Below the pieces are notes generated by a model that had not been told where the DNA came from, searched no databases, and worked only from the letters and a program-made list of their open reading frames with translations. From Lactobacillus sp. 0.1XD8-4 (GTDB lineage: Bacteria; Bacillota; Bacilli; Lactobacillales; Lactobacillaceae), in NCBI RefSeq assembly GCF_009663775.1, contig NZ_RDBR01000016.1:1-41537 (forward strand): 41,537 nucleotides of DNA, in the 5' to 3' direction. Below, in pieces: positions 1 through 41,537 of the stretch (position 1 is its first letter; every line of letters begins with the position of its first letter). A program made the translations under genes and the position numbers.

Positions 1-240
1 CTGTCCACTTAAATGTTCAACTTAAATTTTACAATCTGCCATTTCTTCAATGTAATCCGAAACAGTTTGAATGTTATGAATCATGATATTATCCGCCCCT
101 TCTATATGTCTTTAAGCAAATTCTAAAATAGATAAGTTAGAATTACTAGTAAAGGCGGATTAATTCTACTCAATAATCAAGGTATTTATAGAACTATGAG
201 AAAGTATGGAGTACGCTTATTTTTCTTTCTTTTTTGGTAG
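1..240. mobile_element. Probable decayed IS remnant at window edge
   Basis: No intact gene is present. On the minus strand about 100-39 reads as a short open stretch ending in a stop (HNIQTVSDYIEEMADCKI), which looks like the tail of a larger protein. On the plus strand about 165-225 reads NNQGIYRTMRKYGVR, which faintly resembles the N-terminal part of IS3-family OrfB proteins. The edge sequence TGTCCACTTAAATGTTCAAC could be an IS terminus. Each hint is weak and the element family is not established. Confidence 0.3.
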
Positions 241-291
241 CCATCAATATCATAGTAAAAGTAAGTAAAAAATAAGAAGGATGTGCTTCAA

Positions 292-1191
292 TTGGCCAAA
301 GAAATTACTAAGAAAGTATCATTAGTCGAACTATTCTATGATTTGGTATTCGTCTACATGGTTTCACGAGCAACAGGATTGATTCATCATGTTCATCATG
401 GAATTATTGGGTTACCCACTCTTGGTATTTTTGCGCTTGTGATGATTATTTTCATTAATTCTTGGATGGTTCAGATGGTTTTCACGAATCGATATGGTAA
501 ATCATCAATTACTAATATTATTTTTTCGTTTATTGATGAGGAATATTTCCTAATCGGATTGGCATTACAATTGCCCTTGTTGGTGTTCTAATTAGTTGGA
601 TGGCTCCTGGATTTACGGGTAAGTATACTCGGAAAGAACCCGATTGTTTTTTCACACTTACTAGAGCGGTTGACTGCGTTGATTATTGTGATGTTTGGTG
701 AAACAATCATCGGAATTGCGGACTACTTTACCAGAGAAAGCTTATCGCCACAGTCAATTATGATTTTTATCACGGTTGCAGCGTTGTTCTTTACTTATAT
801 TGTTGAGTTTGACCACTTGATTGATGAGTATCAGACTAATCAAACAGGAAATTTAATGATATACCTTCATTATTTTATTCTCTTTGGTCTTAGCTTAATC
901 ACCGTTGCATTAAAGTTTATTAGTGAACCAGAAGCACATTCAGACTTTTCAGTAGGGTGTCTATATCTTGGCTTAATCTTATTTTATATTGGACTGATAA
1001 TTGCTAATTACTATAATAAAATTAAGGTTACCAAAGATGTTATTGCTTGCTTTGTCATTACGACCCTGTTAGGCTTAGTATTTTCATTGTGGGAACCTAC
1101 TTTTGCATTGATTGTTGTAACAATAACGATAGTTGTGTTAATTAATGCAATTGTATTAACATGTTTTAACATTAGGAATAGCAATGGGTAA
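292..1191 (+). pseudogene. Low temperature requirement A (LtrA)-like membrane protein, frameshifted
   Basis: Two open pieces (to 591 and from about 640 to 1191) encode adjacent parts of one LtrA-family multi-pass membrane protein. The first starts with the family N-terminus (KKVSLVELFYDLVFVYMVS). The second contains ERLTALIIVMFGETIIGIA. The link between them, about 561-640, reads IALVGVLISWMAPGFTGKY in a different frame. One shift near 561 and a compensating shift near 636 explain this, but the stop at 589 truncates the product. The start is probably TTG 292, because GTG 283 lies only 2 bases after AGAAGG. LtrA function is poorly defined. It is most likely a recent pseudogene, unless the shifts are sequencing errors. 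Confidence 0.75.
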
Positions 1192-1204
1192 AATTTTTGC
1201 AGTG

Positions 1205-1390
1205 AAAATTAGGAGTAGGAAATAACCTCCTCAATAAGGCGGCTGGCTAAGCCAGAACGATGATCAGTATGATTATTGATCGTGCTTAGAAGCGATTCTT
1301 GGAGGTATTTGCTACGTTATCTTGCTATCGTTCATTAAAATAGTTGAGGTTGAGAGGGAAAATTTTTTTCTTAGCTTCAGCTTTTTTATT
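1205..1390 (+). repeat. Dispersed structured intergenic repeat, copy 1 (long form)
   Basis: First of four related intergenic blocks in the window (others near 6861, 22804 and 40566). Shared landmarks in order are AACCTYCTCGAYAAGGCGG, TTGGCTAA, GAACGAT, then TCGTTCRTTAAAATAG and a terminal hairpin of the GAGGTTGAGAGGGAAAA type. Copies 1 and 3 carry an extra central part containing GCTACGTTATCTTGCTAT that is missing from copies 2 and 4. Small stems such as CCTC/AAGG and TGGCTAAGCCA can be drawn. This fills most of the gap between the ltrA pseudogene and the marR promoter. Confidence 0.75.
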
Positions 1391-1397
1391 TAAAATA

Positions 1398-1470
1398 ATT
1401 TGGTACCGAAATATATTGACGATTAAAATTGATGGTGTTATATTATATACATCGGTACCGAAGTATATTG
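1398..1470 (+). promoter_or_regulatory. Promoter with twin palindromic operators for the 36-aa peptide/marR operon
   Basis: TTGACG at 1416-1421 and TATATT at 1439-1444 are separated by 17 bases. Two near-identical palindromic boxes flank them: TTTGGTACCGAAATATATTG from 1399 and ATCGGTACCGAAGTATATTG at 1451-1470. The core TTCGGTACCGAA-like palindrome sits once just before the -35 and once just after the -10. This is the layout expected for repression, most simply autorepression by the MarR protein encoded downstream (inferred). Confidence 0.8.
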
Positions 1471-1500
1471 TTAAACAATTAAATTATGGAGGATAATGAG

Positions 1501-1611
1501 ATGCTGACAAATCAATTGATCGTTTTAGGTACGATGATTGTGATTCTTACTTTTCTATTGTCTGGCAATCCATTAAAGACTGCTGAAGTAAAAAGCAAAG
1601 TTCGAAACTAA
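1501..1611 (+). CDS. 36-residue single-span membrane peptide upstream of marR
   Basis: A small gene with ATG 7 bases after GGAGGA. The product has a hydrophobic segment at about residues 6-22 (LIVLGTMIVILTFLL) followed by a basic tail (KSKVRN), so it should be a single-span membrane peptide. It is the first gene after the twin-operator promoter and lies 44 bases before the marR regulator, with no terminator seen between, so the two are probably co-transcribed. I do not recognise the family. The good ribosome site, the start position and the operon position support it being real. Confidence 0.7.
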   Translation: MLTNQLIVLGTMIVILTFLLSGNPLKTAEVKSKVRN

Positions 1612-1655
1612 TTTTTAATTAAACTAACATACTTTATTTTAAAGGAGCGATAATC

Positions 1656-2300
1656 ATGGCAGAAATTAGCGATATGGAATTAATTCAAAAAATGTTAAAG
1701 AGTTTATCAGTGCTACGTGGCAATACATTTGGCGGAGACGGACGGGGCTTCCCACGACAAATGGAGAAATTTGGTTTTAGTGGCCGTGAATTTCGGCAGC
1801 CAAATATGAATCATGGGGATATGTTTGGTCGTGGTGGTTTTTCACCGATGGATAATTCCATGACGGGTAATGGTCCGATGAGTGATTGGCCAAATATGAT
1901 GGATAATCGATCAACTGTTGGTCGTTCGGGGCTGATGGACGCACAACCTCCGTTTATGAACCGGCAGGGATTGATGCGAGAAAATCTTTTAACAATTATT
2001 GCCGATAATCCCACAGGAATTCGGGCGAAAAAGATTGCTGAAAAGGCGGGAATTAACCAATCATCAGTTTCTGAATCACTTAGTAAACTTGAAGATGATG
2101 GCTACATTAAGCGGACTGTCGATCCAACTGACAAACGAGCTACATTAATTTTCTTAACTGACTTAGGAACAGCGCGGGCTAACGAAATTAAGGATCAACA
2201 GCAAAAAATGTTCGGCCACCTTTTTGATAATCTGACGGCCAGTGAAAAGGAAGAATTATCACGATTATTAGACAAAATTATTGAAGGCCAAGATAAATAA
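1656..2300 (+). CDS. MarR-family regulator with Gly/Met/Phe-rich N-terminal extension
   Basis: The C-terminal half (about residues 105-214) is a winged-helix MarR domain: the recognition region includes IAEKAGINQSSVSESLSKLE and the wing DPTDKRATLIFLT. The first 100 residues are unusual for the family: low-complexity, rich in Gly, Met, Phe, Asn and Pro (for example NHGDMFGRGGFSPMDN), probably disordered. Family members are usually about 140-160 residues, so this one has an added domain of about 70. The start has AAAGGAG 8 bases upstream. It probably represses its own operon through the palindromes at 1399 and 1451. A Met-rich arm could sense oxidant or metal, but that is speculation. Confidence 0.88.
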   Translation: MAEISDMELIQKMLKSLSVLRGNTFGGDGRGFPRQMEKFGFSGREFRQPNMNHGDMFGRGGFSPMDNSMTGNGPMSDWPNMMDNRSTVGRSGLMDAQPPFMNRQGLMRENLLTIIADNPTGIRAKKIAEKAGINQSSVSESLSKLEDDGYIKRTVDPTDKRATLIFLTDLGTARANEIKDQQQKMFGHLFDNLTASEKEELSRLLDKIIEGQDK

Positions 2301-2326
2301 ACTTTGTTGTGTATTAATACAATAAG

Positions 2327-2368
2327 CGACATTAGCAGCTGATTATTTCCGCTACTAATGTCGTTTTA
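2327..2368 (+). terminator. Rho-independent terminator after marR
   Basis: CGACATTAG...GC pairs with GC...CTAATGTCG (2327-2339 with 2351-2363), followed by TTTTAT. It lies 27 bases past the marR stop. Confidence 0.8.
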
Positions 2369-2465
2369 TCATCTCGTAAGGTATTAGCCTACTATGTTAT
2401 TTTTAATAAGTTAGCTATCAGCTAGTAATTTATTTATAATAAAAATAAGATTAGGAGGCAGGACA

Positions 2466-2702
2466 ATGAACACAGATTCTTTTCAGAAACTAACTGATTG
2501 GCTAAAAGGTCGGCATTATACGCTTAAACAAGATGGACCTAATTTTGTCCTTAGCCAACAAGGACATGAATTAGCGATTATTACACCACCAGATAAGTAT
2601 CAAGTAAAGAATATCGAGATGACTTTTGATGAGTGGGTAGAATTTAACAAGTGTATCCGCAATATTCGTCATTATTTAATCGCTCAGAAAAAATCAGAAT
2701 AG
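2466..2702 (+). CDS. Uncharacterised 78-residue protein
   Basis: The ATG follows TTAGGAGGCAGGACA, an excellent ribosome site. The product is soluble and charged with no signal peptide or membrane span. It begins NTDSFQKLTDWLKGRHYTL and has a strand-rich middle (FVLSQQGHELAIITPP), then the helix-like end FDEWVEFNKCIRNIRHYL. I do not recognise a family. It lies between the marR terminator and an NAD(P)-binding protein gene, 132 bases from the latter, and may be a single-gene unit. Confidence 0.75.
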   Translation: MNTDSFQKLTDWLKGRHYTLKQDGPNFVLSQQGHELAIITPPDKYQVKNIEMTFDEWVEFNKCIRNIRHYLIAQKKSE

Positions 2703-2834
2703 GCTGGTAAGCCGAGTTAGGGTTTAAATTATCGTCATATCGTGGAATGAGGTTTTTTCTTTTGGTAATTGCTTTTTTCTATGATAAGGTAATCACGACA
2801 GCAACTTTGGACTAACATTAAGGAGTGACTAGGA

Positions 2835-3485
2835 ATGATAAAAGTTGGAATAATTGGTGCATCTGGAATGGCTGGTAGTGCAATCTATAAATTAGCAACC
2901 ACCAAGCCTGAATTAGATGTAACGGGCATCGTGCGTCATGAAAATAAAGCCCGTGAGATTCTTGGTGATGATGCCAAATTATTAAGTGGTGATATTTTTG
3001 CCTTAAATGATAGTTTATTATCGCGTTTTGATGTCATTGTTGATGCGTATGGAACCAGTCCCGAAAATGCTGACCGTCAAACCCGTTTGGCCGAAAAATT
3101 GGTTAGTCTAGCACGTAAAAATAGGATAAGATTAATCTTTATCTTAGGAGCTGGCAGCCTCAAAACTGGGGCTGATGAACATTTATTTGTTGAAGATATT
3201 GCTAAAATTCCTGGTTCTGAAAAATGGATTAATACACCGCGACAACAGTTAAAGGAGCTGCAATACCTCGAAACGATTACGGATATTGACTGGGTTGGAA
3301 TCTCGCCATCAGCAACATTTGAAGCGGGACCAGCAACTGGTTATATCGTGGGTAAAGATAAACTATTATTTAATGAACAAAAAGAATCAAAAGTTTCAAC
3401 CGGAACAGTTGCTGAAGTAGTGGTAAGCGAGATTTTAGCACCTCGTCATCACCGCGAACGGATTACTGTTGTTAATGAAGAATAA
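2835..3485 (+). CDS. NAD(P)-binding (atypical SDR, NAD(P)H-binding family) protein
   Basis: 216 residues with the N-terminal Rossmann motif GIIGASGMAGSAI at about residues 5-17, as in atypical short-chain dehydrogenases of the NAD(P)H-binding or NmrA-like group. Further signs are an Asp-containing second strand (LLSGDIFAL), the DVIVDAYG strand, and a central LIFILGAGSL segment. No YxxxK catalytic pair is obvious, so it may act as a sensor or a flavin/NADPH-linked reductase. The ribosome site is AAGGAG, spaced 9 from the ATG. It is monocistronic, ending at the bidirectional hairpin at 3593. Confidence 0.85.
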   Translation: MIKVGIIGASGMAGSAIYKLATTKPELDVTGIVRHENKAREILGDDAKLLSGDIFALNDSLLSRFDVIVDAYGTSPENADRQTRLAEKLVSLARKNRIRLIFILGAGSLKTGADEHLFVEDIAKIPGSEKWINTPRQQLKELQYLETITDIDWVGISPSATFEAGPATGYIVGKDKLLFNEQKESKVSTGTVAEVVVSEILAPRHHRERITVVNEE

Positions 3486-3592
3486 GAAATAGTATGATGC
3501 TGCAATAGCAATGTTGTACCGTATTCATATAAAAATAGTGGAGGTGTGACAAAGGTCATTTATGACTTCGTCTTCACGTCCCCACAAGCACA

Positions 3593-3639
3593 ACGAGGCT
3601 CTAGTATTCGGAAAAACCGAACGCTAGAGCCTCGTTTTT
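3593..3639. terminator. Bidirectional terminator between converging genes
   Basis: ACGAGGCTCTAG is paired with CTAGAGCCTCGT, with an inner ATTCGG/CCGAAC stem and a run of T on the plus side (A-rich on the other). It separates the NAD(P)-binding gene (+) from the cytochrome b5-like gene (-). Its two-part stem closely resembles the hairpin at 26155. Confidence 0.85.
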
Positions 3640-3643
3640 AATG

Positions 3644-3877
3644 CTAGTCAACTAATTTGCCAATTAATGGTAGTTTTGAAATCGGAGAGTACTTTCGTGC
3701 TGCTTCTTGGTAAGTTACGTCTGACAAATCATGACCAACGACACTACCATGGACTTCAGCACCCTCCCATTCAGGAACTTCAGATACATCATAAACGTTT
3801 CCATGGACGCCAATATAACCAGGACGACCTTCTCGACCATCATATTGTGCTAATTCGCTATGGGTAAAGGCTCGCAT
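3644..3877 (-). CDS. Cytochrome b5-like heme/steroid-binding domain protein
   Basis: 77 residues forming one cytochrome b5-like domain: FTHSELAQYDGREGRPGYI, then VHGNVYDVSEVPEW and the GAEVHGSVVGHDLSDVTY segment. The classical HPGG heme motif is absent. His43 and His49 lie in the matching region, as in the short soluble bacterial members annotated as predicted heme/steroid-binding proteins. No signal peptide or anchor is seen. The start has AAGGAGGG upstream. It is monocistronic. Lactobacilli do not make heme, so the ligand is uncertain. Confidence 0.85.
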   Translation of the reverse strand: MRAFTHSELAQYDGREGRPGYIGVHGNVYDVSEVPEWEGAEVHGSVVGHDLSDVTYQEAARKYSPISKLPLIGKLVD

Positions 3878-3959
3878 AAGTATCCCTCCTTGACAGGCTC
3901 AACATCTTAACGTTGCCTTTACTATAACATGAAAAATTTAATAAAGAATAAAATTTGAC

Positions 3960-5384
3960 TTATTCAGCTGCCAAATTTGCGATGGTGGATTGTTTAGCAG
4001 GTACCTTAACGAGCATGCCAACTGCCACACAAATGATAGTTACTAAAAATGGGAAGAAAGCCCAAGGGATGAAGTTAAGGGGATTAATTTGTAAAGTGCT
4101 AGCGATAAATACCCCAGAAACACTCCACGGAACAATTGCGTTAACTGCGGCCCCCGCATCATTTAGGATTCGTGTTAAGTAAGCTCGTTTTAAGCCAAGT
4201 TTTTCAAAGGCAGGCAAGAAGGATTGTCCAGGGAGGATAATTGCTAAGTAGTGCTCTCCGACCATTAAGTTAACCCCGACACAAGTAACGGCAGTGGCTA
4301 TCGTAAGGCGACCTGGGGTTTTTACAATACCAGCGAGGTGGTCAATGATAGCTTTGATAATATTAAACTTGATTAAGAGTCCACCCAAAGCTAAGGCAAA
4401 AATAATCAAGGCCAGGGAAGTTAGCATACTGGCAATTCCACCCTTGGAAAGTAAAGTATCAATTGTTTTATCACCAGTATGAGAAACGTAACCAGTCATA
4501 ATTGTATTGGTGATTGTTGTAATGCTAGTACTAGGAGCATGAATCCATCCTAATAAAGCGGCAAATAGTGATCCAAGACCAAGGGAAGGAATAGCTGGTA
4601 CTTGTAAGATTGCCAGGATAATCAAGAGTAAGACTGGTAAAAGTGCCCACCCAGAAATCCAGAAACCATTTGCTAGACCATCCATCATTTTGTGAACTGC
4701 ACCTAGGCTGACATTTTTAGAATTGAGTCCTAAGAAAGTGTATAAGACGATACAGATTGCCCATGCTGGAATATCGGTAACTAACAGCGCTTTGATATGC
4801 TGGTAAATACTAATATCGCCAACGCTAGCAGCAAGATTTGTTGTTCCAGAAAGCGGAGAAATGTTAGATCCGCAAAAGGCTCCTGAGACAATCACCCCAG
4901 CAGTAAGCCCAGGGTTAATTTTGAGGGTTGCTCCGATACCGATAAAGGCAATTCCCATTGTTGAGACAGTTGTAAATGAGCTTCCACATGCAACCCCGAC
5001 GAGAGTACAAACGATAAAGACTGTTGGTAAAAAGAACTTAACGGAAATGATTTCAAAACCAAAGTACATGATCGTGGGAATCGTGCCAGAAAAAATCCAT
5101 GTAGCAATGAGAACTCCAATTGATAGGAAAATAACTAAGGGATCAACGCCAGCACGCAGACCGCTACGCATCCCATTCATGACTGTGTCCCATTTAAATC
5201 CACGGATTCGACCGTAAACAGCAAGCAGGACAAAAGAGATAAAAAGTGGTGCTTGTGGTTCTTGATGCTTAAAAATAATGAGGTATCCTAAAATGCATAA
5301 AATAACGGCGAGAATAAGTAAACTTTCCCCGAAACTAAAATTAGGTTCCGGTTTATTTAACGACTTTTTAGTAGTTTTCATCAT
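3960..5384 (-). CDS. NhaC-family Na+/H+ antiporter-type transporter, predicted tyrosine transporter
   Basis: 474 residues with about 11-12 hydrophobic segments. The family core is clear: VGVACGSSFTTVSTMGIAF, then AGVIVSGAFCGSNISPLSGT and the late LNDAGAAVNAIVPWSVSG. NhaC-family proteins include Na+/H+ and malate/lactate antiporters, and several Firmicute members are predicted amino-acid transporters. The 5' leader of this gene encodes a Tyr-rich peptide and an attenuator, so I infer it imports tyrosine or a related aromatic amino acid. The start ATG-ATG lies 7 bases after AAGGAGAG. It is apparently monocistronic. Confidence 0.88.
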   Translation of the reverse strand: MMKTTKKSLNKPEPNFSFGESLLILAVILCILGYLIIFKHQEPQAPLFISFVLLAVYGRIRGFKWDTVMNGMRSGLRAGVDPLVIFLSIGVLIATWIFSGTIPTIMYFGFEIISVKFFLPTVFIVCTLVGVACGSSFTTVSTMGIAFIGIGATLKINPGLTAGVIVSGAFCGSNISPLSGTTNLAASVGDISIYQHIKALLVTDIPAWAICIVLYTFLGLNSKNVSLGAVHKMMDGLANGFWISGWALLPVLLLIILAILQVPAIPSLGLGSLFAALLGWIHAPSTSITTITNTIMTGYVSHTGDKTIDTLLSKGGIASMLTSLALIIFALALGGLLIKFNIIKAIIDHLAGIVKTPGRLTIATAVTCVGVNLMVGEHYLAIILPGQSFLPAFEKLGLKRAYLTRILNDAGAAVNAIVPWSVSGVFIASTLQINPLNFIPWAFFPFLVTIICVAVGMLVKVPAKQSTIANLAAE

Positions 5385-5406
5385 TTGACTCTCCTTAATT
5401 TTTAAT

Positions 5407-5703
5407 AAAAAAACACCAACTAGATCAGCGGTGATTACACAATCTAGTTGGTGGGTTTGGTAGTATAAAATGATGGAAGAACTCTACCCTCTACTAGATT
5501 GGTGCACCTAGCAAAGGACTCCTTAAAAACAACCTTGCTTAGGTACGAACACCGTTGCCCGTACCTATTGAGTACAGACATTTATGCGCGATAAGCATAG
5601 TTGTTATAGTACTTAGTTGAATTTAATGAGTGTGTATTCATAACTGTCGTTCCTTCCCGTTTGATGTTGTAATTATTAAAACATTCTCATTTTAGTTTGT
5701 CAA
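5407..5703 (-). promoter_or_regulatory. Leader-peptide attenuator controlling the nhaC-family gene
   Basis: Read on the minus strand. The promoter is TTGACA (5703-5698), a 17-base spacer and TTTAAT (5680-5675). Then come a Tyr-rich 19-codon ORF (5641-5582), a hairpin AGGTACG/CGTACCT, and arm AAGCAAGGTTGTT (5541-5529). That arm can pair with codon region AACAACTATGCTT (5605-5593), 12 of 13 positions counting one G-U, or through AGCAAGG with CCTTTGCT downstream. CAATCTAGT (5501-5493) can pair with ACTAGATTG (5448-5440), disrupting the terminator CACCAACTAGAT/ATCTAGTTGGTG plus seven T. No T-box, lysine or SAM riboswitch core was found. The stalling mechanism is inferred. Confidence 0.7.
5582..5641 (-). 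CDS. Tyr-rich leader peptide MNTHSLNSTKYYNNYAYRA
   Basis: 19 residues. The ATG lies 9 bases after AAGGA in the 5' leader of the nhaC-family gene. Tyr codons are at 11, 12, 15 and 17 (TAC TAT .. .. TAT .. TAT): four of the last nine residues. The Tyr-codon segment overlaps the RNA arm that can pair with AAGCAAGGTTGTT downstream, so a ribosome stalled for lack of Tyr-tRNA would mask that arm. This is the logic of trp/his-type attenuation, here apparently for tyrosine. Confidence 0.7.
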   Translation of the reverse strand: MNTHSLNSTKYYNNYAYRA

Positions 5704-5722
5704 TCTTTAATTTAAATAAAAA

Positions 5723-6748
5723 TTAAAATTCCCCTGCGACATCTTGGTCAGAGAATGAATGGGGATCGGGAACAAAGGCGATATCAGTGTCGATGATACC
5801 AAATTTTTCCCGAAGAATATTTTCGATGTGTTCCGATAGTTGAAAACTTTGCAAAATTGTCATTTTAGCATTAACCATAACCGAAGCATCGAGAGTCACT
5901 ACATTGCCGTTGTAGTGAGCTTTTAATTCGACTACTTTAATAACAGGTTTAACCTGCATAATTGCCTGACGGTATTCTTGTTCCGCCTGAGGATCAAAAT
6001 AGTCCGTTAAATTAAGGCTGCTATCAAAGAAAATCTTAAGTCCAGAATATAAGATAAAAAAGCCAACGACAATACTAGTTGCGCCATCGAGCCATCGGAT
6101 ATCGAATAGGAGCGCTCCGCCAATAGAAATTAGAGTTCCAATGCTGGTAAAAGCGTCACTAAGACTATCTTGGGCCGAGGCGAGCAGTGCAGCATTTTTT
6201 AACTTAAGACCAGTTTGGCGGTTCATGTACCAGACAACAAGCATAATGATAGAGGCAATTCCCGCCCCAACGAGGGCAATTGGCTGGGGAACAACTCGGC
6301 TGGCAGGGTTAAGAAGCCCCTTAATCCCGTCTACAATAACGCTAAGAGCAATTGCTACCATTACGACGGCGGTTACTAATGAAAAAATAGTTTCATACCG
6401 CCAGCGAACAAACTGAACCCGTTGGTCTGATCCCATATGTGCTTGGTAGTTTCCCGCCGGTAATTTAGCACCGATAATATCATCATCGTCAATATCTTGT
6501 GCAATATGCAGTCCCATCATTAATAAGAAAGTTGAAATAATTCCTGAAAGATTGTTAAAAGCATCGGCACGTAAAGTTTGCGACATACTCATTTCAGCTA
6601 ACCAATACTCAATAACTGAGATGAGAACGTAAGCAACAAGGTTATAGATTAAATGGTGTTGCGAAGCACGAATTTTCGCCAGTTCTTTGGCTTGGGTGTG
6701 TTCCCAATTATTCATTTCGGCGGTTGCATGTTTCTTAAATTTAGTCAT
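5723..6748 (-). CDS. Cation diffusion facilitator (CDF) metal exporter
   Basis: 341 residues. The N-terminal half carries six membrane segments with the CDF metal site in two helices: RADAFNNLSGIIST (about residue 61) and AQDSLSDAFTSIG (about residue 190). A cytoplasmic ferredoxin-like domain follows (VKVVELKAHYNGNVVTLDASV...), ending near HSFSDQDV. The family exports divalent cations (Zn, Mn, Fe, Co) by H+ antiport. The Asn-Asn in the first motif and the Ser-Asp arrangement in the second are more like Mn/Fe-type members than zinc YiiP, but specificity cannot be fixed by eye. It is transcribed toward the nhaC leader, whose promoter begins about 20 bases past its stop. Confidence 0.88.
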   Translation of the reverse strand: MTKFKKHATAEMNNWEHTQAKELAKIRASQHHLIYNLVAYVLISVIEYWLAEMSMSQTLRADAFNNLSGIISTFLLMMGLHIAQDIDDDDIIGAKLPAGNYQAHMGSDQRVQFVRWRYETIFSLVTAVVMVAIALSVIVDGIKGLLNPASRVVPQPIALVGAGIASIIMLVVWYMNRQTGLKLKNAALLASAQDSLSDAFTSIGTLISIGGALLFDIRWLDGATSIVVGFFILYSGLKIFFDSSLNLTDYFDPQAEQEYRQAIMQVKPVIKVVELKAHYNGNVVTLDASVMVNAKMTILQSFQLSEHIENILREKFGIIDTDIAFVPDPHSFSDQDVAGEF

Positions 6749-6860
6749 TGCTCATAAAGCTTCCCTTATAACAATTAAAATTACTTTAATTGTAACGCAA
6801 ATGTCCAATTTGCGTTAATTCAAGGGATTAATTACTAGCTATTTCAGCTTTGATAAATAA

Positions 6861-6992
6861 AGAAAAGGAGTAAGAATTAACCTTTTCGACAGGGCGGTTG
6901 GCTAGGTTAAAACGAGCACGTCACGGGTTGATTATTGTTCGTTAAAATATTAGAAGGCTGAGAAAAAATGTTTTTTCTCAACCTTCTAATAA
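6861..6992 (+). repeat. Dispersed structured intergenic repeat, copy 2 (short form)
   Basis: Contains TTAACCTTTTCGACAGGGCG, GGTTGGCTA, TTGTTCGTTAAAATAT and a strong hairpin AGAAGGCTGAGAAAAAA/TTTTTTCTCAACCTTCT. It lacks the central part of copies 1 and 3. It lies in the spacer between the CDF gene and a small membrane peptide gene (both minus strand). The hairpin sits about 20 bases past the peptide stop, so here the element can serve as that gene's terminator. Confidence 0.75.
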
Positions 6993-7010
6993 ATAAATGA
7001 AAAATAATTG

Positions 7011-7103
7011 CTAGGCCCGGTTGTTAATTACGTGGGCGCATGTTGCAATAATCAGTGCAACAAAGCTAACCAGGGCGATCATATTACTCATAATTGACAT
7101 CAT
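7011..7103 (-). CDS. 30-residue MMS-type small membrane peptide
   Basis: MMSIMSNMIALVSFVALIIA followed by TCAHVINNRA. It is a single hydrophobic span after a short polar start, with a good ribosome site (AAAGGAG, 9 bases before the first ATG). It shares the pattern MMS-hydrophobic2-SN-x-IA-x-VSF-x-A with the peptide at 32385-32495, which has its own ribosome site, so the reading frame appears conserved between loci. Length and layout recall small holin-like or type I toxin-like peptides, but I cannot assign a family. It is followed by repeat copy 2. Confidence 0.7.
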   Translation of the reverse strand: MMSIMSNMIALVSFVALIIATCAHVINNRA

Positions 7104-7380
7104 ATTGAACAACTCCTTTAACATAATTAAAGTATTTTTTACAGCGCAACTTAATTAGTTGTCTTTATGAGAAATAACCATCAATTTGATCATTTCCCCA
7201 TCTCCACCAGTTATTGTAACAGGTCTGAAAGTCGGTGACGATAATAATTAGCTAAGCTTTTAATGAGCTTGCTGCTTAATTATGGGAGTGTTTATAAGCA
7301 AAAAATTATAAGTAAGTGTTATATGCATGAATTAATTTTAATTATTAACCCAAACCATCTTTTTTCTTTTGAAATTTAAG

Positions 7381-7923
7381 CTACATAGCGAGTTTGGTTA
7401 ATTCTTTTAAGGCGAGAGGAAAATTTGTGAAGCCATCGCTACTCAAAAAGTGTCCCCCGTTTTCTAGAACTATGAGTTTTGCTCTAATCTTATTAGCAAC
7501 TTCAATACTATTTTTGGATGGGGCGATTGGATCATCCTTTGCGGTAATTACAGTTGCTTTAGATATTTTAGAAATAATTTGCTGATAATTGGGTGCTGGT
7601 AGCATAAATTCATCAAGTTGGGGATAATTTGGTAAAGTTTTATCGAACGCCCCCACAAGTAATAAACGTACACTCTTAATTTGCTGGTGCTCAAGATAAC
7701 GGAGGGCGGTGATACAACCGAGACTATGGGCGATAAGGATAATACCATCGTGAGGTTCGATTTGGTGATCAACGGCTTGATCCCACTCGCTTTGAATTGG
7801 ATGATAAGGGTTAGGAAGCCAAAGCCGATCAATCTCAATAGATGGTTTAGCTGCTTCTGCTAGCCATGGAAACCAGTCATCATCACGGGTTGAGGTTCCG
7901 TGAATTAAGTATGCTTTTGTCAT
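7381..7923 (-). CDS. RBBP9/YdeN-type alpha/beta hydrolase
   Basis: 180 residues from ATG 7923, which has GAGGAG 8 bases upstream; an in-frame TTG lies two codons earlier. The small hydrolase fold of the RBBP9/YdeN family is shown by YLIHGTSTRDDDWFPWL at the N-terminus, nucleophile elbow IAHSLGCITALRYL (Ser about residue 67), acid region TAKDDPIAPS, and catalytic His in LENGGHFLSSDGF near the C-terminus. The triad is therefore complete. The substrate is unknown. The gene starts 12 bases after the PsiE-like gene and is probably co-transcribed with it. Confidence 0.85.
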   Translation of the reverse strand: MTKAYLIHGTSTRDDDWFPWLAEAAKPSIEIDRLWLPNPYHPIQSEWDQAVDHQIEPHDGIILIAHSLGCITALRYLEHQQIKSVRLLLVGAFDKTLPNYPQLDEFMLPAPNYQQIISKISKATVITAKDDPIAPSKNSIEVANKIRAKLIVLENGGHFLSSDGFTNFPLALKELTKLAM

Positions 7924-7935
7924 TTGCAAGACTCC

Positions 7936-8340
7936 TCATTTCATAAAGTGTTTCAATGTTACCATACCGATAATTAGCAATAAAATAGCAATAGAACTTG
8001 TAAGAATTTCATAAGGCTGTCCGTGAGCAGCGATGAGTCCCCGAATTAGGGCCATGATACCCAAGCTAAGTAAAAAATCAACCGCAATGTGTCCATGATG
8101 TTTTAAAGCGGCAATAATCATCGTGATAAATGAAAAGAAAAGGAAAAAGACAATTACTCGATCTAAAATTTCAAAAATAACATGGTCGGTATTTCCAGCT
8201 ATCATTAATGGAATAAGCGAGAAAATTTCAGTAAATAAGAGAACTGTCAAGACAATGCCTAAAATTGCTAAAGCTAAAATTGTAAATAGTCGTAAAGCAT
8301 GGCTAAATTTAGTAGCTAGTTCATAAATTCGTTTCATCAA
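7936..8340 (-). CDS. PsiE-like four-span membrane protein
   Basis: 134 residues with four hydrophobic segments (about residues 17-45, 62-83, 89-106 and 111-130). The segment FFLFFSFITMIIAALKHHGH followed by FLLSLGIMALIRGLIAAHG matches the layout of the phosphate-starvation-inducible PsiE family, whose biochemical role is not known. The start is TTG 8340 (9 bases after GGAGG) or ATG 8337 (12 bases). It is the upstream partner of the hydrolase gene. Confidence 0.7.
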   Translation of the reverse strand: MMKRIYELATKFSHALRLFTILALAILGIVLTVLLFTEIFSLIPLMIAGNTDHVIFEILDRVIVFFLFFSFITMIIAALKHHGHIAVDFLLSLGIMALIRGLIAAHGQPYEILTSSIAILLLIIGMVTLKHFMK

Positions 8341-8395
8341 TTAAACGTCCCTCCCTGTTAAGAATCCACTTAGTTTAAAGAATAGCAAGAATTTG

Positions 8396-8425
8396 TTGAC
8401 TTATAAAAGAAAATGGGATTAAGAT
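8396..8425 (+). promoter_or_regulatory. Putative promoter of the TPI paralog
   Basis: TTGACT (8396-8401), an 18-base spacer and TAAGAT (8420-8425), about 85 bases before the ATG. No operator is recognised in the untranslated stretch. Confidence 0.4.
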
Positions 8426-8509
8426 GGGACAAAATTTAGCGAATATTTAATGAAAAATTTGTGGGAAATATGCGATACTTAAATTTGATAGCTAAAGGAG
8501 GAGCGAAAA

Positions 8510-9280
8510 ATGCGAAAACCTTTTATTGCAGCCAATTGGAAGATGCACAAAAATGTTCAAGAGTCTGTAGCATTTGTTAACGCGATAAAGAATAAATTAC
8601 CAGATCCGCAAAAACTTGAAGTAGGAATTGCGGCGCAGGCATTTGCGTTGCCAAGTATGATTCAAGCAGCAGATGATTCCGGCCTAAAAATTATTGCCCA
8701 GAATGCATCAGCCGAGTATTCAGGTCCGTATACTGGTGAGATTAGTTTGCGGGGGCTAGCAGATGCTGGCGTGTCCTATGTTATGCTAGGGCATATTGAA
8801 CGACGCCGCCTATTCAATGAAGATAATGACACCGTCAATCGAAAAGTTTTAGCAGCGCTTGAAATGGGCGTGACACCAATTATTTGTACTGATGAGACAA
8901 TGGTCCAAAAAGAAGTTAATGGTGAGATTCATTATGTTTTTCAGCAGTTAATGAGTGTACTCCGCGGTGTCTCGCTTGATCAAATAAAAAATGTAGTAGT
9001 TTCCTATGAACCAAGCTGGGCGGTTGGCTTCGGTCAACATGCTAACCCAACGCTTGCAGAAGAGGGCTGCCGACAGATTCGTCGCACGATTGCTGATAAT
9101 TATACTTATGAGATAGCAGACAAAATCCGCATCCTCTATGGTGGAAGCGTTAATCCGGATAATATTGGCAAGATTATGAATAAGCCAGATGTTGACGGAG
9201 TTTTGATTGGTCGTGCAAGTCTTGATGTTGATAATTTCTTGCGGATGGTTAATTATTTGAAAAATGAGCAGGAAAACTAA
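8510..9280 (+). CDS. Divergent triosephosphate isomerase paralog
   Basis: 256 residues, full TPI-barrel length, with AAGGAGGAG before the ATG. Retained catalytic residues are Asn9/Lys11 (AANWKMH), His95, and Glu167 in YEPSWA. However several signature segments differ: GHSERR is GHIERR, the lid GTGK is GFGQ (residues 173-176), ICVGET is ICTDET, and the phosphate-binding GG of the last loop is GR (234-235). It is therefore probably not the glycolytic enzyme, which is expected elsewhere with gap-pgk. A related sugar-phosphate (for example tetrulose-phosphate) isomerase role is possible. It stands alone. Confidence 0.85.
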   Translation: MRKPFIAANWKMHKNVQESVAFVNAIKNKLPDPQKLEVGIAAQAFALPSMIQAADDSGLKIIAQNASAEYSGPYTGEISLRGLADAGVSYVMLGHIERRRLFNEDNDTVNRKVLAALEMGVTPIICTDETMVQKEVNGEIHYVFQQLMSVLRGVSLDQIKNVVVSYEPSWAVGFGQHANPTLAEEGCRQIRRTIADNYTYEIADKIRILYGGSVNPDNIGKIMNKPDVDGVLIGRASLDVDNFLRMVNYLKNEQEN

Positions 9281-9333
9281 AAAATCCTTTCCATATACTG
9301 CTATTATGTGTTATAGTTATTAACAGTTGTTAT

Positions 9334-9409
9334 GGCGGTATTGGTGAAGTTTGGTTAACACACCGGTTTGTGGGTCCGGCACGCGTGGGTTCAAATCCCA
9401 CATACCGCC
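9334..9409 (+). tRNA. tRNA-His (GTG)
   Basis: The acceptor GCGGTAT pairs with ATACCGC and an extra 5' G faces C73, the tRNA-His hallmark. The T arm is GTGGG-TTCAAAT-CCCAC, and anticodon loop TTGTGGG holds GTG. CCA is not encoded in full. The D loop (AAGTTTGGTTAA) is two bases longer than usual for lactobacilli, and the base of the anticodon loop has T31 opposite T39 and G38. The molecule is recognisable but slightly off consensus. A terminator follows immediately. Confidence 0.85.
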
Positions 9410-9418
9410 CTGACCTAG

Positions 9419-9456
9419 AGAGGCAGTTCAGATTAGTCTGGATTGCCTCTTTTTTT
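9419..9456 (+). terminator. Terminator after tRNA-His
   Basis: AGAGGCA...TGCCTCT stem (9419-9425 with 9444-9450) extended by an imperfect TCAGA/TCTGG inner part, then a run of T. Confidence 0.85.
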
Positions 9457-9465
9457 GTCAACGAG

Positions 9466-9479
9466 TGAAAGCGCTATAA
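9466..9479 (+). promoter_or_regulatory. cre-like box upstream of the araC-type gene
   Basis: TGAAAGCGCTATAA fits the CcpA box TGWAANCGNTNWCA at 13 of 14 positions. The first 11 bases (TGAAAGCGCTA) also occur upstream of melA (13283-13270), suggesting shared carbon-catabolite control. Confidence 0.55.
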
Positions 9480-9501
9480 ATAGCGAGGGGAGATGCTAGT
9501 A

Positions 9502-10326
9502 TTGGAAAAAGCAATAGCACGTGATTATGCAGTTAATCCAAAGATTGAATTAGGTTTAACTTCAGTCGGTCGTTCTGATACGATGCCTGAACACAAGTAT
9601 GGCCCCGCTGTCCGTCCATACTATTTGATTCATTACATACTAGCTGGCTCGGGAACATTTAAGGTAAATAACATTGCTTACCATCTTCATGCAGGACAGG
9701 GATTTTTGATTGAGCCAAATTACCGAACTACTTATGTGGCAGATAAGGAGACACCATGGTCTTACGTCTGGTTAGGCTTTACTGGTAAGAGTGCAGCAAC
9801 ATGGGTCGACCAGCTTAATCTTTCAGAGACAAGTCCAGTATTTAGTAGTGACGAATCTTACCGCCTAGCTAATTGTGTTAATGAAATTTTAGCGCTTAAT
9901 AATTTAACGCCTGCGAAAAATTTACGGGCAATAAGTTACCTTTTTCGCTTCTTAAGTTATATTGCTAGTGGAGTAGTTGCTAATGTCCAGCCGATTAGGC
10001 CCGAGCAAAATCACTATGTAACGCAGGCAATTCATCATATAGGCCATCATTTGACAACCGTAACTGTCGATAATCTTGCACAAGCGATTAATGTTAATCG
10101 GAGTTATCTCACTGATTTATTTAAGCAAGATCTTGATTTGACACCAAGTGAATATATTCGTAATTTTAGAATTACTAAGGCCCGCCACCTGTTAGAATCG
10201 TCTGATATAAGTATTGACCAAGTGGCGGAACAATGCGGATATCAACGAACAAATTCTTTTACACGGGTATTCAAACAGACTTATGGCATAAGCCCGCGCC
10301 AATATCGCCAGCAAAGTAAAAACTAG
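9502..10326 (+). CDS. AraC-family regulator, MsmR/RafR-like
   Basis: An N-terminal cupin sensor domain (about residues 20-100; RPYYLIHYILAGSGTFKV, then GQGFLIEPNYRTTY) is followed by two AraC helix-turn-helix motifs (about 170-270): VDNLAQAINVNRSYLTDLFK and IDQVAEQCGYQRTNSFTRVF with the terminal GISPRQYRQ. TTG 9502 is preferred because GAGGGG lies 9 bases upstream; ATG 9493 abuts it. The size and domain order match activators of alpha-galactoside genes, and the melA unit lies just downstream on the other strand with a shared cre-like box, so melibiose/raffinose control is inferred. Confidence 0.85.
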   Translation: MEKAIARDYAVNPKIELGLTSVGRSDTMPEHKYGPAVRPYYLIHYILAGSGTFKVNNIAYHLHAGQGFLIEPNYRTTYVADKETPWSYVWLGFTGKSAATWVDQLNLSETSPVFSSDESYRLANCVNEILALNNLTPAKNLRAISYLFRFLSYIASGVVANVQPIRPEQNHYVTQAIHHIGHHLTTVTVDNLAQAINVNRSYLTDLFKQDLDLTPSEYIRNFRITKARHLLESSDISIDQVAEQCGYQRTNSFTRVFKQTYGISPRQYRQQSKN

Positions 10327-10362
10327 CTTCCAGCATTGTAATTTTGTGGAAGCTAGTTTTTT
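10321..10362. terminator. Bidirectional terminator
   Basis: AACTAGCTTCCA/TGGAAGCTAGTT with a T run to the right and A run to the left. It overlaps the araC stop codon and ends next to the YczE-like stop. Confidence 0.85.
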
Positions 10363-10363
10363 A

Positions 10364-10993
10364 CTAAAAAGTTGTTTTTATTGATCGGCCATGGGTGAGT
10401 AATGGTTCAGCAAGGTGTACTTTGAACCATTGTGTTAATGGCCCCATGAATAGAGCGGTAATCACTGTTCCCATACCGAGTGTAACATCAAATGCAAAGC
10501 CAATAAGGACACAAATGCTATCAGTGATAATTCGACAGTATTTAAATGGCAGCAAACGATATTTATAGGCGGCAATAAGGGCAATTGCATCGTATGCCGA
10601 GACTCCCAGATCGGCAGTAAAATAGAGGGCTGCCGCTAAGCAGGTAAAGACAATTGCAATAAGCATTAGTCCCCAGCGGATGACTAGGGTGGGGTGGGGA
10701 AAGACGATATCTAAGAGTGCATGCATTACGTCGGCAGCGATTCCTGTAAAGAGAAGATTAATTATTGTTGCAATCCCGATATAATGACGACGTAAAACAA
10801 AGACGAGCAGTAACAGGATGCCGGTTAAAATCAAATAGAAAGTTGAATAAGTTGAACTAAAAATGTTAGCGATTCCCGTTACAAAACATGTAAAAGGATC
10901 AACTCCCAGATTAGCCTTTTGGAGCATTCCTACACAAAGGCCACAGAGAGTTACGCCGCAAAAGGCCATTGTTATCCGTTTAAATTGATACAT
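10364..10993 (-). CDS. YczE/YyaS/YitT-family membrane protein
   Basis: 209 residues from ATG 10993, with GAGG 7 bases upstream. Five hydrophobic segments are seen, with family signatures LCVGMLQKANLGVDPFTCF at the N-terminus and ALYFTADLGVSAYDAI in the middle. The repeated LG-V-(D/S)-P/A pattern is typical of this group of uncharacterised inner-membrane proteins. The start overlaps the end of melA by 17 bases... the ATG at 10993 lies 16 bases past the melA stop boundary at 11009, so the two are almost certainly one transcript. A transport role linked to the sugar is possible but not shown. Confidence 0.8.
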   Translation of the reverse strand: MYQFKRITMAFCGVTLCGLCVGMLQKANLGVDPFTCFVTGIANIFSSTYSTFYLILTGILLLLVFVLRRHYIGIATIINLLFTGIAADVMHALLDIVFPHPTLVIRWGLMLIAIVFTCLAAALYFTADLGVSAYDAIALIAAYKYRLLPFKYCRIITDSICVLIGFAFDVTLGMGTVITALFMGPLTQWFKVHLAEPLLTHGRSIKTTF

Positions 10994-11008
10994 AAGCACA
11001 CCTCGCTT

Positions 11009-13231
11009 TTAATGCGCATCAAAAATAAAAAGTTTGCTATAAAAATCTGTTGTTTCTTTATTTTCACCAGCGGAGGCATCAGTAGTAACGAGACCGATAT
11101 TAGCGAGCTCACTGCCGCTGAAAGTACCTAGTTGTGCCCCGGCTTCCTCGGTAACCCGATATTGCGTTGTCGGTGCCAGACCAGGGATACGTTGGCGACG
11201 ATATTCAGCGTTAACGTCATTGAGAATCTTAAAGTATCCCATAATGGCTTGCTTCTTATCAGGGGAAACAACTAACCAGGAAACGATATTACTGTTGAAG
11301 GGAGTTTTTAACCGATAGAACGTACCAAACTGGAAGAGTTGGCGATGATCTTTCATAAAGGAAACCTGTTGTTTAACTTGCTCAAGTTCATCGGGGGAAA
11401 GAGTATTTAGGTCTAACTCATAACCAAATGCTCCAAAGAATGCTACATCAGCACGCGTTTTAAGTGGCGTTTGTCGTTGTAGTTGCTCATTAGGCGAAAT
11501 AGATACATGAGCCCCCATGGAACTTGTTGGGTAGCAATAAGATGTTCCGGTTTGAATTTTCAATCGTTCAATTGCGTCGGAATCGTCACTTGTCCAAGCT
11601 TGCGGGGCATAGTAAAGCATCCCGGCATCAAAACGGCCACCCCCGCTGGCACAAGATTCAAATAATATTTTAGGGAAATCATGAATCAAGCGGTCATATA
11701 GGCGATAGACCCCTAGAATATAACGATGGAAAATTTCGCCTTGTTGGTCGGCAGGATAGGCTGACGAGAAGCATTCGGTAATATTGCGGTTCATATCCCA
11801 TTTAACGTAATCAACATTACCTTCACGGAGAACTTTAGCCATTAATCGATAAACATAATCAACGACTTCGGGACGCGAGAAATCAAGGACGTATTGTTTC
11901 CGCCCCTGTGATGGGTGGCGGTTAGGGGTCTCAATGATGTAATCAGGATGGTTGCGGTAAAGATCACTGTCTTTATTAGTCATTTCGGGTTCAAACCAAA
12001 GTCCAAACATCATCCCTAAGTCATGAATCTTTGCGGATAACCCGCTAATGCCATCAGGAAGCCGATCGTGGTTTACCCACCAGTCACCGAGACCAGCTGT
12101 TTCAGTCGTTCGTTTACCAAACCAGCCATCGTCAAGGACAAATAATTCAATTCCCAATTTCTTGGCTGTTTTTGCTAGGGTTAGTAGCTTTTCTTCCGTA
12201 AAATTAAAATAAGTTGCTTCCCAATTATTGACAAGGATAGGGCGTTGCCGGTCCCGCCAATATCCGCGAACAAGTCGTTGTTGGTAGAGGTGATGGAAGT
12301 TTTGACTAAGGTCATTCAATCCCTTAGCGGTATAAACCATTACAGCTTCTGGAGTCTGGAATGCTTGTTGCGGACCGAGTTTCCATGAAAAATGAAAGGG
12401 ATTAATTCCTAACTGAACGCGGGTAACTTTATAAGGGTCTACTTCAGCCTGGGCCAAAAAGTTTCCGCTGTAAACGAGAGAAAAGCCGTACGCTTCACCT
12501 TGAAAATCGTCTGTATGCGGACGTTTAAGAATAACGAACGGATTTTGCATATGACTGGAGGCGCCTCGCGTACTCCCAACCGATTGAATACCAGGACGAA
12601 GGTGAGCAGACTTTAATTGCCGTTCCCGGCCCCACGCTCCAGAAAATTGCAGCCAATCGTAATCATCATCTGGTAAATCGAGATTCATACTCATTGCAGT
12701 AGTTAATTGATAATCTTCTTCCCCGTGATTGATGAATTTAACATTACGGGCGATAGCATTATAGTGGTCAAAAATAGTGTAGGTTAAGATGAGGTCAACG
12801 TTAATAAGTGAATCGTGGAGGAGGACTTCTAATGTTGTAGCTTCCTCGTCATTTTCAGCATAAGTTGCCGGCAGACCAGAGAGTGTAGGTTTTCCGGCAA
12901 AAATTTTATGTGAGACATATTTAAAATTGGTAATGGTGCTGCCGTTTGGCTGTTTAATTTCAAAAGCTGGCATACGGTAGTCAGTTGTCCCGTATGCGGG
13001 ATATTCCTGCTTTAGATTGCCTAATGAAAAGGAATAATCATTATCATATACATATGAGGTGACGGGGCGGTATGTATTTTCGACCAAATAATCATGGTTA
13101 TCACGATCTGGGACGCGTTGACCAAAGAAAAGTTGACCAAGCTGGTCATTTTGCAGAACTTTGAGGATGTAGCTAATGTGGTCGTTATATAAATGAAACT
13201 CACGACTTTGCTGATGATATTTAATTGGCAT
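11009..13231 (-). CDS. melA: Alpha-galactosidase, glycoside hydrolase family 36
   Basis: 740 residues from ATG 13231 (AAGGAAG 9 bases upstream). It hydrolyses terminal alpha-1,6-galactosides such as melibiose and raffinose inside the cell; there is no signal peptide. GH36 layout: N-terminal beta domain (FHLYNDHISYILKVL...), central barrel with FVLDDGWFGKR and LWFEPEMTNKDSDLY, nucleophile Asp in VDYVKWDMNR, substrate-binding CASGGGRFDAGML, acid/base Asp in TSDDSDAIERLKIQ, and a C-terminal beta domain. Length is normal for lactobacilli. A cre-like box lies upstream. It is followed by the YczE-like gene. No alpha-galactoside permease is adjacent. Confidence 0.95.
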   Translation of the reverse strand: MPIKYHQQSREFHLYNDHISYILKVLQNDQLGQLFFGQRVPDRDNHDYLVENTYRPVTSYVYDNDYSFSLGNLKQEYPAYGTTDYRMPAFEIKQPNGSTITNFKYVSHKIFAGKPTLSGLPATYAENDEEATTLEVLLHDSLINVDLILTYTIFDHYNAIARNVKFINHGEEDYQLTTAMSMNLDLPDDDYDWLQFSGAWGRERQLKSAHLRPGIQSVGSTRGASSHMQNPFVILKRPHTDDFQGEAYGFSLVYSGNFLAQAEVDPYKVTRVQLGINPFHFSWKLGPQQAFQTPEAVMVYTAKGLNDLSQNFHHLYQQRLVRGYWRDRQRPILVNNWEATYFNFTEEKLLTLAKTAKKLGIELFVLDDGWFGKRTTETAGLGDWWVNHDRLPDGISGLSAKIHDLGMMFGLWFEPEMTNKDSDLYRNHPDYIIETPNRHPSQGRKQYVLDFSRPEVVDYVYRLMAKVLREGNVDYVKWDMNRNITECFSSAYPADQQGEIFHRYILGVYRLYDRLIHDFPKILFESCASGGGRFDAGMLYYAPQAWTSDDSDAIERLKIQTGTSYCYPTSSMGAHVSISPNEQLQRQTPLKTRADVAFFGAFGYELDLNTLSPDELEQVKQQVSFMKDHRQLFQFGTFYRLKTPFNSNIVSWLVVSPDKKQAIMGYFKILNDVNAEYRRQRIPGLAPTTQYRVTEEAGAQLGTFSGSELANIGLVTTDASAGENKETTDFYSKLFIFDAH

Positions 13232-13269
13232 ACGATAACTTCCTTTCAAAACGTTTATTGCTATTTTTA

Positions 13270-13283
13270 TCGTAGCGCTTTCA
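13270..13283 (-). promoter_or_regulatory. cre-like box upstream of melA
   Basis: On the minus strand TGAAAGCGCTACGA, 12 of 14 positions of the CcpA consensus, about 40 bases before the ATG. It shares TGAAAGCGCTA with the box before the araC-type gene. It could instead be an AraC-regulator half site. Confidence 0.45.
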
Positions 13284-13429
13284 AGAGAAAAATATAGTGA
13301 ATTTTGTTATCAAAATAGTGCCAAATGTTAGATTATAAAAAAGACACGATAGAAGTTTTGCTGACTTTACTATCCCGTCTGATGGATATTTATTTTTTGA
13401 TGGGTGTGCTCCTATTTTTACATTAGCGT

Positions 13430-14353
13430 TTAATTTAAGTCTTTATTGTGATAAAAGCTCTTCATAATGCGGTCAAGCGGAACAGCTTGAAGGATGGTTG
13501 TAAACAGGATTAATAAAGAACCAATTATTGCCGCTAATGTTAAATTAGTTCCTAAAAAGGTGACAGCTAGCAAAGTAGCAATTAGTGGTTCAAATGCGCT
13601 AAGGATACCGGTTGCTGCTGGCGAAATGTAACGAATGCTTTGTAGAAACATCGTGTAGGAAAACATCGTACCACCGACAACAATATAAGCAACGAGGAAC
13701 CACTGCCAGTTAGTTAAAGTTGGCGGGTTGCTGGTCAGAAGACAGGGGCTTAAGATTATTCCACTAATTAGCATTGCTAAGCCGCATACTGTAAGGGCAT
13801 CAAATTTTTGTAAAAGCGGACGTGGAAGCATGGTGTAAAGTGCCGCTGCAAATGCACACCACAGTCCCCAAAAGAGAGCCGCTGGGGTTAAGGTGAGGGT
13901 ATTAATATGACCACCGGTTACAAGATAAAATGTGCCAATTAGGGCAATAACAATCGAAAAGTTATCAATTCTTCGGGGCCATTTATGCTGCGCGAGTGCC
14001 AGCCAAACGATAATTATTACTGGTTGTAGATATTGGATAACCGTTGCAGTCGGGGCGTTACTATATTTTACCGCTAAGAAATAAGTCAATTGAGAGTTCA
14101 TCATCCCTAACAAGGCAAACATGAGTAAAATAATAAGGTTAGGACGATGCCCAACGATCGAGCGAACTTGCTGTGGTTGTTTGTAAATGCTCCAACTAGT
14201 TAGAAGAATTCCCGCAACCAATAGTCGAACGGCTACTAGCCAACTTGTTGTTATGTTTGTTGTGCTAAAAAGATACTGGGCAGCGGCACCGGAACCACCC
14301 CATAATGATGCCCCGCCAGTCGCTAGTAATACGCCTTTTGTCTGTGATTTCAA
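13430..14353 (-). CDS. EamA-domain (DMT superfamily) transporter
   Basis: 307 residues, about ten hydrophobic segments forming two EamA repeats: the first begins GVLLATGGASLWGGSGAAAQ, the second near TPAALFWGLWCAFAAALY. Each ends in the conserved segment before the last helix (SNAPTATVIQYLQPVIIIVW; ISPAATGILSAFEPLIATLL). Family members usually export amino acids or metabolites; the substrate here is unknown. The start is TTG 14353, 7 bases after GGAGG. Monocistronic; an imperfect hairpin at about 13345-13378 may end it. Confidence 0.88.
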   Translation of the reverse strand: MKSQTKGVLLATGGASLWGGSGAAAQYLFSTTNITTSWLVAVRLLVAGILLTSWSIYKQPQQVRSIVGHRPNLIILLMFALLGMMNSQLTYFLAVKYSNAPTATVIQYLQPVIIIVWLALAQHKWPRRIDNFSIVIALIGTFYLVTGGHINTLTLTPAALFWGLWCAFAAALYTMLPRPLLQKFDALTVCGLAMLISGIILSPCLLTSNPPTLTNWQWFLVAYIVVGGTMFSYTMFLQSIRYISPAATGILSAFEPLIATLLAVTFLGTNLTLAAIIGSLLILFTTILQAVPLDRIMKSFYHNKDLN

Positions 14354-14480
14354 TTAACTCCCTCCTTTAATTCAAAGTTCCTTAAATGTAACATGAATTT
14401 AACTTGGAATGAATGGCAAAGCAAAAATAGATAATTTAAAATAGAATTAGGATAAAACTGGCGAAAGAAGGGGCCTTAAC

Positions 14481-15434
14481 ATGAAAAAGGTAAAAATCGG
14501 CGGAACAAATTGGGCGGTATCAAATGTTGCGTTGGGAATTATGCGTATGGGGACATTAACAGTAGCACAATCATTAGCTGCGTTAATAGCTGCTCATGAT
14601 GCTGGGATAAATTTTATTGACTCTGCTGATATTTATGGAAATGATCCTGTGTTAGGACGGGGGTCATCAGAAATCCGCTTTGGGCAAGCTTTTAAGCAAG
14701 GGGGCTTTAAGCGTGAGGATTTCTATATCCAATCGAAAGCAGGCTTATTTGCTAATAGTGATAACAAGATAACTCGCTATGATTCATCAAAACAGCATTT
14801 GTTAGCGGCAGTTGATGGGATTTTACAACGGATGGGGATTGATTACTTAGATTCACTTTTAATTCACCGTCTCGATCCTTTAATGGAACCGTCGGAGGTG
14901 GCGGCTGCTTTTGACATGCTACAAGCAACGGGGAAAGTCCGCCACTTTGGTGTTTCAAATTTTAATCCGCAACAGATTGAGCTATTGCAGTCTGCTACTA
15001 ATCAGCAGTTATTAATCGACCAAGTTCAATTTGGGTTAAAGCACACCGGCATGATTGATTTTGGTTTACATACCAATATGACCGATGAAAAAGCAAACAA
15101 TCATGATGGTGGGTTGATTGAGTATACAAGGCGCAAACACATGACGATTCAGACCTGGTCGCCTTTTCAGTATGGAACTTTTGCTGGTACTTTTATCAAT
15201 AACGATCAATTTCCGAAGTTGAATCAGGCGCTTGGCCAGTTAGCTGATAAATATGGGGTAAGTAAGAATGCGATTGCGGTTGCCTGGATTCTTCGCCATC
15301 CTGCCCACATGCAGGTCCTTCTTGGGACAATGACCCCTGCACATATCAAAGATAGCGCTAGTGGCAGTGATATTACTTTAACTAACCAAGAATGGTATGA
15401 TCTTTATCTGGCAGCGGGGAATGACTTGCCATAA
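14481..15434 (+). CDS. Aldo/keto reductase, YdhF-like
   Basis: 317 residues, NADPH-dependent AKR barrel. The catalytic tetrad is visible: Asp and Tyr in FIDSADIYGNDP, Lys in FYIQSKAGL, His in DSLLIHRLDPLMEPSEV. Cofactor-binding features lie near the C-terminus (LLGTMTPAHIKDSA). It resembles the E. coli YdhF group in length and motif order. The stop TAA shares its last base with the ATG of the PAP2 gene, so they form one operon with the helicase downstream. The substrate is unknown. Confidence 0.9.
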   Translation: MKKVKIGGTNWAVSNVALGIMRMGTLTVAQSLAALIAAHDAGINFIDSADIYGNDPVLGRGSSEIRFGQAFKQGGFKREDFYIQSKAGLFANSDNKITRYDSSKQHLLAAVDGILQRMGIDYLDSLLIHRLDPLMEPSEVAAAFDMLQATGKVRHFGVSNFNPQQIELLQSATNQQLLIDQVQFGLKHTGMIDFGLHTNMTDEKANNHDGGLIEYTRRKHMTIQTWSPFQYGTFAGTFINNDQFPKLNQALGQLADKYGVSKNAIAVAWILRHPAHMQVLLGTMTPAHIKDSASGSDITLTNQEWYDLYLAAGNDLP

Positions 15435-15934
15435 TGAAATATGATTATCAACAATTCTATCGTCATATAGCGGCTCCCTTTCGTCAGCATCCGGTAGCGC
15501 TAAGCCTTTTGCGCGGCATTAATCTAGTAATTGTGTGGATAATGTACCTGGTTTACATTCTTCTTTTACTCTGGGCCGCTAAAAAACAGCTTGATACTTT
15601 ATGGAAACTAATCATTATTCCGGGAATCGGGTTTTTGATTTTATCTTTAATTCGGCAACGAATAAATGCGCCGCGTCCTTATGAAAAATATGCAATCAGC
15701 CCGCTTATTCCCCGTGCTAAAACAGGGGATTCAATGCCGAGTCGGCATGTGTTTTCGGCAACGGTGATTGCTATGTGCGGATTATACTTTAATATTTCCT
15801 GGGGAATAATTTTGTTATTCTTATCAATCGGATCGGCAATTACACGGGTACTTGGTGGCGTGCACTTTCCGCGCGACGTCGTTATTGGCTTTATCTGTGG
15901 GCTGGTTTGTGGCTTCTTTTTGTTCGTAGTGTAA
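15434..15934 (+). CDS. PAP2-family membrane phosphatase
   Basis: 166 residues with about five membrane spans. The three PAP2 phosphatase motifs are present: RQRINAPRPYEKY (K/R-rich, RP), GDSMPSRHVFSAT (PSRH), and SAITRVLGGVHFPRDVVIG (R...H...D). Such enzymes dephosphorylate undecaprenyl diphosphate or lipid phosphates at the membrane. The start overlaps the preceding stop by one base. The long helicase gene begins 20 bases after its stop. Confidence 0.9.
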   Translation: MKYDYQQFYRHIAAPFRQHPVALSLLRGINLVIVWIMYLVYILLLLWAAKKQLDTLWKLIIIPGIGFLILSLIRQRINAPRPYEKYAISPLIPRAKTGDSMPSRHVFSATVIAMCGLYFNISWGIILLFLSIGSAITRVLGGVHFPRDVVIGFICGLVCGFFLFVV

Positions 15935-15954
15935 TGTTTGAAGGAGGAGAATTA

Positions 15955-18807
15955 ATGACTAGTTCAATCCTACAGGACGCAATTTTAAATGCCCTGATTA
16001 GTGATCAATATCAAGGGCACGCAGAAATAGGACCAGAACTTTTGACTAATGACCATGGTGCAACAGTCTGGCAGGCATTGCGACGAGAATTATTAACCTG
16101 TCGTAATTTTACCTGGGCGGTGGCTTTTATTACTCAGGACATGCTGGTTCCTTTTAAAGCAGTCATGGCTGATTTAGCACAAAGGGGAATTAAGGGCACA
16201 ATTATTACAGGTAGCTATTTAAACTTCAATCGGCCAGCAGTGTTTGTGGAATTACAAAAAATTCCGAACTTAACAGTTAAAATTGCTAATGATGATGGCT
16301 TCCACGTTAAAGGGTACCTATTTGACCATGGTCAGTACCAGACAATGATTATCGGGAGTGCCAATTTCACACGTTCTGCGCTGCTAGTTAATAAAGAGTG
16401 GAATCTCAAACTAAGTTCACGCCGCACCGGAAGCCTTTTTCAACAGTTAACAACAGAACTAACGGCAATTACAGACCGTAGTATCGTGATGGATAATGCG
16501 TGGATTGCCGATTATCGTCGTAAATGGCAGTTGCCACAAATCCATCCGCAAATGAAAACGCAGGCAAAAATAATTGTTCCTAACAAAATGCAAACTGCGG
16601 CACTTAAGCAGCTGAATTCGCTGGTTAACAGTGGTGCTAAAAAAGGGCTTGTTGTTTCAGCAACGGGAACCGGCAAAACTTATCTAGGTGCTTTTGCCGT
16701 CAAAAACTATCGACCGCGGCGTTTTTTGTATGTTGTTCATCGGGAACAAATTGCGCGAAAGTCGCTGGCTAGTTTTCAGCGTGTAATTGGTGGTTCAGCT
16801 AGTGATTACGGTTTGTTAACCGGTAACCAACGTGACTGGCAGGTAAAATATTTATTTGCAACAGTTCAAACATTAAGCCAGCCATCTGTGTTAGCTAAAT
16901 TGCGGCGAGATGAATTTGACTATATCTTGATTGATGAAGCTCACCGAGCAGCGGCTCCCAGCTACCAACGAGTGTTTAAGCACTTTAACCCCCAATTTTG
17001 GTTGGGGATGACGGCGACTCCGGAACGAATGGATAGTCAAGATGTCTATCAGCTTTTTGATTACCACCTTGCATATGAAATCCGTTTAAAGGAAGCGTTA
17101 ACTGCTAAAATGCTTGCTCCTTTTCATTACGTAGGAGTAGCTGATTATGAGGCAGGGGGCGAATTAATTAGCGAAACGACCAAACTAAATCAACTTGCTG
17201 CTCCTGAACGAGTCCAATATGTTCTTAATCAAGTAGATTACTATGGTTATTGCGGAAAACAGCCACGGGGCTTAGTATTCTGCAGTCGGCAGGAGGAAGC
17301 TAAAGAATTAGCTAAACAGTTTTCCATGGCAGGTCATCCGTCAAGAGCGCTTACTAACCAAAATAGTCCACAAGAGCGCAGAAAAGCAGTCGCCCAACTG
17401 GAAAATGGAACACTTGAATATTTAATTACGGTTGACCTCTTTAATGAAGGAGTAGATATTCCCTCGCTAAATCAAATTATTATGATGCGTAATACTCAAT
17501 CGCCAATTGTTTTTACACAACAGTTGGGCCGCGGCTTGCGAAAGTATCCAGGAAAAGATTATGTTACAGTGATTGATTTTATCGGTAACTATAAACACAA
17601 TTACCTGATTCCGCTTGCGTTGAATCAAGACAATAGTCGGAGCAAGGATCGTGCTCGTCAGGAAATAAAACTCCCTACAAATCTTGATGTATCAACAATT
17701 AATTTTAGGAAAGTTGCGGAAGAACATATTCTTGCTTCACTTGAACAAGTTAAACTAGACTCAATGCGCGAACTCCGTCAAGCATATCAAGAGTTAGTTC
17801 ACCAACTTGGCCGGCCGCCGCTTCTGCTCGACTTTTATCGTTATGGGTCAGTTGCGCCGCAAGTCTTTGCCCATAATTCGCAAATTGATCATTACGGTAC
17901 ATTTCTTGAAAAAGTAGGTAATAAACTAGAACTCACACAATACGAAAATAAAGTATTGATGTTTTTGACCAAAGAATTACTTAATGGTAAACGACCGCAT
18001 GAGTTAGTATTATTACAATTATTAATTAACAACGGATCGTGTTCACTTAAGGAATTTAAGCGTGAATTAAAGCGACGAAATATTCGTATATCGCCAAATG
18101 TTTTGCGGTCAGTAGATGATATTTTAAGTTTAGAGTTTTTTGCCGTAAAATCTGGTAAAAAATTAAAAAAAGATCAGTACGGTGGACAAGCGGTGGTAAC
18201 CCATTCCGATTTATTTACTTATCAGTTTAACCCAACGATCATGGAGGGGCTAAACGACCATCATGACTTTAGCCAGTTATTTAACGATACGGTTACAACT
18301 GGGTTGGAACTAGCCAAGCATTATGACTTACAAAATAGTTTTACCCTCTATCAGCAATATGACCGTAAAGATGTTTGCCGCTTATTAGATTGGCCGTTAG
18401 ATGTGAGTGCTCCAATGTACGGATATCGGGTAGCAGAAGACGTTTGTCCGATTTTTATAACTTATCACAAAGAATCAGCTAAAAAGCGGAATGCAGTATA
18501 TAATAATCAATTTCAAGATGGACAATCATTTCGTTGGTATACCCGTACTCCCCGTCATCTTGATTCTGCAGAAGTTCAGCGCTTGCTAGCAGGTGTTAAG
18601 GATGGTCAACCACAAGTCAAGTTGCATTTGTTTGTTAAAAAGAGTGATGCGGTCGGAAAAGAGTTCTACTATTTAGGAACAGCTCGTATTCAAGCAGCAT
18701 CGGTTGCTGAAGAGCTAGTGGGGCCAAAGAAAAAAACAGCGGTTGGAATGAATCTTATTTTAGATCATCCATTACCGCCAGCAATCCTTGATCTGCTAGC
18801 GGTGTAG
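15955..18807 (+). CDS. PLD-like nuclease/SF2 helicase fusion with DUF3427 domain
   Basis: 950 residues from ATG 15955 (AAGGAGGAG 5 bases upstream); the open frame runs further back but overlaps the PAP2 gene. Domain order: PLD-type domain (about 30-170) with one HxK motif (FHVKGYLFD) and GSANFTRSAL; SF2 helicase (about 200-560) with Walker A SATGTGKTYL, motif II LIDEAHRAA, motif III GMTATPERM and motif VI QQLGRGLRKY; and a C-terminal DUF3427-type region (about 600-950). Proteins of this build occur in many Firmicutes with no settled role; DNA repair or defence is conceivable. Confidence 0.9.
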   Translation: MTSSILQDAILNALISDQYQGHAEIGPELLTNDHGATVWQALRRELLTCRNFTWAVAFITQDMLVPFKAVMADLAQRGIKGTIITGSYLNFNRPAVFVELQKIPNLTVKIANDDGFHVKGYLFDHGQYQTMIIGSANFTRSALLVNKEWNLKLSSRRTGSLFQQLTTELTAITDRSIVMDNAWIADYRRKWQLPQIHPQMKTQAKIIVPNKMQTAALKQLNSLVNSGAKKGLVVSATGTGKTYLGAFAVKNYRPRRFLYVVHREQIARKSLASFQRVIGGSASDYGLLTGNQRDWQVKYLFATVQTLSQPSVLAKLRRDEFDYILIDEAHRAAAPSYQRVFKHFNPQFWLGMTATPERMDSQDVYQLFDYHLAYEIRLKEALTAKMLAPFHYVGVADYEAGGELISETTKLNQLAAPERVQYVLNQVDYYGYCGKQPRGLVFCSRQEEAKELAKQFSMAGHPSRALTNQNSPQERRKAVAQLENGTLEYLITVDLFNEGVDIPSLNQIIMMRNTQSPIVFTQQLGRGLRKYPGKDYVTVIDFIGNYKHNYLIPLALNQDNSRSKDRARQEIKLPTNLDVSTINFRKVAEEHILASLEQVKLDSMRELRQAYQELVHQLGRPPLLLDFYRYGSVAPQVFAHNSQIDHYGTFLEKVGNKLELTQYENKVLMFLTKELLNGKRPHELVLLQLLINNGSCSLKEFKRELKRRNIRISPNVLRSVDDILSLEFFAVKSGKKLKKDQYGGQAVVTHSDLFTYQFNPTIMEGLNDHHDFSQLFNDTVTTGLELAKHYDLQNSFTLYQQYDRKDVCRLLDWPLDVSAPMYGYRVAEDVCPIFITYHKESAKKRNAVYNNQFQDGQSFRWYTRTPRHLDSAEVQRLLAGVKDGQPQVKLHLFVKKSDAVGKEFYYLGTARIQAASVAEELVGPKKKTAVGMNLILDHPLPPAILDLLAV

Positions 18808-18876
18808 GAGGCCTTATTGCTTTTATTTTGTCATTAATCTTCTATAATTATGGTAGTAGAAAGAAGATGATCAATA

Positions 18877-19158
18877 ATGGCAAAAGATAAAGTAAAGACC
18901 ACTGATAAGCGTTCTATTCGGGATGTAAAATTAGATGAGTTAGCAGGGTTATTAAATGAATATGATGTTAATACGATGGGCGCCCTCGTAAAGTCCCTAA
19001 AAAAGGGAACAAAGAAAAAGGACAAACATAGTAAGACGGATGAACTGCGGGAAACAATTGATCGTCAACAAGAACATATTGCCGAACAAAAGGATACGAT
19101 TGATCAGCTTAATAATCACATTTCAAAACTGATTGACCGCCTTGATAATAAACTGTAA
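18877..19158 (+). CDS. Small basic coiled-coil protein of unknown function
   Basis: 93 residues, soluble and very charged. Residues 40-53 are Lys-rich (KSLKKGTKKKDKHSK), and residues 55-92 form a likely coiled coil with regular leucine/isoleucine spacing (TIDRQQEHIAEQKDTIDQL). No family is recognised. It has its own upstream TATAAT-like sequence at about 18842 and a bidirectional terminator after it. The ribosome site is poor (AGAAGATGA). Confidence 0.7.
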   Translation: MAKDKVKTTDKRSIRDVKLDELAGLLNEYDVNTMGALVKSLKKGTKKKDKHSKTDELRETIDRQQEHIAEQKDTIDQLNNHISKLIDRLDNKL

Positions 19159-19160
19159 TA

Positions 19161-19193
19161 AAAAGCTATGACGGAACACGTCATAGCTTTTTG
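19161..19193. terminator. Bidirectional terminator between coiled-coil gene and rclA
   Basis: AAAAGCTATGACG/CGTCATAGCTTTTT with a five-base loop. A and T runs on either side serve both converging genes. Confidence 0.9.
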
Positions 19194-20543
19194 TTATCTA
19201 TTAACTGGCTTCTTAAATAGGTCATTAAATGCTTCACTAATTGTTGGATGGGTATAAATTTGATCGCGAAGCATTTGATATGGAATCTTTGCTCGCATTG
19301 CGAGAGCAACCATATTGATGATTTCTTGCGCTTCTTGGACATATAAGGTTGCACCTAAAATTAAATTTGTTGATGGATCAACAAGCACTTTCAGTAGTCC
19401 GCGCGTATCCTTAAGCACCTTTGCTTTGGGAATGGCTGCTGCTGGCATTTTAAAGAGTAGGTAGTCTTGGCCCTGTTTTTGCGCTTCTTTTTCAGTTAAA
19501 CCAACTTGGGTTAAAGATGGTTCAATAAAAACACTAGTTGGAACGATTAGTCGGTCACTAATATGCCGATTGTTGTTTCCGAAAAGCTCATCCTTAATGA
19601 TACGAAAATCGTCTAAGGAAATATAAGTAAACTGGGGACCGCCTTTAACATCCCCAATTGCCCAGACATTAGGAACACTGGTATGAAGATAGTCATCAAC
19701 GATAATTGCACCGTGGTCATCAACCTTAATGTCAGTATTTTGCAGCTCAAGGCTAGCCGTTTCTGGTTGTCGACCAGTTGCGGCTAAAATCTTATCAGCA
19801 AAAATAGTTGTTTCATGTTGACCATCTTTAGTAAAAGTAATTACGGCTTGTTCGTCTTGAGTACTAATGTCCTTAATGTTAACGCCGACTTCAAAATTAA
19901 TTCCATTGTTACGGAAGTTTTGGATAACCATTTCAGCAACATCATCATCTTCACGGGGAAGTAATTTTTTATGATGATCAAGAATGGTTACGTGTGAGCC
20001 AAATGTCGCAAACATATTAGCGAACTCAAGTCCAATGTAGCCGCCACCAATAATAACGAGATCATGAGGTAACTTAAGCTGATCCATGGCTGTTGTTGAA
20101 TTCATTAAAAAGGGACTTTCCCTTAATCCTGGAATATCAGGAATAATTGCTTTGGCGCCAGTATTAATAAAAATCCGTTCGCCTTTATAAGTAAATGTTT
20201 GTCCATCTGGGGTCTGTACATCAATTGTATGGTTGCCAGTAAAATGAGCAATTCCATCGAGTACCGTAATATTATCTTCACTTGCAAGCATTTGATAATT
20301 CTTTTTACGCAATTGAGAAGTCATTACGTTTTTTCCATCGACAGCGTCTTCAAATGAAGTTCCGCGAGTAGCTTCAATGATGAGACGTTTAGAAGGAAGA
20401 CACGCAATATTAATACAGGTTCCTCCGTACATTTGTTTTGATTTTTCGATAACTAATACTTGTTCACCCTGTTGAGCAAGGAACTTCGCCAGTGTTTTAC
20501 CACCTTTTCCAAAACCGATGATAATATTTTTAATTGTTTCCAT
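19194..20543 (-). CDS. rclA: RclA-like flavoprotein disulfide reductase family enzyme
   Basis: 449 residues of the pyridine nucleotide-disulfide oxidoreductase family. The start (NIIIGFGKGGKTLAKFLA, FAD-binding) and redox motif GGTCINIACLPSK (CxxxxC) match the RclA branch closely. NAD(P)H-binding DLVIIGGGYIGLEFA, second FAD motif NVWAIGDVKGGPQ, and C-terminal dimer motif THPTISEAFNDL follow. RclA of E. coli reduces Cu(II) and protects against hypochlorous acid, and lactobacillus homologs are thought to act alike. Start: GGAGG 7 bases before ATG. The promoter overlaps a symmetric operator-like sequence. Confidence 0.88.
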   Translation of the reverse strand: METIKNIIIGFGKGGKTLAKFLAQQGEQVLVIEKSKQMYGGTCINIACLPSKRLIIEATRGTSFEDAVDGKNVMTSQLRKKNYQMLASEDNITVLDGIAHFTGNHTIDVQTPDGQTFTYKGERIFINTGAKAIIPDIPGLRESPFLMNSTTAMDQLKLPHDLVIIGGGYIGLEFANMFATFGSHVTILDHHKKLLPREDDDVAEMVIQNFRNNGINFEVGVNIKDISTQDEQAVITFTKDGQHETTIFADKILAATGRQPETASLELQNTDIKVDDHGAIIVDDYLHTSVPNVWAIGDVKGGPQFTYISLDDFRIIKDELFGNNNRHISDRLIVPTSVFIEPSLTQVGLTEKEAQKQGQDYLLFKMPAAAIPKAKVLKDTRGLLKVLVDPSTNLILGATLYVQEAQEIINMVALAMRAKIPYQMLRDQIYTHPTISEAFNDLFKKPVNR

Positions 20544-20579
20544 TGAGAATCCTCCAGCACAAATTTTTTGTGTACCTAA

Positions 20580-20631
20580 ATTATACTGATTTTGGATTAA
20601 TTGTCACTAAAAGCGCTTAAATAAGACAATT
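20580..20631 (-). promoter_or_regulatory. rclA promoter with concentric inverted repeats
   Basis: On the minus strand GTGACA (20607-20602), 16 bases, TATAAT (20585-20580). The -35 region lies inside AATTGTC-N19-GACAATT (20631-20599), and a second palindrome AAGCGCTT (20618-20611) sits at its exact centre. This is a likely operator for a dimeric repressor or activator. The inner part also resembles a weak cre box. Confidence 0.6.
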
Positions 20632-20814
20632 ATATAGTTTGAAATTCATTGCACAAAGTAGTAAGATGATGGATGTGAATATATTAGTCTTAACTGCAGT
20701 CAGACCCTATATCTCAATAATAAACGTAAATTGACAGCATTGCGCAGACTTGATCAAGCGCCTTGCTATTTTAATAAAACGTTTTACATGGTTTTGATTG
20801 AGGAGAGATTATTA

Positions 20815-21135
20815 ATGAAAACAGCACATTTGGTTGAGCATTCAAATAGACCTAAGAATAAAAAGCCAGTTATTGAAGAAACAAGGTTTATTAATATCTT
20901 AAGTAAAGTTGCTACAGTAGTTGCCATTTTGATGTACGTATCTTATATTTCCCAAATTAAAAATAACTTACAAGGAAACTATGGGGCTCCCTTGCAACCA
21001 TTAGTAGCAGCCCTCAATTGTACATTATGGTGTATATATGCTTACTTTAAGCAGCAACGGGACTGGCCTGTATTTTGGGCTAACTTCCCTGGGATTATCT
21101 TTGGCTTAATCACATTTATTACTTGTCTACATTAA
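20815..21135 (+). CDS. SemiSWEET-type sugar transporter
   Basis: 106 residues from ATG 20815, with GGAGAG 8 bases upstream. It has three hydrophobic helices (about 37-55, 65-82 and 88-105), the half-size build of bacterial SWEET proteins that function as dimers. The middle and last helices carry PLQPLVAALNCTLWCIYAYF and FWANFPGIIFGLI, where an N-x-P-G stretch stands at the usual PN/PQ site. The first 30 residues are a polar extension. Substrate unknown. The palindrome TAAAACGTTTTA (20775-20786) upstream could be an operator. Confidence 0.8.
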   Translation: MKTAHLVEHSNRPKNKKPVIEETRFINILSKVATVVAILMYVSYISQIKNNLQGNYGAPLQPLVAALNCTLWCIYAYFKQQRDWPVFWANFPGIIFGLITFITCLH

Positions 21136-21137
21136 GA

Positions 21138-21168
21138 AACGGATCCTGATCTGGGTGATCCGTTTTTT
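21138..21168 (+). terminator. Terminator after the SemiSWEET gene
   Basis: AACGGATC/GATCCGTT followed by a run of T. Confidence 0.85.
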
Positions 21169-21281
21169 ATTATGGCTTAAATAACTTTATTCTTATAGAA
21201 CTGTAAAAACCCTCTTTGTTTAAATTTGTTATTGTGATACAATTTTAGCGAACATATGTTTTGAAAAAGGGAGGGGATAGC

Positions 21282-21989
21282 ATGGCACAGGATACGGTAC
21301 CCGTCATTCGTTTTGGCTCATTTTTGCCTGTGACTACAATGTTATTACAGGCAATGCCAACGATTAAAGACAAGAATGATGTAGGATCGAAGGCGGCTAA
21401 AGTTGATAATTTTGACCAATTGCGACAAGTATTAAACAGTGATGCACGGCTATTAATTTTGGACCTTGAATTTTATCAAGATCAGCAAAAAAAGCAGAAT
21501 TGTGTGGCGCAAATTGCGGGAAGAATGTACGAAAGCCACAGTAGTTTTGATTACCATTTATATGGTCGTAATATGTCAGCTGACCGTCAATTAGCTTTTT
21601 TACGGCAATATGATGTGCGTTTTTCAGAAACAAGTACCTATACGATCGAAGAAATATTTCAACGTGTTTTTCAGTTTATTGCAGCTGAACGCCCAGATTA
21701 TATTGTTAGCTGGGATAATAGTACCGATTTTGAACTACTAAATAGGGAAGCAAATCGTTTGAAAATCCCTAAAGAAAAACGGCCATGGCGGACTATTCGA
21801 CCACTAGACTTAGAAAAATTAATAGCTAAAGAAGTTTGGAAAAATAAGAGTGCGATTAGCCTAGAAAAAATGTGCCGATTATTACATTTACCGCCAGTTA
21901 AATTTCATCAAGCTCAAAATGATGTCATTGCAATTGAGCAAATTATGAAGTTTTATGCTCGTGATCTCAGTCGAGAACTAAATTATTAG
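21282..21989 (+). CDS. DEDDh-type 3'-5' exonuclease (DnaQ-like)
   Basis: 235 residues from ATG 21282, 5 bases after GGGAGGGG. Exonuclease motifs are all present: ExoI LLILDLEFY (Asp, Glu), ExoII YIVSWDNSTDFELL, ExoIII HQAQNDVIAIE (His and Asp of DEDDh). The first 65 residues are an extra N-terminal segment. It is a stand-alone exonuclease rather than a polymerase subunit by its length; the substrate (RNA or DNA) is not predictable. Monocistronic. Confidence 0.85.
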   Translation: MAQDTVPVIRFGSFLPVTTMLLQAMPTIKDKNDVGSKAAKVDNFDQLRQVLNSDARLLILDLEFYQDQQKKQNCVAQIAGRMYESHSSFDYHLYGRNMSADRQLAFLRQYDVRFSETSTYTIEEIFQRVFQFIAAERPDYIVSWDNSTDFELLNREANRLKIPKEKRPWRTIRPLDLEKLIAKEVWKNKSAISLEKMCRLLHLPPVKFHQAQNDVIAIEQIMKFYARDLSRELNY

Positions 21990-22069
21990 ATGAAATCATT
22001 ACTAAAATTTAAAATTTAGTTCATGAATTATCCCGATTAGCTTTTTATAATATTAACAATCGAAAGAAG

Positions 22070-22804
22070 GTGAACGAGATAAATTTCATTTTTCGACTGC
22101 TCAAGCGAGTTATTGTCTTAGGACTTCTAGTAGGTGGAGGATGGCTTTATTTCAATAATGCCCAAGCACAGGCAACAGCTAATCAAACAGTGTGGAACGT
22201 TCGTGATCGTCTCGCAAAAATAATGGGGAGAGAAGATACTGGTTCCAGTGATAATGCAAACCTCCATTTAAATGATACAAATAATAATCCTTCTAAAAAC
22301 GACCAACAACCAACAACAGAACAGCAAACGAGCACCCAAACTTCAATCCCGTCAACGGGACGATGGGCAACAAACCAGGCTACAATTTATGTAAATACAA
22401 ATAATCCGCAACTTGATGCTGCAGCTAATTCGGCCATTCAAGCCTGGAATCAAACTGGTGCGTTTACTTTCAAACGAGTAGATAATCAAAGTAAAGCAGA
22501 CATTGTCGTTACAACAATGAACCGGTCAGATTCAAATGCAGCTGGATTAACCAAGACATCGTCGAATTCATTAACGCGTAAGTTTATGCACGCAACTGTA
22601 TACCTGAATACATACTATTTATCTGATCCAAGCTATGGATACAGTCAAGAAAGAATTGTTAATACTGCAGAACACGAATTGGGCCACGCTATCGGCTTAG
22701 ATCATACAAATTCGGTTTCGGTAATGCAACCGGCAGGATCTTTCTACACGATCCAACCGACAGATGTACAGGCAGTACAGACGCTCTATTCAGAAAATAA
22801 ATAG
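22070..22804 (+). CDS. Secreted or membrane-anchored matrixin-type zinc protease
   Basis: 244 residues. A hydrophobic N-terminal segment (VIVLGLLVGGGWLYF) acts as signal or anchor, then a Thr/Gln/Asn-rich linker (about 60-100). A catalytic domain follows with HELGHAIGLDH (three zinc His and catalytic Glu) and the Met-turn region SVMQPAG. This places it in the metzincin M10-like group. The start is odd: AGAAGGTGA overlaps GTG 22070 and sits 5 bases before ATA 22079, so initiation might be at ATA. No propeptide is recognised. Repeat copy 3 lies after the stop. Confidence 0.85.
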   Translation: MNEINFIFRLLKRVIVLGLLVGGGWLYFNNAQAQATANQTVWNVRDRLAKIMGREDTGSSDNANLHLNDTNNNPSKNDQQPTTEQQTSTQTSIPSTGRWATNQATIYVNTNNPQLDAAANSAIQAWNQTGAFTFKRVDNQSKADIVVTTMNRSDSNAAGLTKTSSNSLTRKFMHATVYLNTYYLSDPSYGYSQERIVNTAEHELGHAIGLDHTNSVSVMQPAGSFYTIQPTDVQAVQTLYSENK

Positions 22805-22995
22805 TGAAAAGGAGTCCAAAATAACCTTCTCGATAAGGCAGTTGGCTAAACTCAGCCGATAATTAGCACGTTGTAGGTTGTTTATCGCTTGTACTCACAC
22901 TCGAGATTTACGGTTATTTGCCACGTTATCTTACTATTGTTCGTTAAAATAGTTAGGCTGGGAGAAAACAAATGTTTTCTCCCAGCCTCTTTGCA
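22804..22995 (+). repeat. Dispersed structured intergenic repeat, copy 3 (long form)
   Basis: AATAACCTTCTCGATAAGGC, GTTGGCTAAACTCAGCCGAT, a central part with GCCACGTTATCTTACTATTG shared with copy 1, TTGTTCGTTAAAATAG, and a perfect hairpin AGGCTGGGAGAAAA/TTTTCTCCCAGCCT. It fills the space between the protease (+) and the P-type ATPase (-), and the hairpin could terminate both. Confidence 0.8.
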
Positions 22996-23016
22996 GTTTT
23001 AAAAAGTCAATTACTA

Positions 23017-24825
23017 TTAATCTGACAACTTACGTGCTTTTAAGGCCCACAAGATTGACACAGTATCAATTACTTCTTGGAGCATGGCACCAACAAAGGC
23101 AGGAATAATTCCTGTACTAGCAATTAACATTAAGATTGTACAAATCGCAATTCCGATTAAAACTGCTTGTTTAGCAATTTTTAATGTTTCTTCTGAAATG
23201 GCAACCGCTTTTGCGACCCGCGAAAGATCATCTTTAAGGATGACTACTGATGCTGATTCGCTCGCGGCGGTTGAACCGTGGGCGCCCATTGCAATTCCTA
23301 CATCGGCAGTGACGAGTGATGGAGCGTCATTAACGCCGTCACCAACCATAAAGACCGGATGCTCATTTGATGGGATTTCTTTCAATGCTTTAATTTTATC
23401 TTGCGGAAGAAGGTCTGCTTTAACTTGAGTTATCCCTACTTGCTGAGCAACTTTATCGGCAATCACAGCTTGGTCGCCGGTAAGCATTAAGAGGTTGGTA
23501 ACGCCTAATTTTTTTAACCGTTCCATCGTTTGCTTAGCTTCAGGACGGATATGGTCAGTGAAAGTAATCGCTCCTAAATATTTTTTATCAACGCTAACAT
23601 AAATAGCAGTTGAAGTTTGCATTGCTTTCACGTTTTGTGGGGCAACATATTTAAGCTTGCCAACGCGGACATCATGATCATCAACGGTTGCTTGGATTCC
23701 CTTTCCCGTTACTTCTTCTAAATTTGTAACTGCTGATAGAGGAGTGCCCTTTGCACTAGCGTAAGAAAGTAGTGAACGTGCTAAGATGTGCGATGATTGT
23801 TGCTCTGCGCTAGCTGCGTAATGAAGGAGGGCATTGCTATCAATGTTATTTGCGGGAATGACCTTATCAACAGTTAATTGCCCGCTGGTGATTGTTCCGG
23901 TTTTATCGAACGCTCCTGTTTTGGCTGCAGCTAATTTTTCGAGGACGCTTCCTGTTTTAACAACGATTCCGTTCCGTGAAGCACGACTCATTCCAGAAAC
24001 CATTGCTACTGGGGCTGCTAAAATTAACGGACATGGTGAAGCAACAACTAGGACTTCGGCAAAACGTTCAGGGTGACCGGAAATTAGCCAAGCAAGTGAA
24101 GAGATAACAATCGCAACAATTGTGAAAGGAACAGCGTAACGATCGGCTAACCGCACAAAATGAGCAGGCGTTGATTCTGCCTCTTTGACTAATTTAACAA
24201 GTTGCTGATATTGACTATCTTTAGCTAACTTTGTAACTTGAAGGGTCACAGCATGGTCTCCGTTTACTGATCCAGACATAACATCATCGCCGAGATTTTT
24301 GGAAATTGGGCGTGATTCACCTGTTAAAGATGATTCGTCAAATAAACCGCCACCAGCTTTAATATATCCATCGACTGGCACTAGTTCGCCTGGTTTAACA
24401 ATAATCTGATCGCCAATTTTAACATCGTTAACGGGAATATCCTTTGTGCCATTTTTGGTGATTAGATGGGCTGTTTGAGGTGAATTATCGAGAAGCGCCT
24501 TAAGCTCAGTGCTAGCTTTTTTAGCTGCATAATCTTCAAGCGCATCTCCCCCGGTTAGCATCACTAAGATAACCATTGCGGCCCAGTACTCACTAACAGC
24601 TAGTGTTGCTACAACTGCCATAATGGCTAATAGGTCAACACCATATTTTCCGCTGCGAAGAGTTTTTATCATGCCCACAAACATTGAAAAAGCAACGATT
24701 GCCCCGACAACCGTTACTAAAATTTGCGCAAATAGTTGCAGGTGAAAGCCAAATTGTAGAACAACAGCAATAGCAGCGATAACTAGAATAATAATTAGTT
24801 TTTGCTTATTAGATATTTTCTTCAT
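23017..24825 (-). CDS. P1B-type heavy-metal ATPase with SPC motif
   Basis: 602 residues. Order: two N-terminal spans, two further spans (VDLLAIMAVVATL...), actuator with DESSLTGESRPIS, transport helix with ASPCPLILAAPVAM, phosphorylation DKTGTITSG, HP-type motif SSHILARSLL, hinge MVGDGVNDAPSL, and two last helices. The membrane motif is SPC, not CPC, and there is no N-terminal metal-binding domain. This is the P1B-4 pattern linked to Co2+, Fe2+ or Zn2+ export. AGGAGG lies 6 bases before the ATG. It is divergent from the DeoB paralog. Confidence 0.9.
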   Translation of the reverse strand: MKKISNKQKLIIILVIAAIAVVLQFGFHLQLFAQILVTVVGAIVAFSMFVGMIKTLRSGKYGVDLLAIMAVVATLAVSEYWAAMVILVMLTGGDALEDYAAKKASTELKALLDNSPQTAHLITKNGTKDIPVNDVKIGDQIIVKPGELVPVDGYIKAGGGLFDESSLTGESRPISKNLGDDVMSGSVNGDHAVTLQVTKLAKDSQYQQLVKLVKEAESTPAHFVRLADRYAVPFTIVAIVISSLAWLISGHPERFAEVLVVASPCPLILAAPVAMVSGMSRASRNGIVVKTGSVLEKLAAAKTGAFDKTGTITSGQLTVDKVIPANNIDSNALLHYAASAEQQSSHILARSLLSYASAKGTPLSAVTNLEEVTGKGIQATVDDHDVRVGKLKYVAPQNVKAMQTSTAIYVSVDKKYLGAITFTDHIRPEAKQTMERLKKLGVTNLLMLTGDQAVIADKVAQQVGITQVKADLLPQDKIKALKEIPSNEHPVFMVGDGVNDAPSLVTADVGIAMGAHGSTAASESASVVILKDDLSRVAKAVAISEETLKIAKQAVLIGIAICTILMLIASTGIIPAFVGAMLQEVIDTVSILWALKARKLSD

Positions 24826-24933
24826 AATTTACCTCCTTACTTAAAACGCTTAGCCTTCTTTCTTAATTATAAAGTTTTTAATTAAAAATATTGTGAAAAA
24901 GCGTAAAATATTAAGAAAACAGGAGATTTTACG

Positions 24934-26115
24934 ATGAATAAGCCATATTATCAGCGAATATTTATGCTAATTATTGATTCATTAGGAATCGGGGCGACTC
25001 CGGATGCTGGCGATTTTAATAGTTTGGGTGCTGATACGTTGGGGCGCCTTGCTGATCATTTTCGTATTCGCTTGCAATTACCAACGCTGCAAAGTATTGG
25101 TCTAGGCAATATCCATCCAACAATGGGGATGGCGCCGCTTCCGTCACCACATGCAGTTTTTAGTAAGGTACAGCCGAGTTCAATTGGCATCAGTGACCGT
25201 GAAAGTCAATGGGAGATAATGGGCTTGCCAACGTTAACAGCGCCAGATATTTTTATTAATGGTATTCCAGAAGTAGTTATTAATCAATTTAAACAGAAAG
25301 CAAGACGCTCGGTTATTGCAAATTCATTAACGAATTTACGAATTGCGTTGCAAGATTATGGAGCAGAACAGTTAGCGACGGGCAGTTTAATCGCTTTTCC
25401 TGATAGTTCTTCAACAGTTTGGCTAGCTGCCCATGAAGAAACGATGTCAGCGCCCGTGCTTAAGAAGACCTGTGCCATTTTCCGTCAGTTATTGGATGAG
25501 TCAATTTATACTATTGAAAAGGTAAACGGCATCCTATTCAATGGAAAGAACCCCCGTGATTTTTATCCCCGTGCATTATATTCATTTCCAATAATGCCAT
25601 CACAACCGACGGTATTAGATATTTTGCGCGAAAATAACTATGCGGTAAATACGATTGGGAAAACAGCAATCCTATTTGGTGAAAGTAATCAAATTCAGGG
25701 AAATAAAAACACGGAATGGATGGCAAACTTAGATAACATGGTTGCTGAAAACTTTACTGGGCTTTGTGTGGCTGATCTTGGGGAATTTGATCGTCAATAC
25801 GGAAAAAAGCGAAATCCAGAAGGTTTTGGCACGGAGTTGATGGCTATTGATAAGCAAATTGCGCAACTGATTGCGAAATTGCGCCCAACAGATTTATTGA
25901 TTGTGACAGCTAATCATGGTAATGATCCAACTTATCCTGGGGAGTTGCATACTCGGGAATACATTCCTTTGCTGATGGCATCGCCACGGATTGATACCAG
26001 CGATGAGCTTCCGCTTCGGCAAACATTAGCTGATATTGGAGCAACTATTTTGGATAATTTTGGCTTGGGTGCTAATGCACAATATGGTAGAAGTTTCCTT
26101 GACCATTTAATGTGA
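24934..26115 (+). CDS. Phosphopentomutase (DeoB) paralog with degraded active site
   Basis: 393 residues, the normal DeoB length and alkaline-phosphatase-superfamily fold, with MLIIDSLGIGATPDAGDF at the start. The family's KDTTTGHWE phosphothreonine motif is replaced by ISDRESQWE (86-94), so the catalytic Thr is missing. Comparing with remembered B. cereus ligands, Asp15, Asp286, His328 and His339 are kept, but the His at 291 is Lys (QYGKKR) and the Asp at 327 is Asn (TANHGND). Ribose/deoxyribose-phosphate mutase activity is therefore doubtful. No nucleoside genes are adjacent. Confidence 0.85.
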   Translation: MNKPYYQRIFMLIIDSLGIGATPDAGDFNSLGADTLGRLADHFRIRLQLPTLQSIGLGNIHPTMGMAPLPSPHAVFSKVQPSSIGISDRESQWEIMGLPTLTAPDIFINGIPEVVINQFKQKARRSVIANSLTNLRIALQDYGAEQLATGSLIAFPDSSSTVWLAAHEETMSAPVLKKTCAIFRQLLDESIYTIEKVNGILFNGKNPRDFYPRALYSFPIMPSQPTVLDILRENNYAVNTIGKTAILFGESNQIQGNKNTEWMANLDNMVAENFTGLCVADLGEFDRQYGKKRNPEGFGTELMAIDKQIAQLIAKLRPTDLLIVTANHGNDPTYPGELHTREYIPLLMASPRIDTSDELPLRQTLADIGATILDNFGLGANAQYGRSFLDHLM

Positions 26116-26154
26116 GTTTCTTAACTTTAAAGAATTATGATATAACTTACGTAA

Positions 26155-26196
26155 ACAAGGCTCCAAAGCTCGGAAATCCGAACTTTGGAGCCTTGT
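26155..26196. terminator. Two-part hairpin after the DeoB paralog
   Basis: ACAAGGCTCCAAAG/CTTTGGAGCCTTGT with inner CTCGG/CCGAA. The T run is weak (GCTCTTTCTC). Stem layout and the GGCTC...CGGAAA..CCGAAC...GAGCC order match the hairpin at 3593. Confidence 0.65.
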
Positions 26197-26228
26197 GCTC
26201 TTTCTCTATGATTAAGTTTTAAAATAAC

Positions 26229-26360
26229 CTAACGATGGTAACGGAAGTAAATGGCAATCCCCATAAGGAGAACAAGGATAAGCGCAGCAAGCCGCGGGTC
26301 AGCCTTAAAAAGTTCATGCATTGCATGAATTTGTCCAATGCCGAGTGGGGGAGTGAACAT
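26229..26360 (-). CDS. 43-residue membrane peptide, third gene of the rrf2-nmrA operon
   Basis: MFTPPLGIGQIHAMHELFKA, then the hydrophobic segment LAALILVLLMGIAIYF and the basic end RYHR. AGGAAG lies 10 bases before the ATG, and the gene begins 23 bases after the nmrA stop. One transmembrane span with the C-terminus likely inside is predicted. I do not recognise a family. Its place in a redox-type operon suggests a partner or target of the NmrA-like protein, which is untested. Confidence 0.7.
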   Translation of the reverse strand: MFTPPLGIGQIHAMHELFKADPRLAALILVLLMGIAIYFRYHR

Positions 26361-26383
26361 ATTGTCATCTTCCTTTCAAAAAA

Positions 26384-27238
26384 TTAGTAATTTTCAGTTA
26401 AAAATTTTTCCATATTTGTTGGCTGATGTCCAGTGATATGCGCAAAATCATCGGTAACACCATTCATTAAGCCTAGTGCAGCGGCTTGATACATTGAAGC
26501 AAGTTCATTGCCGTCGCCTTCTGCTTCATAGATTTCAGCGAACTTTTTAACTGTTACCGGATCATAACCGATTTCTTGGCCGGTTACTTTGGACATAATG
26601 TAACTAAGTTCTGGCATAGTGTAATTTTTGCTCATGGTTAAAAGATAGTTTTGGCCTTTATCACGTAAGTAAGGTTTAGTAGCAACATTGGCAATTGCTT
26701 CTGCACTGTCTTGGCGGGAGATAAAACTCATTGCTTGGTCACCGACTGGGTAAATAACATTATGTCGTTCGATCAGTTCTGGTAGATATGGAACTAAAGG
26801 ATCGGCATAAAGCGAGTTTTTAACAATCGCATACCTTAGTCCGGTGCTAGCTAGTCGGGCGGGAAGATAAGCGTAATATCCAGCCATCTGGAAAGGATTG
26901 TTAAATTGGTCAGCAATAAAACTAATATCAACAATATTCTCCACGCCAGCTTTAACCATTGCAGCAAGCGAATTCTCAAATTCATCGATCCGGTCTTTAA
27001 CGAGGTAGGTAATACTTGGAATATAGATTAGAACATCGATTCCCTTAAATGCCTCAACCATTAAGTTGACATCATTATAGTCTACTGCTGCAACTTCGTA
27101 GCCTGCTTCCGTAAACTTTTTTGCTTTTGCTGGATTATGAACACCAACGCGGATGTTTTTGCGAGCAGTAAGTTTACTCAGTTCCTGAACAACGTGTTGA
27201 CCAAGGTGGCCGGTAGCACCAGTAATCATATATTTCAT
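26384..27238 (-). CDS. NmrA-like NAD(P)-binding protein / NADPH:quinone oxidoreductase type
   Basis: 284 residues. Rossmann motif MITGATGHLGQHVVQEL at the N-terminus, then VRVGVHNPAKAKKF for cofactor discrimination, DVLIYIPS, and later RYAIVKNSLYADPLVPYLPE and QDSAEAIANVATKP, typical of the NmrA/QOR2 (YtfG) group. These proteins sense NADP(H) or reduce quinones. The start overlaps the end of rrf2 by 4 bases (ATGA type), so expression should be under the Rrf2 regulator. Confidence 0.88.
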   Translation of the reverse strand: MKYMITGATGHLGQHVVQELSKLTARKNIRVGVHNPAKAKKFTEAGYEVAAVDYNDVNLMVEAFKGIDVLIYIPSITYLVKDRIDEFENSLAAMVKAGVENIVDISFIADQFNNPFQMAGYYAYLPARLASTGLRYAIVKNSLYADPLVPYLPELIERHNVIYPVGDQAMSFISRQDSAEAIANVATKPYLRDKGQNYLLTMSKNYTMPELSYIMSKVTGQEIGYDPVTVKKFAEIYEAEGDGNELASMYQAAALGLMNGVTDDFAHITGHQPTNMEKFLTENY

Positions 27239-27696
27239 TTTGTATCCTTCTTTCTTTTAATTGCATCTTTTTGTGCTTGTTTAACGCGGATAGTATCAAT
27301 AATGTCTTGCAAGCTCGTACCTGCGAGTTTCGCTTTCGCAGCATTTTCAGCCTGTTGGTAGTATTCATTAAGCGTTTCTTGGATATTCCCGCCTACGATA
27401 CATTGGGGGTTTGTTTGTTTGTCAATTGAGAAAAGCTGCGCATCGCCTTCAATGGCAAGAAAAATATCATATAGAGATATCTCGGCTGGCTTTTTAGCAA
27501 GTTCGGGATCAGCTGCTCCGTGAACTGTATTGATTAGCCCAGCCTTATTAAGCGCGCTCATCAAGCGGCGCACTACTACCGGGGAGGTCTCGATGCTCCT
27601 GGCAATGTTATTGCTGGTAAGCGGGATGATCCCGTGGTAAATATCGATGAATGCAAGAATATGGATACTATCGCTAAAACGAGTAGAGACTTTCAT
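27235..27696 (-). CDS. Rrf2-family transcriptional regulator
   Basis: 153 residues. Winged-helix N-terminus with the family pattern RFSDSIHILAFIDIY and ARSIETSPVVVRRLMSALNK, then the GLINTVHGAADPELAK wing. It lacks the three-cysteine Fe-S cluster of IscR; a single Cys is present (NPQCIVGG), so a thiol or ligand switch like YwnA is more likely. First gene of rrf2-nmrA-small peptide; the palindrome at 27720 just upstream is its likely operator. Confidence 0.9.
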   Translation of the reverse strand: MKVSTRFSDSIHILAFIDIYHGIIPLTSNNIARSIETSPVVVRRLMSALNKAGLINTVHGAADPELAKKPAEISLYDIFLAIEGDAQLFSIDKQTNPQCIVGGNIQETLNEYYQQAENAAKAKLAGTSLQDIIDTIRVKQAQKDAIKRKKDTK

Positions 27697-27719
27697 ATTA
27701 TCATTCCTTTAATAATTAT

Positions 27720-27738
27720 TGTAACAAAAAAAGTTACA
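27720..27738. promoter_or_regulatory. Palindromic operator between rrf2 and the osmoprotectant operon
   Basis: TGTAAC-N7-GTTACA, a perfect 6+6 inverted repeat 24 bases before the rrf2 ATG, consistent with Rrf2 autorepression. It also lies 30 bases upstream of the -35 of the plus-strand osmoprotectant promoter, so it might affect both directions. Confidence 0.6.
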
Positions 27739-27767
27739 GGTGGTCAAACCTTTGTTAAATTTATTTC

Positions 27768-27796
27768 TTGACAAATATAGTTTGCAATAATAACAT
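27768..27796 (+). promoter_or_regulatory. Promoter of the osmoprotectant ABC operon
   Basis: TTGACA (27768-27773), 17 bases, TAACAT (27791-27796), about 45 bases before the chosen start ATG 27843. Confidence 0.6.
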
Positions 27797-27842
27797 AATG
27801 GTATTGGATGAAACTAAAACAGTTACAAAAGAAGTGTGGAAA

Positions 27843-28742
27843 ATGAAAGTGAAAAAATTAATGCTAGCGTCAATCTTAATTGCAGAAACATTACTATTAG
27901 GGATGATTTTACCGCCTAGTGTAAGTGCAGCAAGTAATAAACCGATTATTGTTGGCTCAAAAAATGTTTCAGAAAGTAAAACGGTTAGTGAGATTTATGC
28001 CTTAGCACTTGAACATGCTGGTTATCGGGTTACTCGCAAACCAAATATTTCAAATAACGTGATTTTTCAGGCTACTCAAAAAGGGCAGATTGATGTTTAC
28101 CCAGATTATACCGGGACAATCGTGCAGACATACCTTAAAAAGAAGGGGACCGATAAAAGCGTGCGTGAAATGGCAAAGATGGCTCATGATGGAATTGCCA
28201 AAGATGGCTTAACGACGTTTCAATACGCCCCTGGAGATAATCGTCAAGGGATAGCGATGCCGACAGAAACCGCCAAAAAATACCATATTACGGATCTCAG
28301 CCAGTTGCAAAAAAAGGCAAATAAAATTCGGTTTGCATCACAAGGTGAATTTGAAAAACGGGCAGATGGTCTGCCAGAAATGAATAAGGTTTATGGTAAA
28401 TATAATTTTAAATCAATTAAGGACTACGATGCGAGCCTTCTTTATCGCATCATGGAACAAGGTAAGGCGGAGGCAGCTCCGGTTTCCACAACAGATGGTC
28501 AATTAGCTACCAATAAATTTACCTTAATTAAGGATAATAAAAACATCTGGCCACCATATAATTTAGTTCCCGTAGTTAATAAAAAAGCTGCGAAAAAGTA
28601 TCCGAAAATGGAAAAAGCCCTTAATGCGGTTGATGCAAAGTTAACGACTAAACAACTAACGGCACTAAATAAAAAGGTCAATGTTGAACATCAAAACTAT
28701 AAAACTGTCGCTAAAACTTGGTATAACCAAAACTTTAAATAA
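27843..28742 (+). CDS. Osmoprotectant (glycine betaine/carnitine/choline-type) ABC substrate-binding protein
   Basis: 299 residues from ATG 27843; earlier in-frame starts fall in or next to the promoter. The signal peptide MKVKKLMLASILIAETLLLG runs to an SAA-type site and has no lipobox Cys. The OpuC/ProX-like fold follows: PIIVGSKNVSESKTVSEIYA, the TQKGQIDVYPDYTGTIVQTY hinge region, and QGKAEAAPVSTTDGQL. It binds quaternary ammonium compounds outside the membrane. First of four tightly packed transporter genes; unlike many Gram-positive OpuC proteins it appears secreted rather than lipidated. Confidence 0.85.
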   Translation: MKVKKLMLASILIAETLLLGMILPPSVSAASNKPIIVGSKNVSESKTVSEIYALALEHAGYRVTRKPNISNNVIFQATQKGQIDVYPDYTGTIVQTYLKKKGTDKSVREMAKMAHDGIAKDGLTTFQYAPGDNRQGIAMPTETAKKYHITDLSQLQKKANKIRFASQGEFEKRADGLPEMNKVYGKYNFKSIKDYDASLLYRIMEQGKAEAAPVSTTDGQLATNKFTLIKDNKNIWPPYNLVPVVNKKAAKKYPKMEKALNAVDAKLTTKQLTALNKKVNVEHQNYKTVAKTWYNQNFK

Positions 28743-28806
28743 TTTTAAAACGCAATAAGAAGTTTTTTAATGCTTTTTTTGTTAAATGATAGTGGGAGGT
28801 GATTGC

Positions 28807-29457
28807 TTGATAGAACAGATATGTCGCTATTTTCAAACTAACAGTGGTCAATACTGGCAATATATTGGGCAGCATATTACGCTTACATTAGTAACATTAG
28901 CAATTTCAATGGTGATTGCACTGCCGCTAGGGTACCTTGGATCACGAAATAAGGTAGTTGCTAATTTTTGCGTTGCATTTGCGCAGGTGTTACGAATTAT
29001 TCCCAGTCTGGCGTTATTATTCCTATTAATCCCGTTTATTGGCACGGGTATCATTCCGGCATTGATAGCATTAGTTGTCCTAGCCTTACCGCCTTTACTC
29101 GTCAATACTATTCTTGGGTTTAATGAAGTGAGCCCCCTATATAAAGAAGTAGGGACCGCGTTAGGAATGAACAGCCAGCAATTACGCAGGCAGATAGAGG
29201 TCCCATTGGCACTTCCGTATATTTTAAATGGCGTCAAACTAGCAATGGTTGAGATTATTGCAAGTGCGACGTTGGCAACATATATTGGCGCAGGTGGCCT
29301 GGGGACGTTGATTTTTACTGGTCTCGGATTATATGACATGACCTATGTAGTAATTGGCGCAGTTAGTGTAGCAATTTTGTCATTGCTTGCTATGACTAGT
29401 TTTGATTATTTAATTAGGAAGGTACAAAAACATGACGAAACCAATTATTCAATTTAA
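28807..29457 (+). CDS. Osmoprotectant ABC transporter permease (OpuCB-like)
   Basis: 216 residues from TTG 28807, 7 bases after GGAGG; ATG 28786 precedes the ribosome site and is not preferred. Five to six membrane spans, with the coupling EAA-like loop EVGTALGMNSQQLRRQIEVPLALP and the following NGVKLAMVEIIASATLATYIGAGG cut short by helix. Its last 26 bases overlap the ATPase gene. Pairs with the second permease downstream. Confidence 0.85.
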   Translation: MIEQICRYFQTNSGQYWQYIGQHITLTLVTLAISMVIALPLGYLGSRNKVVANFCVAFAQVLRIIPSLALLFLLIPFIGTGIIPALIALVVLALPPLLVNTILGFNEVSPLYKEVGTALGMNSQQLRRQIEVPLALPYILNGVKLAMVEIIASATLATYIGAGGLGTLIFTGLGLYDMTYVVIGAVSVAILSLLAMTSFDYLIRKVQKHDETNYSI

Positions 29458-30202
29458 ACATGTCCAAAAACGATTTGGCGATAATATTATTATTCCGGAT
29501 TTGAACTTTACAGTTAATCAGGGTGAGTTTGTGACTATCCTTGGTTCATCGGGGTCTGGTAAAACAACTACTTTAAAAATGATAAATGGTCTTTGGCAGC
29601 CGAGCGCTGGTGAAATTTTAATCGATGGTCAGCAAATTAGTAAGTTAGACCAAGTTAAGCTACGTCGTCATATGGGGTATGTTGTTCAACAGATCGGCCT
29701 CTTTCCGCATATGACAATTGCAGAAAATATTGCGGTGGTTCCGAAAATGCTTCAGTGGTCGCATAGCAAAATTGATCGACGAGTTAAAGAACTATTAGAG
29801 CTGGTTCGACTTGAACCAGGGGTCTATGCTAACCGTTATCCGCAGCAACTGTCTGGGGGACAGCAACAACGGGTCGGTGTTGCGCGGGCATTAGCGACTA
29901 ATCCGCCATATGTCTTGTTTGATGAACCATTTGGTGCTCTGGATGCATTGACGCGAAGTGAGCTGCAGCAAGAGATCAAAAGGATACATGAATCGTTAGC
30001 TGATAAGACATTTATGTTTGTAACCCATGATATTAATGAGGCGCTTTTCCTTGGTCAGCGGGTAATGGTGATGCACAAAGGACAAATTATCCAATTTGCT
30101 AGCCCAGAAGTACTTGTTCGTCATCCAGCTACTCCTTTTGTTGAAGAACTGTTGGGAACCGTTCAGCAAAATGAGAATTTATGGAGGCACCAACATGATT
30201 GA
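29432..30202 (+). CDS. Osmoprotectant ABC transporter ATPase (OpuCA-like, no CBS domains)
   Basis: 256 residues. Walker A GSSGSGKTTT, Q-loop VVQQIGLFPHMT, signature QLSGGQQQRVGVARAL, Walker B YVLFDEPFGALDALT, H-loop FVTHDINEAL. Typical OpuCA/ProV ATPases carry C-terminal CBS pairs that sense ionic strength; this one stops after the nucleotide domain, so gating must differ. AGGAAGG lies 9 bases before the ATG. It overlaps the permeases on both sides. Confidence 0.9.
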   Translation: MTKPIIQFKHVQKRFGDNIIIPDLNFTVNQGEFVTILGSSGSGKTTTLKMINGLWQPSAGEILIDGQQISKLDQVKLRRHMGYVVQQIGLFPHMTIAENIAVVPKMLQWSHSKIDRRVKELLELVRLEPGVYANRYPQQLSGGQQQRVGVARALATNPPYVLFDEPFGALDALTRSELQQEIKRIHESLADKTFMFVTHDINEALFLGQRVMVMHKGQIIQFASPEVLVRHPATPFVEELLGTVQQNENLWRHQHD

Positions 30203-30833
30203 ATACTGGAATGAAAATTGGCCGGTGATGTTGGAAGATGTTCAGCAGCATGCGGTAATGGTGCTTTCGTCACTAGGAATTGCGCTAATAATAGCTATCA
30301 TAATCATTTTGCTGTTTCTTCGGCGGCGTAATTGGCTTAATGGTTTGGTATATTTCTTTTCTCTACTATATTCAATCCCTAGTTTTGCTTTCTTTGCTCT
30401 TCTCTTGCCAGTTTCAGGGTTAGGAATGCGAACGGCCATTATTGTGCTAACGATTTATTCTGAATATGTATTATTGCGGTCATTTATTACGGGGATTCGA
30501 GAAGTTGATCCTCAATTGATTGAAGTGGCAACTGGTATGGGGATGACGAAGGGACAAGTCTTTTGTCAAGTCCAGCTCCCGCTTGCTTTACCCGCAATTT
30601 TTAGCGGAATTCAGGTTGCTTTAGCTTCCACGATGGCAATGGCAACGATTGCCGCCACAATCAGTGCAGGTGGTTTGGGACAATTACTATTTGAAGGCCT
30701 ACAGGGTCAGCAGGTGGTACCGATTTTATGGGGAACGGTTTTGACAATGGCCTTAACATTAGTCTGCGCTGGGATTGTTCAGTTTTTTGCTTGGTTGCTA
30801 ACGCATCGGTGGAAAGGAGTAATGGAAAAATGA
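30195..30833 (+). CDS. Osmoprotectant ABC transporter permease (OpuCD-like)
   Basis: 212 residues from ATG 30195 (GGAGG 7 bases upstream; longer upstream frame lies inside the ATPase gene). Five to six spans, with the EAA-like loop EVATGMGMTKGQVFCQVQLP and the family TISAGGLGQLLFEGLQG. Start overlaps the ATPase end by 8 bases. Its stop overlaps the start of the quinone oxidoreductase gene (ATGA). Confidence 0.88.
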   Translation: MIEYWNENWPVMLEDVQQHAVMVLSSLGIALIIAIIIILLFLRRRNWLNGLVYFFSLLYSIPSFAFFALLLPVSGLGMRTAIIVLTIYSEYVLLRSFITGIREVDPQLIEVATGMGMTKGQVFCQVQLPLALPAIFSGIQVALASTMAMATIAATISAGGLGQLLFEGLQGQQVVPILWGTVLTMALTLVCAGIVQFFAWLLTHRWKGVMEK

Positions 30834-31795
30834 AAGCAGTTGTTATAAAAAAAGCGGGTGGCCCCGATCAGCTTATTTATCAAGATGTGCCAACGCCAAA
30901 GGTAAGACCAGGCTGGTCACTAGTTAAAGTGATGGGGTTTGGCATTAATCATTCAGAAATTTTTACGCGAAAAGGATTATCACCAACAGTTAAATTTCCG
31001 CGTATTCTTGGGATTGAATGTGTAGGTTTGATTGAACAGACGACTGATCCGAAGCGCCTGCCAAAAGGGCAAAAAGTAGTTTCGATAATGGGCGAAATGG
31101 GACGTGCTTTTGACGGTTCTTATGCGGAATATGTTTTGTTGCCTAATGAGCAGATATACCCAGTAGAAACGCGGCTAGACTGGGAAACACTAGCAACAAT
31201 TCCTGAGACTTACTATACTGCCTATGGTTCCTTGCTTAATCTTCGCTTGCAATCAGGAGAAAGTGTTTTAGTCCGCGGTGGGAGCAGTGGTGTTGGGATT
31301 GCCTTTATGAAATTGGTGCGCGCGCTCTTTCCCGATATTCGTGTTACAGGAACAACGAGGCGTTCACAAAAGGCGGATCAACTAATCTCGGCAGGCTATG
31401 ATGATGTGGTTTTTGATCAGCAAGACCACCTAAAAACGGAGCTAAAATTTGATAAGATCTTTGAATTGATTGGGCCGGCGACAGTCAAGGATAGTTTTAA
31501 ACACACTAACCCCGGCGGAATTGTCTGCAGTACAGGGGAATTAGGGAATAAATGGTACCTTGAAAAGTTTGATCCCATTATGGATATTGCACCTAATAGT
31601 TATCTTACGAGTTTTTATTCTGGCAACGTTGATCAACAAAAACTCAATGGGTTGTTAAGACTAATTAGCGAAAAAGGAGTTGCTGTTAAACCGGTCAAGG
31701 TGTTTCGACTAGATCAATTACCATCGGCCCACCGTTATTTAGAGAGCCACGATAGTTTTGGTAAAGTAATCGTTTTAAATCAAGCAGATGAGTAG
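30830..31795 (+). CDS. Zinc-independent MDR-family quinone oxidoreductase
   Basis: 321 residues from ATG 30830, which overlaps the permease stop and has AAAGGAG 10 bases upstream. N-terminal GroES-like domain (MKAVVIKKAGGPDQLIYQDV; GFGINHSEIFTRKG), then NADPH-binding VLVRGGSSGVGIAFMKL and the DDVVFDQ strand. The structural and catalytic zinc cysteines of alcohol dehydrogenases are absent, so a quinone or enone reductase is expected. Translational coupling to the osmoprotectant transporter is unusual and its meaning is unclear. Confidence 0.87.
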   Translation: MKAVVIKKAGGPDQLIYQDVPTPKVRPGWSLVKVMGFGINHSEIFTRKGLSPTVKFPRILGIECVGLIEQTTDPKRLPKGQKVVSIMGEMGRAFDGSYAEYVLLPNEQIYPVETRLDWETLATIPETYYTAYGSLLNLRLQSGESVLVRGGSSGVGIAFMKLVRALFPDIRVTGTTRRSQKADQLISAGYDDVVFDQQDHLKTELKFDKIFELIGPATVKDSFKHTNPGGIVCSTGELGNKWYLEKFDPIMDIAPNSYLTSFYSGNVDQQKLNGLLRLISEKGVAVKPVKVFRLDQLPSAHRYLESHDSFGKVIVLNQADE

Positions 31796-31852
31796 CTAAT
31801 AAAGTAAAAGCAAGCGTAAAATAAGACTACTAAAAGGATGGAGGTAGTCAGA

Positions 31853-32284
31853 ATGAAAAAAGAAGAGTTAAAAAAACGTCTTTCGCCAATTCAATATGCA
31901 GTTACCCAAGAAGCTGCTACGGAACAACCTTTTACGGGTAAATATGATCATTTTGATGAACCGGGAATATACGTCGATGTTGTTAGCGGTGAGCCGCTTT
32001 TTTCTTCTCGCGATAAATATGATTCTGGTTGTGGCTGGCCTGCTTTCACAAAGCCGATTGCCAAACGAGTACTTAAGGAAAAACGTGACCAGTCGTTTGG
32101 GATGGAACGCACTGAGGTAAGAAGTAAAGCGGCAGACTCCCACCTGGGTCATGTTTTTACTGATGGGCCAGTCGACCAGGGCGGTCTCCGTTACTGCATC
32201 AATTCGGCAGCGTTGAGGTTTATTCCAGCCGCACAACTTGCTGATGAAGGCTATGGCGAATATGCTAAATTATTTAATAATTGA
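31853..32284 (+). CDS. msrB: Peptide methionine (R)-S-oxide reductase
   Basis: 143 residues from ATG 31853, 8 bases after GGAGG. It reduces the R form of methionine sulfoxide in proteins. [12 protein letters not shown], the [11 protein letters not shown] region and catalytic Cys in [11 protein letters not shown] are as in MsrB. The CxxC zinc pairs found in some members are absent. Followed by a strong bidirectional terminator. No msrA is adjacent. Confidence 0.95.
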
Positions 32285-32323
32285 TTGCATGAACGAAACT
32301 AAGCTAAAAATTATGAGGATAAT

Positions 32324-32366
32324 AAAAAATTCGAGCTCGGACTAACAGTCACAGCTCGAATTTTTT
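32324..32366. terminator. Bidirectional terminator after msrB
   Basis: AAAAAATTCGAGCT/AGCTCGAATTTTTT with an 15-base loop. It serves msrB (+) and the 36-residue peptide gene (-). Confidence 0.9.
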
Positions 32367-32384
32367 GATGTTATTTAGTTTGGC

Positions 32385-32495
32385 TTAGTTAAGTCGATGT
32401 TGGTGCTTACCGCCAATGAACAAACTAATAATAGAAGCTAAAAGAATTGCAGAAAAACTAACTACAGCGATTACGTTACTTAATAATGACATCAT
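32385..32495 (-). CDS. 36-residue MMS-type small membrane peptide
   Basis: MMSLLSNVIAVVSFSAILLA then SIISLFIGGK and the His/Arg-rich end HQHRLN. One transmembrane span. It aligns without gaps with the 30-residue peptide at 7011-7103 over the first 20 residues (same MMS..SN.IA.VSF.A pattern). AAAGGG is upstream of the ATG-ATG start. A TATAAT with extended TGT and a perfect cre box lie upstream, and a terminator downstream, so it is a complete single-gene unit. Confidence 0.75.
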   Translation of the reverse strand: MMSLLSNVIAVVSFSAILLASIISLFIGGKHQHRLN

Positions 32496-32523
32496 GGTAA
32501 ACACCCTTTCTTAAATAATCTAC

Positions 32524-32551
32524 TGTTATCGCTTTCATCGACTATATTATA
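32524..32551 (-). promoter_or_regulatory. Extended -10 and perfect cre box of the 36-residue peptide gene
   Basis: On the minus strand TGTTATAAT gives an extended -10 (TATAAT 32551-32546), followed by TGAAAGCGATAACA (32537-32524), matching the CcpA consensus TGWAANCGNTNWCA at all positions. The box lies downstream of the -10, where bound CcpA would repress. Confidence 0.7.
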
Positions 32552-32678
32552 ACATTTATAATGCAAAGATGATTCAAATAACGGCTAATAATTTGCTAAG
32601 ACTTTAGGCAGAAAAAGCTTAGGGAAAACTAATAATAAACTATTTAAGTTGACCTCCTCGTTGATGCCCTAAGAGCTT

Positions 32679-33020
32679 TTATTCATCTAAAAATTGGTCT
32701 GCACAAGCTAAGGCTTTTCCGCCATAAACAGTAGAAGGGCCGCCACCCATCATAATTGCAATATTAATAGTTTCGACAATTTCATCGCGGGTCGCACCAA
32801 GTTTAATAGCGCCTTTAACATGCTGGATAATGCATCCCTCACAGCGAATTGCGATTGCAATTCCTAAAGCTTCTAGTGCCTTGGTTTTACTATCGAGAAC
32901 GCCTTCTTCAATTGCAGCATCATGAACGTTTAAAAATGCTTTACCTACTTCACCAGTGCTGTTAAAAATATTTTTATTATTAGCCATGATCTCTGCCAAT
33001 TCTTGATGATAGTCAGTCAT
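32679..33020 (-). CDS. Carboxymuconolactone decarboxylase/AhpD-like protein
   Basis: 113 residues from ATG 33020; the longer frame starts at a GTG within the ribosome-site region. The AhpD-like core is present: ALGIAIAIRCEGCIIQHVKG with the CxxC pair and following His, then GATRDEIVETINIAIMMGGG. Such proteins are small helical thiol peroxidase-related enzymes; the CxxC suggests thiol-based antioxidant activity. AAAGGG precedes the start. A long-loop hairpin CTTAGGG...CCCTAAG plus T run (about 32674-32618, minus strand) probably terminates it. Confidence 0.85.
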   Translation of the reverse strand: MTDYHQELAEIMANNKNIFNSTGEVGKAFLNVHDAAIEEGVLDSKTKALEALGIAIAIRCEGCIIQHVKGAIKLGATRDEIVETINIAIMMGGGPSTVYGGKALACADQFLDE

Positions 33021-33097
33021 AATTAACACCCTTTCTTGATTTTATAAGACAAGTTAACATCCTATGACTATTGTAACCGTTTTCTTTAACGTGAGAT

Positions 33098-33136
33098 AGT
33101 AAAAAGACTAGGAAATAGTTTCCTAGTCTTTTTACT
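33098..33136. terminator. Terminator of the met operon
   Basis: A perfect 18-base-pair hairpin AGTAAAAAGACTAGGAAA/TTTCCTAGTCTTTTTACT with a three-base loop, 14 bases past the M20 peptidase stop. It is symmetric, so it works in both directions. Confidence 0.9.
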
Positions 33137-33149
33137 AAAATAAGGCTTA

Positions 33150-34292
33150 TTAAGAAAAGAAGTTACGGACAATTTGCTTATAAGCTTTGATGGTTGCAAG
33201 ATAACTTGAAATTGTCGTAAATTCATCAGTTTGATGGGCTGCATTCCATGAATCACAGCCAAGCACAACAACCGGTAACTCGGGGCGGTGAAGGGTGAAG
33301 ACGCTGGCGTCAGTAGCACCGTTAATAATATCAAGTTTAACATCATTAGGATAGTTTCTTTGGGCCGCATCTAGCGAAATTTGGACGAATTGGTTAGCGG
33401 GATCAGTTGCGATTGGATAGAAATCCTGAATGACCTTCAATTCCAGTTGGAATGGCGTAGTGTGATTGATGTATTCAAGGGTATCTTGGAGTCTGTCAAT
33501 GACTTTTTCGTTATTAAAGACCGCGGTTGGCCGGATATTCCCGTGAAGAGTTGCGCTATCAGGAATAGTATTCACTTGGTCACCGCCATTGAAAATAGTG
33601 ATACTGTGTTGAACTTTTCCAAGATATTGATCATCCTTAGCATCGTCAAAGAGGTGTTTTTCTTCTTCGACAAATTTAAGCAATCCTTCAATAGCATTAA
33701 TCCCTTGGTCGGGGTGCGAACTATGGCATGATTTACCAAAACTTGTAACACGGTAATTCATACTACCAGAGTGAGCAAAAATAACATTGCCGCCAGTGGG
33801 TTCGCCTACTACCAGTGCATCTAAGTCAGCAGCAGCCCCTTGCTTTTCAAGACGGTAGGCGCCTGGAGTTCCTAACTCTTCACCGGCTGTAGCAATAAAA
33901 CGGACTTTACCAGCTGGAAGTTGCCCAGCTTCTTTTAATTCGATGAGGGCCAGCGCTTGGGCCGCCAAGCCGCTTTTCATGTCTGCGGAACCACGGCCAT
34001 ATACGCGGTCACCGACAATTTCACCGCTAAATGGAGGATATTGCCAGCGATCAGGGTTAGGCACAGCAACTGTATCTTGGTGACCGGTAAATCCAAGGAT
34101 GCGTGAGTCTTCTCCAGTGCCGATTTCGGCAATTAAGTTTGCGCGACGGTCACCGAATTCATCAACTTTCACCTCGATACCGTGGGTGGATAGTAACTTT
34201 TGAAGATAATGGGCTACTTCCGCCTCATTGCCATTAACAGTGTGAATTTGAATTAAGTCTTGCAATACCTTTACTTTTTCGCTGGTTTCCAT
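33150..34292 (-). CDS. M20-family metallopeptidase (ArgE/DapE type) in the met operon
   Basis: 380 residues. Metal and catalytic residues: FTGHQDTVAVPN (His, Asp), YGRGSADMKSG (bridging Asp), TAGEELGTPG (Glu-Glu), VVGEPTGG, and the His near the end in SWNAAHQTDEF. The dimerisation domain occupies about 175-290. Annotated relatives are called succinyl-diaminopimelate desuccinylase, but this is the last gene after metQ-metN-metI under a Met T-box. A role releasing methionine from an N-acyl or peptide form is therefore more likely (inferred). AAAGGAGG precedes the ATG. Confidence 0.88.
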   Translation of the reverse strand: METSEKVKVLQDLIQIHTVNGNEAEVAHYLQKLLSTHGIEVKVDEFGDRRANLIAEIGTGEDSRILGFTGHQDTVAVPNPDRWQYPPFSGEIVGDRVYGRGSADMKSGLAAQALALIELKEAGQLPAGKVRFIATAGEELGTPGAYRLEKQGAAADLDALVVGEPTGGNVIFAHSGSMNYRVTSFGKSCHSSHPDQGINAIEGLLKFVEEEKHLFDDAKDDQYLGKVQHSITIFNGGDQVNTIPDSATLHGNIRPTAVFNNEKVIDRLQDTLEYINHTTPFQLELKVIQDFYPIATDPANQFVQISLDAAQRNYPNDVKLDIINGATDASVFTLHRPELPVVVLGCDSWNAAHQTDEFTTISSYLATIKAYKQIVRNFFS

Positions 34293-34307
34293 AATGGACC
34301 TCCTTTT

Positions 34308-34997
34308 TTAACGATCTTGGTGATTAAGCTTTTTAGCGAGGAAATCACCAATAACTTGAATAATTAAAACAAATAGTAATACGAGTAGGGTCGCAACTAG
34401 GGTAACGTCATTATTGAAGCGGTCATAACCATATGAAATAGCGGTGTTACCAAGACCACCGGCACCGATTGCCCCGGCCATTGCTGTTAAACTTACTAAA
34501 CTGATTAAGGTTACTGTGGAAACACGTACTAATTCTGAACGGGATTCACGCAGGTAAACATCAGTAATAATATCCCAGTTGGTTGCTCCAATTGCTTGCG
34601 CTGCTTCAACTTTTCCATGGTCGACACTTTCAAGAGCAACTTGGACTTGCCGTGCATAGAAAGCAAAAACGCCAAGAGAAAGCGGTACTAATGCAGCAGT
34701 TGTCCCGATTTGGGTTCCCACAATTAATTGGGTGAAGGGGGCAATGAAGGCCAGTAAGATAATAAATGGGATTGCCCGAAAAATTGAAACAACTTTGTCG
34801 ACGATGTTAAAGACAACGCGGTTTTCAAGAATACCGCCTGGTTCGGTAATTACAAGGGCAACTCCAAAGACTAATCCTAAAATTCCGCCAAAAATAGCTG
34901 GCCAAAAAGTCATGTAAATTGTTTGAATGATTGAGGTACCCCAACCATTGTCACCACCCCAGCCGAGTTGAATTACGTTTGGTATAAGATTATTCAT
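34308..34997 (-). CDS. metI: Methionine ABC transporter permease
   Basis: 229 residues from ATG 34997, with GGAGG 7 bases upstream. Five hydrophobic spans, and the MetI-type coupling loop [21 protein letters not shown] followed by [16 protein letters not shown]. It overlaps the end of metN by 8 bases. Confidence 0.93.
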
Positions 34998-36054
34998 TCC
35001 AAATCCTCCGATCATCAATCTTGGTTACAGTAACATTGTTTGCTCGTAAGAAGTCAATTGCTTGTTTACGCTTATCAGCATCCCCCTTAATCACAACGAA
35101 CAGGGTTCCTACTGGCGAACCAGCAAGTACTTCGATATTGCCATAAAGCATGCTTGCTTCAACTTGGAGCTTTTTGTATAGCTCAATAATAATTGACTTT
35201 GTAACATTATTAGCATCGTAAACCAATTGAAGCAGCTCTTCGTCATCATTTAAGTGCTCAAGGTCGAATGCCTTCAATGTATCAACAGCTGCTAATGAAC
35301 CACCAACGAATTGACGGGTAAGTTCTTGCTGTGGTTGTAAGAATACTTTTTGAAGGGTTCCTCGTTCGATGATTTGTCCATATTCCATAACTGCAATTTT
35401 ATTAGCAACGCGCTTAACTGCATCCATTTCGTGGGTAATCAGAACGATTGTTAAACCTAGCTTCTCATTTAAGCGTTTTAAGAGGTCTAAGATCTGATTT
35501 GTGTTTTGCGGATCAAGGGCAGAGGTTGCTTCATCTGAGATTAGAATTTCAGGATCATTTGCGAGTGCCCGGGCAATTGATACCCGCTGTTGTTCCCCCC
35601 CTGACAATTGTACGGGGTAGAATTCTGCTTTATCTTTTAAGCCAACAAGGTCCAATAATTCAAGTGCCTTCTTTTCTTTGGCATCATCATCAAGTTTAGT
35701 ATGCTTTAAAGCAAAGAGAACATTTTCAATTACTGATGTTTCATTCAAGAGGTTAAAGTGTTGGAAAATCATACCAATCTTACGCCGCTTTTCTTGAAGT
35801 TCCTTATTACTAATTTGTTGGTGATGATCCTTAAAGAAAACTGTTCCATTAATAGTAACAGTTCCTTCAGAGGGAAGCTGGAGGAGGTTGATGGTCCGTA
35901 CTAACGTTGACTTTCCGGCACCAGAATAACCAACGATGCCGTAGATATCACCTTGTTCTACTTTGAGGGTGACATCTTTAACTGCATGAACAACATGTTT
36001 TCGTTGTTTGAAGGTCACACTAATGTTATCTAAATCAATAATGGGATTTGTCAT
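34990..36054 (-). CDS. metN: Methionine ABC transporter ATPase
   Basis: 354 residues. Walker [12 protein letters not shown]-loop [10 protein letters not shown], signature [15 protein letters not shown], Walker [14 protein letters not shown]-loop LITHEMDAV, and a C-terminal NIL domain (about 265-354; [20 protein letters not shown]), which in MetN proteins binds methionine and inhibits uptake. The start has AAGGAGG upstream, 11 bases after metQ. Confidence 0.95.
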
Positions 36055-36065
36055 GGTAGTCCTCC

Positions 36066-36917
36066 TTATTTATTGAAGTTAAGATCCCAAGCTGGAATTT
36101 CTGCTGTACCGTAAAGTTTCTTGATTTCTTGCTTTGTCTTTTCTGTTTGGTAAGCCTTAACGACATCTTTGTAGATCTTATTGTTCTTTTGACTGTCTTT
36201 GGCGGCAATAATGTTAACCCATTGCTTAGAGTCTTTATTAATTGGTTCAACAAAGATAGCACTCTTGTAATTGAGGCCGGCTGCTTGAGCATAGTTAGTA
36301 TTCACAACTGCAGCATCAACATCGTCTAATGAACGGGCTGTTTGATCGGCAGCTAATTCTTTAATTTTAAGATCGCGTGGATTCTTGGAAATCGAACTAA
36401 CGGTAGCGAGCTTAGTACCCTTCTTTAATTCAATTAGACCAGCATTCTTTAATGCGAAGAGGGCCCGTGATTCGTTTGAGGCATCGTTTGGTACAGCGAT
36501 TGTTCCGCCATCAGGAATTTCTTTAACACTCTTGTATTGCTTGGAGTAAAGGCGAATTGGTGTAATGTAAGTATCACCAATTGAAACAAGGTCAGTCTTG
36601 TGTGCTTTATTCCATGTTTGCAAGAAAAGCTTGTGTTGGAATGAGTTTAAGTCAACGTCACCATTTTCTAGCGCCTTGTTAGGTTGGTTGTAATCGGTGA
36701 ATCGTTTGAACTTTAAGGTAACATTGTACTTATCTTTGGCAGTCTTGCTTACAGTTTTCCAGATTTCATCATCTTGTTTTGATCCAGCCATGATCCCAAT
36801 CGTAACCGTCCGCTTTGCTTGTTCTTGAGGACGGATAAAGCTAAAGTAACCGGCAATAACAACGATTAAAGCAACGACAATCCAGATAATAGCATTTCTC
36901 TTCTTCTTACTCTTCAT
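36066..36917 (-). CDS. metQ: Methionine ABC transporter substrate-binding protein (NlpA/MetQ)
   Basis: 283 residues. N-terminal hydrophobic segment [17 protein letters not shown] without the usual lipobox Cys, so it is likely anchored by an uncleaved helix or secreted. NlpA-family features: [64 protein letters not shown]. First gene behind the Met T-box. GGGGAG lies 8 bases before the ATG. Confidence 0.92.
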
Positions 36918-36978
36918 AATAAAAACTCCCCTTCAAGTTATACTTTTTTTCTTGGTAATTGAACGTTAATGTAGGAAA

Positions 36979-37250
36979 CAAAAAAGCACTCATCCCTTAA
37001 TTAAAGGACGAGTGCTCCGCGTTACCACCTTTATTCGCTAGATCCTCACAGATCCAGCCTCAGTAGGTTACTCTAATAAAATAATTAGAATTACCTAGCA
37101 CTAGTAACGTGTGCTAACCCGTTATCGACTAACAATCATCGATACCATTCCAAGCCCATCTTCAGTACCTAGGCTTACTCCTTTACACCACCCAGAAGCT
37201 CTCTGAAAAGTTTCAGTACTTACTCTGCTTTTCGATATGTTTTAACGTTC
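36979..37250 (-). promoter_or_regulatory. Methionine T-box riboswitch with terminator
   Basis: On the minus strand: stem I with AGAGAGCTTCTGGGTGGTG, specifier region GGAATGGT (ATG codon 37148-37146, Met), T-box AAAGGTGGTAACGCGGAGCA (37034-37014), then terminator AGCACTCGTCCTTT/AAGGGATGAGTGCT plus a T run (37016-36979). Uncharged tRNA-Met should favour the antiterminator and switch on metQNI and the M20 peptidase. Confidence 0.93.
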
Positions 37251-37270
37251 AATTAATTATTATGTGTTTT

Positions 37271-37298
37271 ATTATAATGATTCTCTAATTTTTGTCAA
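37271..37298 (-). promoter_or_regulatory. Promoter of the T-box-met operon
   Basis: TTGACA (37298-37293), 16 bases, TATAAT (37276-37271), both consensus, just upstream of T-box stem I. The stretch 37299-37521 beyond it, up to the L-HicDH gene, holds an imperfect AGAGC/GCTCT hairpin at about 37430-37449 and nothing else I can name. Confidence 0.85.
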
Positions 37299-37521
37299 CA
37301 ACTTTTTTTATTGGAATTGTTTGTTTAGGAAAATTAAGCATCGCCTAGTAATTATTGCTAACAAATATATTAAAACAAGCTTGAATAAATTCATATATGT
37401 ATGCTCTTAATTTGAATAAAAAGAAATAAGAGCGCATTAAAATGCTCTGGTAATGAAAAGATGATTATGCTAGTATTAGAAAAAAGTTAAAAAATTAGCG
37501 TGATTGAAAGGGGACTTAGTA

Positions 37522-38454
37522 ATGACACGAAAAGTTGGTGTTATCGGTATGGGAAATGTAGGAGCAACAGTTGCACATTATATTGTTGCAATGGGCTTCG
37601 CTGATGACTTAGTATTAATTGATAAAAATGAAGCAAAGGTTAAGGCTGATGCATTAGATTTTGAAGATGCAATGGCTAACCTACCTTTCCATACTAATAT
37701 TACTGTTAATGACTACAGTGCATTAAAGGATGCGGATGTAATTGTTTCAGCGCTTGGGAATATTAAACTTCAGGATAACCCCAATGCGGATCGCTTTGCT
37801 GAACTGCCTTTTACCCGTCAAGCGGTAAAGGAAGTTGCGCAAAAAATTAAGGATAGTGGCTTCAAGGGAAAAATCGTTGCCATTACTAACCCTGTTGATG
37901 TTATTACCTCACTTTACCAAAAAATTACGGGATTACCGAAAAATCATGTCCTAGGAACCGGAACATTATTGGATTCTGCCCGGATGAAGCGAGCGGTTGC
38001 TGATCGTCTTCACCTTGATCCGCGATCAGTTGATGGATACAACCTTGGTGAACATGGTAATTCACAATTCACTGCTTGGTCTACAGTACGGGTCTTAGGC
38101 AAGCCGTTAACAGAAATTGCCGATAAACGTGGCCTTGACCTAGATCAATTGGATAAGGAAGCGCGGATGGGAGGCTGGACTGTCTTTCAAGGTAAAAAGT
38201 ACACCAATTACGGGGTCGCAACCGCCGCGGTTAAACTAGTCAACGCAATTTTAAGCGACTCGTTATCAGAATTACCAGTATCTAATTATCGTGAAGAATA
38301 TGGTGTTTATCTATCATATCCGGCCGTTGTTGGTCGTGATGGGGTAGTTGAACAAGCACAACTTGACTTGACGGATGAAGAATTACAAAAGTTACAAACA
38401 TCCGCAGACTTTATCAAAGAAAAGTATCAGGAAAGTCTTGAAGCTAAAGATTAA
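37522..38454 (+). CDS. L-2-hydroxyisocaproate dehydrogenase (LDH/MDH superfamily)
   Basis: 310 residues from ATG 37522 (AAAGGGG 8 bases upstream). NAD-binding VGVIGMGNVGATVAHY, catalytic Arg loop region DNPNADRFAEL, ITNPVDVIT, GTGTLLDSARMK, and catalytic His in YNLGEHGNSQF. The sequence follows the remembered Lactobacillus confusus L-HicDH closely, including the NIKLQDNP loop that replaces the lactate dehydrogenase substrate loop. It reduces branched or aromatic 2-oxo acids to L-2-hydroxy acids, linking amino-acid transamination with NADH re-oxidation. Confidence 0.92.
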   Translation: MTRKVGVIGMGNVGATVAHYIVAMGFADDLVLIDKNEAKVKADALDFEDAMANLPFHTNITVNDYSALKDADVIVSALGNIKLQDNPNADRFAELPFTRQAVKEVAQKIKDSGFKGKIVAITNPVDVITSLYQKITGLPKNHVLGTGTLLDSARMKRAVADRLHLDPRSVDGYNLGEHGNSQFTAWSTVRVLGKPLTEIADKRGLDLDQLDKEARMGGWTVFQGKKYTNYGVATAAVKLVNAILSDSLSELPVSNYREEYGVYLSYPAVVGRDGVVEQAQLDLTDEELQKLQTSADFIKEKYQESLEAKD

Positions 38455-38528
38455 GGGAAAGTTAAATGATTAATCAATGCTGGCATTACAAGTTTAATCA
38501 TGATATAGTTATCGTTACCTTACAAAAT

Positions 38529-38565
38529 AAAAGTGGTGTCGTTATTCCAATGGCACCACTTTTAT
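38529..38565 (+). terminator. Terminator after L-HicDH
   Basis: AAAAGTGGTGTC/GGCACCACTTTT with TTTATT following; symmetric. Confidence 0.8.
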
Positions 38566-38594
38566 TCTGAATAAATTAAGAAAGGAATTATATC

Positions 38595-39791
38595 ATGACA
38601 AAAGAAGTAAAGCGTATAATTTTTGTTGTTCTTTTTTGTGAGTTCTTGATTTGTCTAGGAATGAGTCTTATTTTCCCAGTTGAACCGTTCATTAAAAATG
38701 AATACCACTTTACTGCCTTTGACATGGGAGTGATGTCCTCATTATTCGCGTTTGTACAGTTTATTGCTTCTCCCGTTGTTGGCCGTATTTCAGATAAGGT
38801 TGGGCGGAAGCCAATGTTAGTATGGGGACTATTAATTTTTGCAATTGCTGAATTTGTTTTTGCGCTAGCTCAGCATTTATGGTTATTTGATTTGTCACGG
38901 GCTGTCGATGGGTTGTCAGCAGCGATGTTTGTTCCAACGTCAATGGCATTAGCAGCCGATATTACTAGTGAAAAAGATCGAGCAAAGGTTATCGGTTGGT
39001 TATCGGCGGCCTTTAGCGGAGGATTGATCTTAGGACCGGGACTCGGTGGAATGTTAGCACATGTAAACTATAAATTTCCGTTTTGGGTTGCGGGGATATT
39101 AGGATTAATCAGTACGATTGTCGCTTGGCAGTTTTTACCTCACGATGAAGACGAGTTACTTAAAAGTGAGACTAAAAATCCTGAAAATGAATTATTAACT
39201 GGCGGATGGAGCCAAATTAAGCAAATTATGACGCCAACATTAATAACTCTTTTTGGGATGATTTTTGTTGCGGCGTTTGGCCTTGCGGGTTTTGAAAGCA
39301 TATATAGCCTATACGTTAATGAAGTTCATAATTTTGACCTTAGTGCAATCGCTTTGGTTTTAACTTTAAATGGAATTATTTCGTTAATTCTACAAGTGTT
39401 TTTCTTCGACCGTCTTGTTCGTTGGCTGGGTGAAGTTCGTTTAATGCGTTACAGTTTTTTCCTTAGTGTTATAGGAACGATTTTGGTGATTTACGATCAT
39501 TCACATTGGCATATCATTGTTGCAACCTTATTTGTCTTTGAAGCTTTTGACTTACTACGGCCTGCAATCACCACTTTATTGACAAAAATGAGTACGGCTA
39601 ATCAGGGACTATTGAACGGTATCAATATGTCTTTAACAAGTGTCGGAAATATTATCGGTCCCTTGATTAGTGGTTATTTGCTTGATGTAAACTATCAGTA
39701 TCCATACTTGTTTGTTGCAATTTTCCTGATTATTTCCTGGGTAATAACTTTTATCTTGGGAAAAGAAAGAAAAACGGCAATCGATAATTAG
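38595..39791 (+). CDS. MFS efflux transporter (DHA1 type)
   Basis: 398 residues, twelve hydrophobic segments. MFS motif A in GRISDKVGRKPMLVWG (loop 2-3), motif C-like AAFSGGLILGPGLGGMLA in helix 5, and a central loop with acidic LPHDEDELLKSETKN. The DHA1 group includes drug and sugar exporters; the substrate is unknown. AAAGGA lies before the ATG. It ends 23 bases before the TauE-like gene and they probably share a transcript. Confidence 0.9.
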   Translation: MTKEVKRIIFVVLFCEFLICLGMSLIFPVEPFIKNEYHFTAFDMGVMSSLFAFVQFIASPVVGRISDKVGRKPMLVWGLLIFAIAEFVFALAQHLWLFDLSRAVDGLSAAMFVPTSMALAADITSEKDRAKVIGWLSAAFSGGLILGPGLGGMLAHVNYKFPFWVAGILGLISTIVAWQFLPHDEDELLKSETKNPENELLTGGWSQIKQIMTPTLITLFGMIFVAAFGLAGFESIYSLYVNEVHNFDLSAIALVLTLNGIISLILQVFFFDRLVRWLGEVRLMRYSFFLSVIGTILVIYDHSHWHIIVATLFVFEAFDLLRPAITTLLTKMSTANQGLLNGINMSLTSVGNIIGPLISGYLLDVNYQYPYLFVAIFLIISWVITFILGKERKTAIDN

Positions 39792-39814
39792 AATGTTATA
39801 GGGAGATGTAAACT

Positions 39815-40564
39815 ATGAGTTCATTGTTACTATTGATTGTAATTGGATTAGCAGTGGGAATTTTCGTTATTTCGCTTGGTGGCGGGGGCGGAGCGATTTA
39901 TCTTGGTGTTTTAACTGCTATTTTTCAACTGCCACCAGCGACGGCGGCAGCAACTTCAATTGTAACGGCCCTCCCTGCGCTTATTTTAGGTTCTTTGGCT
40001 TATTACCGTAAAGGTTTGATTAACTTTCATTTGGGTAACCGAATGATGATTTCAGCAATTCCAAGTATTTTTGTTGGATATTTAGTGTCGCCATTTATTC
40101 CAACTAAAATATACAAGATTGTTATTGGTGGTATTTTGATTTTCTTGGGGGCACAAATTATCTACAAGTTATATCATAATGCGCCTAAACGACAGTCAAC
40201 TATTTCCCCGCAGACTGCTAGTATTATCTATGGGATCCTTGGTGGACTAATGGTCGGAATTGCCGGATTAAGTGGTGGTGGTCCAATTACTGCTGGTTTG
40301 TTAATTCTCGGCGCGTCAATGGCTAATGCATCTGCTACATCGGCATATGTACTAGTCGGTATGTCAATTGTTGGCGCGCTGTTACACTTAATGGGTGGTT
40401 CAGTTGATTGGCATGCTGCTGGTGGTTTAATTATTGGTTCACTTGCGGGATCTGTCCTTGCACCGCCGATTATTATTTGGTTGACGAAAAAACCACAACG
40501 GGCTTTTTACATCAAATTATTTATGGGATTTTTTATCATTTTAATGGGTATTAAGACGCTATAA
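39815..40564 (+). CDS. TauE/SafE-family anion exporter
   Basis: 249 residues, about eight hydrophobic segments in two repeats: VISLGGGGGAIYLGVLTAIF with ATAAATSIVTALPALILGS, and GLMVGIAGLSGGGPITAGLL with ANASATSAYVLVGMSIVG. The GGGGG/SGGGP and TS pairs are the family hallmarks. Members move sulfite, sulfonates or organosulfur anions. GGGAG precedes the ATG. Repeat copy 4 follows. Confidence 0.88.
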   Translation: MSSLLLLIVIGLAVGIFVISLGGGGGAIYLGVLTAIFQLPPATAAATSIVTALPALILGSLAYYRKGLINFHLGNRMMISAIPSIFVGYLVSPFIPTKIYKIVIGGILIFLGAQIIYKLYHNAPKRQSTISPQTASIIYGILGGLMVGIAGLSGGGPITAGLLILGASMANASATSAYVLVGMSIVGALLHLMGGSVDWHAAGGLIIGSLAGSVLAPPIIIWLTKKPQRAFYIKLFMGFFIILMGIKTL

Positions 40565-40565
40565 A

Positions 40566-40702
40566 AAATAGGGAATGGAAAACAACCTTCTCGACAAGAC
40601 GGTTGGCGAAGTTAGAACGATGATTTACACACCACAGGTTGATTGTCGTTCGTTAAAATAGTAGAAGCTGAGAGAAAACAAACGTTTTTTCCCAGCTTTT
40701 AT
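40566..40702 (+). repeat. Dispersed structured intergenic repeat, copy 4 (short form)
   Basis: CAACCTTCTCGACAAGACGG, TTGGCGAA, GAACGATGATT, TCGTTCGTTAAAATAG, and the end hairpin AAGCTGAGAGAAAA/TTTTTTCCCAGCTTTT. Like copy 2 it lacks the central part. It lies between converging genes (TauE-like and FMN-binding), and its last bases overlap the stop region of the latter. Confidence 0.78.
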
Positions 40703-40992
40703 TTTGATTGGCGATATTTTAGTCTTACCTTATTTAACGCATCAACAGTAGCATCTTTGATGGCACGGCTAGTTGCTGATGCACCAGTGATGCCGTCAAC
40801 ATTGGCGCTATTGGCAGTGATTATTTTTCCCGGTAGTTCCTCTAATGCCCAGCGGCCCATTTCGGATTCATGATGTTTGATGATTTGAAGATCCTGAATT
40901 TTATTATCATCGTATGTTAATAACACCTGGAGTTCACCGCCATATGCACTAAAGCCGTCACCGATATATTGATTTGCACGTAATTCTCTCAT
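40699..40992 (-). CDS. FMN-binding domain protein
   Basis: 97 residues forming one FMN_bind domain: YGGELQVLLTYDDNKIQDLQ, then HHESEMGRWALEELP and the flavin-attachment-like GITGASATSRAIKDATVDAL. In larger relatives this Ser/Thr motif carries covalent FMN, often in extracellular electron transfer; here no signal peptide or flavin transferase is seen. It lies 14 bases after nth and is co-directional with it. Confidence 0.85.
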   Translation of the reverse strand: MRELRANQYIGDGFSAYGGELQVLLTYDDNKIQDLQIIKHHESEMGRWALEELPGKIITANSANVDGITGASATSRAIKDATVDALNKVRLKYRQSK

Positions 40993-41006
40993 TAATCATA
41001 TCTCCA

Positions 41007-41478
41007 CTAAATAACGTTATTTTGACCAGTTACACAAATAGAAAGCAAGGGGCAGTTTGCACATTTTGGATTTCGTGAAGTACACATATACCGACCCCAA
41101 AAGATCATGCTATGGTGAGCATCTAGCCAATGATCTGGTGGGATAACTGCCATTAGCTTTTTTTCGATTGCAAGGACGGTTGCATTGGGATCAACCATTC
41201 GCAGACGGCGCGCAACCCTGCTGACATGGGTATCGACAGGAAAAGCCGGGATGTTGAAACATTCTGCTAGCACAACATCAGCCACCTTTCGTCCAACACC
41301 GGAAAGGGTCATTAGTTCTTTAAGCGTATGGGGGACTTCATTGTTAAAGTCGGTAACAATTTGGCGCGATGCGTTAACAAGAAACTTAGCTTTATTACGG
41401 TAAAGTCCTAATCGTTTAATATATGGCTCCACTTCTGCTGGTTCCACCCCTGCTAAATCCTTGTATCTGTCAAGTTTT
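41007..41478 (-). pseudogene. nth: Endonuclease III (nth), 5'-truncated
   Basis: Reading frame KLDRYKDLAGVEPAEVEPYI begins right after an in-frame TGA at about 41480 and has no ATG; the only inside start is GTG 41447. The remaining about 155 residues keep the helix-hairpin-helix LSGVGRKVADVVLAE (catalytic Lys), VDTHVSRVARRL (catalytic Asp) and the 4Fe-4S cysteines in CTSRNPKCANCPLLSIC. The full protein is about 210 residues, so about 60 N-terminal residues are missing. Upstream sequence looks like an IS end. The gene is probably inactive. Confidence 0.8.
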
Positions 41479-41480
41479 CA

Positions 41481-41537
41481 TAGGTAGCCTTTAAATATAC
41501 AGTTTTAGTGGGTTAGTGCCTTAAAAAGTTGTCCCAT
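41481..41537. mobile_element. Probable IS terminus interrupting nth
   Basis: Sequence beyond the nth break carries no homologous coding. On the minus strand it reads GGGACAACTTTTTAAGGCAC then TAACCCACTAAAACTG, which has the look of a transposable-element end; the body would lie beyond the window. The family is not identified. Confidence 0.4.

Follow-up and report, generated by a model that had tools for sequence, protein, structure and literature searches.

A tyrosine-codon leader upstream of an NhaC-family transporter gene probably belongs to a family of attenuators that spans Lactobacillales and exchanges its sensing codons

What decides whether RNA polymerase enters the NhaC-family transporter gene on the minus strand of contig NZ_RDBR01000016.1 of Lactobacillus sp. 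0.1XD8-4, and which signal is read by the RNA that precedes it? In the available text of two earlier papers, amino-acid attenuation in Firmicutes is described mostly in terms of T-boxes, with leader peptides as the exception (PMC2965389, PMC9413887). Here, we analyzed the leader in the window (the whole 41,537-nt stretch of DNA) together with its relatives and conclude that it very likely acts by ribosome-mediated transcription attenuation, sensing charged Tyr-tRNA and controlling a transporter that probably carries tyrosine. The window leader appears to be one member of an attenuator family that extends across Lactobacillales and in which the sensing codons are interchangeable. The mechanism is classical; what seems new, judged by the matches listed in the open-licence literature, is the family, the exchangeable codons, and the existence of a T-box counterpart.

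Features of the leader and its neighbors in the window, listed in the direction of transcription of the leader
Feature	Position	Strand	Description
Cation-efflux gene (PF01545)	5723-6748		Upstream neighbor; ends at 5723, just 5' of the promoter
Sigma-70-type promoter, TTGACA-17-TTTAAT	5675-5703	(-)	TTGACA 5703-5698, 17-nt spacer, TTTAAT 5680-5675; direct reading
Shine-Dalgarno sequence AAGGA of the leader peptide	5651-5655	(-)	Direct reading
Leader peptide ORF, 19 codons	5582-5641	(-)	MNTHSLNSTKYYNNYAYRA, then stop; Tyr at codons 11, 12, 15, and 17
Element 1a (codons 4-7)	5623-5630	(-)	Putative OFF fold: 7/8 pairs with 5526-5519
Element 1b (codons 13-17, includes Tyr15)	5593-5605	(-)	12/13 pairs with 5540-5528
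Segment a	5572-5580	(-)	Directly 3' of the stop codon; 9/9 pairs with segment b
Segment b	5556-5565	(-)	Partner is a or c
Segment c	5542-5550	(-)	b:c hairpin (9/9) in the putative OFF fold
Element 2	5519-5540	(-)	OFF, pairs with 1a/1b; ON, its 5' part and c pair with element 3 (putative folds)
Element 3 (CCTTTGCTAGGTGC)	5504-5517	(-)	Pairs with c+2 (ON) or element 4 (OFF)
Element 4	5488-5501	(-)	Antiterminator arm 5501-5493; 5497-5488 pairs with element 3 (3:4, 10/10)
Intrinsic terminator	5407-5453	(-)	Arms 5453-5442 and 5425-5414, 12/12 pairs (5:6), then T tract 5413-5407 (seven T)
NhaC-family (PF03553) transporter gene, 474 aa	3960-5384	(-)	Shine-Dalgarno sequence AAGGAG 5396-5391

The product of the NhaC-family gene scores 356 bits against TIGR00931, under the cut-off of 370, and by analogy with its homologs is probably a tyrosine-related, tyrosine-carrying transporter; its closest named relatives are those of L. 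rudii (96%) and L. caviae (95%). A first-pass annotation, made from the letters alone, had described a promoter, a ribosome site, and a 19-codon ORF with four Tyr codons in front of this gene, and all of these can be read directly on the minus strand. It had also paired the Tyr-codon region with a downstream arm at 12 of 13 positions. This pairing exists (5605-5593 with 5540-5528), but one base away from the register then proposed, 5541-5529, which yields only 5/13 pairs, and the region involved spans codons 13 to 17, with Tyr15 and the start of Tyr17, while Tyr11 and Tyr12 lie outside it. The proposed competition between an antiterminator arm and a U-tract terminator stood unchanged: the arm at 5501-5493 (CAATCTAGT) pairs at 9/9 positions with 5448-5440, within the 5' side of the terminator (4:5). 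Segments a, b, and c and arm 1a are additions to that description, a:b and b:c being alternative 9-bp hairpins that follow the leader stop codon. The window leader folds with a z score of -5.8, and 0/200 shuffled sequences were equally stable.

A block resembling the window promoter stands 5' of the leader in congeners, and the spacer between the -35 and -10 boxes, AAAATGAGAATG (window 5675-5710, minus strand), is nearly identical before many leaders of the genus. Such sameness exceeds what a plain promoter needs, and the block may include a protein site. An operator reading of the block was tried and set aside, since the pattern, with up to three mismatches allowed, has a single match in its own genome.

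The arrangement suggests the following sequence of events. When Tyr-tRNA is ample, the ribosome would complete the 19-codon peptide and arrive at the stop codon, so placed that b:c could form; upon its release, 1a and 1b would re-pair with element 2, element 3 would hold element 4, and arms 5 and 6 would be left to pair, stopping transcription. When Tyr-tRNA is scarce, the ribosome would stall at Tyr11/12, covering 1a and 1b, and a:b could form; c+2 would then pair with element 3, element 4 would be set free, 4:5 would form, and RNA polymerase would enter nhaC. The scheme predicts that tyrosine regulates the gene in the cell and that the transporter carries this amino acid.

Masked folding, an equilibrium model without timing in which the sequence up to the front edge of the ribosome is masked, yields a flip between folds on stalling in many of the leaders but not in every one. 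In the window, the modeled probability of 4:5 is 0.03 for free RNA and 0.98 to 0.99 with Tyr11 or Tyr12 in the A site; with the ribosome at the stop codon it is 0.93, or 0.42 to 0.43 for a transcript ending at element 5. Averaged over 27 leaders of the genus, this probability is 0.27 for ribosome-free RNA, 0.66 when either of the first two aromatic codons occupies the A site, and 0.42 at the stop codon, a trend that is the same across three footprints and two transcript ends. Stalling raises it above 0.5 in 19/27 leaders and fails to do so in 8/27, and nine of the 19 responsive leaders drop below 0.5 at the stop codon; across six settings, 15 to 21 of the 27 exceed 0.5 on stalling and 9 to 14 of those drop at the stop. 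Seven of the 27 favor 4:5 (>0.5) even without a ribosome, five of these having targets other than NhaC. In two leaders (L008 and L012), NhaC starts about 630 and 440 nt past the leader ATG, compared with about 255 nt as a rule, and neither flips in the model.

If the helices matter, they should be maintained by compensatory changes in relatives, as the first-pass annotation had suggested checking, and most of them are. Of 56 relatives searched by BLASTN, 21, the genome of the window among them, have a match to the leader at E < 1e-5. We read 28 genus leaders, paralogous copies included, which were initially chosen by a Shine-Dalgarno sequence plus YY or aromatic content, and aligned 27 of them (L020, which misaligned, was excluded here as well as in the covariation and folding analyses). 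RNAalifold returned for these 27 a single consensus fold consisting of 1a:2, 1b:2, b:c, and 3:4, with two-sided changes at 21/40 pairs. Helices 1:2, b:c, 3:4, 4:5, and 5:6 all covary. The antiterminator 4:5 is paired in 94.7% of cells and shows two-sided changes at 5/9 pairs (0/500 shuffles as high); the terminator 5:6 does so at 7/12 pairs, reached by 17/500 shuffles, and b:c at 4/10, reached by 7/500. Covariation of a:b is slight: two-sided changes at 3/9 pairs were reached by 87/500 shuffles, and the count by cells, 7, by 0/500. Covariation support for c+2:3 was sought in the same 27 leaders and none was found, the pairing being possible and mostly invariant. Covariation thus backs a terminator and an antiterminator that exclude one another (4:5 versus 3:4 and 5:6).

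The same scaffold recurs far outside the genus. A covariance model built from the genus leaders (R1) matches in 39/50 genus genomes and, across the family, in 121/397 genomes and 21/40 genera; a second model (R2) matches in 178/395 genomes and 47/80 genera of the order and in 2/299 genomes across the phylum, both of which belong to the order. Leaders were taken from a subset of these matches (60 family match sites outside the genus and 40 order match sites). In 91 leaders, 90.6% of cells are paired and two-sided changes occur at 38/40 pairs; these counts lean toward the structure because the alignment was fitted to it, and the argument is carried by the controls, in which a covariation score of 0.443 compares with 0.236 for shuffled and at most 0.091 for slid alignments. 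Among 36 leaders of other families (aligned as 37 rows, the extra row being a weak second match in L163 at 24.7 bits, with L191 to L194 left out), 89.0% of cells are paired and 25/40 pairs show two-sided changes, compared with a shuffled mean of 20.8 and 1/500 shuffles as high.

A structure conserved this strongly would also suit a riboswitch with tyrosine or an aromatic metabolite as its direct ligand, which is how PMC4448216, in its available text, reads apparent streptococcal relatives, classing the 5' untranslated regions (UTRs) of gbs1262 and gbs2033 as new riboswitches that respond to aromatic amino acids or their precursors. We regard this reading as very improbable, in view of the behavior of the ORF. 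No known RNA, T-box (RF00230) included, was found in the leader by Rfam either at gathering score or at E ≤ 10; a hit to a known riboswitch could have overturned the first-pass reading of an attenuator. The entries that do appear on the E ≤ 10 list (sau-41, GcvB, snoZ163, and Esr41) lie far below their gathering scores and were taken as chance. The leader stop codon occupies the same alignment column in 27/27 aligned genus leaders. Among gap runs in the ORF, 272/274 are multiples of 3, as are 44/506 in the stretch from the stop codon to hairpin b, figures that are pairwise over 27 sequences and hence do not count independent events. A Shine-Dalgarno-like 4-mer precedes the ORF in 27/27 NhaC leaders and 88/95 family and order leaders, with the start taken as the nearest ATG regardless of any Shine-Dalgarno sequence, and at 253/2360 random positions. 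Aromatic residues concentrate in one frame, making up 688/2304 residues in the leader frame and 152/2304 and 240/2304 in the other two for 129 leaders, and 534/1709, 123/1709, and 186/1709 for 96 leaders chosen without an aromatic filter, although the covariance models behind the latter still contain Tyr codons. Since the models contain the start and the Tyr codons, the presence of an ORF in their matches is partly built in. An excess of third-position substitutions was sought in the ORF and is absent (0.338, 0.428, and 0.397 for the three positions), so it seems that mainly the aromatic codons are selected while the rest of the peptide drifts. Conservation of the frame predicts that the ORF is translated. 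Trp codons replace, by eye, the Tyr or Phe codons of other leaders, and on the same scaffold the codons become Ile/Leu before LivJ-type and PALP genes. An aptamer would need neither the ORF, nor its frame, nor exchanged codons, and the riboswitch reading is disfavored for this reason.

Under ribosome-mediated attenuation, the codons should match the gene downstream, and the sensing codons do track the target: Tyr for NhaC, Phe and Tyr for major facilitator superfamily (MFS) and shikimate genes, and Ile/Leu in three cases of branched-chain amino-acid type. We classified 129 leaders (L093 and L109, whose peptides are identical to those of L092 and L108, and L100 and L192, which lack a convincing leader ORF, were omitted) by a motif script applied to the first downstream ORF; 10/129 fell under "other," and individual rows may be in the wrong class. 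The Tyr codons are kept alongside the stems, where their loss would have refuted the first-pass reading: YY occurs in 27/27 NhaC leaders of named genomes, with L224 carrying it near the end and FY at the usual position, and 3/27 have only two Tyr. A second set of NhaC leaders (n = 21) holds 83 Tyr, 6 Phe, and 0 Trp, compared with 172 Tyr, 114 Phe, and 13 Trp for MFS-transporter leaders (n = 49); the difference in Tyr:Phe, 83:6 versus 172:114, gives a Fisher p of 3e-10, computed on residues that are not independent in related leaders. Leaders before TrpX-type ABC binding proteins (PF04392; n = 20) contain 46 Tyr and 53 Phe, and those before amino-acid permeases (APC, n = 2) and PheA-like genes (n = 2) jointly contain 4 Tyr and 15 Phe. 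Further classes are shikimate dehydrogenase (9), chorismate mutase (7), shikimate kinase (1), and family-3 type amino-acid binding protein (6). The two leaders before LivJ-type binding proteins, L183 and L186 (..VLLLLSLIIR and ..AIIISIIIR), have Ile, Leu, or Val at 16/35 residues; together with L167 (..NIISIIR), one of the ten sorted as "other," which precedes the gene of a PALP-family enzyme, they are apparent branched-chain amino-acid versions of the scaffold.

The genes downstream, as annotated, appear to fit the amino acid encoded, be they of shikimate, chorismate-mutase, amino-acid transport, or branched-chain type. Pfam backs the class names of the scanned examples, PheA excepted: neither L033 nor L138 has a Pfam match there, L033 also lacks an NCBIfam match, and the name "PheA-like" is our assumption from the N-terminal motif HTLGP. 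The MFS transporter is identified by PF07690 alone, its NCBIfam matches falling far under the cut-off. The genome of the window has a second copy of the element before an MFS transporter (C56:18248-18396, minus strand; MTSLSLTAKNYYFGFAYFM). In two other leaders, L185 (..MVFFSSNFR) and L189 (..AVFFNSNFR), Phe pairs occur with Asn near the end; the script places L185 before a TrpX-type gene, and L189 precedes an unsorted gene.

An arrest peptide such as TnaC halts the ribosome at the stop codon when a free small molecule is present. The leader peptide might act likewise, its nascent chain (for example, ..YFSYFR) stalling the ribosome at the stop codon on a free small molecule, and many leaders in the other families of the order do end alike (F/Y-S/G-Y-F-R-stop). 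We judge this very improbable, given that the C termini differ in Lactobacillaceae (YRA, YSS, YFM, AWFK), that the number and kind of aromatic codons track the target gene, and that R-stop persists where the residues before it turn to Ile/Leu (..SLIIR, ..SIIIR). With R-stop kept despite this exchange, RNA pairing may be what holds it. A Tyr-rich ORF and hairpins that are merely incidental, with the terminator insulating nhaC from the cation-efflux gene that ends directly before the promoter, would be a still more doubtful account: a consensus-like promoter lies between that gene and the terminator, the mutually exclusive helices covary, and the element recurs across the order before amino-acid genes. 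That the leader is a T-box diverged past recognition hardly deserves credence, even though apparently Tyr-specific T-boxes precede NhaC homologs elsewhere in Limosilactobacillus and in Ligilactobacillus, because the leader has no T-box match even at E ≤ 10 and because the leader and T-box NhaC genes fall into two separate clades.

The putative leader-peptide attenuator has a counterpart on the same gene family. We scanned 74 NhaC loci in named genomes, a set limited to NhaC genes with either of two exact peptide patterns; R2 matches 27 of them, all in Limosilactobacillus or uncultured Lactobacillaceae. In 40 of the 74 loci, Rfam at gathering score finds no T-box upstream of NhaC (the T-box of L240, at 3437-3632, is downstream). 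At a relaxed threshold, 12 loci yielded five upstream T-boxes with 54.7 to 78.9 bits (gathering score, 93), in Ligilactobacillus salivarius, L. ingluviei, L. alvi, Ca. L. faecipullorum, and an uncultured Limosilactobacillus, and a T-box core pattern occurs upstream in 8/74 loci, namely these five and three Bacillaceae. The specifier of a T-box stands after GAA. All five NhaC T-boxes have GAATTAC, and hence an apparent UAC Tyr specifier, under a search pattern that admitted Tyr codons only; for four of the five, Rfam alignments place the same bases at the specifier site. In a tree of NhaC proteins (46 rows, midpoint root), 28 leader genes, the window gene included (100/96), are sister to the five T-box genes (100/99) within a 100/100 group, and 13 rows have neither label. 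The Tyr specificity put forward by the first-pass annotation gains from this sister clade. Both clades are represented in one genus, whose NhaC genes thus seem to have two ways of sensing Tyr. The window itself contains a T-box leader (37001-37244, minus strand; 105.6 bits) before a MetQ/MetN-like ABC transporter (PF03180; ABC ATPase with NIL domain), where the base run GAATGGTATC suggests an AUG (Met) specifier, and with this T-box and the leader peptide on one contig, the contig seems to use both types of device.

Some members of the family appear to have been filed under other names. According to the available text of PMC4448216, the gbs1262 and gbs2033 5'UTR elements of S. agalactiae precede paralogous ABC-transporter operons and are conserved in Lactobacillales, the gbs2033 element also precedes the aroFBC-tyrA operon of E. 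faecium, and in RNA-seq a single start site gives rise to both a short RNA and a long transcript. That paper terms them riboswitches; the phrase "leader peptide" is absent from its main text. In one large genus among our order-level matches (g4, by guess streptococcus-like), TrpX-type ABC binding proteins lie downstream, and by description, gene context, and these matches, the two elements are apparent relatives of the leader family. Rfam RF02863 (Enterococcus sRNA 2410) gives gathering-score matches that overlap the leader in 5/20 order loci (L166, L173, L174, L180, and L181, enterococcal-type relatives) and has no match in the window or in 33 family genomes (its own and 32 of the same genus). 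In PMC5593968, as available, sRNA_2410 is two transcripts on Northern blots and is described as an sRNA, whereas we read the corresponding leader otherwise, as encoding a peptide. Four of the RF02863-matched loci stand before shikimate dehydrogenase or TrpX-type genes, and the sRNA label may therefore merit revision.

Taken as a whole, we consider it likely that one homologous, modular leader scaffold in Lactobacillales has had its codons reprogrammed repeatedly (Tyr; Phe/Tyr/Trp; Ile/Leu), that it partly does the work of T-boxes and, within one genus, has traded places with a Tyr T-box on a single gene family, and that the S. agalactiae "aromatic riboswitches" and the enterococcal sRNA_2410 both belong to it, so that the former would be no aptamer and the latter no trans-acting RNA. 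Among the matches listed in the open-licence literature, we recognized no description of a leader-peptide system of this kind in Lactobacillales. If this is correct, a scaffold present in 178/395 sampled genomes of the order changes the T-box-centered picture for lactic acid bacteria, elements seemingly filed as riboswitches and sRNA receive a new explanation, the codons hint at the substrates of unnamed transporters (MFS family and NhaC), and the exchange of T-box and leader inside one genus offers a natural test case for the evolution of switches.

In the enterobacterial trp, phe, and his attenuators, a stalled ribosome frees an antiterminator. The window leader would share their logic and differs in sequence and in having more competing segments (1a/1b, a, b, c, 2, 3, 4, 5, and 6). 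Closer in taxonomy are the Firmicutes His leader peptides with codon runs, which PMC2965389 sees as replacing T-boxes; as described in the available text of PMC2965389 and PMC9413887, these concern histidine, occur in bacilli, Erysipelotrichales, and Peptostreptococcaceae, and are not said to share an RNA scaffold in which codons are swapped. The uORFC-13-1 motif of Acholeplasma aroF, for which a Phe-codon uORF before the terminator of an aromatic gene has been proposed, is alike by description and is confined to Acholeplasma and environmental sequences, with 24 representatives, in the available text of PMC8632094. The Tyr T-box sits on NhaC genes of several Firmicutes and has the same gene family and amino acid as the window leader (PMC2494555, available text). 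A T-box binds tRNA directly, without a leader peptide, and here an apparently Tyr-specific one is found on the sister NhaC clade.
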